Positions 1 to 64,000 of a stretch of 64,000 bases of DNA are shown here, piece by piece. The stretch is from an uncultured Winogradskyella sp. (GTDB lineage: Bacteria; Bacteroidota; Bacteroidia; Flavobacteriales; Flavobacteriaceae). The stretch is from assembly GCF_947498345.1 (NCBI RefSeq), contig NZ_CANMJY010000008.1, positions 62,001 through 126,000 of the forward strand, written 5' to 3'. The position numbers and the translations under genes were made by a program. Below the pieces are notes generated by a model. It was not told the origin of the DNA. It saw nothing but the letters and a program-made list of their open reading frames with translations, and did no database searches. Numbering within the stretch: the first letter of the stretch is position 1; each line of letters starts with the position of its first letter.

Positions 1-1033
1 TGTTACCCATTTTTTTGATTTGTTGAATCTGTTTTAAGAAATCATCAAATCCAAATTGGTTTTTGGCTATTTTCTTTTGAAGTTTACGTGCTTCCTCTTC
101 ATCAAACTGTTCTTGAGCACGTTCTACAAGAGATACCACATCTCCCATTCCTAAAATACGATCTGCCATACGAGATGGATAGAAGACATCGATTGCTTCC
201 ATCTTTTCCCCTGTACCAATGAATTTTATTGGTTTATTAACTACAGATTTAATAGAAATCGCTGCACCACCTCGAGTATCACCATCTAACTTGGTAAGGA
301 TAACACCATCAAAATTTAAGATATCATTGAAGGCTTTTGCTGTATTTACTGCATCTTGACCAGTCATAGAATCCACTACAAATAGTGTTTCTTGTGGTTG
401 AATAGCTTTATGAATATTAGAAATTTCATTCATCATAGCTTCATCAACGGCTAGACGACCAGCTGTATCTATAATAACTACATTGAACCCATTAGCTTTA
501 GCGTGCGCAATACCAGCTTGTGCAATAGCAACCGGGTCATTATTACCTTTATCACTATAAACCTCAACATTGATTTGATCTCCAACTACATGCAATTGAT
601 CTATTGCAGCTGGACGATAAACATCACAAGCTACCAATAATGGTTTTTTAGTCTTCTTGTTTTTAAGATAGTTAGCAAGTTTACCTGAGAATGTTGTTTT
701 ACCAGAACCCTGAAGACCAGACATTAAAACTACACTTGGATGACCCGAAAGGTTGATACCTTCTGCATCCCCTCCCATAAGTTCGGTTAATTCGTCCTTA
801 ACGATTTTAACCATTAACTGTCCTGGCTGAAGTGTTGTTAGTACATTTTGACCTAAAGCTTTCTCTTTAACTCTGTTGGTAAATTGTTTTGCAATTTTAA
901 AGTTAACATCTGCATCTAAAAGCGCACGTCTTACTTCTTTTAAAGTTTCGGCCACATTAACTTCTGTAATGCTACCATGACCTTTGAGAACATGTAACGC
1001 TTTATCTAACTTATCGCTTAAATTATTGAACAT
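1..1033 (-). CDS. ffh: Signal recognition particle protein Ffh, 3' end cut by window edge
   Basis: SRP54-type GTPase that binds 4.5S RNA and signal sequences of nascent inner-membrane proteins and delivers ribosomes to FtsY. Translating from the ATG at 1033 gives MFNNLSDKLDKALHVLKGHG, the usual start of Bacteroidota Ffh. The N and G domains follow, with P-loop GLQGSGKTT, DTAGRLAVDEAMMNE and TKLDGDTRGG. About 344 codons are present, ending just inside the methionine-rich M domain; the normal length is about 450 residues, so roughly the last 100 lie left of the window. A TAnnTTTG element 24 bases upstream supports this start. It is transcribed away from the neighbouring lipoprotein gene, whose terminator lies between them. 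Confidence 0.97.
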   Translation of the reverse strand, partial: MFNNLSDKLDKALHVLKGHGSITEVNVAETLKEVRRALLDADVNFKIAKQFTNRVKEKALGQNVLTTLQPGQLMVKIVKDELTELMGGDAEGINLSGHPSVVLMSGLQGSGKTTFSGKLANYLKNKKTKKPLLVACDVYRPAAIDQLHVVGDQINVEVYSDKGNNDPVAIAQAGIAHAKANGFNVVIIDTAGRLAVDEAMMNEISNIHKAIQPQETLFVVDSMTGQDAVNTAKAFNDILNFDGVILTKLDGDTRGGAAISIKSVVNKPIKFIGTGEKMEAIDVFYPSRMADRILGMGDVVSLVERAQEQFDEEEARKLQKKIAKNQFGFDDFLKQIQQIKKMGN

Positions 1034-1057
1034 AATCGTTATCTCTTTTTGAAGTTG

Positions 1058-1065
1058 CAAATTTA
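1058..1065 (-). promoter_or_regulatory. -7 element of the ffh promoter
   Basis: On the minus strand this reads TAAATTTG, a match to the Bacteroidota sigma-ABfrA -7 consensus TAnnTTTG, 24 bases before the ffh ATG. A weak -33-like TTCG sits 19 bases further upstream. Assigned by consensus only. Confidence 0.6.
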
Positions 1066-1207
1066 AGAATTTACGAGAGATAAACGAATGGGATATTTAT
1101 AATTCTATGCTTATGATTTTATGAATTATACAAGATCTCGCATTTTTTCGGGATTAATTAAGATTACAAATTTCAATACACCTTGCTGGCTTCATAGATT
1201 TACTTCT

Positions 1208-1247
1208 CTAAAAAGAAAAGAGCTACCTAGCGGTTGGCAGCCCTCTT
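1208..1247 (-). terminator. Intrinsic terminator of the acidic lipoprotein gene
   Basis: On the minus strand the stem arms are AAGAG-GG-CTGCC and GGTAG-CTCTT, ten pairs with a two-base bulge and an eight-base loop. A T-rich tract (TTTTCTTTTT) follows. It lies about 50 bases past the stop of the lipoprotein gene and separates it from ffh. Confidence 0.75.
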
Positions 1248-1294
1248 CATCAACTTAAACTTACTAAATTACTAACTTATTCAGCGGTTTTTTA

Positions 1295-3607
1295 TTAATC
1301 ACAGTTTCGTTCTAAAACTAAAATATCGTCTCCTCTATGTAATTCTAATCTATTTTCTTCACATTCTACAACCAACCACTCACCTGTTATAGCCTGTATA
1401 TTAGGACCTGTTACATTTGTAAAGGTCACTATAACACCATCATTAGATTGCGATGTGGTCCATGTAGCATCAATGGTTTCAGTGTCTGTATAAATAACCA
1501 CGATTTGGCTGTTTTCTTCAAAGTCAAAATTCCAATTCATCAAATTATCACTACCATTATAGTTTACAGCATTCCAAATACATTCAGTTAAATAGTCATC
1601 AACATCTTCTTCAGAACAACTGTCTCCATCACAATCTTCGACTTCGAGTTCTACTTCAAAAATCTCATAGATACTTGGATTACCTGCGAGAGAAACTCTT
1701 GCATAAATTGTTTGCTCGTACGCAATAGTATTAGTGTATGGACTTGGCAGTGCTCCTACTTCATTTTCAGCATCAGCTAAAGTCAAATAAAATGAATATT
1801 CTACATCATCATTTGGACAATCTGAAAAGATAAGATTTAAATCAAAAACACCTGTTCCGTCTTCAAAACCGTCGGCTTGATCACAAACTTCAAGTTCTGC
1901 ATCTTCAAAGCATTCAAAAGGATTTTCTTCATACTCTTGGCAAACTAATATTAACTCTCTATCACCTTGATAAAATACCATACCATCGTCATCACATTCA
2001 GACAAATACCATTGTCCATTATAATACTGATCAATAAAAGGAGTAAAATTTATAACTATAAAAATCCCATTATCATCAGAGCTAATATCCCATGTACCAT
2101 TATGAGGAAGATCTCCTTGATACATTGTAAATAGACTGTTGTCTTCAGAAAACTGGAACGTAGTTAAAGGAGAAGTGTAATCATCTACTGTAGGCACTAT
2201 ATTACAAGACAGTAAATAATCAATAACCTCTTCTTGTGTACAATTGGGTTCAATATCACATTCTTGCTCTAACTCTATGTAATTATTACCACTCATTAAA
2301 TATAATTCATCATCTTCGCACTCTATAATTTGCCACTGACCCGTTAATTCATTCAGCATTTGTTGTAAAGTCAACTCAATAAAAACATCTCCGGCAATAA
2401 GCATCAATTCATAGGTGCCTATTTGACTTTCTGTTCCATCATTATTATTTATTAAAACTTGTCCATTTGGGGTAAAATATACATGAATTGGCACAAGAGA
2501 ATCTATAAGATTAGTTTCTAGCTCCCAGGCACATTCTCCAAGAACTTCACTTATATTTGTTATAGAACATCCCAAGTCCCCTTCGCAATCTTGCTCTAAT
2601 TCGATCTCATAGTCTCCTCTAACAATTTCAATTTCGTCATCATCACATTCAACAATTAACCATTCTCCACCTAAATCTTCTTGAAATGCCGTTAGATCGA
2701 ACAAATTCAAAATTAAACCTTCAGTGGTTGAAGATAAACTCCATGCACCACCAATGGCTGATGTGGTTTCACCTTCTGTAATCGCTAAACTTCCGTCTTC
2801 ATTAAAAATAATTTGATAGGTTTCAAAATCACCGTTTTCATCCTCAATATCCCAAGGACATTCTACTAGTAAATCTTCTATATCATCTTCATTACATTGG
2901 TAATCGTCGTCGTCACAATCATCTTCTACAGCTTCAAGGGCTTGTGCTAATTCTTCGTTAGAGTTAACTTCTATGGTTTCGTCATTAGCATATACTAAAG
3001 TTACAGGATAATTTAAACTTACAATTAAGGCATTTTCATCGTCTTCTAAATCATCTATAAATTCATAAAGTGTTTGATCGTTTTCAATAGTTACAGTTTC
3101 AATAAGATTAAATTCTGAATTAAATACCGAAAATGAAATAGGATATTCAAAATCTACACATTCAATTATGTCTTCTTCCTCTTCATCCTCGCAGCCTTCT
3201 ATAAAATCTTCGAGCTGCTCTTCGTCTTCGATAACAATTTCTGTGTAATCATTAAAAATTATGGTTATTGGGAATACAAAGTCTAAAATATCTTCATCGT
3301 CCTGTATATCTTCAAACACATCTTCTAATTGTTCTAAATCTGCTTCAGTTTCAATAACAATAGTGATATCGCTTACAATAATGGTTACTGGTAATTCTAC
3401 GGAAAAACAACTAGCATCATCCAATATATCATCCATTGTACCATGGTTAGCTGTTGTTCTGCTCATTAGCTCAACTAATTCAGTACCAGATTGAATAATT
3501 TCTTGTTGCTCAGTATTATTAACTTCTAATGCTTCATCCTGACATGCTGTAAAACTTATCAGAGCAAAAATGATGAAGAGAAATACATGATTGATTTTAG
3601 TTTTCAT
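1295..3607 (-). CDS. Very acidic, disulfide-patterned repeat lipoprotein (surface, unknown function)
   Basis: 770 residues; I do not recognise the family. Residues 1-22 are a lipoprotein signal ending in FTAC. The acidic residues right after the cysteine (QDE) resemble the export signal that sends Bacteroidota lipoproteins to the cell surface. Residues about 68-238 hold four short units that each start with an aromatic-P-[VI]-[TS] strand and end in an acidic helix. Residues 238-557 hold three units of about 105 residues, and a fourth is at 664-769. Each has four cysteines (C238/250/321/341; 347/359/430/450; 456/468/538/556; 664/676/749/769), with first spacing always 12, and a GxW...EC(D/E) core. 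An SprB-adhesin-like segment (about 566-660, with NTIAYEQTIYARV) separates units 3 and 4. It is divergent from an ECF sigma gene and carries the same promoter motif as fecR. It may bind metal or act as an adhesin; a lipocalin-like fold is possible but unproven. Confidence 0.85.
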   Translation of the reverse strand: MKTKINHVFLFIIFALISFTACQDEALEVNNTEQQEIIQSGTELVELMSRTTANHGTMDDILDDASCFSVELPVTIIVSDITIVIETEADLEQLEDVFEDIQDDEDILDFVFPITIIFNDYTEIVIEDEEQLEDFIEGCEDEEEEDIIECVDFEYPISFSVFNSEFNLIETVTIENDQTLYEFIDDLEDDENALIVSLNYPVTLVYANDETIEVNSNEELAQALEAVEDDCDDDDYQCNEDDIEDLLVECPWDIEDENGDFETYQIIFNEDGSLAITEGETTSAIGGAWSLSSTTEGLILNLFDLTAFQEDLGGEWLIVECDDDEIEIVRGDYEIELEQDCEGDLGCSITNISEVLGECAWELETNLIDSLVPIHVYFTPNGQVLINNNDGTESQIGTYELMLIAGDVFIELTLQQMLNELTGQWQIIECEDDELYLMSGNNYIELEQECDIEPNCTQEEVIDYLLSCNIVPTVDDYTSPLTTFQFSEDNSLFTMYQGDLPHNGTWDISSDDNGIFIVINFTPFIDQYYNGQWYLSECDDDGMVFYQGDRELILVCQEYEENPFECFEDAELEVCDQADGFEDGTGVFDLNLIFSDCPNDDVEYSFYLTLADAENEVGALPSPYTNTIAYEQTIYARVSLAGNPSIYEIFEVELEVEDCDGDSCSEEDVDDYLTECIWNAVNYNGSDNLMNWNFDFEENSQIVVIYTDTETIDATWTTSQSNDGVIVTFTNVTGPNIQAITGEWLVVECEENRLELHRGDDILVLERNCD

Positions 3608-3632
3608 AAAATTGGAGCTTTAATTTATTATG

Positions 3633-3661
3633 TAACAGCCATAATATAAAAATCCCTACCC
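3633..3661 (-). promoter_or_regulatory. Predicted ECF-sigma promoter of the acidic lipoprotein gene
   Basis: Minus-strand GGGTAGG, one base, ATTTTTATATTAT, two bases, CTGTTA. The two end blocks are 16 bases apart, a normal -35/-10 distance. The element ends 25 bases before the lipoprotein ATG. The same 29-base arrangement, 26 positions identical, precedes fecR at 4253-4281 on the other strand. There is no TAnnTTTG box here. Confidence 0.7.
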
Positions 3662-3702
3662 TAAAATTTCAAAATATTATTTATAATTTGTGAGGCGAAA
3701 AT

Positions 3703-4218
3703 ATGAGTCAACCACTAAACAATAATATATGCCAAGAGCAACTATTTGAACGTTTTTATAAAAAACATTCAAAGAACTTGCATGACTTTTTGTACTACAA
3801 ATTTGGAGAGCATTTAAATCCACAGGATAAAGTACAAGAAGCGTTTATAAAGTTATGGCAAAATTGCGGAAAAGTTTCGGCTGATAAAGCGAAAAGCTTT
3901 TTATTTACCACGGCTAACAACCTAATGCTTAATGCCGTAGCGCACCAAAAAGTTGTTTTAAAATATCGAAAATTACCTCAAAAGCATTCTACAAACGAAT
4001 CGCCAGAATTTGTAATGCAAGAAAAAGAGTATCATCAAAAATTACAAAATGCCTTAGCCAATTTAACCGAAGCTCAACGCGTTGCTTTTTTAATGAATCG
4101 GGTAGAAGGCAAGCGATTTAAGGAAATTGCAACACTTTTAGATATTTCTACTAAGGCCGTAGAAAAACGCATTTATGGAGCGTTAAAGAAGTTAAGAGAA
4201 GAAATTGACGACATATGA
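3703..4218 (+). CDS. ECF (FecI-like) RNA polymerase sigma factor
   Basis: 171-residue group IV sigma factor. Region 2 is at about residues 10-80 (ERFYKKHSKNLHDFLYYKFG and DKVQEAFIKLWQN). Region 4 with its helix-turn-helix is at about 115-165 (LTEAQRVAFLMNRVEGKRF, then IATLLDISTKAVEKRIYGAL). It is followed 82 bases later by a FecR-type anti-sigma gene and a TonB receptor with an STN domain, the standard cell-surface signalling layout. The shared 29-base motif lies upstream of fecR and of the divergent lipoprotein but not upstream of this gene, so the sigma gene probably has a separate housekeeping promoter. Predicted function: transcribe those two units when the receptor is occupied. Confidence 0.93.
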   Translation: MSQPLNNNICQEQLFERFYKKHSKNLHDFLYYKFGEHLNPQDKVQEAFIKLWQNCGKVSADKAKSFLFTTANNLMLNAVAHQKVVLKYRKLPQKHSTNESPEFVMQEKEYHQKLQNALANLTEAQRVAFLMNRVEGKRFKEIATLLDISTKAVEKRIYGALKKLREEIDDI

Positions 4219-4252
4219 TTTGGTATACAGTTATGATATTGAATTTATAAAG

Positions 4253-4281
4253 GGGTAGGAATTTTTATATTATAACTGTTA
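4253..4281 (+). promoter_or_regulatory. Predicted ECF-sigma promoter of the fecR-receptor operon
   Basis: Plus-strand GGGTAGG, one base, ATTTTTATATTAT, two bases, CTGTTA, ending 19 bases before the fecR ATG. It matches the element at 3633-3661 at 26 of 29 positions. It lies in the 82-base gap between the sigma gene and fecR, which implies fecR and downstream genes have a promoter separate from the sigma gene. Confidence 0.7.
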
Positions 4282-4300
4282 TATATTTGAATGTACGACT

Positions 4301-5197
4301 ATGACAAGAGAAGAACTCATAAAAAAATGGTTGGATAACAACCTTAATGCTAAAGAGCAAAAAGCTTTTGGGCAACTAAAAGATTATGATGAATTAATCC
4401 TAATGAATAGTGCTTTAAAAGATTTTAAAGCTCCCGAGTTCTCTGTGGATAATAATTACGATAAATTAAAACCTAAACTTGAACGCCATATTCAAAAATC
4501 TCGCAATTGGTTAAAGCCTTTACTCAGAATTGCCGCTATTTTGGCTATATGCTTTAGTGTTTATTATTATTCAACAAGTTTAGATACAGAAATTAGCACA
4601 CAAATTGCGCAAAGTACTGAAGTTAGATTACCAGATGCCTCAACAGCACATCTTAATGCTAATTCTACCTTAAGTTTTAATGAAAAAAGCTGGGAAAATG
4701 ACCGCGAAGTATTATTAAATGGTGAGGCCTTTTTTAAGGTTGCTAAAGGTCAAAAATTTGATGTTATAACAACCAATGGAACTGTTAGTGTTTTAGGAAC
4801 TCAGTTTAATGTAAAACAACGTAATGACTACTTTGAGGTCACTTGCTATGAAGGTCTGGTTGTAGTTACACATAATGAAGAATCTGTAAAATTACATCCT
4901 GGAGATACCTTTAAAATAATAGATGGGAAATTATTTGCTACTGAAAAAGAAATCATCTCGCGACCTACATGGTTGCATGGTGAAAGCAGTTTTAAAACTG
5001 TACCACTAGTACTTGTTATCGCTGAGCTTAAAAATCAGTACGATATCGAAATATTAGCTCCAAAAATCGATACTCAGCGTTTATTTACGGGAAGTTTTAC
5101 GCACAAAAATCTGGATCTGGCATTGCAGTCTGTTACAATACCCTTAAATTTAAGCTATAGTAAATCTGGAAACTCTATTGTACTAAAGCGTGAATAA
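4301..5197 (+). CDS. FecR-type anti-sigma factor / sigma regulator
   Basis: 298 residues: a cytoplasmic N-terminal sigma-binding region (1-70), one membrane segment (about 72-91, RIAAILAICFSVYYY) and a periplasmic FecR domain (about 95-190, with VRLPDASTAHLNANSTL and VLGTQFNVK). A C-terminal STN-like DUF4974 region (about 225-298, FTGSFTHKNLDLALQSV) ends the protein. In this family the periplasmic part senses the STN domain of the TonB receptor and controls release of the sigma factor. The receptor gene overlaps its 3' end by 8 bases, so the two are translationally linked. Expression is predicted from the ECF-type motif just upstream. Confidence 0.93.
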   Translation: MTREELIKKWLDNNLNAKEQKAFGQLKDYDELILMNSALKDFKAPEFSVDNNYDKLKPKLERHIQKSRNWLKPLLRIAAILAICFSVYYYSTSLDTEISTQIAQSTEVRLPDASTAHLNANSTLSFNEKSWENDREVLLNGEAFFKVAKGQKFDVITTNGTVSVLGTQFNVKQRNDYFEVTCYEGLVVVTHNEESVKLHPGDTFKIIDGKLFATEKEIISRPTWLHGESSFKTVPLVLVIAELKNQYDIEILAPKIDTQRLFTGSFTHKNLDLALQSVTIPLNLSYSKSGNSIVLKRE

Positions 5198-7496
5198 ACG
5201 GTTACAACGTGTTATTTTATATGTTTTTATTATTGCCTCTTGTGGTCTAGCTCATAGTCAAAATGATGAGGAACCGCAACCACTTGTCCAAATTCTTAAC
5301 CAGTTAGAAAAACGCTACAATGTAAAGTTCTCTTACGAAAACAAAACTATTGAAGGCATTTTAGTATCACCTTTATATCCAGAACTTTCTCTAGAACAAG
5401 CATTAAATCAACTTCGCCTAATAACTCCATTAGATTTTAATGTTCTTAGTAGTCGATTTATAGCTATATCTCCAAAAGATAATACTATTGAGCGCTTAGA
5501 AGAAGTTGTGGTAACTAACTACCTTACAAAAGGTATTTCCAAAACTAATAATGGTGCTGTAGAGGTAGATAGTAAAGCTTTTACTATGCTACCTGGTTTA
5601 ATAGAACCCGATGTGCTACAGATTATACAAAGTTTACCTGGTATTATTAGTGTAGACGAGCTGATTTCTAACATTAATGTTAGAGGTGGTACAAATGATC
5701 AAAACCTTGTCATCTATGAAGGGATTAGAATGTATCAAACTGGTCATTTTTTTGGTTTAATTTCTGCATTTAACCCATATTTAACTGATGAAGTACGCAT
5801 TTCAAAAAACGGCACTAGTGCTTTATTTGGCAATGGTGTTTCTAGTACTATCGCTATTAAAAACACGAATAAAACAAGTAATACATACGATGCAGGTTTG
5901 GGTACTAATCTTTTGAGTATAGATGGTTATGCAAAAATTCCCTTGAGTAAAAAAACAGAGCTACAAATATCAGCCAGACGCTCATTTACAGATGTTTTTG
6001 CTTCTACCACATATGATGCATATTTCGATAGAATTTTTACAGACTCTGAGCTTAGTACATCAAATAATATTGATACCGTTTTAAGTTTAGATGAACGTTT
6101 TCTATTTTATGATTTTACAGCAAAATTTTTATACAATATTAATAAAACATCTTCATTACGAATCAACCTGCTCAATATTTATAACAGCTTAGATTACAAT
6201 CAAATATTCACCAATACTAGCAATAACTTTCAAGAAACTAAAAGCACGTTAAATCAGGTGAGTTATGGAGCAAGTGCTACGTATTCCAAAAAATTTAAAG
6301 ATGGTATAAATACTTCTGCGCAAATTTATTATTCAAATTACGATTTAGATGCCCAGAATAATGATCTTACGAATCAGCAACTTTTAGTTCAAGAAAACAA
6401 AGTAGAAGATTACGGGCTTCGACTAGATATTTCTAAAATTATTGACAATAATATCGAATTAAGAGGTGGTTATCAATTTAACGAGGTAGGTGTTACAAAT
6501 TTTGAAGATGTCACCAATCCAAATTTTACAAGTTTAATAAAAGAGATTAATAGAACACATGCTTTTTTTGGTGAGACTGAGCGTTATTCAAAATCACGCA
6601 ATACCTATATTAGGTTAGGTGCAAGAATCAGTTATTTTGAAAAACTTAAAGAACTTGTTATTGAGCCTCGTTTTGCTTTTAATCAAAAAATTTCGGATCA
6701 TATTAGGTTAGAAGTCTTGGGCGAACTAAAGAGTCAATCTATATCTCAAGTTATTGATCTACAGCAGGATTTTTTTGGAATTGAAAAAAGGCGTTGGCTA
6801 TTGTCTAATACTACAGACGTGCCATTAGTTAAGAGTCAGCAGATATCGCTTGGTGTAAGCTACAATCAGAATAATTTACTGGTTTCACTTGAAGGCTATT
6901 ACAAAAATGTTGATGATATTAACGCTCGCAGTCAGGGATTTCAAAACCAATTTCAGTTTGCAAACGACATTGGGTCTTACACCATAACTGGCCTCGATTT
7001 TCTTATCAATAAACGCTTTAATAATTTTAGCACCTGGTTAAGCTACACCTTAAGTAATAACGATTATAAATTTGACAACTTAAACGATGGAGAGGCTTTT
7101 CCTAGTACTTTGGATTTAACGCATGTTGCAAATGCATCGTTAACTTATAATTTAGATAACTTTAAAATTGGTCTTGGTATTAACTGGCATTCCGGACGAC
7201 CCTATACGCAACCGTCCCAAATTCAAAATAATGCAAATTCTACCATAGAGTATAATTCACCTAATAGTTCTAGACTCAACGACTATTTTAGAACAGATAT
7301 CTCAGCTGTTTATAATTTCTATCTATCAAAAGGAAAAGGGACAAAAGCAGAGGTTGGCGCTTCTGCATGGAATATCTTTAACCAAAATAACATTATTAAC
7401 CGTTATTATTTACTAAATTCTGAAGGTAATATTGTTGAGATTAACAACCAATCCTTAAAATTTACACCCAACTTAAGTTTTAGAGTCAATTTTTAG
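5190..7496 (+). CDS. TonB-dependent outer-membrane receptor with STN signalling domain
   Basis: 768 residues starting with GTG inside the end of fecR; no closer in-frame ATG exists before residue 100, so the GTG start is probably real. A signal peptide ends near AHSQ. The STN (secretin/TonB N-terminal) domain covers about 27-95, followed by a TonB-box-like EEVVVTNYL. The plug is at about 110-225 (SLPGIISVDELISNINVRGG), then a 22-strand barrel ending in RVNF. This is a transducer-type receptor that both imports and signals via FecR. It has no CarboxypepD_reg domain and no SusD partner nearby, so a polysaccharide-utilisation role is unlikely. The ligand is unknown. Confidence 0.92.
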   Translation: MNKRLQRVILYVFIIASCGLAHSQNDEEPQPLVQILNQLEKRYNVKFSYENKTIEGILVSPLYPELSLEQALNQLRLITPLDFNVLSSRFIAISPKDNTIERLEEVVVTNYLTKGISKTNNGAVEVDSKAFTMLPGLIEPDVLQIIQSLPGIISVDELISNINVRGGTNDQNLVIYEGIRMYQTGHFFGLISAFNPYLTDEVRISKNGTSALFGNGVSSTIAIKNTNKTSNTYDAGLGTNLLSIDGYAKIPLSKKTELQISARRSFTDVFASTTYDAYFDRIFTDSELSTSNNIDTVLSLDERFLFYDFTAKFLYNINKTSSLRINLLNIYNSLDYNQIFTNTSNNFQETKSTLNQVSYGASATYSKKFKDGINTSAQIYYSNYDLDAQNNDLTNQQLLVQENKVEDYGLRLDISKIIDNNIELRGGYQFNEVGVTNFEDVTNPNFTSLIKEINRTHAFFGETERYSKSRNTYIRLGARISYFEKLKELVIEPRFAFNQKISDHIRLEVLGELKSQSISQVIDLQQDFFGIEKRRWLLSNTTDVPLVKSQQISLGVSYNQNNLLVSLEGYYKNVDDINARSQGFQNQFQFANDIGSYTITGLDFLINKRFNNFSTWLSYTLSNNDYKFDNLNDGEAFPSTLDLTHVANASLTYNLDNFKIGLGINWHSGRPYTQPSQIQNNANSTIEYNSPNSSRLNDYFRTDISAVYNFYLSKGKGTKAEVGASAWNIFNQNNIINRYYLLNSEGNIVEINNQSLKFTPNLSFRVNF

Positions 7497-7528
7497 TTGT
7501 TAATTGTAGTACCAACTAAATATAATAA

Positions 7529-8806
7529 ATGCAAAATTTTAACTATTTAAGACTTTCCATTTGTTCTGTGTTACTCTTTACATTTTATACAGCTAAGGCA
7601 CAAATGGCTAATGCAGATGAAAAGAAATCAATATTTTTCATTCCCGAAATACTCATTGGAAAAACCTTAGAAGCCAATACAGGCTTCCCAGAAACTGAGC
7701 TTCAAAAAAACCTGTTTTTTAGTATTGGTAAATACAATTTTAACCCAAATAAAGAATGGGCTGCAAGATTAAGCTACCCAAAGACTGGTATATCATTAGG
7801 GTATACAGATTTTGGCAATACAGATAAGATTGGAAGAGCATATACCATAATGCCTTTTATGGAAGTAAGTATTTTAAGGAAGTATATATCTGGTTTAAAT
7901 TTACAAATAGGTATTGGCGGATCTTATACAGATACTCAATACAATATAAACACCAATCCTTTAAACCGCGCAATAACCACAAAACTCAATTGGTCTTTTC
8001 GATCTTTTTTATATTATGATATTTTTAAATCTAGAAAAACAGATTGGAGATTTGGATTGGGTTATCTACATCACTCAAACGGTCATACAAATTTACCTAA
8101 TCAAGGATTAAATTCGTTGGCTGCCAGTTTCTCTGCAAAGATTGATAATAAGATCATTGAAAAGACTAAGCTAAAAAAACCTGCGTTTTCATCAAAATCG
8201 CAATATTACCTTTCGTTTAGATTAGGATTAGGTCAAAACGTTTTATCAGAAAAATTCAACTCAAAAAAAGAAGTGTATACTTTTTCAGCATCTGCAGGAA
8301 AAATAATAAACAATACCTTTAAAATCGGTGCTGGTTTTTATTACCGTTTTTATGAGCATTATTATGATTATATAAAAGGAAATAAAGCATTGGTTGCTGA
8401 ACAGTACCCACACTTTGCAGATAATCCTTATGGCTATGCAACAAATTTTGGATTATTTGCATCATCCGAATTATTGATGGATCATTTTGGTTTTGAATTC
8501 GATATCGGGCTTAATATATACAAACCATTCTATAAAATAGATTGGCAACTCAATCAAGGCTTTTCTTATGAAAATGGAAATGGTGAAACTGTTGATGTTT
8601 TAGGCGAATTAGACTGGTATTACGAAATAAAGAGAACCATTTCGGCAAGAATGGGCTTAAAATATTACCTATGGACAACAAATAAAGCTCCTAAGCATAA
8701 TATTTTTTTAGGAGCACATATAAACGCAAACCTTGGTCAAGCTGACTTTACCGAATTAAGTATTGGCTATGTATATCGCTTTAATTTAAAAATAAAAGAC
8801 AATTGA
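7529..8806 (+). CDS. PagL-like acyloxyacyl hydrolase family outer-membrane protein
   Basis: 425 residues with a signal peptide ending near AKAQ and many amphipathic strands. The stretch LHHSNGHTNLPNQGLNSL (about 180-197) matches the PagL lipid A 3-O-deacylase motif HxSN....PNxGx. By eye, PagL His126 and Ser128 correspond to His181 and Ser183, but the position of PagL Glu140 is Asn195. The protein is also more than twice the length of PagL (about 150 residues), with an added C-terminal barrel-like half. It sits 32 bases after the TonB receptor in the same predicted operon. It may modify lipid A, or bind lipid without catalysis. Confidence 0.75.
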   Translation: MQNFNYLRLSICSVLLFTFYTAKAQMANADEKKSIFFIPEILIGKTLEANTGFPETELQKNLFFSIGKYNFNPNKEWAARLSYPKTGISLGYTDFGNTDKIGRAYTIMPFMEVSILRKYISGLNLQIGIGGSYTDTQYNINTNPLNRAITTKLNWSFRSFLYYDIFKSRKTDWRFGLGYLHHSNGHTNLPNQGLNSLAASFSAKIDNKIIEKTKLKKPAFSSKSQYYLSFRLGLGQNVLSEKFNSKKEVYTFSASAGKIINNTFKIGAGFYYRFYEHYYDYIKGNKALVAEQYPHFADNPYGYATNFGLFASSELLMDHFGFEFDIGLNIYKPFYKIDWQLNQGFSYENGNGETVDVLGELDWYYEIKRTISARMGLKYYLWTTNKAPKHNIFLGAHINANLGQADFTELSIGYVYRFNLKIKDN

Positions 8807-8808
8807 TT

Positions 8809-9354
8809 ATGACAGAACAAGACTTATATAAACTGAGATTTCCTATAGGTGAATTTAAAAAACCCGAACACATTACCCAGCAACATATAAATCAATGGAT
8901 CAACTCAATTGAAACATTACCTCAACGGATATTTTCAGTCACAAAAAATCTCAGTGAAACTGAGTTAAATTACAAATATAGACCAGATGGCTGGACCATA
9001 AAACAAGTAGTACATCATTGTGCAGATAGCCACATAAATAGTATTATTAGATTTAAACTTGCAATGACAGAAGACACACCAACTATTAGACCGTATTTTG
9101 AAGATCGTTTTGCAAAACTTATAGATTATTCTGAGCCTCTGGATGCATCTATTTCGATTCTTAAAGGTGTGCACGCTAAACTTGGTGTTTTACTAAAAAG
9201 TTTTTCTGAAGACGATTTAAAACGTGAATTTGTACATCCAGAACATGGTAAGCACTTTACACTTGAAGAAACTATTGGCACCTATGCCTGGCACAGCAAT
9301 CATCATTTTGCACATATAGAGCAAGCAATACAACACAAAGGGATGTTTAATTGA
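8809..9354 (+). CDS. DinB/YfiT-type putative metal-dependent transferase
   Basis: 181 residues from the ATG at 8809. A longer reading from TTG at 8803 would overlap the previous stop and adds only two residues, so I rejected it. Four-helix DinB-superfamily protein of the YfiT/BstA subgroup, with metal-ligand histidines in VVHHCADSH (about 64-72) and YAWHSNHHFAHIEQA near the end. Relatives include bacillithiol S-transferases and thiol-dependent hydrolases, but Bacteroidota homologues have no firmly assigned reaction. It starts 2 bases after the PagL-like gene, so it is probably the last gene of that operon. Confidence 0.82.
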   Translation: MTEQDLYKLRFPIGEFKKPEHITQQHINQWINSIETLPQRIFSVTKNLSETELNYKYRPDGWTIKQVVHHCADSHINSIIRFKLAMTEDTPTIRPYFEDRFAKLIDYSEPLDASISILKGVHAKLGVLLKSFSEDDLKREFVHPEHGKHFTLEETIGTYAWHSNHHFAHIEQAIQHKGMFN

Positions 9355-9395
9355 TTAAAGTAACAACCATAATTAATAAATCTAAGTAAAATTAG

Positions 9396-10697
9396 TTAAG
9401 GCGTACCATTTGCTGTTTCTTGTCGTCTTTCTTTTTCTTTTTGCTTTTCCAGGTTCTTCCTTATCTTTTCAATAGCAGATTCAATAGATTTGTCAGGTTC
9501 AATTAAATTATAAGCTCCCCAAAAATTTGGATCAGAAAATCCCGAAATAGCATCGGTGATAATTACTGACGGTCTAAGCCTGTTCTTACCTTTTATTTTT
9601 CGCTCTTCGGTATTGATTTCCCAATCAGTTACAGCCATTTCACTAGATAATGTATATATCTTATTGAAAATTTCCCGCTTCTTTTTTACCTTAAATTTTA
9701 AATTTAGGTTAGAATAGCTATAATACCACTTATTGCCTTTGGCTTTATAATCAACTTTATAAGTTGCCACTAATGGGTAGACAACAATACTACTAGGCTT
9801 CTTTTTTACCAGCAAATTTTTACTTTTACTTTTATTACTTACATCTAAAGCATAATTTGCACTTACTAATGCCAGTGATTGTGAGTCTATATAAAGTTTA
9901 CCACTATAGTTTAGATTTAGTCCATTATTTTTTGATTTAAAATCTACCACATACACACTTCTATTATTCACTGTGGAGGGCTCATTAAAAGTAAAGCTAT
10001 AACTACTTATGGTTTCGTCTGTGAAAATATATTCAGGATATTTCATAATATCTAAATATATCGTTGAAAATGGTCCTCCTTGCAGTTTTACAGATACAGT
10101 ATCTAAACGTTTATAATCTGTACTCTTCCTTGCCTTATTTAACTTTATAGCATCACGAACTAAGGATTGATTTGGGTATTTTAAAATATTAACCACAGCT
10201 TCAGTCAATGACACATTTCTATTACGTCGTTTAATGGTTTCTCTGTAAAACGCAGTCATATAAACCGATTGGTCTTGGTGGTTTTTGTCTTTATTCTTAA
10301 ACACCTTTCTAACTAAACCTTCAGCACTTTTATATGCAGATATATTAACGGTAGAAAGCTCAGTAACTGCTTCATATAGTTTTATAGTATTATCACTTTT
10401 AGATAATTCAGATAAAGGTAATACTCTTGTATTATAACCCAACAGGCTAATTATAACCTTAGAATCTAAATTCTCATTAGGAACTTTGAGTACAAAATCA
10501 CCCTCTGAGTTTGTAATAGTACTAATATTGGTCTCGTTAATACTAAGGCTGGCAGCATCTAATGCTTTATTAGATTTTCCGTCAATAACCCTTCCGCTAT
10601 ATTCGGTAAGGTTTACTTGAGCAAGTAATGAAAAAGGCACTAACATTATAGTAATACAAAAAACACTATAACGCCTTTTAAAGTCTAGAATTTTCAT
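9396..10697 (-). CDS. Secreted carboxypeptidase-like regulatory domain protein
   Basis: 433 residues from ATG 10697; an upstream TTG at 10730 would put 11 residues ahead of an otherwise normal signal peptide. The signal peptide ends near LLAQ. A CarboxypepD_reg-like beta-sandwich is at about 25-110 (YSGRVIDGKSNKALDAASLS and SEGDFVLKVP). A large beta-rich region follows that is common in flavobacterial proteins and of unknown function. The C-terminus is a charged Lys/Glu helix (IEKIRKNLEKQKEKERR). It probably sits in the periplasm or at the outer membrane. It is convergent with the DinB-like gene and has no clear operon partner. Confidence 0.78.
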   Translation of the reverse strand: MKILDFKRRYSVFCITIMLVPFSLLAQVNLTEYSGRVIDGKSNKALDAASLSINETNISTITNSEGDFVLKVPNENLDSKVIISLLGYNTRVLPLSELSKSDNTIKLYEAVTELSTVNISAYKSAEGLVRKVFKNKDKNHQDQSVYMTAFYRETIKRRNRNVSLTEAVVNILKYPNQSLVRDAIKLNKARKSTDYKRLDTVSVKLQGGPFSTIYLDIMKYPEYIFTDETISSYSFTFNEPSTVNNRSVYVVDFKSKNNGLNLNYSGKLYIDSQSLALVSANYALDVSNKSKSKNLLVKKKPSSIVVYPLVATYKVDYKAKGNKWYYSYSNLNLKFKVKKKREIFNKIYTLSSEMAVTDWEINTEERKIKGKNRLRPSVIITDAISGFSDPNFWGAYNLIEPDKSIESAIEKIRKNLEKQKEKERRQETANGTP

Positions 10698-10814
10698 GAT
10701 GGTAATATTTAAAATTTGGCCTATCACCAAGATACGTTAAATAGGCGGAAAATTCTATAAATCAAAATGTTAAACCGTACACTTTAAAACTTTTTAACGC
10801 ATTTTATGAGGAAT

Positions 10815-12758
10815 TTACATACGTTCTGGCACATCAATGCCTAAAACACTAAATGCATTCTTAATGGTTTGCCCTACAGTTTTAGATAATGCCACTCTAA
10901 ACGTTTTTTCCTCTTCAGTATCGGCTCCAAGAATAGATACATTTTGATAAAAAGAATTAAAATCTTTCACCACATCGTATGTATAGTTGGCAATCAAAGC
11001 CGGACTATGTTGCTCTGCAGCATTCTGAATTACATCCGGAAATTGTTCTAACTGCTTTAACAACTGCTTTTCTTTGTTATGAAGAGACACGCCGACCGCA
11101 CTCATTATACCATCATCTTTAATATCAGATTTTCTTAAAATAGACTGTATTCTTGCATAGGTATATTGAATAAATGGTCCTGTATTACCTTGAAAATCTA
11201 TAGATTCTTTTGGATCGAATAAAATACGTTTTTTAGGATCCACTTTTAAAATGTAATATTTAAGTGCTCCCAAACCAATGGTTTTATAGAGTGCTTTCTT
11301 CTCATCTTCTGAGTATTCTTCAAGTTTTCCTAATTCTTTAGAAATCTCCTCGGCAGTATCTGCCATTTCTTGTATTAAATCATCAGCATCAACTACAGTT
11401 CCTTCTCTACTCTTCATTTTTCCACTTGGTAAATCTACCATACCATAACTTAAATGGAATAGATTTTTAGCCCAATCAAAACCAAGTTTCTTTAAAATTA
11501 AGAATAAGACCTTAAAGTGATAATCTTGCTCATTACCAACCGTATAAACCATACCGCCAACATCTGGGTAATCGTTGATTCTTTGTATGGCAGTACCAAT
11601 ATCTTGTGTCATATACACCGCAGTACCATCACTACGTAATACTATTTTTTCGTCTAATCCATCCTCAGTTAAATCGCACCAAACTGAGCCATCATCTTTC
11701 TTAAAAAAGACTCCCGTTTTTAGACCTTCTGCAATGAATTCTTTTCCTAAAAGATAGGTTTGACTTTCATAATAATATTTATCAAAATCAACACCTATGT
11801 TCTTGTAAGTCACTTCAAAGCCATCATAAACCCAACCGTTCATTTTTTTCCAAAGCGCAACCACATCTTTATCTCCAGCTTCCCATTTTTGAAGCATAGT
11901 ATATGCTGAAGTCATGATTTCCGTTCTATTTCTTGCAAAATCATTTATCATCGAAACCTCTTTTTCAATCTTCTTATCAATTGAATTAATTTCATTGACA
12001 TCATTGCTATTTTCTATAATTGCTTTCTTTTTTTCTTTTAGTTCTTCTATCAATTCAACACTTTGTTGAATTACGTGTCCTCCAACAACTGGTGGAGCAA
12101 TTATTCCAGTAATATAGTTGTTAAAAATGCGTTTAGCTTGTTTTCTTAGTTCTTCCTCAAATCTCACATAATAATTCCCAACCAGCTTATCGCCTTTCAA
12201 TCCAGTAGATTCTGGTGTTTCTCCATTTCCATATCGCTGCCAGGCCAACATACTTTTACAAATATGAATTCCTCGGTCATTGATAATTTGGGTTTTGTAA
12301 ACTTTCTTTCCTGAAGCTTTTAAGATTTCAGCAACAGAATAACCTAAAAGCACATTTCTTACATGGCCAAGATGTAAAGGCTTATTTGTGTTTGGTGAAG
12401 AATATTCTACCATTACAGCTTTATCATCTTTTATATCTGAAAAACCATAATTAGCTTCATTTTTAATACTGTTGAAAAAATTAACGTAGTAAGAATCATC
12501 GATTTCAATATTCAAGAAACCTTTAACAACATTAAAACCTTTAACTAAATCTACATTATCTTGTAAGTACTGACCAACTTGTTCGCCAATTACAGCAGGA
12601 TTACCTTTAACCACACGCAACATTGGAAACACAACAACTGTAATATCTCCAGCAAACTCTTTGCGAGTCGCCTGAAATTCTACAGTTTCTAATTCTGATT
12701 GAAACAAGGCTTTTACAGCTGTTTTTACATGTAATTCTAAAGTATCTTGAAGCTTCAT
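10815..12758 (-). CDS. argS: Arginyl-tRNA synthetase with an unusual insertion
   Basis: 647 residues. Class I synthetase charging tRNA-Arg. An additional-domain region at the N-terminus precedes the HIGH motif as HLGH at 129-132 (SSPNTNKPLHLGHVRN). The KMSKS equivalent is GKMKSREG at about 446-453, and a DALR anticodon-binding domain ends in GIDVPERM. Flavobacterial ArgS is normally about 590 residues. The extra 55 or so lie between YYVRFEEELRKQ (about 197) and YTMLQKWEAG (about 286), in the catalytic-domain insertion, as a charged helical segment. The reading frame is intact and the flanks are normal. The gene is monocistronic, divergent from a VOC protein. Confidence 0.96.
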   Translation of the reverse strand: MKLQDTLELHVKTAVKALFQSELETVEFQATRKEFAGDITVVVFPMLRVVKGNPAVIGEQVGQYLQDNVDLVKGFNVVKGFLNIEIDDSYYVNFFNSIKNEANYGFSDIKDDKAVMVEYSSPNTNKPLHLGHVRNVLLGYSVAEILKASGKKVYKTQIINDRGIHICKSMLAWQRYGNGETPESTGLKGDKLVGNYYVRFEEELRKQAKRIFNNYITGIIAPPVVGGHVIQQSVELIEELKEKKKAIIENSNDVNEINSIDKKIEKEVSMINDFARNRTEIMTSAYTMLQKWEAGDKDVVALWKKMNGWVYDGFEVTYKNIGVDFDKYYYESQTYLLGKEFIAEGLKTGVFFKKDDGSVWCDLTEDGLDEKIVLRSDGTAVYMTQDIGTAIQRINDYPDVGGMVYTVGNEQDYHFKVLFLILKKLGFDWAKNLFHLSYGMVDLPSGKMKSREGTVVDADDLIQEMADTAEEISKELGKLEEYSEDEKKALYKTIGLGALKYYILKVDPKKRILFDPKESIDFQGNTGPFIQYTYARIQSILRKSDIKDDGIMSAVGVSLHNKEKQLLKQLEQFPDVIQNAAEQHSPALIANYTYDVVKDFNSFYQNVSILGADTEEEKTFRVALSKTVGQTIKNAFSVLGIDVPERM

Positions 12759-12791
12759 ATTCGGCTTATGCTTTGGTATTTAAAACGCTTG

Positions 12792-12799
12792 CAAAGATA
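12792..12799 (-). promoter_or_regulatory. -7 element of the argS promoter
   Basis: Minus-strand TATCTTTG, matching TAnnTTTG, 33 bases before the argS ATG. No convincing TTTG at -33. Consensus match only. Confidence 0.55.
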
Positions 12800-12875
12800 G
12801 GAGTTTTATTATTTTATTAAGATTTTAAACATCTTAATTCTTTATTTTTAAAGTTGTACAAACGCGTCAATCAAA

Positions 12876-13244
12876 ATGGATAGAAAAGAACATTTACTCA
12901 GAGGTATTCCTGTTTTAGCTTCACTTAATATCAAAAAAACGGTAGAGTTCTATAAAACGAAACTAGGCTTCAATAGGCAAGGCTATTTAGACGATAACTA
13001 TGCTATTATTGCGAGAGATAATTTTGTAGTTCATTTTTGGAAATGTAATGATAAAATTCATCCAGAAAACACAAGTTGTTATGTCGATGTAAAAGATATA
13101 GACACGCTTTACAAAGAATTAAAGCCTCATGGTGTCATTCATCCTAATGGGCAATTAGAAGATAAACCATATGGAATGAGAGAATTTGCCATATTAGATG
13201 AAGATGGAAATTTAATTAAATTTGGACAAGAACTTTCTGAATGA
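12876..13244 (+). CDS. VOC (glyoxalase/bleomycin-resistance fold) protein
   Basis: 122 residues with the beta-alpha-beta-beta-beta VOC layout: IPVLASLNIKKTVEFYKTKL at the N-terminal half and FAILDEDGNLIKFGQ at the end. It resembles the small bleomycin-resistance-type members, which act as dimers that sequester or modify hydrophobic ligands. The sequence does not reveal substrate or metal use. It lies 25 bases upstream of a GH53 lipoprotein gene and may be cotranscribed with it, without an obvious functional link. Confidence 0.85.
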   Translation: MDRKEHLLRGIPVLASLNIKKTVEFYKTKLGFNRQGYLDDNYAIIARDNFVVHFWKCNDKIHPENTSCYVDVKDIDTLYKELKPHGVIHPNGQLEDKPYGMREFAILDEDGNLIKFGQELSE

Positions 13245-13269
13245 TTAGTACTAAAACATAAAATGCTTC

Positions 13270-14394
13270 ATGAAACCGTTAAAAATTACTTTTATTGCTC
13301 TTCTTATGATATTGGTTTCTTGCTCTAAAAGTGACGAATCTATTAGTACGAATGAAGATTCTAAGTTCTATAAAGGCATGGACTTGTCATTTCAAAGTGA
13401 ATTAGAAGATTATAATATAGACTATAAAGATGCTGATGGTAATGCTATTGAACTATTAGATTTTATAAAATCAAAAGGAACAAATCTGGTTCGCCTAAAA
13501 CTCTGGCACACACCTCAGGATGGAGAAAATAGTCTAGAAGATGTAAAAGCTTATGCACTTAAAGTAAAAGCAAAAAACATGGACTTTTTATTGAACTTTC
13601 ACTACAGTGATTATTGGGCAGATCCAGGGACGCAAACACCACCTGTTGCATGGCAAGGTATGACTACAACTCAAGTAAAGGTTGGCATATACAACTATAC
13701 AAAAGATGTTGTTACACAATTAAAAGCACAAAACACGTTGCCAGATATGATTCAAATTGGTAACGAAACCGATAGCGGCTTTCTTTGGGATCATGGTAAA
13801 GTATGGGATGAATTCAGCAATAATTGGATAAATTACGCCAACTTAGTTTCTGAAGCCATAAGAGCAGTCAGAGAAGTGGATACCGAAAATAAAGTGCGTA
13901 TAATGCTTCATCATTCAAGTGTAGAAAATGCGATATTTTTCTTTAACGAACTGCAGCCTTATACTATCGATTTTGATATTATTGGCTTGTCGTATTATCC
14001 GCAATTTCAGATTAGAGATCTCAATTTGGTAGCTTCAAAATTAAATACACTGGCTACTACGTTCAATAAAGATATTCTTATGGTAGAAGTGGCATATCCT
14101 TTCACCTTAGAGTGGAATGACAATCTGACCAATTTCATAGGAAGTGTTGACCAAACAATACCAGAGTTTTCGCCAACTCCTCAAGGTCAGAAAGCTTATT
14201 TTGAGTGGCTCGCAACAACCATAAAAAATATTCCAAATAATAAGGGCATTGGTTTTTGTTACTGGGCACCTGATTGGGTTGCTTTTAATGGTAATGAAAA
14301 TACTTCAACAAATGGCACATCTTGGGAAAATCAGTGTCTGTTTGATTTTAATCTTAAAGCCCTTCCTGCTATAGATATATTTAATTATAACTAA
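13270..14394 (+). CDS. GH53 endo-beta-1,4-galactanase lipoprotein
   Basis: 374 residues; lipoprotein signal ending LVSC (Cys18). GH53 family throughout: FYKGMDLSFQSELED, NLVRLKLWHTP, LLNFHYSDYWADPGTQ. The acid/base Glu is in IQIGNETDSG (E166) and the nucleophile Glu in LMVEVAYPF (E273). The enzyme cuts beta-1,4-galactan side chains of pectin or arabinogalactan. It is alone: no SusC/SusD pair, no GH2 galactosidase and no sulfatase is nearby, which is unusual for a flavobacterial glycanase. The acidic residues after the lipid-bearing cysteine (SKSDE) would fit surface display. Confidence 0.92.
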   Translation: MKPLKITFIALLMILVSCSKSDESISTNEDSKFYKGMDLSFQSELEDYNIDYKDADGNAIELLDFIKSKGTNLVRLKLWHTPQDGENSLEDVKAYALKVKAKNMDFLLNFHYSDYWADPGTQTPPVAWQGMTTTQVKVGIYNYTKDVVTQLKAQNTLPDMIQIGNETDSGFLWDHGKVWDEFSNNWINYANLVSEAIRAVREVDTENKVRIMLHHSSVENAIFFFNELQPYTIDFDIIGLSYYPQFQIRDLNLVASKLNTLATTFNKDILMVEVAYPFTLEWNDNLTNFIGSVDQTIPEFSPTPQGQKAYFEWLATTIKNIPNNKGIGFCYWAPDWVAFNGNENTSTNGTSWENQCLFDFNLKALPAIDIFNYN

Positions 14395-14723
14395 TTGATA
14401 TACAGATAATTAATAGTTTTGTGCATTTCATCGATAAAAGTGTAGTTTTTCTATGATTTTTGCCGTTAATCGATTTAGCATTTTTTTTATGAATTTCAAC
14501 CCTCAGTTCATCTAATTTATTGGTATTAAATCCTAATAATTAGTGTATTTGAGCGCATTATGGCATTTTTGGTAGGCTATTAATCAATGTCCCAAACATT
14601 AATGAGGCTTAATTATCAAACATTAACAACGTTGTTATTGTTTTGTGTTAACTTACTTTTGACGTCCCTCTATAAAAGTTTTTCACACCAAAACATTACA
14701 GTTCGTCTAATCTTAATTCGTAG
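14395..14723 (+). other. 329-bp AT-rich gene-free stretch before the sensor kinase
   Basis: No ORF, tRNA or terminator with a clear stem was found. The right part holds the perfect palindrome AACAACGTTGTT (14626-14637) and a good housekeeping promoter (see 14631-14661), giving the kinase mRNA a leader of about 55 bases. The left 200 bases show nothing I can interpret. Confidence 0.6.
14631..14661 (+). promoter_or_regulatory. Promoter of the TPR sensor kinase gene
   Basis: GTTG at 14631-14634, a 19-base spacer and TACTTTTG at 14654-14661. This matches the Bacteroidota -33 TTTG / -7 TAnnTTTG pair at the optimal spacing. The palindrome AACAACGTTGTT overlaps the -33 element and could be an operator. 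Confidence 0.65.
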
Positions 14724-16778
14724 ATGAAACAGTTACTGACATTAGCTGTTTGTCTGGCGTCTCTTTTTGTTTTTTCTCAAAACGAAAAGATAGATGACCT
14801 TACGGTAAAATTGGCTTATCAAAACCAAGACTCTACCAAGGTAGACATGTCACTAATGCTCATTGAAGAACTCTTTGCCGTTAAAGATTATAAAAAGGCT
14901 TTGCTTTATGTTAACCAAACAGCAAAACTCTCAGAAAAGTTAAATTACACCAGAGGATTGGCTGAAAGTACTTATTACAGAGCACTAGTTTACAGTCAAC
15001 GTAACGATTACTATAACGCCATTGATAATTATAATAAATCCCGAAAATATTACCTTCAGTTAAGTGATACCTTAGGAGTTGCCAAAGTAAGCAATAGTAT
15101 TGGGCTCATTGAAATAAAACGTGGCAACTATGCCATTGGATTAAAAAATTCATTATCTGCTATTGATATATTTGAAAAACAAGGGCTTAAAGATGAGCTC
15201 AGTTCTGCATACAACAACTTAGCTGAGGCGTATTTTAAAACCAATCAAATTGATAAAGCTATTGATTTTAACCATAAAGCTTTAGAAGTTAGAACAGAAA
15301 TTAATGATAAAGCTGGTATTATAATATCAACTAAAAATATTGCTAATCTTTATTCTCTGCGAAAAGAACATCGTAAGGCCATTGAATATTACGAAAAAGT
15401 ATTAAAGCTTATTAATCCAGAAACTGACCAAGATATACGTGGAGAGATTCTTCCAAAACTTGGAAGCGAATATTTAGAATTCAGAGAATATGAAAAAGCT
15501 TCGGAATATTTGGTAGAAGGATTAAGGTATAATAGAAAACAAGGAAATCAGGAAGGTATCCTTAGGGCATTAAACGCTATCGGTAACTTAAATCTTCAGA
15601 AACGAAAGGTACGATTGGCAGAAATTCAACTTAATGAAGCGTATTCAATTGCTCAAAAAATTGACAATAAAGTCGAACTTCTAGAAAATTACAAACTTCA
15701 CATAGCTCTAGATTCTACTCGAGGATATTTTCAGAATGCTTTCTTTTGGCAAAATAAATATTATGACTTAAAGGAAACACTTTCTAAGGTTGACCAACCC
15801 GTTTTTCCTTCTGATGTTGAGCCGTTAGATTTAAATACAACCAACTCAATAGAAGACGAACTCAATAATTTTGAAGACCAAAACGAAACCACTGAAAAAT
15901 CGTGGTTAAATAATCCTCTTTTTACATATGGTACATTAGTAGCGTTAGCTGTCTTTTTAACCCTTCTATTATTTAGCTATCTGAAAAACAAAAAACTTAG
16001 GACTACCATTATTGCTCAAAAAGAACAACTAGATCATGAGCAAATACGAAACGAAACTATTCTTGAGCAAACACATCATCTTGAAGAAGTAAACCAAGTA
16101 AAAGATAAGCTCTTCTCAATAGTTTCTCATGATTTAAAAGATTCTATTTCGTCCATAAAGGCCTTCTTAGATTTATTAAAGGAAGATAGCATTTCAAAAG
16201 AAGAGTTTAAAGAATTAATCCCAGAATTGAGTGAAAATGCCAATAACGCATCTTCACTTTTATTTAATTTACTGAATTGGTCTAAGTCGCAAATGCAAAA
16301 CTTAGAACCTAAACCAGAATTGTTTAACATTCAGGAGGTATTCCATACTAAAATGGCATTGGTAGAACAAAAAGTTGAAGATAAGCGCATTGTACTCATT
16401 GACGAATCCCAACGCGACTTTGTATATGCTGATAAGAGTATGGTTGAGATTGTAATTCAGAATTTAATTACCAATGCGGTTAAGTTTAGTAGAACAGGTG
16501 ATGTTATTACCGTATCTAACCAAGATGTTGATGGCAAAGTATTAATCTGTGTTGAAGATACAGGAGTTGGTATTTCCAGAGAAAATATTGACAAGCTGTT
16601 TAATGCCAACAAAAACTTTACGACTGTTGGTACCAAAAACGAAAAAGGTACTGGTCTGGGCTTAACCATAGCTAAAGATTTAGTAGAACTTAATGACGGA
16701 AGGATTTGGGTAGAAAGCATTCAAAACGTTGGTAGCAAATTCTTTATAGAGTTACCAAAAGCTGCTCCACGAACTTAA
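14724..16778 (+). CDS. TPR-containing sensor histidine kinase (orphan)
   Basis: 684 residues. A signal peptide ends near VFSQ. About seven to eight tetratricopeptide repeats fill residues 30-390 in the periplasm. One membrane helix is at about 400-420 (TLVALAVFLTLLLFSYL), followed by a short coiled coil. The HisKA phosphoacceptor is His468 in FSIVSHDLKDSISS, and the HATPase domain has N box ITNAVKFS (about 582), G1 VEDTGVGIS and G2 GTGLGLTIAKD. No response regulator is adjacent, so the partner must be elsewhere. The TPR sensor portion suggests it reads a protein or peptide cue. Confidence 0.93.
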   Translation: MKQLLTLAVCLASLFVFSQNEKIDDLTVKLAYQNQDSTKVDMSLMLIEELFAVKDYKKALLYVNQTAKLSEKLNYTRGLAESTYYRALVYSQRNDYYNAIDNYNKSRKYYLQLSDTLGVAKVSNSIGLIEIKRGNYAIGLKNSLSAIDIFEKQGLKDELSSAYNNLAEAYFKTNQIDKAIDFNHKALEVRTEINDKAGIIISTKNIANLYSLRKEHRKAIEYYEKVLKLINPETDQDIRGEILPKLGSEYLEFREYEKASEYLVEGLRYNRKQGNQEGILRALNAIGNLNLQKRKVRLAEIQLNEAYSIAQKIDNKVELLENYKLHIALDSTRGYFQNAFFWQNKYYDLKETLSKVDQPVFPSDVEPLDLNTTNSIEDELNNFEDQNETTEKSWLNNPLFTYGTLVALAVFLTLLLFSYLKNKKLRTTIIAQKEQLDHEQIRNETILEQTHHLEEVNQVKDKLFSIVSHDLKDSISSIKAFLDLLKEDSISKEEFKELIPELSENANNASSLLFNLLNWSKSQMQNLEPKPELFNIQEVFHTKMALVEQKVEDKRIVLIDESQRDFVYADKSMVEIVIQNLITNAVKFSRTGDVITVSNQDVDGKVLICVEDTGVGISRENIDKLFNANKNFTTVGTKNEKGTGLGLTIAKDLVELNDGRIWVESIQNVGSKFFIELPKAAPRT

Positions 16779-16786
16779 TTTATTTT

Positions 16787-16815
16787 ATCTATATTTAGAG
16801 CTCTAAAATATAGAT
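16787..16815 (+). promoter_or_regulatory. Inverted repeat directly before the CpcT-like gene
   Basis: ATCTATATTTAGAG followed at once by CTCTAAAATATAGAT: a 14-pair inverted repeat with one extra base in the right arm, ending 2 bases before the ATG at 16818. No T-tract follows, so it is a poor terminator. It could be a protein-binding site or an mRNA hairpin limiting translation start. Confidence 0.5.
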
Positions 16816-16817
16816 AT

Positions 16818-17462
16818 ATGAAACGCTTACTCCCTTTTTTAGTCCTAATTATTTCTTTTTTAAGCTGTAAAAATGATGTTAAAACAGATACTACAAAAGA
16901 AACAATTAAAGAAGACACCGAGCTCAAAGAGTTATTTACTTTAATGCAGGGGTCTTTTAATTCTGAAGTACAATCGCAAGTCGATTCATCTTACTACAAT
17001 ATCTCATTACATATGTACCCAATTTGGGAAGATAAGGAAGGCCATTTTTTATATGTAGAACAAGCTTTAAATCGCATGCAAGACAGACCTTATCGCCAAC
17101 GTATTTATGAAGTTACCAGAGCTTCGGACAGCACATTTAGCTCGGCTGTTTACAAATTAGATGTAGATTCACTTTGGATTGGTAAATGGAAGACACCTAA
17201 GGCTTTCGACTCTATTTCGTTAAAAGACATTGCTCTAAAAGAAGGTTGTGAAGTCATTTTAAAACGTTTAGCACCAAACCATTATATGGGAAAAACCGGA
17301 GACGAAACTTGTGTAAGCACTATGCGCGGAGCATCTTATGCTAGAAGTGAGGTTGAGATTTTAGAAGATAAAATTATGTCTTGGGACCGCGGATTTGATG
17401 CTGAAGGTAATTATGTTTGGGGAGCCGAAAAAGGGCCGTATATTTTTAATAAACTCGATTAA
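16818..17462 (+). CDS. CpcT/CpeT-like lipoprotein
   Basis: 214 residues; lipoprotein signal ending FLSC (Cys17). The body matches the CpcT/CpeT family: LMQGSFNSEVQSQVD, YNISLHMYPIW, YVEQALNRMQDRPYRQRIYE, and an MRGASYARSEVEIL-type C-terminal strand. In cyanobacteria this family attaches bilins to phycobiliproteins. Bacteroidota have no phycobilisomes, and here the protein is a lipid-anchored envelope protein, so the cyanobacterial function cannot be transferred. It probably keeps the small beta-barrel fold with a different, unknown ligand. Its stop overlaps the stop of the convergent ctlX gene by 4 bases. Confidence 0.82.
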   Translation: MKRLLPFLVLIISFLSCKNDVKTDTTKETIKEDTELKELFTLMQGSFNSEVQSQVDSSYYNISLHMYPIWEDKEGHFLYVEQALNRMQDRPYRQRIYEVTRASDSTFSSAVYKLDVDSLWIGKWKTPKAFDSISLKDIALKEGCEVILKRLAPNHYMGKTGDETCVSTMRGASYARSEVEILEDKIMSWDRGFDAEGNYVWGAEKGPYIFNKLD

Positions 17463-18391
17463 GCTTTAGGTAAAAATACTTCGGCCATCATACAACGTGC
17501 ACTACCTCCTCCACATGTTTCAATGGTATCTAAAGAGCTGGAAAGAATTGGGCAATATTTTTCTATACGATTAATCTGATCTTTAGTTAAACTTTTATGT
17601 GCAGCTTCGCTCATTACTAAATAGCGTTGATTCTTATGTCCTTGTAGTTGTAACATATTACCGGCAAATTGATGCATTTGAGTTTCAGTTATAGATATAA
17701 CCTCTTTTCCATCTTGTTTTAAATGCTTAACAATATTTTTACGTTCCTTTTTGTCATCAATAGCATCTAGACAAATCACAGCAAAGTTTTCTGCCAGGCA
17801 CATCATCACATTAGTATGATAAATCGCTAACCGTTTTCCGTCTACGGTTTGATTAGCTGTAAAAATTACAGGAGTATATTCAAAATCTTCACAAAACTCT
17901 ATAAATAAATCCTCATCTGCTCTTGGTGACAAAGCACAATATGCTTTTCTATTTACACGATCCATTAAAATACTTCCTGTACCTTCTAAAAAGACACCCT
18001 CATGTTCTGCAGAGGTGTAATCTACAATATTTTCAATCTTAAAACCTTCTTCTTCCAGTCTTATAAACACTTCGTCCCTACGTTCGCGTCTTCTATTCTC
18101 TGCAAACATGGGATATTTAGCTACATCACCATTACTATGAAAACTCACCCAATTATTAGGAAAAATTGAATCTGGTGTATCCATTAACTTATCATCTTGC
18201 TCCACAATAACATTAATACCTACAGCACTTAATTTTTCAACAAAAGCATCAAACTCTTCTTGTGCTTTTGCATTTATTTCAGCATTCTTAATTTTCATAT
18301 CTTCCTGAAAATAATTATTAACAGCGGTTTGCTCATTCATCCTAAAATTTACAGGACGAATCATTAAAATAGTATCTGTAGTCTGTTGCAT
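17459..18391 (-). CDS. ctlX: Citrulline hydrolase CtlX-type
   Basis: 310 residues, guanidino-group-modifying superfamily (pentein fold). Markers are TILMIRPVNFRMNEQTAVNN at the start, DSIFPNNWVSFH, EGVFLEGTGSILMD, and the catalytic Cys300 in GGGSARCMMAEVFLP. CtlX proteins hydrolyse citrulline to ornithine, CO2 and ammonia. A second family member lies at 28060-28971 and carA at 35193-36296, so arginine, citrulline and carbamoyl phosphate functions are loosely gathered here. Transcribed from a TAnnTTTG promoter divergent from the M14 peptidase gene. Confidence 0.88.
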   Translation of the reverse strand: MQQTTDTILMIRPVNFRMNEQTAVNNYFQEDMKIKNAEINAKAQEEFDAFVEKLSAVGINVIVEQDDKLMDTPDSIFPNNWVSFHSNGDVAKYPMFAENRRRERRDEVFIRLEEEGFKIENIVDYTSAEHEGVFLEGTGSILMDRVNRKAYCALSPRADEDLFIEFCEDFEYTPVIFTANQTVDGKRLAIYHTNVMMCLAENFAVICLDAIDDKKERKNIVKHLKQDGKEVISITETQMHQFAGNMLQLQGHKNQRYLVMSEAAHKSLTKDQINRIEKYCPILSSSLDTIETCGGGSARCMMAEVFLPKA

Positions 18392-18413
18392 TTTTTAAAT
18401 TTTGAAAGTGACA

Positions 18414-18421
18414 CAAAATTA
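18414..18421 (-). promoter_or_regulatory. -7 element of the ctlX promoter
   Basis: Minus-strand TAATTTTG, 22 bases before the ctlX ATG. Matches TAnnTTTG; no clear -33 element at the best spacing. Confidence 0.55.
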
Positions 18422-18477
18422 GTCTTTTTTCTAATCTGAAAATTATCTCTTGGCTAATTTTTATGACTTAAAATCTG

Positions 18478-18485
18478 TAAGTTTG
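18478..18485 (+). promoter_or_regulatory. -7 element of the M14 peptidase promoter
   Basis: TAAGTTTG, 19 bases before the peptidase ATG at 18505, in the divergent intergenic region shared with ctlX. Confidence 0.55.
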
Positions 18486-18504
18486 AAGTACAATCTAACT
18501 CATC

Positions 18505-20256
18505 ATGAAAAAACTTATAATTCTTTTTTTAGTAATAACCTCTTGCTCAGATAAAACGGATAAAAAAACTAACCTAAAATATGATACAGACTTTACAACT
18601 GTTTTCGAAAACAGTAATGGTTTAGAAACAGCTACCTACGAACAAACTATTCAGTATTACTCAAATTTAGCTGAGGCTTATGATGAAGTTTCAATACAAG
18701 CAATTGGTGAAACCGATTCAGGCAAACCGTTACATATTGTTACCCTAAATATGGACAAGTCTGGTGATGATTTTGAAAAATTAAGAACTGAAAACCGAAT
18801 TATCCTCATTAATAATGGTATTCATCCTGGTGAGTCTGATGGTATAGACGCAACCATGATGCTTTACAGAGATATCACACAAGGAAAAATTGAAGCCCCG
18901 AAACATACTATTCTGGTTACCATTCCTATATACAATATTGGCGGAAGTTTAAATAGAAACTCTGTTACACGCACCAACCAAAATGGGCCTATATCATATG
19001 GTTTTAGAGGTAATGCTCGCAATTACGATTTAAACCGAGATTTTATAAAATCTGACACTAAAAATGCCAAAACATTTGCCCAAATTTTTCATTCAATCCT
19101 GCCAGATATATTTATTGACAATCATGTAAGTAATGGTGCAGATTATCAATATACCTTAACACATTTGTTTACGCAACATAACAAAATGGGAGGCGTTTTG
19201 GGTGACTATATGCATTCGCAAATAATGCCACAATTAGAACAAAAACTTAAAGTGAAATCCTGGGATATAACACCATATGTTAATGTTTTTAATCGTACAC
19301 CAGAATCTGGTTTTTCGCAGTTTATGGATTCGCCTCGCTACTCTACAGGTTACACTACTTTGTTTAATACCATAGGTATGATGGTAGAAACACATATGCT
19401 AAAACCATACAAACAACGTGTTGAAGGGACTTATGAACTTATGAAAAGTATGATTGAAATCGTAGAAGAACAAGGTGAAAGCATTACACAATTGAGAAAA
19501 AATCAAGCTAAAACATGGAACGCAGGAGAAACTTATCCATTGACCTGGACAATTGACACAACAAAATCCTCAATTTTAAAGTTTAAAGGTTATGAAGGTA
19601 ATATGGTAGTGAGTGAATTAACAGGTGCACAACGTTTAAAGTATGATAGATCTAAACCTTTTACAAAGGACGTAACTTACCAAAATTATTTTGTTCCGGT
19701 CACCAAAATCAATATACCAAAAGCTTATATAATTTCGCAAGGTTGGTATAATGTGATTGAACTATTAAAATTAAATCAAGTAGAACTAACACGAATTAAA
19801 AATGATACAACACTCACTGTAGAGTCTTATAAAATCGATGATTACAAAACGCGTACTTCTGCTTACGAAGGACATTATCTGCATTACAACACTAAAGTAA
19901 AAACCTCTGTAGAAAAGCTAATTTTTAGACAAGGAGACTATATAGTAAGCACCAATCAAAAAGCAATACGATATTTATTAGAAACTTTAGAACCAACAGC
20001 ACCAGACTCATTCTTTAACTGGAATTTCTTCGATACTATTCTTCAACAAAAAGAAGGGTTTTCTCCTTATGTATGGGAAGACAAAGCTCAATTACTTTTA
20101 AGAGCAAACCCAAAACTACAGATAGAATATAACATTAAAGTGAGCTATAATGAAGAGTTTGCCAACGATTGGTTTGCTCAACTCGATTGGATACACAAAA
20201 AAAGTAAACATTATGAAAAAGCGCATTTGCAATATCCTGTTTATCGCTTGAAATAG
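18505..20256 (+). CDS. M14-family zinc carboxypeptidase lipoprotein
   Basis: 583 residues; lipoprotein signal ending VITSC (Cys14). Zinc ligands HxxE are in NNGIHPGESDG (about 105-115) and the third-ligand histidine in FIDNHVSNGADY (about 206). The catalytic Glu is likely in MMVETHMLKPY (about 294). The fold domain ends near residue 330 and is followed by about 250 residues of beta-rich C-terminal region typical of flavobacterial M14 proteins. It probably removes C-terminal residues from peptides in the periplasm or at the cell surface. Substrate preference is not readable. Confidence 0.88.
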   Translation: MKKLIILFLVITSCSDKTDKKTNLKYDTDFTTVFENSNGLETATYEQTIQYYSNLAEAYDEVSIQAIGETDSGKPLHIVTLNMDKSGDDFEKLRTENRIILINNGIHPGESDGIDATMMLYRDITQGKIEAPKHTILVTIPIYNIGGSLNRNSVTRTNQNGPISYGFRGNARNYDLNRDFIKSDTKNAKTFAQIFHSILPDIFIDNHVSNGADYQYTLTHLFTQHNKMGGVLGDYMHSQIMPQLEQKLKVKSWDITPYVNVFNRTPESGFSQFMDSPRYSTGYTTLFNTIGMMVETHMLKPYKQRVEGTYELMKSMIEIVEEQGESITQLRKNQAKTWNAGETYPLTWTIDTTKSSILKFKGYEGNMVVSELTGAQRLKYDRSKPFTKDVTYQNYFVPVTKINIPKAYIISQGWYNVIELLKLNQVELTRIKNDTTLTVESYKIDDYKTRTSAYEGHYLHYNTKVKTSVEKLIFRQGDYIVSTNQKAIRYLLETLEPTAPDSFFNWNFFDTILQQKEGFSPYVWEDKAQLLLRANPKLQIEYNIKVSYNEEFANDWFAQLDWIHKKSKHYEKAHLQYPVYRLK

Positions 20257-20288
20257 GATGATACTTTAGAGTTTAATATTACCAGATT

Positions 20289-20660
20289 ATGATAGGACCA
20301 ATTGGAATATACGAAGAAGGAAGAATCATTGAATTAGAACCTGGTATTCATGATATAAAAATCTTAGGCAGTTGGTTGGTATCCTTAGATAATTTCAAAA
20401 TATACTTCAAAGAAATCAATAGTAACAAAATTATCTGCTGGAAAGAAAGAACCTTTCGCACAAATCATTATGTCAGTGGAAAAAAAGCAAAAGTAATAGC
20501 CGATGTAGATATAGATAAAAGATCTAAGTATTCCATTCATTTTGAAAACCCTTCTCATATTAAAGTAATATTTATGGGACCTTTTGGGTTGGGGATTTTA
20601 CTTAATAGAAAAATACCAAACTCTGAAATTAAGATAAGTATAGGGTTTTCTGGATATTAA
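20289..20660 (+). CDS. Hypothetical protein, 123 residues
   Basis: Family not recognised. Starts MIGPIGIYEEGRIIELEPGI without a signal peptide or membrane helix, and is predicted mostly beta: short strands such as HDIKILGSWLVSLDNFKIYF, a basic middle, and a C-terminal hydrophobic stretch VIFMGPFGLGILLNRK. It follows the M14 gene by 32 bases and may be its operon partner. It is convergent with the Nudix gene. The codon use looks like its neighbours. Confidence 0.6.
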   Translation: MIGPIGIYEEGRIIELEPGIHDIKILGSWLVSLDNFKIYFKEINSNKIICWKERTFRTNHYVSGKKAKVIADVDIDKRSKYSIHFENPSHIKVIFMGPFGLGILLNRKIPNSEIKISIGFSGY

Positions 20661-20684
20661 TATTGTATTAAAGAAAATCTTCAA

Positions 20685-21266
20685 TCAAACCAAAACCCTA
20701 ATATTGGCATAACTATTTTCCAGAGCTTTTTGAGAAGCCTTTTTATCTAACCATTCTACTTTAGTAATCCCTTCACTTGTCTCAGGTAAAAGTTTCCCTT
20801 CAAAATCGGTCTGCATTTCAAACCAATAGGTGATTTTTATTTTGTGTTTACCATTACGCTTAAAAATATGATAAGTCGTTGGTAACGGTTTTGTGATTTT
20901 CAACCCTTTTACACCAGTCTCCTCTTCCACTTCTCTAATCGCTGTCTCCTCTATAGATTCCTTTTGTTCGGCTTTGCCTTTTGGCAAATCCCATTTATCA
21001 TTTCTATAAATAAAAAGCACCTCATCATTTCTATTATAAGCTTTCCCCCCACCAGCAATGACATTTGGCAACAATTTAAGAAAGTGTTTTAAAAGCTTAT
21101 CAGGGTTATTGTGTATTAAATGTACAGCTTTTAAATCTGTATTATTAAGGGTTTTTATAACCTTACCGATATTAACTGACTTAAGGAGGTAGGATTTAAA
21201 ATTCGTTTCCTTTTCGATTTTAGTAGTTAAAACAATAGGCTTGTCACCAACATAAATAGTGTACAT
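20685..21266 (-). CDS. Nudix hydrolase
   Basis: 193 residues. The Nudix box lies at about 98-120 and reads GKAEQKESIEE, then REVEEETG, preceded by DKWDLPKGK: the full GX5EX7REUXEEXGU pattern is intact. The N-terminal 65 residues (MYTIYVGDKPIVLT and onward) form an extra alpha/beta region common in flavobacterial members. The likely role is hydrolysis of a nucleoside diphosphate-linked compound. Divergent from pyrE. Confidence 0.9.
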   Translation of the reverse strand: MYTIYVGDKPIVLTTKIEKETNFKSYLLKSVNIGKVIKTLNNTDLKAVHLIHNNPDKLLKHFLKLLPNVIAGGGKAYNRNDEVLFIYRNDKWDLPKGKAEQKESIEETAIREVEEETGVKGLKITKPLPTTYHIFKRNGKHKIKITYWFEMQTDFEGKLLPETSEGITKVEWLDKKASQKALENSYANIRVLV

Positions 21267-21374
21267 GGATTTGGTCAGTTATACTTTTACAATTGTAAAA
21301 GTATTATTTTTTGTAATAAGTATTTAAAATTGAAAATTAAATTGAGATTAAATTTTAAAGCTTTTAAAATTCAT

Positions 21375-21382
21375 TAATTTTG
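21375..21382 (+). promoter_or_regulatory. -7 element four bases before the pyrE ATG
   Basis: TAATTTTG followed by CGAC and then ATG. Transcription in these bacteria starts a few bases after the -7 box, so the mRNA would begin at or next to the start codon. No good -33 TTTG is visible. Confidence 0.55.
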
Positions 21383-21386
21383 CGAC

Positions 21387-22031
21387 ATGATTTTTAATAA
21401 AGAAACCGCAAAAAAAACCGCAGAAGTTTTACTGCAAATTAATGCCATAAAACTGCAACCCGATGAGCCTTTCACCTGGGCATCTGGATGGAAATCGCCT
21501 ATTTACTGTGACAATAGAATTGTATTGTCATTTCCTATGATACGAAATTACATAAGAGAAACTATGGCTAAACACATAGAAGATTACTATGGTAAGCCCG
21601 ATGTTATTGCAGGTGTGGCTACAGGTGCTATTGGTATAGGAGCTTTAGTTGCTGATTATTTAAACCTTCCTTTTGTTTATGTAAGGCCAGAAGCTAAAAA
21701 GCATGGTCGCAAAAATCAAGTCGAAGGGCATATTGAAAAAGGGCAAAATGTTGTGGTAGTTGAAGATTTAATAAGCACAGGAAAAAGTAGCCTTAATGCA
21801 GTTGCAGCACTTAAAGAAGCTGAGGTTAATATAAAAGGTATGGTTGCCATTTTCTCATATGGTTTTGATGTAGCAACGAAAAATTTTGAAGACGCCAATA
21901 TAGAGTTACATACGCTTGGTAATTACACCAACTTATTAGAACAAGCCCTAGACACTAATTATATTACAGAACAACAACAAGACATTTTAGCACAATGGAA
22001 TGCCAATCCAAGCGAATGGAACGCTAATTGA
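21387..22031 (+). CDS. pyrE: Orotate phosphoribosyltransferase
   Basis: 214 residues. Converts orotate and PRPP to orotidine 5'-phosphate in pyrimidine synthesis. The PRPP-binding loop VVVVEDLISTGKSS (about 122-135) and the substrate region FVYVRPEAKKHGRKNQVEG are intact. The start at 21387 is fixed by the TAnnTTTG box just upstream. Followed 26 bases later by a small SRPBCC protein, a pairing I have seen described for flavobacteria, so cotranscription is likely. Confidence 0.96.
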   Translation: MIFNKETAKKTAEVLLQINAIKLQPDEPFTWASGWKSPIYCDNRIVLSFPMIRNYIRETMAKHIEDYYGKPDVIAGVATGAIGIGALVADYLNLPFVYVRPEAKKHGRKNQVEGHIEKGQNVVVVEDLISTGKSSLNAVAALKEAEVNIKGMVAIFSYGFDVATKNFEDANIELHTLGNYTNLLEQALDTNYITEQQQDILAQWNANPSEWNAN

Positions 22032-22057
22032 TATATTCATTCCAAAAACATAAAAAC

Positions 22058-22453
22058 ATGAATTTAGAATCACCAAAGGTAACTATAGATAAATCAGCAG
22101 AAGAAACATTTAATTTTCTATCTGATGTTAAAAATTTCGAAAGTTTAATGCCAGAAAACATTAGCAAGTTTGAAGTTTTAGAAGAAGATAAATTTCTTTT
22201 TGCTTTAAAAGGCATGCCAGAAATTATTTTAAAGAAAAAAGAAGCCACACCAAATAGCAAAATAGTTTTAGGGGCTGCCGGTGGAAAATTAGACTTCTCC
22301 CTTATAGCAGATATTACAGAAGCTGAAACTACAAAAAGTGAAGTGCAATTAACTTTCAATGGTGAATTCAATGCCATGATGGCCATGATGATAAAAGGTC
22401 CTATTAGCAAATTTATTGAAACGCTTGTTAGTAATATGAAAACTACTGTTTAA
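22058..22453 (+). CDS. SRPBCC (START/polyketide-cyclase fold) protein
   Basis: 131 residues from ATG 22058. A TTG at 22028 overlaps the pyrE stop and adds ten non-conserved residues, so I discarded it. The start NLESPKVTIDKSAEETFNFL and a strand-rich middle fit the small SRPBCC ligand-binding fold; function unknown. Its last 4 bases overlap the end of birA, which runs the other way. Confidence 0.8.
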   Translation: MNLESPKVTIDKSAEETFNFLSDVKNFESLMPENISKFEVLEEDKFLFALKGMPEIILKKKEATPNSKIVLGAAGGKLDFSLIADITEAETTKSEVQLTFNGEFNAMMAMMIKGPISKFIETLVSNMKTTV

Positions 22454-23181
22454 TAAAGTAAAGTCAGGTCTTTTAAATCAAAGGTCTTTATAATTTCATC
22501 TTCGGTCCAAACTTTGAGTTTACCAGCTTCAGTAACTCCTCGTATAATACCTAAGAAGATTTCGTTATTAGGCAATCTAAAAGTAGAAGGTTTGTCTTTT
22601 CTAAATAGATTGGTTTCATATTCGGCTTTTAAAGCTTTATATTTTTGATTTTCTAATTGTTTAAAATAAACTTGAAGATGTTTCAAAATTTGAGACAGCA
22701 CCTCATCTTTATTGTATACAATTCCTGTTAATAAGTTCATAGAGGATGCTTGTGGTAAGTCATCAAAAAATTTCTGGTTAACATTAAGTCCAAAACCTAT
22801 AACCGAACCTTGAAATTTGTTGTTTTTAATGACATTTTCAATTAAGATTCCGCATATTTTTTTATCTGCTGACAAAATGTCGTTAGGCCATTTTATATGT
22901 AATTGAGGTATCTGAAACTTATCTAACGCTTTACTAATTGCTAATGAAACCACCATACTAATGTAGAATTGGTTTTCAACTTTAAAATCACTAAAGTGTT
23001 TAAACACACTAGCAGTAAGGTTTTTACCAATCTCTGCTTGCCATTTAGTACCCATTTGCCCACGCCCTTTGGTTTGTTGTTCGGCTACAACAACAGTATA
23101 GTCTTTAGGTAAATTAACCGATACCATGTCTTTAAGGTAAGTGTTAGTAGAGTCAATGGCATCAAGTTTGATTATATACAT
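22450..23181 (-). CDS. birA: Biotin--[acetyl-CoA-carboxylase] ligase, short form
   Basis: 243 residues. Activates biotin as biotinyl-AMP and transfers it to carboxylase carrier domains. Motifs: DAIDSTNTYLKD, EQQTKGRGQMGTKW (biotin-binding loop), IKWPNDIL and GVTEAGKLKV near the end. There is no N-terminal helix-turn-helix, so this is a monofunctional ligase rather than a repressor. Divergent from rsfS. Confidence 0.95.
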   Translation of the reverse strand: MYIIKLDAIDSTNTYLKDMVSVNLPKDYTVVVAEQQTKGRGQMGTKWQAEIGKNLTASVFKHFSDFKVENQFYISMVVSLAISKALDKFQIPQLHIKWPNDILSADKKICGILIENVIKNNKFQGSVIGFGLNVNQKFFDDLPQASSMNLLTGIVYNKDEVLSQILKHLQVYFKQLENQKYKALKAEYETNLFRKDKPSTFRLPNNEIFLGIIRGVTEAGKLKVWTEDEIIKTFDLKDLTLLY

Positions 23182-23246
23182 ATAAAGGCAATTTTATTTT
23201 ATAGTTTTCTTATGACAATTACAGCATACAAGAACTAAAAAAATAA

Positions 23247-23254
23247 TAACTTTG
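23247..23254 (+). promoter_or_regulatory. -7 element of the rsfS-ftsH promoter
   Basis: TAACTTTG, 20 bases before the rsfS ATG, matching TAnnTTTG. The -33 element is not obvious. Confidence 0.6.
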
Positions 23255-23274
23255 CATAAAATTAATTTAAATTA

Positions 23275-23646
23275 ATGACGAAAGAAAAAACCAATGCAGA
23301 CCAACTCATTACAACAATTATAGGAGGTATAGAAGAGGTTAAAGGAAAAGAAATTACAATTTTAGATTTAAGAGATATTGAAAATACGGTTTGCGATTAT
23401 TTTATTGTTTGTGAAGGTACTTCTAATACACAAGTAAACGCTATCGTCAATTCCATTCAAAAACAAGTTAGTAAAGCCTTAAAAGACAAACCATGGCATA
23501 TAGAAGGTACTGATAATGCTGAGTGGGTTTTATTGGATTATGTAAATGTCGTGGTACATGTTTTTCAAAAGCATATAAGAGAATACTATGATATTGAAAG
23601 TCTTTGGGGAGACGCAAAAACTACACAAATAGAAACAAGTTACTAA
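23275..23646 (+). CDS. rsfS: Ribosome silencing factor RsfS
   Basis: 123 residues. Binds ribosomal protein L14 (uL14) and keeps 50S subunits from joining 30S during slow growth. Family signatures: VCDYFIVCEGTSNTQVNAIV, KPWHIEGTDNAEWVLLDYV, VVVHVFQKHIREYYDIESLW. It is 30 bases upstream of ftsH and probably cotranscribed, the usual Bacteroidota arrangement. Confidence 0.96.
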   Translation: MTKEKTNADQLITTIIGGIEEVKGKEITILDLRDIENTVCDYFIVCEGTSNTQVNAIVNSIQKQVSKALKDKPWHIEGTDNAEWVLLDYVNVVVHVFQKHIREYYDIESLWGDAKTTQIETSY

Positions 23647-23676
23647 AATAAAGATTACCGCATTTGCGGCAACAAG

Positions 23677-25620
23677 ATGGCAAAAGACAATAAAAATTTA
23701 AACAAAAAACCTAAAATGAATCCGTATTGGATATACGGAATCATTATAGCGGTTTTTCTATCCATTCAATTATTTTCTGGTGGTTTTGGCGATTCTTCAG
23801 GAAGCAAAACAACACCTACCGAATTTTTTAATTATTTAAGAAATGGGGATGTAGATAAAGTTGAAATAATTAATAATCGTATCGCAAGGGTATACTTAAC
23901 TAAAGAAGCTCAGGAGTTAGAGGTACATAAAAACTCTAAACCTAAGTCTTTTCTTCCATCAGTAACTCCTGTACCAAATTATAAGTTTGAGTTTGGAGAT
24001 TTAAAATTATTTCAAGAAGAAATAGATAAAATCAAGAGCGAAAACAACCTTGATGTTCCTATTGCTTTTGATACCGAGCAGAATGTTTGGGGAGACCTAC
24101 TATTAACTTTGTTACCTTTTATATTAATAATCGGTGTATGGATATTTATAATGCGTCGTATGTCTTCTGGTGGAAGCGGCGGAGCTGGTGGGCAGATTTT
24201 TAACATAGGAAAATCTAAAGCCAAGCTCTTTGATGAAAAGTCCGACACAAAAACCTCATTTAAAGATGTTGCAGGTTTAGAAGGTGCTAAAGAAGAAGTA
24301 CAGGAGATTGTAGATTTCTTAAAATTCCCAGAAAAATATACAGCTCTTGGAGGTAAAATACCTAAAGGTGCACTACTTGTAGGGCCTCCTGGAACTGGTA
24401 AAACATTACTAGCTAAAGCTGTTGCTGGTGAAGCTAAAGTGCCTTTTTTCTCACTGTCTGGCTCAGACTTTGTTGAAATGTTTGTAGGTGTAGGTGCATC
24501 TCGTGTAAGAGATCTATTTAAACAAGCTAAAGAAAAATCACCTTCCATAATTTTTATTGACGAGATTGATGCTATTGGTAGAGCAAGAGGAAAAAATAAT
24601 TTTTCTGGCTCTAATGATGAACGCGAAAATACATTGAATCAATTATTAACCGAAATGGATGGTTTTGGCAGTAACACTAATGTTATTGTATTAGCTGCCA
24701 CAAACCGAGCTGATGTCTTAGATAGTGCTTTGATGCGTGCTGGTCGATTTGATAGACAAATTTATGTAGATCTACCTGATGTAAGAGAACGTAAAGAAAT
24801 CTTCGAAGTACATTTACGTCCGCTAAAAAAGGAAGAAACATTAGATATCGACTTCTTGGCAAAGCAAACGCCTGGCTTCTCTGGTGCTGATATTGCTAAC
24901 GTATGTAATGAAGCAGCTTTAATTGCAGCAAGAAAAGGAAAAAAAGCAGTCAACAAACAAGACTTCTTGGATGCTGTTGATAGGATTATCGGTGGATTAG
25001 AAAAGAAAAATAAAATCATTACACCAGAAGAAAAACGTGCTGTTGCTTTTCATGAGGCAGGTCATGCAACTGTTAGTTGGATGTTAGAACATGCGGCTCC
25101 ATTAGTAAAAGTAACTATCGTTCCCAGAGGTCGTTCTTTAGGTGCTGCTTGGTATTTACCAGAAGAACGTCTTATTGTTAGACCAGAACAGATGCTAGAT
25201 GAAATGTGTGCTGCCCTAGGAGGTAGAGCTGCAGAAAAAGTAATTTTCGACAAAATATCAACTGGTGCTTTAAGTGATTTAGAAAAAGTAACAAAGCAGG
25301 CAAGAGCCATGGTAACTATTTACGGTCTTAGCGACAAAGTTGGTAACTTAACATATTATGATTCTTCTGGTCAATCTGAATATGGCTTCACTAAGCCATA
25401 TAGTGAGCAAACAGCTGAACTTATAGATAAAGAGATTTCTAATATTATTGAAGAACAATATGAGCGTGCAATTAAACTCTTAGAAGCTAATAAAGATAAG
25501 CTTACAGAACTTGCAGAAGTGTTGTTAGATAAAGAAGTAATATTTAAAGATAATCTTGAAAAAATCTTTGGCAAACGTGCTTTTGACAAAGAAGAAACAC
25601 TAGCTGAAGAAGAGGAATAA
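23677..25620 (+). CDS. ftsH: ATP-dependent zinc metalloprotease FtsH
   Basis: 647 residues. Membrane-anchored AAA+ protease that degrades damaged or unassembled membrane proteins and some regulators. Two membrane helices (about 16-34 and 144-162) flank a periplasmic domain. Walker A GPPGTGKT is at about 236, Walker [12 protein letters not shown], then the second region of homology [10 protein letters not shown]...RAGRFDRQ. The zinc site HEAGH is at about 457, with a C-terminal acidic tail. All catalytic motifs are intact. A strong hairpin terminator follows. Confidence 0.98.
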
Positions 25621-25638
25621 CAACTCATACAATCATAT

Positions 25639-25678
25639 AAAAAACTTAAATTGACTAAATGTTAATTTAAGTTTTTTT
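25639..25678 (+). terminator. Terminator after ftsH
   Basis: Stem arms AAAAAACTTAAATT and AATTTAAGTTTTTT (14 pairs) around a ten-base loop, ending in a run of seven Ts. It is AT-only apart from two pairs. The following LUD gene therefore probably has its own promoter in the 45 bases that remain. Confidence 0.7.
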
Positions 25679-25723
25679 ATATTTGAGAAATGCACTAATT
25701 ACAAGATTAATAGCAACAATTCA

Positions 25724-26332
25724 ATGAGCTTATTTCGTAAACTCTTCGGAAAAAAATCTAATGAGTCTGAAGAACAAATACCAAATCAAGAGCGTGGCAA
25801 ATATATGCCAGAAGTTAAGTTGCCTGCTGATGAGCGTTTTACTATAAATTTTAAGGCCAATGGTGGAAAATTTTTGTATTGTGAAAATATGAAAGAAGTT
25901 AAGGATAGCTTCAATTCTATACTAGATGAAAACCAATGGCATAACGATAAAGTTTTTATGATAGACGAGCGTTTATCGTCATTGTTTAAAGATTTTAGCC
26001 TTAACAGTACAAAAAAAATATCCGAAAGCTCTTATTTTCTATCTACTTGTGAATATCTTATTTCCGATGATGGCTCATTATTGATTTCTTCTAATCAAAT
26101 TGCCGAAAAAAAATTAAAAGAGCTACCAGATCATTTTATAATCTATGCCACTACAAGCCAATTTGTTGAAAACATTGGAGAGGGTTTAAAAGGTATTAAG
26201 TCTAAAAGTAAAACTAGTATTCCTACAAATATTACTACGATAAAGCATTTTAAAACAGCAGATGATAAAGACTTTCTAACATATGGAAGTAGTGCTAAAA
26301 ACCTATATTTGCTTCTACTAGAAGATTTATAA
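25724..26332 (+). CDS. LUD-domain (LutC/YkgG-like) protein
   Basis: 202 residues, a single LUD domain. Motifs include ADERFTINFKANGGKFLYCE, CEYLISDDGSLLISSNQ, then LPDHFIIYATTSQFVENIGE. LutC-type proteins belong to lactate utilisation complexes in other bacteria, but there is no lutA or lutB here. This one instead heads a phospholipid-synthesis operon, its last base shared with the start of cdsA. The role in this context is unknown. Confidence 0.82.
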   Translation: MSLFRKLFGKKSNESEEQIPNQERGKYMPEVKLPADERFTINFKANGGKFLYCENMKEVKDSFNSILDENQWHNDKVFMIDERLSSLFKDFSLNSTKKISESSYFLSTCEYLISDDGSLLISSNQIAEKKLKELPDHFIIYATTSQFVENIGEGLKGIKSKSKTSIPTNITTIKHFKTADDKDFLTYGSSAKNLYLLLLEDL

Positions 26333-27153
26333 TGAAGGAATTATCTATAAGAGCCATATCTGGTGCTGTATATGTTCTGTTACTTATAGGTTCGCTTTAC
26401 TTTCAAACCGGACTTGTAATTACCCTCATGCTTTTTGGCATTATTAGCTTAATGGAATATAGTAAATTAATTAAGCTAAAAGGATATTCGCAATACATCA
26501 TCTTTGTAATTCTTTACAGTCTTTTTTGGTACATATGCCTATACAATACTGGTTTTTTTGATAGTAATGAAGCCATTAACATCTTATTGGTCGTTACTAT
26601 TTTTGTGAATCTCATTTTAATAAAAGATTTATTTACGTTTAAAAAAATTCCGCTTTTTGAAACCAAACGTTATATAACGACAACATTTTATCTTAGTAGT
26701 GGTTTTGTGTTTACGCTACTAATTGCAAACTTTCAAAACGTATTCACTCCTCTATTACTTTTAGGATCCTTTATTCTAGTATGGGTCAATGATAGCGCTG
26801 CATATTTGGTAGGTAAGAATTTTGGAAAGCAAAAACTGTTTCCAAGTATTTCACCAAAGAAAACGGTTGAAGGTTTTTTGGGCGGTCTGTTTTTTGCTTG
26901 TATTGCTAGTTATTTTATTACCATATATTCAGAAACGCTTAACTCTACTAATTGGTTAATAATAGCAATCATCGTTAGTGTATTGGGTACTTTTGGTGAT
27001 TTAATTGAATCAAAATTTAAACGTCAAGCTGGTGTAAAAGATAGTGGTGTAATAATGCCTGGTCATGGTGGGCTTTTAGATCGTTTAGATAGCATTATCT
27101 TTGCAGCACCATTTATATATTTATTTTTAAGAATTGTAAGTTATGTTTCATAA
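26332..27153 (+). CDS. cdsA: Phosphatidate cytidylyltransferase
   Basis: 273 residues with about eight membrane helices. Makes CDP-diacylglycerol from phosphatidate and CTP. C-terminal signature: SPKKTVEGFLGGL, GDLIESKFKRQAGVKDSG and MPGHGGLLDRLDSIIFAAP, all intact. It shares a base with the LUD gene and overlaps psd by 11 bases, indicating tight coupling in one operon. Confidence 0.96.
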   Translation: MKELSIRAISGAVYVLLLIGSLYFQTGLVITLMLFGIISLMEYSKLIKLKGYSQYIIFVILYSLFWYICLYNTGFFDSNEAINILLVVTIFVNLILIKDLFTFKKIPLFETKRYITTTFYLSSGFVFTLLIANFQNVFTPLLLLGSFILVWVNDSAAYLVGKNFGKQKLFPSISPKKTVEGFLGGLFFACIASYFITIYSETLNSTNWLIIAIIVSVLGTFGDLIESKFKRQAGVKDSGVIMPGHGGLLDRLDSIIFAAPFIYLFLRIVSYVS

Positions 27154-27796
27154 AGAAGGTCATAAAATCATATTTATAACATTAGTAATTGTCGTTGGTT
27201 CGTTTTTCTTAATAGACGAATTTATTGTCAATGAATGGTTACGTAAAGGATTGATGATTATTGTTCTTATCTTTTTTATCCTCATCCTTCAATTTTTTAG
27301 AAACCCTAAACGTCATACGCACGTTAATGAAAACCATGCCTTATCACCTGTAGATGGTAAAGTTGTGGTTATTGAAGAAGTAATGGAGAATGAGGTTTTT
27401 AAAGATAAGCGTATTCAGGTATCTGTATTTATGTCTCCTCTCAATGTACATGTAACGCGTTACCCTATTAGTGGAAACATTAGTTATAGCAAATACCATC
27501 CAGGTAAATATTTAGTAGCTTGGCACCCAAAAGCCAGTGAAGAAAATGAACGTACAACTGTCGTAGTAGAAAATAAAAGCTTTGGAAAAGTGCTTTACAG
27601 ACAGATTGCTGGCGCATTAGCTAAGCGAATAGTCAATTATGCTACTTTAAATTCTAAGGCCACCCAAGGCGCGGACTCAGGCTTTATTAAATTTGGTTCA
27701 CGCGTAGATTTATTTTTACCTTTAGATGCAGAGATTAAAGTAGAACTCAATCAAAAAGTTCGAGGTGGTGAAAGCATCATTGCCGAAATGAAATGA
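27143..27796 (+). CDS. psd: Phosphatidylserine decarboxylase-family protein, short form
   Basis: 217 residues. Converts phosphatidylserine to phosphatidylethanolamine. Two N-terminal membrane helices (about 8-25 and 33-50) precede LSPVDGKVV, VFMSPLNVHVTRYPI and the self-cleavage site GS in SGFIKFGSRVDLFLP, which yields the pyruvoyl cofactor. The short archaeal-type form is common in Bacteroidota. It overlaps both cdsA (11 bases) and the acyl-CoA-binding protein gene (4 bases). No pssA is present in this window. Confidence 0.94.
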   Translation: MFHKEGHKIIFITLVIVVGSFFLIDEFIVNEWLRKGLMIIVLIFFILILQFFRNPKRHTHVNENHALSPVDGKVVVIEEVMENEVFKDKRIQVSVFMSPLNVHVTRYPISGNISYSKYHPGKYLVAWHPKASEENERTTVVVENKSFGKVLYRQIAGALAKRIVNYATLNSKATQGADSGFIKFGSRVDLFLPLDAEIKVELNQKVRGGESIIAEMK

Positions 27797-28059
27797 CACC
27801 TGAAGAATTACATAAAGAATTTCTAGATGCCGTTGAACGTGTAAATGCCCATACGGACCCCTTTCCTGCAGATTTTTTATTACGCTTATATGCCTATTAT
27901 AAAAAAGCGACCAATGATTATGGTAGACCTAGTAGTCGCAAACAAATTATAAATGCCTTTAAAACCAATGCGCTTTTTCAAGTGCAGGATATTAGCGAAG
28001 ATGAAGCTAAGCAAGAATATATAAATCTGGTAAAAAATTATTTTTTGTACCGCAAATAG
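27793..28059 (+). CDS. Acyl-CoA-binding protein (ACBP)
   Basis: 88 residues, the whole of a four-helix ACBP domain. Markers are MTPEELHKEFLDAVERVNAH, LLRLYAYYKKATNDYGRP and the C-terminal AKQEYINLVKNYF. ACBPs bind long-chain acyl-CoA; they are typical of eukaryotes and patchily distributed in bacteria. Its 4-base overlap with psd links it to phospholipid synthesis. It ends one base before the convergent amidinotransferase-family gene, and no terminator is visible. Confidence 0.92.
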   Translation: MTPEELHKEFLDAVERVNAHTDPFPADFLLRLYAYYKKATNDYGRPSSRKQIINAFKTNALFQVQDISEDEAKQEYINLVKNYFLYRK

Positions 28060-28971
28060 TTAATCTCTAATCAAAGGCATTGTAGAACAACGTAATAGAC
28101 CTTCTTGTTTTGCAATTTCGGCATAAGGCACTTCTTCTACTGTAAAACCATTGTCTCTCAGCCAATTATTTAATCTTGTAAAGTTCTTTTCAGAAATCAC
28201 AACCTCTTCAGAAATAGAAAACACATTACTATTCATGTTGTACATTTCGTCTTTGGTAATTTCAAAGATATTATCCTTTCCAAAGAAATTAACTAACCAT
28301 TCGTACTCACTTTCAACTAAAAATCCATTTTTATGAAGAATAGCCTTATTCTTACCTATAGGTTGAAAACAACAATCTAAATGCAACGCATTTTCTTTTG
28401 GATTAGTATTGGATTTACGTAGCTCAAAAGCTTTTACAGTTTTATCTGGAAATAACTCCTGAATGGCAATAACGGCATCCATATTAGTACGTGCCGTTAT
28501 ATAATCGGGATAATCTTCACCCGAATAAGTCCCAATAAAAATATAATCGTTCCAAGGCATTACATCACCACCTTCCACGTGGCATTCTTCTGGAAGGATT
28601 ATTACTTTATCCTTATCTATTTGCTCAATAACGTGCTCAATTGCCTCATACTCACGTTCTCTATCTGGTAAAATATTGGCTTTTATTAGTTTATCCTTAA
28701 TAACAAAAGCGATATCTCTTGAAAAAATCTGGTTATAATCTTCTATAACTTTAGGTCTGTAAACTGTGACATCATACTTCTTAAAAACCTCAGCTACAGC
28801 CTCCATTTCTTTAATCATATTCTTTTCCTTAGGATATGTACCAGCTTTTATATGCTCAATTGATTTAGGGTCATATGCCTCTTCAATTTTTGGTACTGGC
28901 CCATTGCTTTTTGCAGTTCCTAGAACAACAGCTCTAAGGCGCGATGTTTCATTTTCTATATTTAAATTCAT
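28060..28971 (-). CDS. Amidinotransferase / arginine-deiminase-like protein
   Basis: 303 residues from ATG 28971. A longer reading from 28998 would begin inside the hairpin that terminates gltA, so the inner ATG is preferred. Pentein-fold guanidine hydrolase or transferase: RLRAVVLGTA, IFSRDIAFVI, ECHVEGGDVMPW, catalytic His in ENALHLDCCFQPIG and catalytic Cys295 in GLLRCSTMPLI. The substrate is probably arginine, dimethylarginine or a related guanidine. With CtlX in the same window, an arginine-to-ornithine route via citrulline is plausible. No own promoter is seen between it and the gltA terminator. Confidence 0.85.
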   Translation of the reverse strand: MNLNIENETSRLRAVVLGTAKSNGPVPKIEEAYDPKSIEHIKAGTYPKEKNMIKEMEAVAEVFKKYDVTVYRPKVIEDYNQIFSRDIAFVIKDKLIKANILPDREREYEAIEHVIEQIDKDKVIILPEECHVEGGDVMPWNDYIFIGTYSGEDYPDYITARTNMDAVIAIQELFPDKTVKAFELRKSNTNPKENALHLDCCFQPIGKNKAILHKNGFLVESEYEWLVNFFGKDNIFEITKDEMYNMNSNVFSISEEVVISEKNFTRLNNWLRDNGFTVEEVPYAEIAKQEGLLRCSTMPLIRD

Positions 28972-28984
28972 CTTAGGTAGAATA

Positions 28985-29013
28985 CAAAAAAGCTTCATAA
29001 TAATTATGAAGCT
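28985..29013 (-). terminator. Terminator of gltA
   Basis: Minus-strand arms AGCTTCATA and TATGAAGCT (nine perfect pairs, five-base loop) followed by six Ts. It lies 21 bases past the gltA stop and ends only 14 bases before the ATG of the next minus-strand gene. Confidence 0.85.
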
Positions 29014-29033
29014 CTAATTGATTATAGTTTTCA

Positions 29034-30320
29034 CTAGCGCTTTTCAATAGGTTTAAAAGCTCTGTAAGTTTCACCAATATATAATTGTCGTGGCCTGCCA
29101 ATTGGCTCTTTGCGCATGCGCATTTCGCGCCATTGAGCTATCCATCCTGGTAATCGTCCTAGCGCAAACATTACGGTAAACATCTCCACCGGAATTCCCA
29201 TAGCTCTATATATGATTCCTGAATAAAAATCAACATTAGGATATAACTTTCTATCTACAAAGTACTGATCTTCTAAAGCTTCTTTCTCTAAGCCTTTAGC
29301 AATATCTAAAATAGGGTCTTCAACTCCTAGATCTCCTAATACCTCATCAGCAGCAACTTTTATAATCTTAGCTCTTGGATCAAAGTTTTTATATACGCGG
29401 TGACCAAAGCCCATCAAACGGAAAGGATCATTTTTATCCTTAGCTTTTGCCATATATTTTTTAGTGTCTCCACCATCTTCTTTTATAGCTTCGAGCATTT
29501 CTAAAACAGCCTGATTGGCTCCACCATGTAATGGTCCCCAAAGCGCAGAGATACCTGCAGCAAGAGATACAAATAGACCAGCATGAGAAGAACCTGTAAT
29601 TCTTACAGTAGATGTTGAACAATTTTGCTCATGATCAGCATGTAGAATTAATAATTTATCTAATGCATTAACTAAAATAGGATTCTGTTCATACTCTTGT
29701 GTTGGGCTTTTAAACATCATTTTTAAGACATTCTCTACATACCCTAAACTATTATCCCCATAATCTAATGGTAATCCATGTTTTTTACGCATGGTCCATG
29801 CTACTAATACAGGGAATTTACCTAGTATTCTAACAATAGCATTATACATGGCCTCGTCTGAGTTAACATCAACAGAACTCGGATTAAATGCTGTAAGTGC
29901 ACTTGTTAGGGAAGATAACACACCCATTGGATGTGCCGATTTTGGAAAAGCATCTAATATCTTTTTAATATCATCATCTACAACCGCGTGAGATTTAATA
30001 TCAGAGTGAAATTTATCTAGTTCCTCTTTATTTGGTAATTCTCCAAAAATCAACAGATAAGCCACTTCTAGAAAGTCTGCTTTTTCAGCAAGTTCTTCTA
30101 TAGAATACCCTCTATACCTTAAAATACCTTTTTCACCATCCAGAAATGTTATAGCACTTTCGCAACTTCCGGTATTTTTGTAACCTGGATCTATAGTAAT
30201 AACACCATTGGTTGCGCCTCTTAAGGCTTTAATATCTATAGCAACTTCGTTTTCTGAACCTATTTTTACAGGAAATTCAAACTTATCGCCATTAATTTCT
30301 AAGGTAGCTTTATCTGACAT
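29034..30320 (-). CDS. gltA: Citrate synthase
   Basis: 428 residues, type II (hexameric, NADH-type length). Condenses oxaloacetate and acetyl-CoA at the entry of the TCA cycle. Catalytic histidines are in LHADHEQNCSTSTVR and GPLHGGANQAVLE, the aspartate in VDFYSGIIYRAMG, and MGFGHRVYKNFDPRA is also intact. Monocistronic, ended by a hairpin terminator. An inverted repeat lies in its upstream region. Confidence 0.97.
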   Translation of the reverse strand: MSDKATLEINGDKFEFPVKIGSENEVAIDIKALRGATNGVITIDPGYKNTGSCESAITFLDGEKGILRYRGYSIEELAEKADFLEVAYLLIFGELPNKEELDKFHSDIKSHAVVDDDIKKILDAFPKSAHPMGVLSSLTSALTAFNPSSVDVNSDEAMYNAIVRILGKFPVLVAWTMRKKHGLPLDYGDNSLGYVENVLKMMFKSPTQEYEQNPILVNALDKLLILHADHEQNCSTSTVRITGSSHAGLFVSLAAGISALWGPLHGGANQAVLEMLEAIKEDGGDTKKYMAKAKDKNDPFRLMGFGHRVYKNFDPRAKIIKVAADEVLGDLGVEDPILDIAKGLEKEALEDQYFVDRKLYPNVDFYSGIIYRAMGIPVEMFTVMFALGRLPGWIAQWREMRMRKEPIGRPRQLYIGETYRAFKPIEKR

Positions 30321-30365
30321 TTTAGTTTATATGTATTTTGTGAATTTTTAAGGACTGTAAATTTA

Positions 30366-30385
30366 CGAAATCTCAAACGATTTCG
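30366..30385 (-). promoter_or_regulatory. Inverted repeat in the gltA upstream region
   Basis: CGAAATC and GATTTCG separated by six bases, 46 bases upstream of the gltA ATG. A weak -7-like TAAATTTA on the minus strand (30357-30364) lies directly downstream. The position would suit a repressor or activator site. No known factor can be named. Confidence 0.35.
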
Positions 30386-30490
30386 GAAGTAGATTTACAA
30401 CGCTTTTAACAATTTCAATATTCTTAAAATCAATAGCAGAAACTATGAGCTCTATTTCTCAAATTATCAATAATATATAATGCTACAGCA

Positions 30491-30520
30491 TTTGAAAAAT
30501 AAGGATAATCACTAATTTTG
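30491..30520 (+). promoter_or_regulatory. Promoter of the DUF481 gene
   Basis: TTTG at 30491-30494, 18-base spacer and TAATTTTG at 30513-30520, 18 bases before the ATG at 30539. A good match to the Bacteroidota consensus. Confidence 0.65.
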
Positions 30521-30538
30521 TCCTACTTATAATTAACT

Positions 30539-31291
30539 ATGAATTATATTAGAATTTTCTTGTTTCTTATCTCATTTTCTTGCCACTCACAAGTTGTAAA
30601 TATTGAAACTTTGCGAAAACCAAGTGATTCTGTTAAATGGACAGGTTCGGTTAGTCTAGATGTATCATTGATTAAAAATACTAATGATATTTTTAGAATT
30701 GCCAATAAAGCCCATATCCAGTACAACAACAATCTTAATTTTTGGCTATTTGTTAATGATTTAAATCTTCAAAAAATAGAAGATAATTCCTTAGTAAATC
30801 GTGGTACTCAACACTTAAGATACAATAGAAGAATCTCTAAAAAGATAAAATGGGAAGTGTTTGCACAGGGGCAATATGATGCCATTTCCGAAATAGGTTT
30901 TAGAGGTTTATTAGGAACCGGACCACGATTTAAGCTGTCTAAAAACGATAATTATAGGTTTTATTTAGGCACTTTAATTATGTATGAATACGAAAAAGCA
31001 TCTAACGCTATTCCCGACCGCATTCAAAATGATATAAGAGGAAGTGCTTATCTGTCTTTTAGCTTATACCCTACTGAAACGATTAGCATTATTAGCACAA
31101 GCTATTATCAACCAAAAATTGATATACTTAATGATTACCGCTTTTCCAGCAATACATCAATACTTTTTAAAATCTTTGAAGATTTAGCATTTAAGGCTAA
31201 TTTTAATTTTTTCCATGATGCTTTTCCTGTGAGTTCAGCAGTACCTAAAACTCAATTTGAGCTAACTAATGGCTTACTCTATACATTTTGA
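30539..31291 (+). CDS. DUF481-family outer-membrane protein
   Basis: 250 residues. A signal peptide ends near CHSQ and the rest is a predicted small beta-barrel: alternating strands with NFWLFVNDLN, GTGPRFKLSKNDNYRFYLGT and a final aromatic residue (GLLYTF). It fits DUF481, outer-membrane barrels of unknown function, some salt- or stress-induced. Its stop is 5 bases before the end of the convergent LRR gene. Confidence 0.8.
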   Translation: MNYIRIFLFLISFSCHSQVVNIETLRKPSDSVKWTGSVSLDVSLIKNTNDIFRIANKAHIQYNNNLNFWLFVNDLNLQKIEDNSLVNRGTQHLRYNRRISKKIKWEVFAQGQYDAISEIGFRGLLGTGPRFKLSKNDNYRFYLGTLIMYEYEKASNAIPDRIQNDIRGSAYLSFSLYPTETISIISTSYYQPKIDILNDYRFSSNTSILFKIFEDLAFKANFNFFHDAFPVSSAVPKTQFELTNGLLYTF

Positions 31292-31296
31292 ATCTA

Positions 31297-33576
31297 TTAT
31301 TTTTTGATTAAACGTTCAGTAATAATTCCTGAAGGAGATTGAACCTCTATAAAATATATACCACTTCTATAATCCATGATATTTACTAAAGCCGTAGTTG
31401 AATTTAGATTCTGTTGATAGGTGAGTCGACCTTGAATGTCATAGACCTTAATTGAATCCATTAAATTTCTACTTGTAATACTTATATAATCAGTAGTTGG
31501 ATTAGGATACACTTTAATGGTGTCCTTTAGACTAACTTCATCAATGGACAAGACTTGAAAATTAGTTTGAGCAATGTTGGTTATAATCGGAAAATTATAA
31601 TCAAAATAGATTTCCGCTTGTTGCGAAACATCATCACCTGTATTTAAAGTATCTAATGATTTAATTTTAAATAAAACATTACCTGTTTCAGCAGGAGCCA
31701 GATTGATATCATCAAATATAAACTCTACGCTATTCCCTGTAATTCTGGAATACATATCGTGAGAGGAATTTAATATTTGTAAAGTACTCAAATCATATTG
31801 TGCTTCATCAATATCATCTCTAATAACCACAAATGTCGCTGCTGCTGTACCTGTATTTTCAAACCTGACATTATAATGTAAGTACTCTCCTATTATATCT
31901 GGCGACACAATATCACCTTCTAAGCATATAATATCATTAGGATCATAAGCCCCAACTACAACCTGCTCTAAATTAAATACATTATCATCTGGAATTTCAT
32001 CACCAGAAACTGGGTTAATGGTTGCCGTAAATTCTAATACATCATCTATATTAACACTAGGTGTTTCCATTGGTGAATTGACATTAAGCACAAAATCGAT
32101 TACTCTACTTTCAAATGGGTTTAAATCTAGATAATCCCATGACAGATTTCCAGGATCTTGTACAGAAAGAGCCTCTGATGTTGATATAAGATCTAAAACA
32201 CTATCATCATAAGCAAAGTCTATACTGCCAGAAAGCACCTGATTCCCCTTATTTTTATAAACTAATTGATACTCTGCATCAAAACCTGGTCGAGCTGGCA
32301 CAGTTGGAATGATGAGAATTTCTACATCATTATGAACGCCGTTTGCAGTAATACAAAAATCTTGATTGGTCGTATTATTTAAATCTGTAAAATCTATAAT
32401 TGGATTCAATGGCGAAATATTGAAAAAACTAGGGTTCTCTAATTCTGGTGTTAATTGATAATTACCTACTTCAGTATAAAATATATAGTTGCCTGATTGG
32501 TTAGAGAAGGATGAACCTATTGATGCACCATCATCCAAACTGAATCTTAAATTTGGCATCTCATAATCCGAGTCATCGCATCCGCTATTATCCAAATCTA
32601 ATTTAACGTTTCCTAAAATCGTATTATAATCACCTCCAGGCACAAATGAGCAATAACTACTTATAGGACCTTGATAATCTGTAAACTCTTGAAAGGCTAA
32701 TATTTCTTCCTCATCCGCACATATAAACTCAATTGGATTGTTTAAAATATTTAATGGAGAAAATATGGCATCCTCATCAAATGAAACTCCTCCGTTTTTT
32801 ATATTAATGTTTGTGATTTGATTATCATTACAACTCCACCATATTAATTCATTGTGATTACTCAAATCTAATTCTGTCAACTGATTATTGCTACAAATTA
32901 AAAGCTCTAAATTATTGTTTTGTGATATATCAAGAGAGGTGAGATGATTAGAGCTACATGTTAAATGCGTCAAATTAATGTTTTGAGTAACATCAATATT
33001 GCTAATCTGATTATTAGAAAAATTTAAATATATTAAACCTGAATTTTGAGACACATCTAACATGTTTATATTATTAACGCTACACCTCAAATTCTTAAGA
33101 TTTATATTTTGAGATATATCTAAGTTAGTTAATTCATTATTAGAAATTTCTAAATACTCCAAATCTATATTTTGGGTAGTATCGATAGTACTAATTGCAT
33201 TACCATTTGACCATATGGTTTTTAAATTTATATTTTGTGAAATATTAATATTACTTATAGAATTATGTCTACAATTTAAAAATTCTAAATTAGTAAATGA
33301 TTCAATTCCTGTTAAATCTGATATGTTTTGATTTGCTGGTCGGTTTTGATTTTGTACTCTTAACTCATATACATTTAGAGCCTCAGACACCTCAATCTCA
33401 CCATTATTATTTGTATCAACGATTATGTCATTACCATTAAAGTCTTTAGCAATATTTATCGCAGGGCTTGCTTGCAATAACCTTGCTTTAAAATTAGGAT
33501 CTGGGATATTAACGATTTGGGCTTGTATCATTCCACAAATAAAAATGAGGGTGAGAATAGTAAAGATTGATTTCAT
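31297..33576 (-). CDS. Leucine-rich-repeat T9SS cargo protein
   Basis: 759 residues. A signal peptide ends near IQAQ. An EF-hand-like DTNNNGEIEVSEAL is at about 53-66. Eight or nine LRRs of about 21 residues (LxxLDISQNINLxxLxCSxN) span roughly 85-260, followed by a beta-sandwich and a DUF7619-type repeat domain (GAYDPNDIICLEGD...EIYFDYNFPI). The type A T9SS sorting domain is at about 685-759 (VYPNPTTDYISI, YDIQGRLTYQ, YRSGIYFIEV). It should be secreted through the type IX system and anchored or released at the cell surface, probably for adhesion or protein binding. The DNA is repetitive in the LRR part. Confidence 0.9.
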   Translation of the reverse strand: MKSIFTILTLIFICGMIQAQIVNIPDPNFKARLLQASPAINIAKDFNGNDIIVDTNNNGEIEVSEALNVYELRVQNQNRPANQNISDLTGIESFTNLEFLNCRHNSISNINISQNINLKTIWSNGNAISTIDTTQNIDLEYLEISNNELTNLDISQNINLKNLRCSVNNINMLDVSQNSGLIYLNFSNNQISNIDVTQNINLTHLTCSSNHLTSLDISQNNNLELLICSNNQLTELDLSNHNELIWWSCNDNQITNINIKNGGVSFDEDAIFSPLNILNNPIEFICADEEEILAFQEFTDYQGPISSYCSFVPGGDYNTILGNVKLDLDNSGCDDSDYEMPNLRFSLDDGASIGSSFSNQSGNYIFYTEVGNYQLTPELENPSFFNISPLNPIIDFTDLNNTTNQDFCITANGVHNDVEILIIPTVPARPGFDAEYQLVYKNKGNQVLSGSIDFAYDDSVLDLISTSEALSVQDPGNLSWDYLDLNPFESRVIDFVLNVNSPMETPSVNIDDVLEFTATINPVSGDEIPDDNVFNLEQVVVGAYDPNDIICLEGDIVSPDIIGEYLHYNVRFENTGTAAATFVVIRDDIDEAQYDLSTLQILNSSHDMYSRITGNSVEFIFDDINLAPAETGNVLFKIKSLDTLNTGDDVSQQAEIYFDYNFPIITNIAQTNFQVLSIDEVSLKDTIKVYPNPTTDYISITSRNLMDSIKVYDIQGRLTYQQNLNSTTALVNIMDYRSGIYFIEVQSPSGIITERLIKK

Positions 33577-33692
33577 AGTTTTTTATTTTTAGATGTGGAT
33601 TTTCTAAAAAGGTTGCGTTATAAAACAATTTAATTTATTATTTTTCTTACAAGAAATACAATCATCATACTAATTATCAATTAGTTTCCCAT

Positions 33693-33723
33693 AAAAAAAA
33701 CCTACCCAAATTAATGGATAGGT
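33693..33723 (-). terminator. Terminator of eno
   Basis: Minus-strand arms ACCTA-T-CC and GG-G-TAGGT (seven pairs with one mismatch, eight-base loop) followed by a run of Ts. It begins 26 bases past the eno stop. Confidence 0.75.
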
Positions 33724-33748
33724 CTTTCAAATTTATTGGCACAAAATA

Positions 33749-35068
<1,320 letters not shown>

Positions 35069-35150
35069 TCAAAATTACGAAAATCTAAAACTTAAAATAG
35101 AACATCAATCATATTTACGATTAATATTTACTATAATGTTTTCGTAACTT

Positions 35151-35188
35151 AAAAAACGCAACAAAACATAAATTTTGTTGCGTTTTTT
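35151..35188 (-). terminator. Bidirectional-looking terminator of carA
   Basis: Perfect 16-pair stem: AAAAAACGCAACAAAA and TTTTGTTGCGTTTTTT around a six-base loop, just past the carA stop. T-tracts flank both sides, but only carA runs into it. Confidence 0.9.
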
Positions 35189-35192
35189 GTAT

Positions 35193-36296
35193 TTAGTTGT
35201 TCTTAATATTCTCTATAAACTGGTCAAACAGATACACTGAATCGTTTGGTCCAGGACTTGCCTCTGGATGATATTGTACCGAGAAACAGTTTTTGTCTTT
35301 GATTTTAATACCTGCAACTGTATTATCATTAAGGTGTACGTGTGTAATTTCTACATTACTATTGGCTTCGGTTTCTTCTCTATTAATAGCAAAACCATGA
35401 TTTTGAGAGGTAATCTCACCTTTACCTGTTACTAAATTTTTTACCGGATGATTTATACCTCTATGGCCATTATGCATCTTATAAGTTGAGATGCCATTAG
35501 CTAAAGCAATGACCTGATGCCCTAGGCATATGCCAAATAATGGTTTATTTCTGGATATAATTTCCTTAGCAACTGCTTGTGCTTCAACTAAAGGTTCTGG
35601 GTCACCAGGACCATTGGATAAAAAATAGCCATCTGGATTAAAGGCTTCTAAGTCTTCAAATTTTGAATTGTATGGAAATACTTTAATATAGGCATCTCTT
35701 TTGGCTAGATTTCTAAGAATATTCTTTTTAATACCTATATCTAAAGCGGCAATCTTATATTTTGCATTTTCGTCGCCAAAATAATACGGTTCTTTTGTTG
35801 ATACTTGAGAAGCCAACTCTAAACCTTTCATGTCTGGCTGCTCTGCTAATTGCTGCTTTAAACTTTCGATATTGTCTACTTCAGTTGATATTACAGCATT
35901 CATAGCGCCATGATCTCTAATATAACTCACCAATGCTCTGGTATCTACATCTGCTATGGCTAAAGTATTATGCTTTTCAAAAAATTCTTCTAGTGATGCA
36001 TCACCTGCAGGTCTGGAATACTCAAAACTAAAATTTTTACAAATTAAGCCTGCTATCTTAACAGTATCAGATTCTACTTCGTCTTCTTTAGTGCCATAAT
36101 TACCGATATGTGCATTAGTAGTCACCATTAATTGCCCATAATACGAAGGATCTGTAAAAATTTCTTGGTAGCCAGTTGTACCCGTATTAAAACATACTTC
36201 ACCAAATGCAGTTCCTTCTTTTCCTATGGACTTTCCATGGAAGATAGTGCCATCAGCCAATAAAATAAGTGCTTTTTTTCTTTGTTTGTATTTCAT
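35193..36296 (-). CDS. carA: Carbamoyl-phosphate synthase small subunit
   Basis: 367 residues from ATG 36296; a TTG two codons upstream was rejected. Glutamine amidotransferase subunit supplying ammonia for carbamoyl phosphate (arginine and pyrimidines). N-terminal domain ALILLADGTIFHGKSIG and GTTGYQEIFTDPSYYGQL. The class I GATase domain has nucleophile Cys in PLFGICLGHQVIA and the His-Glu pair in VQYHPEASPG. carB is not adjacent, so the subunit genes are split. Confidence 0.97.
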   Translation of the reverse strand: MKYKQRKKALILLADGTIFHGKSIGKEGTAFGEVCFNTGTTGYQEIFTDPSYYGQLMVTTNAHIGNYGTKEDEVESDTVKIAGLICKNFSFEYSRPAGDASLEEFFEKHNTLAIADVDTRALVSYIRDHGAMNAVISTEVDNIESLKQQLAEQPDMKGLELASQVSTKEPYYFGDENAKYKIAALDIGIKKNILRNLAKRDAYIKVFPYNSKFEDLEAFNPDGYFLSNGPGDPEPLVEAQAVAKEIISRNKPLFGICLGHQVIALANGISTYKMHNGHRGINHPVKNLVTGKGEITSQNHGFAINREETEANSNVEITHVHLNDNTVAGIKIKDKNCFSVQYHPEASPGPNDSVYLFDQFIENIKNN

Positions 36297-36354
36297 ATTC
36301 AATTCGTTATATAGAGTTTTCCGTATAATCGGAAATTTTTGGTTTTACAAAATT

Positions 36355-36391
36355 CCAAAAAAAAAGGATAAACTTAAAAAGTCTATCCTTT
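36355..36391 (-). terminator. Terminator of the rpsD-rpoA-rplQ unit
   Basis: Minus-strand arms AAAGGATA and TATCCTTT (eight pairs, 13-base loop) followed by nine or more Ts. It lies 116 bases past the rplQ stop and 60 bases before carA. Confidence 0.8.
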
Positions 36392-36506
36392 ATATTTATT
36401 AATGATTATTAACATCCGATAATCGGACCTTATGTATGGCAAAAGAAGTTCTAATTTTTCTATCTGATTTCACTTTAGAACCTGTTTGCCTTTTCAAAAT
36501 CATTTC

Positions 36507-36980
36507 TTATTCTTCTTCGTTAGTAGCTTTAGTTTCTACTGGTGCAGCTGCAGCAACACTTTTCTTACCACCTCTTCTACTTCTACGTGTTTTCTTCTCT
36601 GGCTTACCAGCTGTATAAAGTTCATTGTAATCAACTAACTCTATCATTGCCATATCAGCGTTGTCACCTAATCGGTTACCTAACTTAATGATACGTGTAT
36701 ATCCACCAGGACGATCAGCAACTTTAGCTGCAACATCTCTAAATAATTCTGCAACCGCCTCTTTTTGTCTTAATCTAGACATCACAACTCTTCTGTTGTG
36801 TGTTGTATCTTCTTTAGACTTTGTAATTAAAGGCTCAACAAATTGCTTTAAAGCTTTTGCTTTTGCTGTTGTTGTGTTAATACGTTTGTGCTCTATTAAA
36901 GAACAAGCCATATTAGCTAACATAGCTTTTCTATGTGCTGTTTGTCTTCCTAAGTGGTTGAATTTTTTTCCGTGTCTCAT
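36507..36980 (-). CDS. rplQ: 50S ribosomal protein L17
   Basis: 157 residues, bL17. N-terminal [20 protein letters not shown] and the core [20 protein letters not shown] are typical. A Lys/Arg/Ala/Thr-rich tail (about 125-157, [18 protein letters not shown]) makes it about 30 residues longer than E. coli L17, as usual in Bacteroidota. Last gene of the ribosomal super-cluster, 74 bases after rpoA. Confidence 0.98.
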
Positions 36981-37054
36981 GACCTTTGTTTTATCATCTT
37001 GCTACCAAACTCAGTTATTTGAGGAGCAAAATATGATTATTATTAATTATCTAA

Positions 37055-38047
37055 TTAGTCTTTATCTAACTTATACTTGCTTAAATCCATTCCGAAGTTA
37101 AGACCTTTAACGTTTACTAATTCTTCTAGCTCAGTTAAAGACTTCTTACCAAAGTTTCTGAATTTCATTAAATCGTTTTTATTGAACGATACTAAATCAC
37201 CTAATGTATCCACTTCTGCAGCTTTTAAACAGTTAAGTGCACGTACAGAAAGATCCATATCAACTAATTTAGTTTTCAATAGTTGTCTCATGTGAAGTGA
37301 TTCTTCATCATAAGTTTCAGTCTGTGCAATTTCATCGGCTTCTAATGTTATACGCTCATCAGAGAATAACATGAAGTGGTGAATTAGTATTTTAGCTGCT
37401 TCTGTTAAAGCATCTTTAGGATGAATAGATCCATCAGTTTGAATTTCGAAAACTAATTTTTCGTAATCCGTTTTTTGCTCAACACGGAAGTTTTCGATAC
37501 TATACTTTACATTCTTTATTGGAGTATAAATAGAATCTGTAAAGATTGTTCCGATTGGTGCAGAAGCTTTTTTATTTTCTTCAGCAGGAACATATCCTCT
37601 ACCTTTTTCGATAGTTAATTCCATATTGATGTTTACTTTAGGGTCTAAGTTACAGATCACTAAATCTGTATTTAATACTTGGAATCCTGAAATAAACTTC
37701 TGAAAATCACCTGCAGTGATTTGATCTTGTCCTGATATTGAAATCGTAACGGTTTCGTTATCAACTTCATCAATCTGGCGCTTAAAGTTAACTTGCTTTA
37801 AGTTTAAGATCATTTCAGTAACATCTTCAACAACACCAGAAATCGTAGAAAATTCGTGATCTACACCTTCTATTCTAACTGAAGTGATTGCAAAACCTTC
37901 TAAAGAGGATAATAACACACGTCTTAGTGCATTACCTACTGTTAATCCGTAACCTGGTTCTAAGGGTCTGAATTCGAACTTACCTTCGAAATCAGTAGAA
38001 TCAATCATGATTACTTTATCGGGTTTCTGAAAATTTAATATTGCCAT
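37055..38047 (-). CDS. rpoA: RNA polymerase alpha subunit
   Basis: 330 residues. The N-terminal dimerisation domain has [36 protein letters not shown] and [13 protein letters not shown]. The C-terminal DNA/activator domain (about 255-325) has [20 protein letters not shown] and [19 protein letters not shown]. Cotranscribed with rpsD upstream and rplQ downstream. Confidence 0.99.
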
Positions 38048-38140
38048 TTTTCTTCGTTTTAATTGTTATTTAGTTGCGCGGTCTATAGGTTTGAAGAACA
38101 CCAATAAACCCTTTGGCTAAATACCAATAAGATTAATTTA

Positions 38141-38746
38141 TTATTTAGAGTAAAGTTCAACGATGAATTGCTCGTTGATTTGTTCTGGAATTTGAATTCT
38201 CGCAGGAACAGAAACATAAGTTCCTTCCATTGTATCGTTATTCCATGTAATCCATTCGTAAACATTGCTAGAGTTAGTCAATGAATTTTGAATAGCTTCT
38301 AATGATTTAGATTTTTCTCTAACACCAACAACATCACCAGCTTTTAATTGGTATGAAGGAATATTTACCTTTTCACCATTCACTGTAATATGTCTGTGAG
38401 ACACTAATTGTCTTGCACCACTTCTTGTAGGAGAAATACCCATTCTGAAAACAACGTTATCTAAACGCGATTCACATAATTGTAATAATACTTCACCTGT
38501 GATACCTTGAGCTGCGGTTGCTCTTTTAAACATGTTTCTGAATTGACGCTCTAAAATACCATAGGTATATTTAGCTTTTTGCTTTTCCATTAACTGGATT
38601 GCATATTCAGATTTTTTCCCACGACGACGGTTGTTTCCGTGTTGTCCAGGAGGATAATTTCTTTTTTCGAAAGCTTTATCATCTCCGAAAATAGCTTGCC
38701 CAAATTTACGAGCAATCTTTGTTTTAGGACCAGTATATCTTGCCAT
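38141..38746 (-). CDS. rpsD: 30S ribosomal protein S4
   Basis: 201 residues, uS4. Starts [20 protein letters not shown]; the S4 RNA-binding domain (about 92-155) contains [13 protein letters not shown] and [20 protein letters not shown]. The upstream gap of 174 bases holds a terminator for rpsK and a fresh promoter box, so rpsD begins a separate alpha transcript. S4 is the known autoregulator of such operons in other bacteria, and the long leader leaves room for this. Confidence 0.98.
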
Positions 38747-38850
38747 TTTAAATTGTTTTTGAGAGTAGTTAATGAATTAAGGTCTTAATCTTATCCTTCT
38801 ATAACCGTTAATCTCTCGTTGATACTTGTTATTTTAAAAATTTCAGTTTG

Positions 38851-38858
38851 CAAATTTA
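38851..38858 (-). promoter_or_regulatory. -7 element of the rpsD-rpoA-rplQ promoter
   Basis: Minus-strand TAAATTTG, five bases after the T-tract of the rpsK terminator and 104 bases before the rpsD ATG. A TTTG lies 23 bases upstream, slightly further than usual. The resulting leader of about 100 bases contains ATTAAG/CTTAAT and GAGAG/CTCTC arms that could fold. Confidence 0.6.
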
Positions 38859-38863
38859 CACAT

Positions 38864-38903
38864 AAAAAAATTAATATCAGCCAAATAAATGACTGATATT
38901 AAT
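38864..38903 (-). terminator. Terminator after rpsK, inside the ribosomal cluster
   Basis: Minus-strand arms ATTAATATCAG and CTGATATTAAT (11 perfect pairs, 12-base loop) followed by six more Ts. It lies 17 bases past the rpsK stop. It should end, or partly end, the transcript coming from the S10-spc part. Confidence 0.85.
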
Positions 38904-38920
38904 CTTCATAAAGGTGTAAA

Positions 38921-39304
38921 TTATACACGACGTCTTTTTGGTGGACGACAACCATTATGTGGCATTGGAGTAACATCAATTATTTCTGATACTTCAATAC
39001 CTGCATTGTGAATAGATCTGATAGCAGATTCTCTACCATTACCAGGACCTTTTACATATACTTTTACTTTCTTTAAACCAGCTTCTTTAGCTACACCTGC
39101 AGCATCTTCTGCAGCTAATTGTGCAGCATAAGGAGTGTTCTTTTTAGAACCTCTAAAGCCCATTTTACCAGCTGATGACCAGGAAATAACGTCACCTTTT
39201 TTATTGGTTAAAGAAATGATGATGTTATTAAAAGATGCTGTGATATGCGCTTCTCCTATTGCATCAACGATTACTTTACGCTTTTTTGTACTTGACTTTG
39301 CCAT
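38921..39304 (-). CDS. rpsK: 30S ribosomal protein S11
   Basis: 127 residues, uS11. Motifs [40 protein letters not shown] and the C-terminal [14 protein letters not shown]. 101 bases downstream of rpsM across a repeated intergenic segment; followed by a strong terminator. Confidence 0.98.
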
Positions 39305-39310
39305 ATTTTT

Positions 39311-39397
39311 TAGTTTCTAGTTGTTAGCTTTAGTTGTTAGAATCCTAAACTTTTACATTTCAGGCAGATTCATCTAACTTCTAAACTAATGACTAAT
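39311..39397 (-). repeat. Intergenic repeat copy A (rpsM-rpsK gap)
   Basis: Shares with copy B (39786-39871) the blocks TTGTTAGAATCCTAAAC and AGATTCATCTAAC, in the same order and spacing, plus AT-rich flanks with TTAGTTTCTAGTTGTTAGC-like runs. The two blocks are partly complementary (GTTAGA...TCTAAC), so the transcript can form a hairpin. It fills almost the whole gap between rpsM and rpsK. Confidence 0.7.
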
Positions 39398-39405
39398 GTC
39401 TGTTA

Positions 39406-39780
39406 TTATTTAGTTACTTTTTTCTTGTTAGCAACTGTTTTTCTTCTACCTTTTCTTGTACGAGAGTTGTTCTTGGTACGTTGTCCTCTTAATGGAAGAC
39501 CAGCTCTATGGCGAATACCTCTGTAACATCCGATATCCATTAATCGCTTAATGTTTAACTGAGTTTCAGAACGTAATTCACCTTCAATCTTGAAATTTCC
39601 AACAGCTTCACGGATCGCTCCAATTTCGTCGTCAGTCCAATCTTGTACTTTTGTGCTTTCGTCAACTTTAGCAGTTTCTAAAATTTCTTTAGCTCTACTT
39701 CTACCTATTCCATAGATATAAGTTAAGGATACTACTCCTCTTTTTTGTTTTGGTATGTCTACACCTGCAATTCTTGCCAT
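39406..39780 (-). CDS. rpsM: 30S ribosomal protein S13
   Basis: 124 residues, uS13. [34 protein letters not shown] and the basic tail [18 protein letters not shown] are intact. Flanked on both sides by copies of the same intergenic repeat. Confidence 0.98.
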
Positions 39781-39785
39781 ATAAT

Positions 39786-39871
39786 TTAGTTTTTAGCTGT
39801 TAGCTTTTAGTTGTTAGAATCCTAAACCTTTCGATTTCGAACAGATTCATCTAACTACTAATTACTAATGA
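39786..39871 (-). repeat. Intergenic repeat copy B (rpmJ-rpsM gap)
   Basis: Near-duplicate of copy A: TTTTAGTTGTTAGAATCC, then CTAAAC, a variable centre, then AGATTCATCTAACTACTAA and TACTAATGAC. A related but shorter hairpin (AGATGGAATC / GATTTCATCT) occurs at 40024-40047 between infA and rpmJ. Confidence 0.7.
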
Positions 39872-39877
39872 CTTCTT

Positions 39878-39994
39878 TTATCCTTGTCTTTGTTTAAATC
39901 TAGGATTCTTTTTGTTAATTACATAAAGTCTTCCTTTACGTCGTACTAATTTACAATCAGCACTTCTTTTTTTAACTGATGCTCTTACTTTCAT
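39878..39994 (-). CDS. rpmJ: 50S ribosomal protein L36
   Basis: 38 residues, bL36: [20 protein letters not shown], then [18 protein letters not shown]. Only one cysteine is present, so this is the zinc-free form. Located between infA and rpsM, the usual place. Confidence 0.97.
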
Positions 39995-40049
39995 CTGTTT
40001 CTCTTTATTTGTTTAATACTGTTAGATGGAATCTTACGATTTCATCTTG

Positions 40050-40265
40050 TTAGTATCTATAAGTTATACGAGCCTTCGTTAAATCGTAAGGACTCATTTC
40101 TAATTTTACTTTATCACCTGGTAACAACTTAATATAATGCATACGCATTTTTCCAGATATGTGTGCAGTCACAATGTGACCATTCTCTAATTCTACACGG
40201 AACATAGCATTAGATAATGCTTCTATTATCGTTCCGTCTTGTTCTATTGCTGCTTGTTTTGCCAT
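40050..40265 (-). CDS. infA: Translation initiation factor IF-1
   Basis: 71 residues, one S1-type OB fold: [40 protein letters not shown] and the end [12 protein letters not shown]. Lies between secY and rpmJ; adk and map, which occur here in other phyla, are absent. Confidence 0.98.
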
Positions 40266-40349
40266 AAATTATTTTTAAGTATTTAATCGTCAATTAACAA
40301 ATACCTTGCCGAATCATTAACAGATTAAATGCTTTAAATTAAATTTAAA

Positions 40350-41711
40350 TTATGAGGTCACAGATTTTCTGTTTTTACCTGTCTTCATCAAGCCATCGTA
40401 ATGCTTATTTAATAAATAAGAATTAACCTGCTGCATTGTATCAATAGCTACACCAACCATAATTAAAAGCGATGTACCACCAAAGAATAATGCCCAACCA
40501 GATTGTACTCCCATTAACTTTACAATAAATGCAGGGAAAATTGCAATTAATGCTAAGAAAATAGAACCCGGTAAGGTTATCTGTGACATAATCTTATCTA
40601 AATATTCTGAGGTTTCTGAACCTGGACGAATACCAGGTATAAATCCTCCACTACGTTTTAAATCATCAGCCATCTTATTAGTTGGCACTGTAATCGCCGT
40701 ATAGAAATAGGTGAATACAATGATCAATAATGCAAATACAAGATTATACCAAAATCCAAAGATATCTTGAAAATTAGTTTGCATCCATTGACCAACACCA
40801 GTGTCTTTTAAGAATGAAGACCCACCTATAAGACCTGGCACAAACATAATTGCTTGAGCAAAGATGATTGGCATTACACCTGAGGCATTCAATTTTAATG
40901 GTAAAAACTGGCGTGATCCAAATACATTTTTTTCATAACCACCAGAAGCTGTTCTTCTTGCGTATTGTACAGCAATTTTGCGCACTGCCATTACCAAGAA
41001 TACCGAAGCAAGGATAATTAAGAACCAAATCACTAATTCTATTAGTATCATCATAAAACCACCATTACCACCTAATCGTGAAGTAAGGTTTTGAGAAAAA
41101 GATAACGGCAAATTAGCTATAATTCCAACCATTATTAATAATGAGATACCATTACCAATACCTTTATCTGTAATTTTCTCACCCAACCACATAGCAAAAA
41201 CACAACCTGTGACTAAGATAATTATCGAAGAAAAGTAAAATACATTTTCCGAAAAACCAGGTAGCAGCATTGCATTTATCGAAGGTAAACCAGATAAAGA
41301 AGGTATACTAGCTAAGTAACCTGGCGCCTGCACCAAACAAATACCAATAGTTAACCAACGTGTGATTTGAGTAATCTTCTTTTGCCCGCTTGCTCCTTCT
41401 TTTTGAAGTTTTTGCAAATAAGGAATAGCAATACCCATTAATTGTACAACAATGGAAGCAGAAATATAAGGCATAATACCTAATGCAAAAACTGAAGCAT
41501 TTGCAAAAGCACCACCTGTGAAAGCCACAAGTAAACCTAAAATACCTTCATCTGTACCAGCTTGTAAAGCCCCTAGAGAATCCATATTAATACCAGGCAA
41601 TACTACCTGAGCACCAAAACGATACACTAGCAACAAACCTAAGGTTAAGATAATTCTATCCTTAAGTTCTGTGATTTTCCAAACGTTTTTTAATGTTTCT
41701 ATTATCTTCAT
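40350..41711 (-). CDS. secY: Protein translocase subunit SecY
   Basis: 453 residues with ten membrane helices; the channel of the Sec translocon. Motifs: VYRFGAQVVLPGIN near the start, the plug/TM2 region FTGGAFANASVFALGIMPYI, TSRLGGNGG in a loop, and FIPGIRPGSETSEYLDKIMS. The family's conserved cytoplasmic loops are intact. Twelve bases after rplO in the spc part of the cluster. Confidence 0.98.
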   Translation of the reverse strand: MKIIETLKNVWKITELKDRIILTLGLLLVYRFGAQVVLPGINMDSLGALQAGTDEGILGLLVAFTGGAFANASVFALGIMPYISASIVVQLMGIAIPYLQKLQKEGASGQKKITQITRWLTIGICLVQAPGYLASIPSLSGLPSINAMLLPGFSENVFYFSSIIILVTGCVFAMWLGEKITDKGIGNGISLLIMVGIIANLPLSFSQNLTSRLGGNGGFMMILIELVIWFLIILASVFLVMAVRKIAVQYARRTASGGYEKNVFGSRQFLPLKLNASGVMPIIFAQAIMFVPGLIGGSSFLKDTGVGQWMQTNFQDIFGFWYNLVFALLIIVFTYFYTAITVPTNKMADDLKRSGGFIPGIRPGSETSEYLDKIMSQITLPGSIFLALIAIFPAFIVKLMGVQSGWALFFGGTSLLIMVGVAIDTMQQVNSYLLNKHYDGLMKTGKNRKSVTS

Positions 41712-41722
41712 CCTTTGTGATC

Positions 41723-42175
41723 TTATAAAGTTACAGCTTCACCACCAGCAGCCTCAATAGCAGCTTTTGCCGTAGCAGTAAATTTATGAGCAGTTACTGT
41801 TAATTTAGTTTTTAATTCACCTCTACCTAGGATTTTAACCAGGTCATTTTTCCCAGCTTTACCTAATGATACAAGTGTTTCAAAATCTACAGTATCTTTA
41901 ATTTTCTTTTCGTCTACTAATTGTTGTAAGGTATCTAAGTTTACACCTTGATATTCTACTCTGTTGATATTAGTAAATCCAAACTTAGGAACACGTCTTT
42001 GTAAAGGCATTTGACCACCTTCAAATCCTAATTTCTTAGAATAACCCGAACGTGATTTAGCACCTTTGTGTCCTCTACGAGCAGTACCACCTTTTCCAGA
42101 TCCCTGACCACGTCCAACACGCTTTCCTTGATTTTTTACTGAACCTTCTGCAGGTTTTAAATTACTTAAATCCAT
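41723..42175 (-). CDS. rplO: 50S ribosomal protein L15
   Basis: 150 residues, uL15. Glycine/arginine-rich N-terminus RVGRGQGSGKGGTARRGHKG and GFEGGQMPLQRRVPKFGF; C-terminal KAAIEAAGGEAVTL. Normal length; between rpmD and secY. Confidence 0.98.
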   Translation of the reverse strand: MDLSNLKPAEGSVKNQGKRVGRGQGSGKGGTARRGHKGAKSRSGYSKKLGFEGGQMPLQRRVPKFGFTNINRVEYQGVNLDTLQQLVDEKKIKDTVDFETLVSLGKAGKNDLVKILGRGELKTKLTVTAHKFTATAKAAIEAAGGEAVTL

Positions 42176-42191
42176 TTTTAAGTGTATATTT

Positions 42192-42371
42192 TTAAGCTTC
42201 CTCTACAGAAACTAAATGTTCTACTTTCTTTACCATACCAAGGATATTTGGTGTGGCATCATGCTCTACTACTTGACCAATCTTTTTTAAACCTAAAGCT
42301 TCTAATGTTAGCTTTTGTCTTTTAGTACGATTGATTGCACTTTTTACTTTAGTTACTTTAATCTTTGCCAT
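42192..42371 (-). CDS. rpmD: 50S ribosomal protein L30
   Basis: 59 residues, uL30: MAKIKVTKVKSAINRTKRQK, LTLEALGLKKIGQVVEHD, ATPNILGMVKKVEHLVSVEE. It fills the gap between rpsE and rplO, its usual place. Confidence 0.97.
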   Translation of the reverse strand: MAKIKVTKVKSAINRTKRQKLTLEALGLKKIGQVVEHDATPNILGMVKKVEHLVSVEEA

Positions 42372-42382
42372 CTTATCCTAGA

Positions 42383-42907
42383 TTATCCTTTAAATACTTT
42401 TTCAAGTGAAATTCCACGTTCTTTAGCTACAGATTTTGCATCCCTTAATTGTAATAAAGCATCAAAAGTTGCTTTTACTACGTTATGAGGGTTAGAAGAT
42501 CCTTGAGACTTTGATAATACATCATGTACACCAACGGCTTCAAGTACTGTTCTTACAGCACCACCAGCAATAACTCCGGTACCTGGTGCAGCTGGGATAA
42601 TGTTTACTCTAGCTCCTCCATACTTACCTTTTTGCTCGTGAGGTAATGTTCCTTTAATGATAGGAATTCTTACTAAGTTTTTCTTAGCATCTTCTACAGC
42701 TTTAGCAATAGCAGTAGCAACATCTTTAGATTTACCTAATCCATGTCCTACTACTCCTGCTTCGTCTCCTACAACAACGATAGCAGAAAAACCAAATGCT
42801 CTACCACCTTTTGTTACTTTAGTTACACGCTGTACACCAACTAAGCGATCTTTTAATTCTAATCCGCCTGGTTTAACTAATTCTGCGTTTTTATATTTTT
42901 GATACAT
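42383..42907 (-). CDS. rpsE: 30S ribosomal protein S5
   Basis: 174 residues, uS5. [39 protein letters not shown] and the RNA-binding region [20 protein letters not shown]. Six bases after rplR. Confidence 0.98.
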
Positions 42908-42913
42908 AATGTC

Positions 42914-43270
42914 TTAAAATTTAAGTCCTGCTTCTCTAGCACCTTCTGCTAATGATTTTACTCTTCCGTGATATAAGTAACCACCTCTATCAAAAGAAAT
43001 AGTTTCAACACCAGCTTTCATAGCTTTTTCCGCAACAGCCTTACCAACTAAAGCAGCAACTTCAGTTTTATTTCCTTTAGACTTTGCAATATCTTTATCT
43101 CTCGAAGATGCAGCAGCTATAGTTTTACCAGTTACATCATTCACGATTTGAGCATAAATTTCTTTATTACTTCTAAAAACAGCTAATCTTGGTTTTGTTT
43201 CAGTACCAGATACTACCTTACGGATTCTGTTTTTTATTCTTATTCTTCTTTCGTTCTTTGTCAATGCCAT
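42914..43270 (-). CDS. rplR: 50S ribosomal protein L18
   Basis: 118 residues, uL18, a 5S rRNA binder. [37 protein letters not shown] and the end [20 protein letters not shown]. Ten bases after rplF. Confidence 0.98.
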
Positions 43271-43280
43271 AACTTAATTA

Positions 43281-43823
43281 TTAAGCTGATTTACCTGCTT
43301 TTCTTCTAATTTCTTCACCAACAAACTTGATACCTTTTCCTTTGTAAGGTTCTGGCTTACGGAAACCGCGAATCTTTGCAGCCACTTGACCAACTAATTG
43401 TTTATCGTGAGATGTTAATTTAACGATTGGGTTTTTTCCTTTTTCTGAGATAGTCTCAACTTTCACCTCTGGTGCAATATCTATAACGATATTGTGAGAG
43501 AAACCAATTGCTAAATCTAATTTTTGTCCTTGATTTGATGCTCTATAACCTACACCAACTAATTCTAGTTCTTTGGTCCAGCCTTTAGAAACACCTTCTA
43601 TCATATTAGCAATTAACGCTCTGTAAAGACCGTGTTTTGCTCTGTGATCTTTTTTCTCAGAAGGACGAGACAATGTAATTGTACCGTCTTCTAACTTTAT
43701 TTCAACATCTGAATACTCTTGAGTTAATTCACCTAATTTACCTTTAGCGGTAATTACATTGTCTTTAATCTCAAGTGTTACACCTTCAGGAACTGTTATT
43801 GGGTTTTTACCTATTCTTGACAT
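43281..43823 (-). CDS. rplF: 50S ribosomal protein L6
   Basis: 180 residues, uL6. SRIGKNPITVPEGVTLEIKD, GVGYRASNQGQKLDLAIGFS and the C-terminal signature RKPEPYKGKGIKFVGEEIRR. Twelve bases after rpsH. Confidence 0.98.
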   Translation of the reverse strand: MSRIGKNPITVPEGVTLEIKDNVITAKGKLGELTQEYSDVEIKLEDGTITLSRPSEKKDHRAKHGLYRALIANMIEGVSKGWTKELELVGVGYRASNQGQKLDLAIGFSHNIVIDIAPEVKVETISEKGKNPIVKLTSHDKQLVGQVAAKIRGFRKPEPYKGKGIKFVGEEIRRKAGKSA

Positions 43824-43835
43824 AATTTCCTGTTT

Positions 43836-44237
43836 TTAGTAAACGTAACATAATACTTCGCCACCAACGTTTTCTCTTTGCGCTTGTTTACCTGTCATCA
43901 CTCCATGAGACGTAGAAACAATTGCAATACCTAAACCATTTAAGATTCTTGGCATTTCGTTAGCACCAGCATATTTACGCAAACCTGGTTTACTGATTCT
44001 TTGAATTTTTTTGATAACTGACTCCTTAGTGTCTTTGTTATACTTTAAGGCAATCTTAATTGTGCCTTGTGCAGTAGATTTGTCATCAAACTTATAACTT
44101 AAAATATAGCCCTGATCGAACAATATTTTAGTCATCTCTTTTTTTAAGTTAGATGCAGGAATCTCAACCACTCTGTGGTTTGCTTTCACAGCATTTCTAA
44201 CTCGCGTTAAATAATCCGCTATTGGATCTGTGTACAT
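43836..44237 (-). CDS. rpsH: 30S ribosomal protein S8
   Basis: 133 residues, uS8. YTDPIADYLTRVRNAVKANH, RISKPGLRKYAGANEMPRIL and GIAIVSTSHGVMTGKQAQRE. Preceded by a 104-base gap containing a small hairpin (GAAGC/GCTTC); S8 autoregulates the spc operon in E. coli, but no equivalent site can be identified here. Confidence 0.98.
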   Translation of the reverse strand: MYTDPIADYLTRVRNAVKANHRVVEIPASNLKKEMTKILFDQGYILSYKFDDKSTAQGTIKIALKYNKDTKESVIKKIQRISKPGLRKYAGANEMPRILNGLGIAIVSTSHGVMTGKQAQRENVGGEVLCYVY

Positions 44238-44341
44238 AGTTTTAATTTTTGGAAAATGGTTTTCGATTATTTCGAACCTAAATTCCGATTATACAATAAT
44301 TATATTGATAATAGTACAGAAGCTAATTCGCTTCCTCAATG

Positions 44342-44611
44342 TTACCAACTTGCTTTTTTTACACCAGGAATTAATCCTTTGTTAGCCATTTCTCTAAACA
44401 TTACACGAGAGATACCAAACTGTCTCATATAACCTTTTGGTCTTCCTGTAAGCTTACAACGGTTGTGCATACGTATAGGTGAAGCGTTTTTTGGTAGCTT
44501 TTGTAATGCTTCGTAATCTCCAACTTCTTTTAAAGCTTTTCTTTTCTCAGCATATTTTGCAACCATTTTTGCACGCTTTACCTCACGAGCTTTCATTGAT
44601 TCTTTAGCCAT
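44342..44611 (-). CDS. rpsN: 30S ribosomal protein S14 (zinc-free form)
   Basis: 89 residues, uS14. [40 protein letters not shown] and the end [11 protein letters not shown]. It lacks the CxxC...CxxC pairs of the short zinc-binding type. Two bases after rplE. Confidence 0.98.
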
Positions 44612-44613
44612 AA

Positions 44614-45165
44614 TTAATTCTTTTTAAATGGTAATCCTAATTCTGTTAATAGTGACTTTGCTTCCTTATCCGTTTCTGCAGAAGTCACAAATGTAATGTC
44701 CATACCATTGATTTTATTGATTTTATCAATATCGATCTCTGGGAAAATAATCTGTTCTGTTACACCTAAGTTGTAATTTCCACGACCATCAAAACCTGTA
44801 GCTTTGATACCGTTAAAATCTCTAACTCGTGGTAAAGCTGAAGTCACTAAACGATCTAAGAACTCATACATTTGCTCTCCTCTTAAAGTTACTTTAGCAC
44901 CAATTGGCATACCCTTACGCAACTTAAAAGATGCAACATCTTTTTTAGAAATCGTAGCAACAGCTTTTTGTCCAGTGATTTTAGTTAATTCATCAACAGC
45001 ATGATCAATTAACTTTTTATCTGCAACAGCAGCACCAACACCTCTAGATAAAACTATCTTTTCAAGCTTAGGCACTTGCATTACATTTTTATATCCAAAT
45101 TCTTCTGTAAGAGCAGGAATTACTTTATCCTTATACTCTTGTTTTAATCTTGCAACGTAAGCCAT
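44614..45165 (-). CDS. rplE: 50S ribosomal protein L5
   Basis: 183 residues, uL5, a 5S rRNA contact. [39 protein letters not shown] and [20 protein letters not shown]. Two bases after rplX. Confidence 0.98.
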
Positions 45166-45167
45166 AA

Positions 45168-45479
45168 TTAAATTACTTCATTAGATTTTTTAGAAAATCT
45201 TACTTTATTGTCGCCATCCATTCTGTAACCAACTCTAGTTGTTTCACCTTTAGAGGTTAACAACGATAAGTTTGAAATATGAATTGATGCTTCTTTCTCT
45301 ACAATTCCACCTTGAGGGTTTTGAGCACTTGGTTTAGTATGTTTCTTCACCATGTTTACACCTTCTATTATGGCCTTGTTCTTATCTTTTAATACTTTAA
45401 GCACTTTACCTTCTGATCCTTTATGATCTCCAGCTATTACTTGTACGGTATCTCCTGATTTTATTTTAAGCTTTGTCAT
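45168..45479 (-). CDS. rplX: 50S ribosomal protein L24
   Basis: 103 residues from ATG 45479; a TTG four codons upstream overlaps the intergenic spacer and is not conserved. uL24: [40 protein letters not shown], and [12 protein letters not shown] at the end. Confidence 0.97.
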
Positions 45480-45491
45480 CTTATTTATCAA

Positions 45492-45860
45492 TTAAAGCAC
45501 TTCTGGTGCTAATGATACAATTTTCATGAATTGTTTATCACGAAGTTCTCTAGCTACAGGACCAAAAACACGTGTACCTCTCATTTCTCCTGTTGGATTT
45601 AATAATACACATGCATTGTCATCAAATCTAATGTAAGAACCATCTGGTCGTCTTACTTCTTTTGCTGTGCGTACTACAACTGCTGTAGAAACGGCGCCTT
45701 TTTTGATGTTTCCGTTAGGAGTAGCATCCTTAACAGATACTACAATTTTATCTCCAACAGATGCATATCGTCTTTTTGTTCCTCCTAGCACGCGGATAGT
45801 TAAAACTTCCTTTGCGCCAGTATTATCAGCTACTTTTAATCTTGATTCTTGTTGTACCAT
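45492..45860 (-). CDS. rplN: 50S ribosomal protein L14
   Basis: 122 residues, uL14, the docking site of RsfS, whose gene is also in this window. [40 protein letters not shown] and [20 protein letters not shown]. Confidence 0.98.
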
Positions 45861-45862
45861 AA

Positions 45863-46120
45863 TTACTTCGCTCTTTCAATTATTTCTACTAATCTCCAAC
45901 ACTTAGATTTACTCATAGGTCTTGTTTCCATGATCTTTACAGTATCTCCTTCGTTGCAGTCGTTTGTTTCATCGTGTGCGACATATTTCTTAGTCTTTAA
46001 CACGAACTTTCCATACATAGGGTGCTTTACTTTTTTAACTTCGGAAACAACAATAGATTTCTCCATTTTGTTACTCGTTACTATCCCTATACGTTCTTTT
46101 CTTAAATTTCTTTTTTCCAT
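45863..46120 (-). CDS. rpsQ: 30S ribosomal protein S17
   Basis: 85 residues, uS17. [39 protein letters not shown] and the signature [20 protein letters not shown]. Two bases before rplN. Confidence 0.98.
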
Positions 46121-46137
46121 CTTTCAGCAGAATACAA

Positions 46138-46329
46138 TTATTGATCGTCTCTTTTAGTTAATTCAGTCGCTACTCTAGCTACAGTACGACGAGCGTGACG
46201 TAACTGAATAGGATTTTCTAAAGGAGATATTGCGTGAGCCATTTTTAGGTCTGCATAACTCTTTTTAGTCTCACTAAGTTTTTCTTGTAACTCAGCTGTT
46301 GAAAGCTGTTTAATTTCTGATTGCTTCAT
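46138..46329 (-). CDS. rpmC: 50S ribosomal protein L29
   Basis: 63 residues, uL29. MKQSEIKQLSTAELQEKLSE, KMAHAISPLENPIQLRHARR, TVARVATELTKRDDQ. Twelve bases after rplP. Confidence 0.98.
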   Translation of the reverse strand: MKQSEIKQLSTAELQEKLSETKKSYADLKMAHAISPLENPIQLRHARRTVARVATELTKRDDQ

Positions 46330-46341
46330 AATACTCTAATA

Positions 46342-46761
46342 TTAAGCTTCGTAATCTCTAGCTATGATAAACTTAGTTTTTACCGGAAGTTTTTGTGCTG
46401 CCAAACGTAATGCTTCTTGAGCTACGTCTAATGGTACACCACTTACTTCAAATAATACGCGTCCTGGTTTTACAACAGCTGCCCAATACTCAACAGCACC
46501 TTTACCTTTACCCATACGTACTTCTAGAGGTTTCTTTGTAATAGGCTTGTCTGGAAAAATTTTAATCCATAACGATCCTTCTCTCTTCATGTAACGAGTA
46601 GCAGCAATACGTGCAGCTTCTATTTGACGAGCAGTTATAAAAGACGAGTCTAATGATTTAATACCGAAAGTACCATTTGATAACAAATGACCTCTTCCCG
46701 CATTTCCTTTCATACGACCTTTTTGCTGCTTACGAAATTTTGTTCTTTTAGGCTGTAACAT
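46342..46761 (-). CDS. rplP: 50S ribosomal protein L16
   Basis: 139 residues, uL16. [40 protein letters not shown] and [20 protein letters not shown]. All conserved parts present. Confidence 0.98.
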
Positions 46762-46781
46762 TTTTTCTTTTCTTTAAAAAA

Positions 46782-47495
46782 TTACTTTCTACGACGTTGG
46801 TTTTTGTTTCCACCACGTCCACCTTTTCCTTTTTGCTTAGAAAGACCTACTAATGGAGAAAGTTCTCTTTTCCCATACACTTCACCCTTCATAATCCACA
46901 CTTTCACACCTAATCTACCATAAGTAGTATGTGCTTCAACAAGAGCATAATCTATATCAGCTCTAAATGTGGATAACGGAATACGTCCTTCTTTGTAGTG
47001 CTCAGAACGTGCCATTTCAGCACCATTCAAACGACCACTAATTTGAATTTTAATTCCTTCAGCATTCATACGCATTGCTGCAGCTATAGCCATTTTTATT
47101 GCTCGTCTGTATGAGATTCGACTTTCAATTTGACGTGCAACACTTGCTGCAACTAAATGTGCATCTAGTTCAGGTCTTTTAATTTCAAAGATGTTCAATT
47201 GAACTTCTTTACCAGTAATCTTTTTAAGCTCTTCTTTTAACTTATCTACCTCTTGACCACCTTTACCGATAATAATACCTGGTCTAGCAGTAGTGATAGT
47301 AACGGTTACAAGTTTAAGCGTACGCTCAATAATTACTCTACTTACACTAGCTTTAGATAAACGCGCATGGATATACTTACGGATTTTATCATCCTCAGCA
47401 AGTTTATCTCCATAATCATTTCCGCCATACCAGTTAGATTCCCATCCTCTGATAATACCTAAGCGATTTCCGATTGGATTTGTCTTTTGTCCCAT
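46782..47495 (-). CDS. rpsC: 30S ribosomal protein S3
   Basis: 237 residues, uS3. [20 protein letters not shown], the KH domain [20 protein letters not shown] and the C-terminal signature region [20 protein letters not shown]. The tail is Lys/Arg/Gly-rich ([14 protein letters not shown]). Confidence 0.98.
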
Positions 47496-47504
47496 ATCTC
47501 TATC

Positions 47505-47912
47505 TTAGCTTTGTGTTTTATTTAATGCATCTACAACCACTGTTACGTGATTAGAACGCTTTCTAATTCTGTGTGCTCTACCTTGAGGAGCTGGACGCAA
47601 TCTCTTTAACATAGATCCACCATCTACTCTAATCTCTTTAATGTAAAGCTTTGCTTCTTCTACGTCTGCATCTTCGTTTTTTGCTTGCCAGTTTGCTATC
47701 GCAGACATAACTAACTTTTCTAAACGACGAGACGCTTCCTTAGGGCTAAATCTAAGAATCTGAAGCGCTTTTTCTGCCTTTTGACCTCTTACTAAATCTG
47801 CTACTAATCGCATTTTTCTTGGAGATGTAGGACAGTTATTTAGCTTAGCAAAAGCAACTTGCTTTTTCTCCGCCTTAATAGCTTCCGCCATTTGTTTTTT
47901 ACGACTTCCCAT
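47505..47912 (-). CDS. rplV: 50S ribosomal protein L22
   Basis: 135 residues, uL22. After a basic 20-residue lead ([20 protein letters not shown]): [20 protein letters not shown], then [20 protein letters not shown] and [15 protein letters not shown]. The beta-hairpin that lines the exit tunnel is intact. Confidence 0.98.
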
Positions 47913-47917
47913 GATTC

Positions 47918-48196
47918 TTATTTTTTACCTTTATTCTTAGCACCTGCATGACCTCTAAATGATCGTGTTGGTGAAAATTCTCCTAATTTATGACCTACCA
48001 TGTTTTCAGTAACATATACTGGAACAAATTGACGACCATTGTGAACTGCTATAGTCTGACCAACGAAATCTGGAGAAATCATTGATGCTCTAGACCAAGT
48101 TTTGATAACCGTCTTTTTGTTTGAAGCTACATTTTCTGCAACTTTCTTTTCTAATTTATAATGGATATAAGGTCCTTTTTTTAATGAACGTGCCAT
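47918..48196 (-). CDS. rpsS: 30S ribosomal protein S19
   Basis: 92 residues, uS19. [40 protein letters not shown] and [20 protein letters not shown]. Confidence 0.98.
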
Positions 48197-48206
48197 ACTA
48201 TCTTAA

Positions 48207-49034
48207 TTATTTCTTTCTACGTTCTACAATATACTTGTTACTCGCTTTCGTCTTAGAACGCGTTCTATAACCTTTAGCAGGAATACCGTTTCTAGATCTT
48301 GGGTGACCACCTGAAGACTTACCTTCACCACCACCCATTGGGTGATCGACTGGATTCATCACAACTGGTCTTGTACGAGGACGTCTTCCTAACCATCTGC
48401 TTCTACCTGCTTTACCAGATACTAACAATTGATGATCTGAGTTAGAAATAACACCTATTGTAGCCATACATGTTGCTAATACCATTCTAGTTTCACCAGA
48501 AGGCAATTTAATTGTAGCAAACTTACCATCTCTAGCCATTAATTGAGCAAATGCACCAGCACTACGCGCCATAACAGCACCTTGCCCTGGGCGTAGCTCT
48601 ATACAAGAGATAATAGTACCTAGAGGTATTTCACTTAACGGCATTGCATTTCCAATTTCTGGAGCGATACCTTTTTCACCAGATACAATTTTTTGCCCTA
48701 CTTGTAAACCATTTTGAGCGATAACATAACGTTTCTCGCCATCTTGATAGTTTAATAAAGCAATAAATGCTGTTCTGTTTGGATCGTACTCAATTGTTTT
48801 AACTTCAGCTGGAACCCCAGTTTTATTACGTTTAAAATCAATGATACGATACTTCTTCTTATGACCACCACCTTTGTAGCGCATGGTCATTTTTCCTTGA
48901 CTGTTTCTACCACCAGTTCTTTTTTTCGGAGCAAGCAAGCTTTTCTCCGGCTTATCAGTAGTAATGGCGTCAAATCCATTTACTACTCTAAATCGCTGAG
49001 CTGATGTGATTGGTTTTAATTTTCTTACTGACAT
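48207..49034 (-). CDS. rplB: 50S ribosomal protein L2
   Basis: 275 residues, uL2. [40 protein letters not shown], and the peptidyl-transferase-proximal region [20 protein letters not shown] with its conserved histidine. Confidence 0.98.
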
Positions 49035-49042
49035 AAGTCTAA

Positions 49043-49333
49043 TTACATGTTAGCGTATAAATCTATTGTTTCACCTTCCGCCAGTTGTACAATTGCTTTT
49101 TTAACAGCATTTGTTTTACCATGTTGAATACCAGTTTTTGTGTACTTAGTACTTCTATCTGGACGGACATTTATTGTACGAACCTTAGCTACAGAAACAC
49201 CATAAGCAGCTTCTACTGCTTTTTTGATTTCTACCTTGTTCGCCTTTGTATTCACCTCAAATGCATACGCATTTAACAACTCACTTTGCATGGTTGCTTT
49301 CTCTGTGATGATAGGTTTTATTAAGATACTCAT
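49043..49333 (-). CDS. rplW: 50S ribosomal protein L23
   Basis: 96 residues, uL23, at the tunnel exit. [40 protein letters not shown] and [18 protein letters not shown]. Confidence 0.98.
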
Positions 49334-49340
49334 CTGTGTT

Positions 49341-49970
49341 CTATTTACTTAAGTTCGATTCAATTCCTTCTAATGCACCTTCTAAAAGAATAACTTTATT
49401 AGCATTCATTATTTTGTAAGTGCTTAATTCTGAGCTGGTTACAACTTCAGAACCTTTAAAATTGCGTGATGACAAATATACATTATTATTTGAGTCACCC
49501 AACACAATAAGAGATTTTTTGTTTTCAACCTCTAATGCCTTTAAAACACTGATAAAGTTTTTAGTTTTTGGAGCATCAAAACTGAAGTCTTCCAATACCA
49601 TTATCGCCTTATCATTTGCTTTAATACTTAATGCTGATTTGCGTGCTAATCGCTTTACGTTTTTATTTAATTTAAAACCGTAATTTCTTGGTCTTGGACC
49701 AAACATACGACCACCACCTTTAAATACACCAGACTTAATAGAACCTGCACGTGCAGTACCTGTTCCCTTTTGTTTTTTAATCTTACGTGTACTACCAGCA
49801 ATTTCTGCTCTTTCTTTAGCCTTATGCGTTCCTTGTCTTTGATTTGCTAAGTATTGCTTAACATCTAAATAGACTGCATGATTGTTAGGCTCTATAGCGA
49901 ATACGTCTTTAGAAAGCTCAGCTTTTCTACCCGTATCTTTTCCGTTTATATCTAAAACTGCTACCTTCAT
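49341..49970 (-). CDS. rplD: 50S ribosomal protein L4
   Basis: 209 residues, uL4. The extended tunnel loop is present ([60 protein letters not shown]). In E. coli L4 represses its own S10 operon by transcription termination in the leader; here a leader hairpin precedes rplC. Its start overlaps the rplC stop by one base. Confidence 0.98.
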
Positions 49971-50587
49971 TACTTCTCAATAATTACATAAGAGTTTTTG
50001 TGACCAGGAACACATCCTTTTACAACAAGTAAATTCTTTTCAGGAACTACTTTATAAACTCTTAAATTTTGAACTTTAACTGTTTCACCACCCATTCTTC
50101 CGGCCATTTTCATTCCTTTGAATACTCTCGCAGGATAAGAAGCTGCACCAATAGAACCTGGAGCTCTTAAACGATTGTGCTGACCATGCGTTGCTTGACC
50201 TACACCTCCAAAATTGTGACGCTTTACTACACCTTGAAAACCTTTACCTTTTGAAGTTCCTGAAACATCAACAAACTCACCTTCGATAAATTGTTCTACT
50301 GTGATAGCATCACCTAATTTGTACTCCGCATCAAAACCTTTAAATTCTACGACTTTGCGTTTAACAGAAGTACCCGCTTTCTTCGCATGACCAATGTCAG
50401 CTTTAGTAGCGCTTTTTTCTGTCGCGTCATCGAAACCTAATTGAAGGGCATTATAACCATCAACTTCTTCAGTTCTGACTTGGGTAACGATACATGGCCC
50501 AGCTTCGATTACTGTACATGGAACATTTTTTCCATTTTCATCAAAGATGCTGGTCATACCGATTTTTTTTCCAATTAACCCAGACAT
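49970..50587 (-). CDS. rplC: 50S ribosomal protein L3
   Basis: 205 residues, uL3. [40 protein letters not shown] and [20 protein letters not shown]. First gene after the hairpin in the rpsJ-rplC gap. Only about 30 AT-rich bases lie between the hairpin and its ATG, so it has little room for a promoter of its own and depends on read-through from rpsJ. Confidence 0.98.
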
Positions 50588-50615
50588 ATTTATTTATTAT
50601 TAATTATTATTCTTT

Positions 50616-50657
50616 ATTAAAAATTCAAGGCTGAAAAATACGTTTCAGCCTTGAATT
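50616..50657 (-). terminator. Hairpin terminator / attenuator between rpsJ and rplC
   Basis: Minus-strand arms AATTCAAGGCTGAAA and TTTCAGCCTTGAATT (15 perfect pairs, six-base loop) followed by TTTAATAAAG, so that five Ts are contiguous at the 3' side. It is in the middle of a ribosomal operon, 75 bases after the rpsJ stop. The TGA of a possible leader ORF lies in the 5' arm. Confidence 0.8.
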
Positions 50658-50698
50658 GTATTTTTTACCGTTTTTCCTTTGCTCGCAGCTCCAGACAT
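50645..50698 (-). CDS. Possible 17-residue leader peptide before rplC
   Basis: ATG at 50698 reads MSGAASKGKTVKNTIQG and stops with TGA at 50647-50645, inside the 5' arm of the hairpin. It starts 34 bases after the rpsJ stop. A ribosome finishing this peptide would cover the 5' arm and could stop the terminator from forming. The first three residues match those of L3 (MSG), but there is no further similarity. An ORF this short can occur by chance, so confidence is limited. Confidence 0.35.
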   Translation of the reverse strand: MSGAASKGKTVKNTIQG

Positions 50699-50705
50699 GT
50701 ATTTG

Positions 50706-50721
50706 AGAGCATATTATTGCT
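50706..50721 (-). promoter_or_regulatory. Small hairpin upstream of the leader ORF
   Basis: Minus-strand GAGCA, six bases, TGCTC. The TGCTC arm can instead pair with a second GAGCA at 50680-50684, inside the leader ORF, so two exclusive foldings are possible. Purely a sequence observation. Confidence 0.35.
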
Positions 50722-50731
50722 CAATCTTTCA

Positions 50732-51037
50732 TTACACCTTTATCTCAACTTCAACTCCACTTGGTAATTCAAGTTTCATTAAAGCATCAATTGTTTTAGA
50801 AGACGAAGAGTAAATATCTAATAATCTCTTGTAAGAGCTTAATTGAAATTGTTCTCTAGACTTCTTATTTACGTGAGGCGAACGTAACACAGTGAAAATT
50901 TTCTTGTGTGTAGGCAACGGAATTGGTCCCGTTACAACAGCTCCTGTGCTTTTTACTGTTTTTACAATCTTATCAGCAGACTTGTCAACTAAATTATGAT
51001 CGTAAGACTTTAATTTTATTCTAATTTTTTGACTCAT
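50732..51037 (-). CDS. rpsJ: 30S ribosomal protein S10
   Basis: 101 residues, uS10 (NusE). [40 protein letters not shown] and [20 protein letters not shown]. It closes the str part (rpsL-rpsG-fusA-rpsJ); no tuf gene separates it from fusA. As NusE it also takes part in antitermination, which is relevant to the hairpin that follows it. Confidence 0.98.
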
Positions 51038-51049
51038 TTTCTTTTAGTT

Positions 51050-53176
51050 TTAAGCTTCTACGCCTTTTGCTGCTGCAATTACTTCCTCTGATATATTTCT
51101 AGGAGTTTCAGCATAGTGTGAAAATTCCATTGTTGATGTTGCTCTACCTGAAGATAGTGTTCTTAATGTAGTTACATATCCAAACATTTCTGATAATGGC
51201 ACTGTAGCTTTTACAGTTTTTGCACCAGCTCTATCTCCCATTTCACTTACCTGACCACGACGACGGTTTAAGTCACCTACGATATCACCCATGTTTTCTT
51301 CTGGAGTAATAACTTCAAGTTTCATGATTGGTTCCATAATTACAGCTTTAGCAGCCTTAGCAGCATTTTTGAATCCTAACTTAGCAGCTAATTCGAAAGA
51401 TAACTGATCCGAATCCACATCGTGATAAGAACCATCTGTTAAGGTTACTTTCATAGCGTCTACTTCATAACCAGCTAATGGACCATTTACCATTGCCATT
51501 TTGAATCCTTTTTCAACTGAAGGAACAAATTCCTTAGGAACATTACCACCTTTAATTTCTGAAACAAATTCTAATCCTGTTTTACCTTCTTCAGCTGGCT
51601 CTAATGTAAAAACAATATCTGCAAACTTACCACGTCCACCAGATTGTTTCTTATAAACTTCTCTGTGTTCTGCACGTTGTGTAATTGCTTCTTTGTACTC
51701 AACTTGAGGTTGCCCTTGGTTAACTTCTACCTTAAACTCACGCTTCAAACGGTCTACAATAATATCTAAGTGAAGCTCACCCATTCCAGAAATAATAGTC
51801 TGTCCTGAAGCTTCGTCTGTTCTTGCAGTAAATGTTGGATCCTCTTCAGATAACTTAGCTAATGCCATACCTAATTTATCAACATCTGCTTTAGTTTTAG
51901 GTTCCACAGCAATACCAATTACTGGGTCTGGGAAATCCATAGATTCTAAAACAATAGGATGCTTTTCATCAGACATAGTATCACCAGTCTTAATGTCTTT
52001 AAATCCTACTGCAGCACCAATATCACCAGCTTCGATAAATTCGATAGCATTTTGTTTATTAGAGTGCATTTGATAGATACGAGATATACGTTCTTTCTTA
52101 CCTGAACGATTGTTTAAGATATAAGAACCCGCATCAAGACGACCAGAATAAGCTCTAAAGAATGCTAAACGTCCTACGAAAGGATCTGTAGCAATCTTAA
52201 ATGCTAATGCTGAGAATGGTTCTTTAACGTCTGGCTTACGAATGATTTCGTTACCAGTATTAGGGTCTGTACCAGTAATACCTTCTTTATCAGTTGGAGA
52301 AGGCAGGTAACGACATACAGCATCTAATAAGAACTGTACACCTTTATTTTTAAATGCAGAACCGCAAATCATTGGAATAATAGCCATATCCATTACAGCA
52401 GCTCTAAGTGCAGCATGCACTTCTTCTTCTGTAATAGAATCCTCATCTTCCATAAATTTTTCTAAAAGATTTTCATCGTAACTAGCAACTTCTTCAATAA
52501 GATTTGCTCTTAACTCAGCTGCTTCCGCTTTCAATTCTTCAGGAATATCAATAACATCGAAAGTCGCCCCTTGAGTTTCATCGTGCCATACAATCGCACG
52601 GTTCTTTACTAAATCTACGATACCTTTAAAGTCAACCTCATCACCAATATTCATTACAATTGGCACTGCATTAGACTTCAACATATCTTTTACTTGCTGA
52701 CATACAGCCATAAAGTTAGATCCTTGACGATCCATTTTATTAACGAAACCAATTCTTGGAACTTTATAATTATCAGCTAGTCTCCAGTTAGTTTCAGATT
52801 GTGGTTCTACACCATCAACTGCACTAAACAAGAATACTAAACCATCTAATACACGTAATGAACGGTTTACCTCAACCGTAAAGTCAACGTGACCTGGAGT
52901 ATCTATAATATTAAAGTGATATCCTTTAGTATCTGGAGTTGGCTGACCGTTTTCCATTGGAAAATTCCATGTACAAGTTGTCGCTGCAGAAGTAATTGTA
53001 ATACCTCTTTCTTGTTCTTGCTCCATCCAGTCCATAGTAGCTGCACCATCATGCACTTCACCAATTTTGTGAGACACACCTGTGTAATAAAGGATACGCT
53101 CTGTTGTTGTGGTTTTTCCTGCGTCAATGTGCGCAGCAATACCTATATTTCTTGTAAATTTTAAATCTCTTGCCAT
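51050..53176 (-). CDS. fusA: Elongation factor G
   Basis: 708 residues. Ribosomal translocase GTPase. G motifs: [28 protein letters not shown] and [12 protein letters not shown]; domain IV region [11 protein letters not shown], followed by [20 protein letters not shown]. All five domains present at normal length. Twelve bases before rpsJ. Confidence 0.98.
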
Positions 53177-53182
53177 TTCTAA

Positions 53183-53659
53183 TTAAAATCTAAAGTGTGA
53201 GAATGCTTTGTTTGCTTCTGCCATTTTATGAGTATCAACTCTTTTCTTAACGGCAGCACCTTCTTCTTTAGCTGCAGCTAATATTTCTGCTGCTAAACGT
53301 TGTGCCATAGATTTTTCGTTTCTTTTACGTGCGTAGCCAATTAACCACTTCATCGCAGTTGAAACCTTACGGTCTGGACGAATTTGCATAGGGATTTGGA
53401 ATGTAGCACCACCTACACGACGACTACGTACTTCTACGTGAGGCATCACATTAGATAAAGCTTCTTTCCAGGTTTCCAAGGCTGTTTTTTCGTCATCATT
53501 CTTTTTCTCCTCAACAATATCAATTGCATCGTAGAATACTTTAAAAGCTACAGACTTTTTACCGTCCCACATCATCATGTTAACAAAACGCGTTACTAAC
53601 TGATCATTAAATCTTGGGTCTGGTAAAAGCGGTCTCTTTTTTGCTGCTCTTTTTCTCAT
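53183..53659 (-). CDS. rpsG: 30S ribosomal protein S7
   Basis: 158 residues, uS7. [40 protein letters not shown] and [20 protein letters not shown]; ends [12 protein letters not shown]. 22 bases after rpsL. Confidence 0.98.
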
Positions 53660-53681
53660 GTCTTCTTCTTAAAGTTTTAAA

Positions 53682-54056
53682 TTACTTTTTAGGGCGTTTT
53701 GCACCATACTTAGATCTACGTTGAGTCCTTCCAGCTACACCTGCTGTATCCAAAGCACCACGAACGATGTGATATCTAACACCTGGCAAATCTTTTACCC
53801 TTCCACCTCTAACCAATACTATCGAGTGCTCTTGTAAGTTGTGACCTTCTCCACCGATGTATGCATTTACTTCGTTTCCGTTTGTTAAACGTACCCTTGC
53901 CACCTTACGCATTGCTGAGTTAGGTTTTTTAGGTGTCGTTGTATAAACACGAGTACATACACCACGTCTCTGAGGACACGAATCTAAAGCAGCCGATTTA
54001 CTCTTCTTGGTTATTTTGGCTCTTCCTTTTCGTACTAATTGTGAAATTGTTGGCAT
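53682..54056 (-). CDS. rpsL: 30S ribosomal protein S12
   Basis: 124 residues, uS12, decoding centre. [40 protein letters not shown] and [20 protein letters not shown]. The lysines that are changed in streptomycin-resistant mutants (the KK in TPKKPN and the K in GRVKD) are unaltered. First gene of the ribosomal super-cluster, read from the promoter at 54102-54132. Confidence 0.98.
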
Positions 54057-54082
54057 ATATTTCTATATAAAATTTTATTTAA

Positions 54083-54098
54083 CCCTCACTTTTGAGGG
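54083..54098 (-). promoter_or_regulatory. Hairpin at the 5' end of the rpsL transcript
   Basis: Minus-strand CCCTCA, AAAG, TGAGGG: six perfect GC-rich pairs around a four-base loop, starting only four bases after the -7 box. The predicted transcription start falls at or inside its left arm. It may be a stability element or, if the start is further downstream, a relic. Confidence 0.5.
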
Positions 54099-54101
54099 CT
54101 G

Positions 54102-54132
54102 CAAAGGTAGGAATATATATTTATTATTCAAA
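54102..54132 (-). promoter_or_regulatory. Main promoter of the str-S10-spc ribosomal cluster
   Basis: Minus-strand TTTG (54129-54132), exactly 19 bases, then TACCTTTG (54102-54109). This is a near-perfect Bacteroidota housekeeping promoter, the best in the window, 45 bases before the rpsL ATG. Confidence 0.8.
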
Positions 54133-54234
54133 TAGTTGAGAATTTATTTTTCAAAGAAATATTACGATTCATTTTTTACATATATATAATGGTCTATTTT
54201 TACGTTATCATTTGAGTTATTCCATATAGATTTA

Positions 54235-55920
54235 ATGACTTTTATTCGACGATTTATTATACTTCTACTTTTGATTTTTTCAAACCATAACCTAGGTCAA
54301 TCTATTGGTTTAAAAGTTACTGGCGAAAATGAAGCAAAAACTACTGTTATAGATTCTGTAGGGTATATTACATCTTTTAAGAACTATATCAGTCTTGAGA
54401 AAGAATTAAATAGTTTAAAAAATAAGCTGAATCGTTTAGGCTACATCGACACAAGTATTGACAGCATCACCAAGCTAAATGACAGCTTATTTAACGCTCA
54501 ATTATCTTTAGGCATAAAGGTTAGTAGAATTAGAATTCAATATGATTTAAAATTTAATGCTGAATTATTGAATTTTATCAACCATAAAAAGGGTGATAAT
54601 TTCTTTGAGCTGGATATTGCAGAACTTGAAAGCTCTCTAAATGAACTAAATTCAAAAATAGCAGAACAAGGAGATCCTTTTTCAAGTTTGCAACTTATAA
54701 ACATCTCTAAGTTGAATTCTGATTTGATTTCCGCTGATTTAAAAATCACAAATAACCAAAAGCGACGCATCGATAAAATCATTGTAAAAGGTTACGAAAA
54801 GTTTCCGAAGTCTTATATAAAACGTTTTTTAAAATTAAGAACAGGAAAATCTTTTAACTTAAATGCGATTAGAGATAATGTTGAGCTTCTGGAAGATCTA
54901 CGATTTGCGAATAAAATTAAAGATCCCGAAGTGCTTTTTACTAAAGATTCTACTACACTCTACTTATATGTAGAGAAAACTAAAATCAATAACTTTGATG
55001 GTTTTCTGGGTTTTGGAACTAACGAAAACACCAATAAAATTGAATTTGATGGTTATTTAGATTTAAGGCTTATTAATAATTTAAACTTTGGCGAAACTCT
55101 AAACTTATTTTACAAAAGTGATGAAATAGACCAACAGACCTTTAGAGTAGATGCTGATTTACCTTATTTATTTGGTTCGCCAGTTGGGTTGCAAGTCGGG
55201 CTAAAAATTTTCAGAAAAGACTCCACTTTTTTAAATGCTACTCAATATGCTAAAGTTAACTATCAGATTAATGCAAAACACCGAATTGGATTAGGTATTA
55301 CCTCAACCAATTCAACAAACCTCCTGGAAAATGATACTGCTTTACTAAATGATTATACATCTAATTTCTACACTCTAAATTACAACCATACTAAAGCGCA
55401 ATTTTACGACCCTCTTTTCCCAATTAATTTTTGGTTTGATTTCTCTTCTGGTTTTGGGGACAGAAGCAATGACTTTGGAAAACAAACACAAAGCGTTTTT
55501 AATTTAGATACCTATAAAATTTTTAACCTTAATAATAAAAATAGTGTTTATACCAGATTTAATGGAGCTCTTTTAACTTCTGATGATTACCTAGACAACG
55601 AATTATTTCGATTTGGTGGTATAAACTCCATTAGAGGTTTTGAAGAAAACAGCCTGGTAGCCAATCTTTACGGTGTTATTAACACAGAATACCGATATCG
55701 ATTAAGCAGTAGCATTTATGTACATTCGGTATTAGATGCAGCCTATTTTGAAAATCAAATCACTGACACGAGAGAGAAACTCTTTGGTTTTGGTTTTGGT
55801 CTTGGTTTACTAACCAATGCTGGTTTATTTCGTTTAAACTATTCTAGTGGAAAATCCGAAAACAGACAGTTTAGATTGTCTGACTCTAAAGTTCATGTGA
55901 GTTTAACAGCTACGTTTTGA
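54235..55920 (+). CDS. Omp85/BamA-TamA family outer-membrane protein with few POTRA domains
   Basis: 561 residues. A signal peptide ends near NLGQ. Residues about 90-250 look like two POTRA-type domains (KVSRIRIQYDLKF and KRRIDKIIVKGYEKFPKSYI). The rest is a 16-strand Omp85 barrel with the lid-loop motif FRFGGINSIRGFEEN (about 460, equivalent to VRGF/Y) and a final aromatic residue (SLTATF). It is shorter than BamA, which has five POTRAs, so it is more likely a TamA-like or two-partner-type exporter. No passenger gene is obvious beside it. Confidence 0.85.
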   Translation: MTFIRRFIILLLLIFSNHNLGQSIGLKVTGENEAKTTVIDSVGYITSFKNYISLEKELNSLKNKLNRLGYIDTSIDSITKLNDSLFNAQLSLGIKVSRIRIQYDLKFNAELLNFINHKKGDNFFELDIAELESSLNELNSKIAEQGDPFSSLQLINISKLNSDLISADLKITNNQKRRIDKIIVKGYEKFPKSYIKRFLKLRTGKSFNLNAIRDNVELLEDLRFANKIKDPEVLFTKDSTTLYLYVEKTKINNFDGFLGFGTNENTNKIEFDGYLDLRLINNLNFGETLNLFYKSDEIDQQTFRVDADLPYLFGSPVGLQVGLKIFRKDSTFLNATQYAKVNYQINAKHRIGLGITSTNSTNLLENDTALLNDYTSNFYTLNYNHTKAQFYDPLFPINFWFDFSSGFGDRSNDFGKQTQSVFNLDTYKIFNLNNKNSVYTRFNGALLTSDDYLDNELFRFGGINSIRGFEENSLVANLYGVINTEYRYRLSSSIYVHSVLDAAYFENQITDTREKLFGFGFGLGLLTNAGLFRLNYSSGKSENRQFRLSDSKVHVSLTATF

Positions 55921-55947
55921 TTTGTAAAAAATTATATGGTAAATTTG
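55916..55947 (+). promoter_or_regulatory. Promoter of the arylsulfotransferase-like gene
   Basis: TTTG at 55916-55919 overlapping the end of the previous gene, 20 bases, then TAAATTTG at 55940-55947; 25 bases before the ATG. Confidence 0.6.
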
Positions 55948-55972
55948 CGATGCTAAGAAAAAGAAAAATACT

Positions 55973-57613
55973 ATGGTTAGAAAATTACTATTGGCATTAT
56001 TAATTAGTTTTAATTTTGCTCATTCACAAAATACAGTAGGTACGATTTCTATTACAGAAGATGCCTATGATGCCTTTACTCTTTTTTCAGTTCACGAAAA
56101 AACATTTCTTATTAACAATTGTGGTGAAATTATAAATGAATGGACAAGTAGTTACCCGCCAGGATCAGCAGTTTATTTATTACCTAATGGCAACCTCCTT
56201 AGACCAGGTAGGTTAGATGACGGTAGTACTGACATTGTTATTGGTGGAGCAGGTGGTATTGTAGAACTTTATGACTGGGACAATAATCTCTTGTGGTCTT
56301 ACACGTACAGTACGGATGATGTTAGGCAACATCATGATGTTTATCCGCTAGCTAATGGTAATATTTTAATGTTAGCCATTTCTGTAATGCCTGAAGCTGA
56401 AGCCATTCAATCTGGAAGAGACCCTTCTAATATTCAGGATGGTGAATTGTATAGCGAAACTATATTAGAGTTGCAACCTGTTGGGACAAACCAAGCTAAT
56501 ATAGTTTGGGAATGGGATATCAGAGATCATCTCATACAAGATTTTGATAACACCAAAGATAATTTTGGTGTTGTGGCTGACAATCCTCAATTATTAGATA
56601 TTAATTTTTTAAATGGAAATAGCCCTGTAAACAATTGGTTGCATGTTAACGCTATTCAGTATGATGCACTACGCGACCAAATTGTTATTAGCTCTAGAAA
56701 GATGAGTGAAATATACATTATTGATCACTCAACTACAACAGCTGAGGCAGCCTCTGGCTCTGGTGGCACCTATGGAAAAGGTGGTGATTTTCTTTATCGC
56801 TGGGGAAACCCTGAAGCTTACGGAAATGGAACATCTACCGATAGAAAATTATTTGGTCAACATACGCCATATTTTATCCCTGCTGGCCTTCCTAATGAGG
56901 GAAAGATAATGCTGTTTAATAATGGCATTGATAGATTACCGTCGTATTCTCAAGTAGATATTATCTCACCTCCTGAGTCTAGTTTAGGGGTTTACGATTA
57001 CACACCAAATACAGCTTATCTTCCAAATTCAACTGATTTTACATATGATGAAATGCCTTCGTCAGGTGTATCAGATTTTTACACACCTATTGTAAGTAAC
57101 GCTCAGCAATTACCTAACGGTAATATTTTGGTTTGTGAAGGTAGAGATGGTTTATTCTTTGAATTAAATAGCCTTAACGAAAAAGTCTGGGAATACATAA
57201 ACCCTATAAATAGTAATAATGGTACATCCACTACACAGGGAGATCCTGCACCAAATGTAAATTTAACCTTTAGAGCTATAAAATATCCCTTGGACTATGC
57301 TGCATTTACCAGTAGAGATGTAACTCCAAATGGTACAGTAGAATTGAGTCCAGATTTCACCCCTTGTAATAACTTGAGTATCGAAGATAATCAGCTGTCT
57401 ATTGTTAATATATACCCAAACCCTTCAAATGGAATTTTTAATATTAATTCGAAACTCAATATTGATAAAGTGGAAGTCTACAATACTCTTGGAAAAAAGA
57501 TCTATGATACAAAACTTTCTAAGGTAAATTTATCAGAACAAATAGACGGCATCTATTTTTTGAAGATTTATTCTGATTCAAAAGTAATTAGCAAAAAAAT
57601 TATAAAGAACTAG
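55973..57613 (+). CDS. Arylsulfotransferase-like T9SS cargo protein
   Basis: 546 residues. A signal peptide ends near AHSQ. The body is a beta-propeller of the arylsulfotransferase (ASST) family: YLLPNGNLLRPGRLDDGS, YDWDNNLLWSYTYS, RQHHDVYPLANGNILMLA, WLHVNAIQYDALRDQIVIS, then QLPNGNILVCEGRDG. Histidines expected near the active site are present. A type A T9SS sorting domain is at about 475-546 (NIYPNPSNGIFNI, VYNTLGKKIYD, DGIYFLKIYSD). It is predicted to be exported to the cell surface and to transfer sulfate between phenolic compounds, although substrate is unknown. A clear terminator follows. Confidence 0.85.
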   Translation: MVRKLLLALLISFNFAHSQNTVGTISITEDAYDAFTLFSVHEKTFLINNCGEIINEWTSSYPPGSAVYLLPNGNLLRPGRLDDGSTDIVIGGAGGIVELYDWDNNLLWSYTYSTDDVRQHHDVYPLANGNILMLAISVMPEAEAIQSGRDPSNIQDGELYSETILELQPVGTNQANIVWEWDIRDHLIQDFDNTKDNFGVVADNPQLLDINFLNGNSPVNNWLHVNAIQYDALRDQIVISSRKMSEIYIIDHSTTTAEAASGSGGTYGKGGDFLYRWGNPEAYGNGTSTDRKLFGQHTPYFIPAGLPNEGKIMLFNNGIDRLPSYSQVDIISPPESSLGVYDYTPNTAYLPNSTDFTYDEMPSSGVSDFYTPIVSNAQQLPNGNILVCEGRDGLFFELNSLNEKVWEYINPINSNNGTSTTQGDPAPNVNLTFRAIKYPLDYAAFTSRDVTPNGTVELSPDFTPCNNLSIEDNQLSIVNIYPNPSNGIFNINSKLNIDKVEVYNTLGKKIYDTKLSKVNLSEQIDGIYFLKIYSDSKVISKKIIKN

Positions 57614-57636
57614 TTTGAATACCCTTTTTAATTATG

Positions 57637-57666
57637 AAACCATCCATTAATCAGGATGGTTTTTTT
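57637..57666 (+). terminator. Terminator of the arylsulfotransferase-like gene
   Basis: ACCATCC, eight-base loop, GGATGGT, followed by seven Ts. Two bases after it begins the -7 box of rlmB. Confidence 0.9.
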
Positions 57667-57667
57667 A

Positions 57668-57675
57668 TACCTTTA
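57668..57675 (+). promoter_or_regulatory. -7-like element four bases before the rlmB ATG
   Basis: TACCTTTA, then CGAC, then ATG. It departs from TAnnTTTG only in the last base. Because a terminator ends directly upstream, the rlmB promoter is expected here. Confidence 0.5.
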
Positions 57676-57679
57676 CGAC

Positions 57680-58414
57680 ATGAAAAATGAAACCACAATT
57701 TTTGGGATTAGAGCTATAATTGAAGCTATAAATTCTGGGGAGACTATAGACAAAGTTTTTTTACAAAAAGGTGTACGAAGCGAGTTGTTTCAAGAGCTAG
57801 AACATTTATTAAGACAAGAAGGTATTAATTCGTCTTATGTGCCAATCGAAAAATTAAACCGCTTAACACGAGGTAACCATCAAGGTGCTGTTGCTCAAAT
57901 TTCGCCTATTGAATTTCACAATATAGACGATTTAGTAATACAGGTTATTGAGTCTGGTGAGACACCATTGTTTTTATTGCTAGACCAACTTAGCGATGTT
58001 AGAAATTTTGGTGCTATTGTACGTACTGCCGAATGCACTGGTGTTAATGGTATCATCATTCAGAAAAAAGGTGGTGCTCCAATAAATGGAGATACTATTA
58101 AGACCAGTGCTGGTGCAATTTTTAAAATACCTGTTTGCAAAGTTGACCATATTAAAGATGCTGTATTCCACATGCAATCTTCTGGTATAAAAGTTATTGC
58201 TGCTACTGAAAAAGCTAATGATTATATATACGATGTGTCTTTTAAAGAGCCTTGTGCAATTATTATGGGATCTGAAGGAAAAGGTATCAATCCTTCGGTT
58301 TTAAAAGTTGTAGATACAAAAGCCAAGCTTCCTATTTTAGGTGAGATAGAATCACTTAACGTTTCTGTGGCTTGTGGTGCGTTTTTATATGAAGCCGTTA
58401 GACAACGCTCTTAG
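57680..58414 (+). CDS. rlmB: 23S rRNA (guanosine-2'-O)-methyltransferase RlmB / TrmH family
   Basis: 244 residues from ATG 57680; an in-frame ATG at 57656 lies in the arm of the upstream terminator and was rejected. SPOUT methyltransferase: substrate-binding domain FGIRAIIEAINSGETIDKVF and the knot motifs LLDQLSDVRNFGAIVRTAEC, IIMGSEGKGINPSVL, and ESLNVSVACGAFLYEAVRQR. Modifies G2251 in the 23S rRNA P loop in E. coli. Three bases from the convergent rhomboid gene. Confidence 0.94.
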   Translation: MKNETTIFGIRAIIEAINSGETIDKVFLQKGVRSELFQELEHLLRQEGINSSYVPIEKLNRLTRGNHQGAVAQISPIEFHNIDDLVIQVIESGETPLFLLLDQLSDVRNFGAIVRTAECTGVNGIIIQKKGGAPINGDTIKTSAGAIFKIPVCKVDHIKDAVFHMQSSGIKVIAATEKANDYIYDVSFKEPCAIIMGSEGKGINPSVLKVVDTKAKLPILGEIESLNVSVACGAFLYEAVRQRS

Positions 58415-58417
58415 TTT

Positions 58418-59170
58418 TCAGTCTTCTTTCTTTCTAAAAATGTATTTAATTTTTGGAGTTTGATTTATTTCAAATTCTGACTCAGTTTCAATTTCTACTT
58501 CATCCTCTGGTAATATTTCAATAAAATTTCCGTCTTCATCAAAATGACGCATAAAAGGGTCATCGTCCTCATTGTAATCTGGGCGCTCCCATTTATACCT
58601 TTCTGGCTTTGCGACCTGTTTTCTAAAGATTAAAGCAAAAACCAGGCCTGTAATTAACCCACCTAAATGCCCTTCCCAAGACATCCCGTCTTTTATAGGG
58701 AATACATACCAAATCATGCTTCCGTATAAAAATATAACCATCAAAGACAGTGCAATAAGCCTATAATGTTTCGCGAAAATACCTTTAAAAAATATGAAGC
58801 TCACCAATACATAAATTAAGCCACTTGCTCCAATATGGTTACCATTACTAGCTATTAACCAGGTTAAAAATCCTGACAAGAGAATGCCATAAAAAATAAC
58901 TTTCCATGCGACTTTATTATAGAAATAGAATAAAGCTAAACTAAGTACAAAAAGCGGTATGGAATTATTATATATATGATTAATATCTCCATGTAAAAAC
59001 GGACTTGTAAAAATTCCTAAAAGACCTTCTAGCTTTTGAGGTCTTATACCAAAGGATTTAATACCATAGTCTACTCTTACCTGATACCAGAATACCAACC
59101 AAATCATAAAAACCATTAGTAATGGATACAAAATGATATTGTTAGAATATTTAAACTGTTGCGAGGACAT
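58418..59170 (-). CDS. Rhomboid intramembrane serine protease
   Basis: 250 residues, about six membrane helices. Catalytic Ser is in NHIGASGLIYVLV (GxSG) and the His in SWEGHLGGLITGLV; the first-loop HGDINHIYNNSIPLFVL is also typical. A cytosolic acidic tail of about 60 residues (EDEVEIETESEFEI) follows the last helix. Substrates are unknown. Only 3 bases separate its stop from the rlmB stop. Confidence 0.92.
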   Translation of the reverse strand: MSSQQFKYSNNIILYPLLMVFMIWLVFWYQVRVDYGIKSFGIRPQKLEGLLGIFTSPFLHGDINHIYNNSIPLFVLSLALFYFYNKVAWKVIFYGILLSGFLTWLIASNGNHIGASGLIYVLVSFIFFKGIFAKHYRLIALSLMVIFLYGSMIWYVFPIKDGMSWEGHLGGLITGLVFALIFRKQVAKPERYKWERPDYNEDDDPFMRHFDEDGNFIEILPEDEVEIETESEFEINQTPKIKYIFRKKED

Positions 59171-59298
59171 ATTATAATTTAACAGGTATACTTCAAATTT
59201 ACAGCCAAAATTTGTTTGTATGAAATATTGTCAGAAGTCTATATTAGTTAAGACAATAATTTAACCTATAATCACAAATCTATGACGAATGATTTTTG

Positions 59299-59306
59299 TA
59301 ATTTTC
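59299..59306 (+). promoter_or_regulatory. -7-like element four bases before the rarA ATG
   Basis: TAATTTTC, then GCCT, then ATG. It differs from TAnnTTTG in the last base. Same four-base distance as at pyrE and rlmB. Confidence 0.45.
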
Positions 59307-59310
59307 GCCT

Positions 59311-60588
59311 ATGAATACTCCGTTAGCTGAACGATTGCGACCGCAAAACTTAAACGATTACCTAAGCCAACAACATTTGGTAGGTAAAGACGGTATGCTA
59401 TATCAGCAGATTAAGAGTGGGGTTATTCCATCTTTGATACTTTGGGGACCACCAGGCATAGGAAAAACGACTTTAGCTAATGTTATTGCCAATGAATCTG
59501 AACGTCCGTTTTTTAAACTTAGTGCTATAAACTCTGGCGTAAAGGATATAAGAGATGTTATTGATAAAGCCAAAAAAAGCGGAGGTCTATTTACCTCTAA
59601 AAACCCCATTTTGTTTATTGATGAAATTCACCGTTTTAGTAAATCGCAACAAGATTCATTGTTAGAGGCTGTAGAAAAAGGTTGGGTAACTTTAATAGGA
59701 GCCACGACTGAAAACCCAAGTTTTGAAGTCATTTCTGCATTACTATCCAGATGCCAGGTCTATACTTTAAATGCATTTAGTAAAGCAGACTTAGAAGCGT
59801 TGCTGCAACGTGCCATTAAAGAAGATGAAATCATTTCAAAATTACAGATTGAATTAAAGGAAACCGAAGCACTTTTAAGATTCTCAGGTGGTGATGCCAG
59901 AAAACTATTGAATATATTTGAATTATTGGTAGCTTCATTTGATACCGAGCCTATAATTATAACAAATAATTTAGTAACAAAACAGATACAGAATAAAACT
60001 GCTCGGTATGACAAAACTGGCGAACAGCATTATGATATCATTTCTGCATTTATAAAATCTATACGTGGAAGCGACCCAAATGCTGCTGTGTATTATTTGG
60101 CACGTATGATTGAAGGTGGTGAAGATGTAAAATTTATAGCCCGACGTTTGTTAATCTTAGCAAGTGAGGATATCGGCAATGCTAATCCTACAGCTTTGGT
60201 AATTGCTAATAACACATTTCAGGCAGTCTCTGTAATTGGTAATCCAGAGTCACGGATTATATTGAGTCAATGCACAACATATCTGGCAAGTTCGCCAAAA
60301 AGTAATGCAGCTTACGAAGCCATTAATAAAGCTCAACAAATCGTAAAAGAAACTGGAGATTTGTCTGTGCCTTTATCTATTAGGAATGCACCAACAAAAT
60401 TAATGAAAGAGCTTGGTTATGGTGATCAATATAAATACGCTCACAGTTATGAAAATAATTTTGTTGAACATGAATTTCTTCCGGAAGCTATAAAAAACAC
60501 TACACTTTACAATCCTGGAAATAATGCCAGAGAACAGGCCCAACGCAACTATCTTAAAACACTTTGGAAAGATAAGTATGGCTATTAG
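59311..60588 (+). CDS. rarA: Replication-associated recombination protein RarA (MgsA)
   Basis: 425 residues. AAA+ ATPase acting at stalled replication forks. MNTPLAERLRPQNLNDYLSQ, Walker A GPPGIGKTTLANVIA, Walker B PILFIDEIHRFSKSQQD, sensor ATTENPSFEV, and the C-terminal tetramer domain with SDPNAAVYYLARMIEGGED and ASEDIGNANPTAL. Complete and normal length. Ends one base from the convergent secreted unknown gene. Confidence 0.97.
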   Translation: MNTPLAERLRPQNLNDYLSQQHLVGKDGMLYQQIKSGVIPSLILWGPPGIGKTTLANVIANESERPFFKLSAINSGVKDIRDVIDKAKKSGGLFTSKNPILFIDEIHRFSKSQQDSLLEAVEKGWVTLIGATTENPSFEVISALLSRCQVYTLNAFSKADLEALLQRAIKEDEIISKLQIELKETEALLRFSGGDARKLLNIFELLVASFDTEPIIITNNLVTKQIQNKTARYDKTGEQHYDIISAFIKSIRGSDPNAAVYYLARMIEGGEDVKFIARRLLILASEDIGNANPTALVIANNTFQAVSVIGNPESRIILSQCTTYLASSPKSNAAYEAINKAQQIVKETGDLSVPLSIRNAPTKLMKELGYGDQYKYAHSYENNFVEHEFLPEAIKNTTLYNPGNNAREQAQRNYLKTLWKDKYGY

Positions 60589-60589
60589 G

Positions 60590-61354
60590 CTAAAACTTAA
60601 TATTTAATTGCTTCTTTTCTTTTAGCTTTCCATCATTTTCAGAATAAAACCAAAATCCGTCTTCTTTATAAACAATAGCACTTTTACCCTTTACTAAGTA
60701 AACATTATTTGCTGCTGTGTTTAATAAGGTCATCACTATTTTAGGTTCTGAATTTACTAATTGATAACCATTTTCAATAACCTGCGCATAATACAAATCA
60801 TTATAATTTTCTTTTTCTGCTGAAGGTTCTTGTTTTGGCTCTACTTGCTCAATAGTTTTTTCTATAACAACATTATTTTTAGATTCCTTTTTAGTATTTA
60901 CTAATTGTGTATCTAAAGGTTCATATTTATAGTCTAACTGCTCTATTGAAATAAAAGCCTCTTTTAAGGCTTCGGTATAGGCTTTCTTTAAGTCCTTATC
61001 TTTGCTCAAACCTACTGCTGTTCTGTATACTTCTTTACCAAAACAGTCCTTAAGAATTATCTCCAATCGGGTTGCTAAAAATCCTTTTTTGTTTTTTTCA
61101 ACGTCAACATACAGTGCTTTACATCTATCCATCATTAAATCATCAGGGAAGTCTTGTACATCAAAAAGAGTTGTAAACCCTTCTTGTTTAAAGATATGTC
61201 TTGTTAATGTATTAAGTCTATACTGATCTTTATCTTTTAAAAATTTATACTCTATAGGTACAACAACATATTTATAATTGTTAATGCTTTTTTGAGCCAT
61301 TACGTATAACCCAAATAACATAAATGCAACTACAATTACTACTCTCTTACTCAT
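60590..61354 (-). CDS. Secreted hypothetical protein, 254 residues
   Basis: Not assigned to a family. A signal peptide ends near VMAQ. An N-terminal domain (about 25-145) contains YVVVPIEYKFLKDKDQYRLN and a final helix KDLKKAYTEALKEAFISIEQ; this resembles flavobacterial periplasmic proteins with a lipoprotein-like alpha/beta fold. A charged linker rich in Lys/Glu/Pro (about 150-190) follows, then a beta-rich C-terminus (YYAQVIENGYQLVNSEPKIV). Ten bases after the HAD gene, so the last gene of a three-gene unit. Confidence 0.72.
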   Translation of the reverse strand: MSKRVVIVVAFMLFGLYVMAQKSINNYKYVVVPIEYKFLKDKDQYRLNTLTRHIFKQEGFTTLFDVQDFPDDLMMDRCKALYVDVEKNKKGFLATRLEIILKDCFGKEVYRTAVGLSKDKDLKKAYTEALKEAFISIEQLDYKYEPLDTQLVNTKKESKNNVVIEKTIEQVEPKQEPSAEKENYNDLYYAQVIENGYQLVNSEPKIVMTLLNTAANNVYLVKGKSAIVYKEDGFWFYSENDGKLKEKKQLNIKF

Positions 61355-61364
61355 AATTTATTTT

Positions 61365-62051
61365 TTACAGATAGTTTTCTATCGATTTTAATTTAGTAAT
61401 TCTTTTATAATTTTTAGTGTTATTTAAATTCCTATAGTCAAAGTAAATGGTGTCCATACCAATATTATTTGCACCTTCAATATCGGCTTCGAGGCTATCT
61501 CCAATCATAACACTTTCCTCTGGCAGTGCACTTGCAGAATCTAAAGCAAAATTAAAAATTTTAGGATTTGGTTTTTTTACTCCAACCATTTCTGAATTGG
61601 TAATAGTTTTGAAGTAATCTCTAATATTAGAATTCTTCATTTTACGTTCTTGAGCTTCTTCAAAACCATTAGTGATAATATGCAACTCATATTTGTTTTT
61701 TAAATAATTAAGAACCTCAAATGTACCTTCAAACAAATGATTAAAGGTTGTTAAATGATCTATATAAGCAACTGACAAATAATTAATAGTCTTATCTTCT
61801 ATGGCCATTTTTAGAGCATCAAAAGCTTCTTTTAATCTACTGTAACGCAAATCTGCTTTAGATATGCGTTCTTCTCTGTACAGTTTCCAGTATTTAAGAT
61901 TTATAGGTTCGTACACTTGTAAAAAATCATCAAGATTAGCATCAATATTGCTAAGCTTAAAAATCTTCTCGAATGTTAATCCAGAGTTTTTATCAAAATC
62001 CCAAAGTGTATGATCTAAGTCAAAAAATACGTGTTTTATATTTTTTTTCAT
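61365..62051 (-). CDS. YjjG-type HAD nucleotidase
   Basis: 228 residues. HAD motif I FFDLDHTLWDFDKNSG (nucleophile Asp), motif II LHIITNGFEEAQ, motif III GVKKPNPKIFNFAL and motif IV MIGDSLEADIEGANN are intact. YjjG enzymes remove phosphate from non-canonical pyrimidine nucleotides and help exclude them from DNA. The ATG overlaps the stop of the previous gene by 4 bases (ATGA), showing translational coupling. Confidence 0.92.
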   Translation of the reverse strand: MKKNIKHVFFDLDHTLWDFDKNSGLTFEKIFKLSNIDANLDDFLQVYEPINLKYWKLYREERISKADLRYSRLKEAFDALKMAIEDKTINYLSVAYIDHLTTFNHLFEGTFEVLNYLKNKYELHIITNGFEEAQERKMKNSNIRDYFKTITNSEMVGVKKPNPKIFNFALDSASALPEESVMIGDSLEADIEGANNIGMDTIYFDYRNLNNTKNYKRITKLKSIENYL

Positions 62052-63343
62052 TCAGCAGATTCCAGTATTAAATTAAACAGCGACCTATAGCCTTTCCATC
62101 GGTCTAAATTACTAAACGTGTAGTTATGAAACACAGGAGTAAAAGTTCCATTAACAGCTTTTACTTCTTCAATAAGTTTTTCCAGATGTTCTTTTTTATC
62201 TAGTTCTGATTGGTATTTCAACAATCCAAAATCTAAGCAGTGGTATGGATTAATTTGTAATGGAGTTTGTACTTCGTAATCCAGGTCATAAAACTGAAAT
62301 GGTGTACAAGTCCCAGCTCTAAACCCTAGTGTATCTATATACCCCATTGTATAATCTTGATGAATTTCTAATTCAACCAAATTCCTATAAGATTGTGGTA
62401 AATTCAACTTTGAAAATGAATGCCTGACAGCTTTTAATTCGCTATTGGTTATGGCTTCTAATTTAAGTTTTTCCTTCTTTAATATTGTAATATCTTCTAA
62501 AGCAAAATACGAGGCTTTTATACCTACATTACAATAATCTGCCACGGATTTTATGAGCGATACAAATTCTTTTTTATTAGCGTTTATATTTTTATCGTAG
62601 GTCGAATAATCACCTATTAAAAACAGCACCATAAATTTAAAATTGCTTTGTTTTTGTTTAGTTATTATCCATTTAAACGTATCATAAGGATCTCGTTTAA
62701 AACCCATTAATACCAAGTAACGCTGATAAAGTTGTTTTAACCTAAATCTCCCTATATCGGACAATGTTCCCCCAATGGTACGCAATAAGCCTTTCTTTCT
62801 AAAATAGAATGCCATTGGCACATCGATAACAGGTTGAATTTGATATTGTCTTTTGGAAAATCTAAAATCCGAAAAACGCTTTTGTAAAACTGCTTGTAGC
62901 TTATACGCCCATATATCTATAATGGGTTGATTTAAAAACCGATGCCTATATGCCAAACTTTCCTTAGCCATAAATCTCCCATAATCATCTTTTACATGAG
63001 GTAAGTATTCTTCATAACGACTCAATAAATAAAATGAAGCCGCAAAAATATCAAATGGTAAGTCACTACGTTCTCCCGTTGCAAAAAATCCTTTTGTGTT
63101 TTCCCATTGTTGCACATTAATATCTATATCTGTTAAGCCTTGTTCAAATAATAATGTATGGCTTCTTACAAACAACTCATTGCTTAATGGTTGTTTAGTG
63201 TAAGACATCTTAAGGCTATTGTGTGCAATAAAATCTTCTATTTTAGACGTAAACTTCACCTCCAAACCTAATATACGCTTGCAAATATGCTTAAACGTAT
63301 ATTTTAAACGTGGCGTGATTTTATGAGTATATACTAATAGCAT
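62048..63343 (-). CDS. Polysaccharide deacetylase-family protein with altered active-site motifs
   Basis: 431 residues from ATG 63343; the longer reading from TTG 63385 adds 14 residues without conservation. It matches the long flavobacterial deacetylase-like family (FFATGERSDLPFDIFAASFY, LLSRYEEYLPHVKDDYGRF, KKGLLRTIGGTLSD, DYTMGYIDTLGFRAGTCTPF). From memory of that family, the usual DxD is DVP here, the usual GIHPSY is GIKASY and the usual RQHFL is RHSFS. So the metal site seems lost, and this may be a pseudoenzyme or a diverged member. First gene of a unit with the HAD phosphatase. Confidence 0.75.
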   Translation of the reverse strand: MLLVYTHKITPRLKYTFKHICKRILGLEVKFTSKIEDFIAHNSLKMSYTKQPLSNELFVRSHTLLFEQGLTDIDINVQQWENTKGFFATGERSDLPFDIFAASFYLLSRYEEYLPHVKDDYGRFMAKESLAYRHRFLNQPIIDIWAYKLQAVLQKRFSDFRFSKRQYQIQPVIDVPMAFYFRKKGLLRTIGGTLSDIGRFRLKQLYQRYLVLMGFKRDPYDTFKWIITKQKQSNFKFMVLFLIGDYSTYDKNINANKKEFVSLIKSVADYCNVGIKASYFALEDITILKKEKLKLEAITNSELKAVRHSFSKLNLPQSYRNLVELEIHQDYTMGYIDTLGFRAGTCTPFQFYDLDYEVQTPLQINPYHCLDFGLLKYQSELDKKEHLEKLIEEVKAVNGTFTPVFHNYTFSNLDRWKGYRSLFNLILESAE

Positions 63344-63462
63344 AAGTTGAAGCAGATTCCAAAAACTAAAAATAACAAATTCCAATGTTAATAATTCAAA
63401 ACTATGGCCTATTCTCTATAATTAATTTTTTCAGAATTTAATATTTGAAAATAGCTATATCT

Positions 63463-64000
63463 TCACAGAAGATTTTGGTCTGCAAAACTAAAGTACGCTT
63501 CCTCTGTTAAAATAAGATGGTCTAATACTTTAATGTCTAAACTTTCAGCTGCTGTTTTTAACTTCTGCGTAATATCTTTGTCAGCCTGACTAGGTTTTAA
63601 AGTTCCTGAAGGATGATTATGGCACATAATTAAAGCAGTAGCACCAACTTCTAAGGCATTCTTTAATACCAAACGCACATCAACTAATGTACCTGTTATA
63701 CCACCTTTGCTTAATTGCCCTTTATGAATAACTTTGTTTGAATTGTTGAGATAAAGAATCCAAAATTCCTCATGCGGTAATTCCCCTAAAATGGGTTGCA
63801 TTATCTTATAAACTGAATAACTAGACTCAATCTTGCTTAATTGCAAATTATCTTCTAGGCGCCTTCGCCTTCCTAGCTCTAAAGCTGCTACAATAGTAAT
63901 TGCTTTAGCCTCACCAATACCCTTAAACTCCATAAGTTGATTGATAGAACGTTTTCCTAAGGCATTTAAATTATTAGTAACACTACCCAAAATCCGCTTA
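63463..64000 (-). CDS. radC: RadC-type JAB-domain DNA repair protein, 5' end cut by window edge
   Basis: 179 residues are visible and the frame stays open to the window edge (KRILGSVTNNLNALG). About 50-60 residues of the N-terminus lie outside; the first in-frame TTG at 63990 is not the true start. The helix-hairpin-helix region is LMEFKGIGEAKAITIVAALE. The JAMM metalloprotease-like motif is CHNHPSGTLKPSQADKD. The historical link to recombination repair is weak; biochemical role is unsettled. Confidence 0.94.
   Translation of the reverse strand, partial: KRILGSVTNNLNALGKRSINQLMEFKGIGEAKAITIVAALELGRRRRLEDNLQLSKIESSYSVYKIMQPILGELPHEEFWILYLNNSNKVIHKGQLSKGGITGTLVDVRLVLKNALEVGATALIMCHNHPSGTLKPSQADKDITQKLKTAAESLDIKVLDHLILTEEAYFSFADQNLL

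Follow-up and report, generated by a model that had tools for sequence, protein, structure and literature searches.

An element repeated on both sides of an ECF sigma factor gene in Winogradskyella is very probably the promoter recognised by that sigma factor

The question raised by this locus is whether two nearly identical, oppositely oriented stretches of DNA, which lie upstream of a lipoprotein gene and of a fecR gene and which bracket a gene for an ECF sigma factor, are promoters recognised by the sigma factor encoded between them. The window, meaning the whole stretch of 64,000 nucleotides that was analysed, comes from an uncultured Winogradskyella species, and its closest named relatives are likewise Winogradskyella, the nearest being W. 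luteola WHY3 with 81% identity in the lipoprotein (locus L174). The features on which the argument depends are the following.

1295–3607, minus strand: acidic lipoprotein, 770 aa, lipobox cysteine Cys22, divergent from the sigma gene
3633–3661, minus strand: putative ECF promoter element of the lipoprotein gene, GGGTAGGGATTTTTATATTATGGCTGTTA, with a GTAGG-N16-CTGTT core at 3634–3659
3682–3690, plus strand: near-housekeeping -7 box of the sigma gene, TATAATTTG (TA-n3-TTTG)
3703–4218, plus strand: ECF sigma factor, 171 aa, with K155 in the region-4 recognition helix and M75 in region 2
4253–4281, plus strand: putative ECF promoter element of fecR and the receptor gene, GGGTAGGAATTTTTATATTATAACTGTTA, with a GTAGG-N16-CTGTT core at 4255–4280
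4282–4289, plus strand: TATATTTG, a match to the housekeeping TAnnTTTG box directly behind the fecR element; not conserved
4301–5197, plus strand: FecR-type anti-sigma factor, 298 aa (PF04773, E 8.5e-19)
5190–7496, plus strand: TonB-dependent receptor with an N-terminal FecR_C/STN-like signalling domain (FecR_C, Plug, barrel)

The module and its paired element

The sigma factor consists of regions 2 and 4 only, as is characteristic of the ECF type, with Sigma70_r2 at 18–82 and Sigma70_r4_2 at 112–164 both above their cut-offs. It also exceeds the NCBIfam sigma70-ECF cut-off; its best NCBIfam match, TIGR02985 (Bacteroidetes sigma-70 factor 1), reaches 105.5 bits against a cut-off of 126.4, so the protein is not assigned to that family. 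Two features agree with a system of the FecI/FecR/FecA type: fecR adjoins the sigma gene, an adjacency which is conserved, and the TonB-dependent receptor carries an N-terminal signalling domain. FecR_C falls just under the cut-off in the FecR protein itself; in the receptor, FecR_C (30–85) and Plug lie above their cut-offs and the barrel just under. The receptor model (pLDDT 83.5) has an alpha/beta N-terminal domain followed by a barrel, and its PDB matches include the siderophore receptors PfeA, FpvA, FoxA and FecA. Both the FecR domain and the STN-like domain of the receptor are consistent with signalling at the cell surface. About 30 nt behind the receptor gene lies a PagL-like gene (PF09411; window 7529–8806, plus strand), which may share its operon.

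At E 0.001 the lipoprotein has no match in Pfam or NCBIfam, and even its weak Pfam matches do not include SusD, which leaves it outside the SusD family. The lipobox cysteine, Cys22, is conserved without exception across 48 sequences. The structural model shows N-terminal beta-beta-alpha repeats and then several small beta-barrel (lipocalin-like) domains; its domain arrangement is not reliable, because pTM is only 0.31 (pLDDT 76.7). Single domains match the Bacteroides proteins 5byp, 4zgf and 4qrl, the last described as lipocalin-like, with probability 1.0, E about 0.01–0.02 and target TM 0.52–0.59. The top Foldseek matches of the whole model were dismissed as chance-like (TM about 0.1), and none of the remaining family matches is significant: PB1 (best E 0.053, 5 of 21 members), E1_UFD (E 0.48), an unrelated lid domain which gave the lowest Pfam E value of all (0.0086), and one PDB sequence match (E 0.4). 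A relative of the lipoprotein is also encoded on a contig labelled as a Rhizobium sp. MAG (L233), perhaps as a result of binning contamination.

Direct comparison of the two element copies confirmed what a first-pass annotation, made from the letters alone, had reported of them: 26 of 29 positions are identical between minus-strand 3633–3661 and plus-strand 4253–4281, the copies end 25 nt (lipoprotein) and 19 nt (fecR) before the respective ATGs, and the end blocks of both are 16 apart. When the best 29-mer match between the two upstream regions was scored in 2,000 order-1 Markov trials, the maximum was 24 matches and 26 was never reached. The 29-mer pattern, with at most three mismatches and the three differing positions left open, occurs in the 3.81-Mb genome only at the two element sites; the count of the shorter pattern GTAGG-N16-YTGTT in this one genome is uninformative, at 11 matches vs 16 for the reversed control. 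Four of the 11 are the sites before the lipoprotein gene, fecR and two further genes described below (a 153-aa protein and R1), five others overlap open frames, and two lie outside open frames.

Conservation and covariation with the sigma factor

A lack of conservation at orthologous loci had been named beforehand as one observation that would refute the proposal, and the opposite was found. Among 60 Winogradskyella genomes searched, a subset of a larger group, 58 contain a FecR relative and 54 contain an orthologous fecR, called at E below 1e-90; it is absent from G006, G012, G026, G038, G043 and G053. The gene order, with the lipoprotein gene divergent from sigma-fecR-receptor, is constant in the 54 genomes where contig ends allow it to be read, except in G037, in which no lipoprotein gene was recognised in the stretch fetched around the module. 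The module is split between contigs in G011 and G056, and in G031 the lipoprotein and the receptor are each read as two pieces. The element is kept throughout: GTAGG-N16-[A/C/T]TGTT precedes fecR at all 54 orthologous loci and the lipoprotein gene at all 53, compared to 5 of 10,700 shuffled regions. These counts include a widening of the -10 block to ATGTT which was made after the misses had been inspected; the initial pattern, GTAGG-N14 to 17-[C/T]TGTT, matched 50 of 54 fecR and 50 of 53 lipoprotein promoters, and the misses were all ATGTT. A T-rich stretch behind the -35 block and TAT(A) behind the -10 block are also conserved. With the element before fecR in every ortholog and the receptor gene next, the receptor can be placed behind a sigma-specific promoter, by comparison only.

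The statement that the sigma gene lacks the element holds at all of these loci: none of the 54 regions upstream on the sigma gene's own strand contains it. In 36 of 54 loci a box of the form TA-n2/3-TTTG is found in the 60 nt that directly precede the sigma gene; the strict TAnnTTTG form occurs in that interval in none of the 54. The related claim that neither element-bearing promoter has a TAnnTTTG box was wrong for fecR in the window, where TATATTTG occupies 4282–4289; the box is not conserved, being present in 3 of 54 fecR promoters, 0 of 53 lipoprotein promoters and 0 of 26 promoters of the 153-aa gene. At one locus (L098, in G033) about 1.5 kb separate the sigma gene from fecR, far more than elsewhere, perhaps through an insertion.

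The length of 29 bp, by which the element had originally been defined, does not survive as a functional unit. What is conserved is GTAGG-N16-[C/T/A]TGTT; over 51 loci the two spacers share 7.63 of 16 positions within a locus vs 7.64 of 16 between loci (permutation p 0.53), and because the spacer is no more shared within than between loci, the extended identity of the window species is not a functional unit, and spacer similarity is rejected as a third determinant of specificity. Close agreement between the two copies is found in the window species (13 of 16 spacer positions), G054 (13 of 16) and G009 (15 of 16).

The genome of the window contains three more lipoprotein-sigma-FecR-receptor modules, and 60 further paralogous loci were fetched from the genus, of which L144 is cut before the sigma gene. 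The resulting 116 sigma proteins form four single-linkage clusters, of which cluster 1 was divided by its fecR-side element, to give five groups. The patterns for the paralogues, and those which lack GTAGG, were composed after inspection.

Group A (the window's group): GTAGG-N16-YTGTT; own type at both promoters in 50 of 51 loci
Group B1: AG[G/T]AG-N14-TTGTTAT; 16 of 19
Group B2: GGGA[C/T]-N14-TTGTT; 20 of 21
Group C: GTAGG-N16-TTGT[C/A]; 10 of 12
Group D: [G/A]TAGGG with -10 GTC; 8 of 9

Both promoters thus carry the type of their own group in 104 of the 112 loci for which both upstream regions are available, and in 8 they do not. The sole miss in group A (L099) has its site beyond the scanned length, where a separate genus-wide scan found it; on the fecR side two C loci carry TTGTT, and in one D locus the element before the lipoprotein gene resembles type C. 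Since GTAGGAG includes AGGAG, the B1 pattern picks up 10 fecR and 5 lipoprotein regions from group A as well. The strict C pattern is found in the window's genome only at the C module itself. Besides its ordinary module, G014 has a diverged second one (L366, on G014:C78), whose lipoprotein is short and whose two promoters both have A-like elements.

Certain residues of the sigma factor follow the element type. Within the genus, all 75 sigma proteins of groups A, C and D have K at residue 155, which lies in the region-4 recognition helix; all 19 of B1 have Y there and all 22 of B2 have H. R133/K133 divide the groups in the same way without exception, and S149/T149 do so with a single exception in each direction. 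At position 75, M is found in 52 of 54 proteins of A, 15 of 19 of B1 and all 22 of B2, and F in all 21 of C and D. Group A is slightly closer to C and D (0.54, 0.53) than to B1 and B2 (0.51, 0.49) in region 4, and closer to B1 and B2 (0.63, 0.60) than to C and D (0.45, 0.51) in region 2, which is in line with a -35 block shared with C and D and a -10 block shared with B1 and B2.

The residue rule was derived within the genus and checked on 47 loci from outside the named genus which had not been used for its derivation. When 296 genomes of the order were searched for FecR, 122 gave matches, from 41 of 86 genera; paralogues are among these matches because E values up to 0.001 were accepted. The whole module is present in 45 of 49 non-genus loci with a FecR match, in genera that include Meridianimaribacter, Gaetbulibacter, Pontimicrobium, Mesoflavibacter, Croceivirga and Flavobacterium; six loci without such a match (L208, L228, L230, L233, L238, L244) were left out, and near duplicates reduce the 49 to 44 distinct fecR elements. 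Both promoters have the same type of element in 41 of the 45 complete modules, 34 with GTAGG and 7 with another -35 sequence, such sequences being used by three Dokdonia and four Aquimarina loci; in the rest no site was found before fecR (L242) or before the lipoprotein gene (L227, L250, L258). K155/R133/S149 accompany GTAGG in 39 of 39 non-genus loci, and Y or N155/K133/T149 accompany the other -35 sequences in 7 of 7; L242 has K155 but no site before fecR. Of the 5 loci whose -10 block is GTC, 4 have F75; of the 41 with GTT, none has it. The covariation of sigma residues with the element provides strong support for recognition, not proof, as it is confounded by shared ancestry and by the linkage of the module's genes.

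Sites beyond the module

The first-pass annotation had proposed a regulon that contains a protein without known function. The lipoprotein, with no recognised family, does have its place among the element-bearing genes, and the set is larger than the two promoters of the module. For a strict pattern, GTAGGR-N15-YTGTT-N-TAT, the 54 module-bearing genomes give 201 matches vs 12 when it is reversed, and the six module-less genomes give 0 vs 1. No more than 107 of the 201 can belong to the module, whose sites served to define the pattern, so that 94 or more are situated elsewhere. Two of the four sites in the window's own genome (those of the lipoprotein gene and R1) are not matched by it.

One of the additional genes, present in 53 genomes, encodes an exported protein of 153 aa; in the window's genome it sits beyond the window, at a distance of about 62 kb from the module (G000:C8:3371-3829:-, site C8:3931-3956:-). 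The element is present about 90–100 nt upstream of it in 26 of 32 loci examined. It is missing in four of four module-less genomes examined and in two of 28 module-bearing loci, namely G050, where the site is one base off (CTAGG), and G023 (Fisher p 4e-4, not corrected for ancestry); the module-less genomes fall in at least three places of the gene tree. Three of these four genomes keep part of the leader behind the promoter, and G026 keeps the GTAGG block without TGTT. The leader of about 90–100 nt (L303–L334) is conserved in length and sequence, with AAAACCGTTAAAATG... and AATTTTCTTAATTTTCGAAA, partly even where the ECF element is gone, and might contain a second promoter or a structured leader.

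R1 is a lipoprotein with a CarboxypepD_reg domain, whose gene in the window's genome (C6:93107-94351:+) has a site 39 nt upstream. With one copy taken per genome, in 30 of the 44 genomes with a match, the element is found before R1 in 25 of 30 loci, the exceptions being G010, G057, G003, G029 and G047. There are two neighbouring copies of R1 in the window's genome (G000:C6:93107-96289), and the element precedes the first.

Forty further regions were fetched, covering 41 of at least about 52 strict sites away from the module and the 153-aa gene. Their sites lie before R1 (15), R3 (8), R2 (5), R4, R5 and R6 (two each) and five single genes, and one region holds both promoters of the diverged second module of G014. 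Most of the genes encode lipoproteins or exported proteins, as judged by eye; L365 does not. R3 (L405–L434), a lipoprotein with CHNQ and CAHCH segments, is preceded in several species by GTAGGG...TGTCTTA-type elements; it was not counted in the regulon, as many R3 sites have the TGTC form and one is retained in a module-less genome, and a paralogous sigma factor may control it instead.

Interpretation, alternatives and significance

These comparisons argue strongly that the ECF sigma factor whose gene lies between the two copies of the element recognises it as its promoter, as part of a cell-surface signalling system of marine bacteria. The original judgement that it is very likely the sigma's recognition sequence is upheld by the conservation of both sites (54 of 54 and 53 of 53), by the pairing of element and sigma type, and by the absence of strict sites from the six module-less genomes. 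The -35 block would be GTAGG, extended to GTAGGR and a T-rich stretch, and the -10 block [C/T]TGTT followed by nTATA. The sigma gene itself would be transcribed from the near-housekeeping promoter, and its product, by analogy with known FecI/FecR systems, would be held by FecR until a signal at the TonB-dependent receptor, passed through the STN-like domain to FecR, sets it free. The freed sigma factor would then transcribe the lipoprotein gene, fecR and the receptor gene, in a feedback, together with the genes for the 153-aa exported protein and the CarboxypepD_reg lipoprotein and, in some species, further surface-protein genes. Because the anti-sigma gene lies behind the ECF promoter, feedback would be negative through FecR and positive through the receptor. 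The divergent lipoprotein is favoured as a candidate surface partner or ligand-capture protein of the receptor.

The element could instead be the binding site of a separate transcription factor which activates or represses housekeeping promoters, and TATATTTG directly behind the fecR element of the window species and the AT-rich tails behind both elements could be taken in that sense. Such a factor is nevertheless quite unlikely, given how rarely TAnnTTTG accompanies the element (3 of 54 fecR, 0 of 53 lipoprotein and 0 of 26 153-aa promoters); two blocks with a 16-nt spacer that covary with residues of regions 4 and 2 fit a sigma factor, and the four recurring genes of the module include no other regulator gene. 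A more specific competitor is a different ECF sigma factor of the same genome, with the local one acting elsewhere, to which the three additional sigma-FecR modules, the -35 GTAGG common to groups A, C and D, and the mixed site types of R3 lend some plausibility. It is rendered very unlikely by the 104 of 112 loci in which modules have their own paired type, by the restriction of the strict C-type pattern in this genome to its own module, and by the absence of strict A sites from the six genomes without the module, even though FecR paralogues remain in G012, G038, G043 and G053.

That the two copies are the product of a recent inverted duplication or gene conversion and have no regulatory meaning is hardly credible. 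The spacer agreement of 13, 13 and 15 of 16 positions in the window species, G054 and G009 is what such an event would leave, but over 51 loci the blocks are kept while the spacers are no more alike within loci than between them (p 0.53), so that duplication explains at most the spacer identity of a few species.

The promoter sequence of FecI differs from the element described here. The module resembles FecI-FecR-FecA of E. coli in its ECF sigma factor, its FecR anti-sigma factor and its TonB receptor with a signalling domain, and also in a sigma gene which is not under an ECF promoter: in E. coli, according to PMC9249621, FecI is active at the fecA promoter, and fecIR depends on sigma-70 for its transcription and is not autoregulated. 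Unlike in the E. coli system, the ECF element here precedes the anti-sigma gene, a divergent lipoprotein gene and distant surface-protein genes. SusCD-type pairs combine a TonB receptor with a co-regulated outer-membrane lipoprotein, and a receptor and a lipoprotein are paired here too; this lipoprotein, unlike that of SusCD, has no SusD match, and its gene points away from the receptor gene instead of lying downstream of it.

In Flavobacterium psychrophilum, the SM6 promoters are a putative ECF class from the Flavobacteriaceae with a CGT -10 box, linked to T9SS genes and with one sigma/anti-sigma pair suggested as regulator; that promoter map leaves open which share the seven ECF sigma factors have in sigma-promoter pairing (PMC9723704). 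Paralogue group D, with -10 GTC, is comparable to SM6, and the window's group differs (TGTT). The Dma/Das system of Bacteroides thetaiotaomicron is, according to PMC13088901, likewise a Bacteroidota sigma factor with a membrane anti-sigma factor that affects envelope proteins; the Dma anti-sigma factor spans both membranes, in contrast to the FecR-type anti-sigma factor and adjacent TonB receptor found here. According to PMC7366714, as of 2020 none of the alternative ECF sigma factors of B. thetaiotaomicron had a known recognition motif, EcfO of B. fragilis being the known case. ECF cell-surface signalling is a known kind of system; no description of this module anatomy or promoter was found in the open-licence literature on ECF/FecR systems or promoters in Bacteroidetes/Bacteroidota, Flavobacteria or Winogradskyella, as far as titles and the starts of abstracts among the matches listed extend.

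The comparison matches a sigma factor, its promoter and its target genes, together with candidate specificity residues, and the pairing is therefore testable by swaps of single residues and single blocks; in addition, orphan surface lipoproteins are assigned to a named signalling system. A wider reading, which taken jointly might about equally well hold or fail, is that the Flavobacteriaceae maintain parallel four-gene surface-sensing modules, several per genome, insulated from each other by a simple sigma-promoter code. In this code residue 155 would set the -35 block (K for GTAGG, Y or N for AGGA-type, H for GGGAC) and residue 75 would help to set the -10 block (F for GTC, otherwise mostly GTT), the two specificities evolving separately, and each module would drive one orphan surface lipoprotein of its own, along with a small regulon of the envelope.
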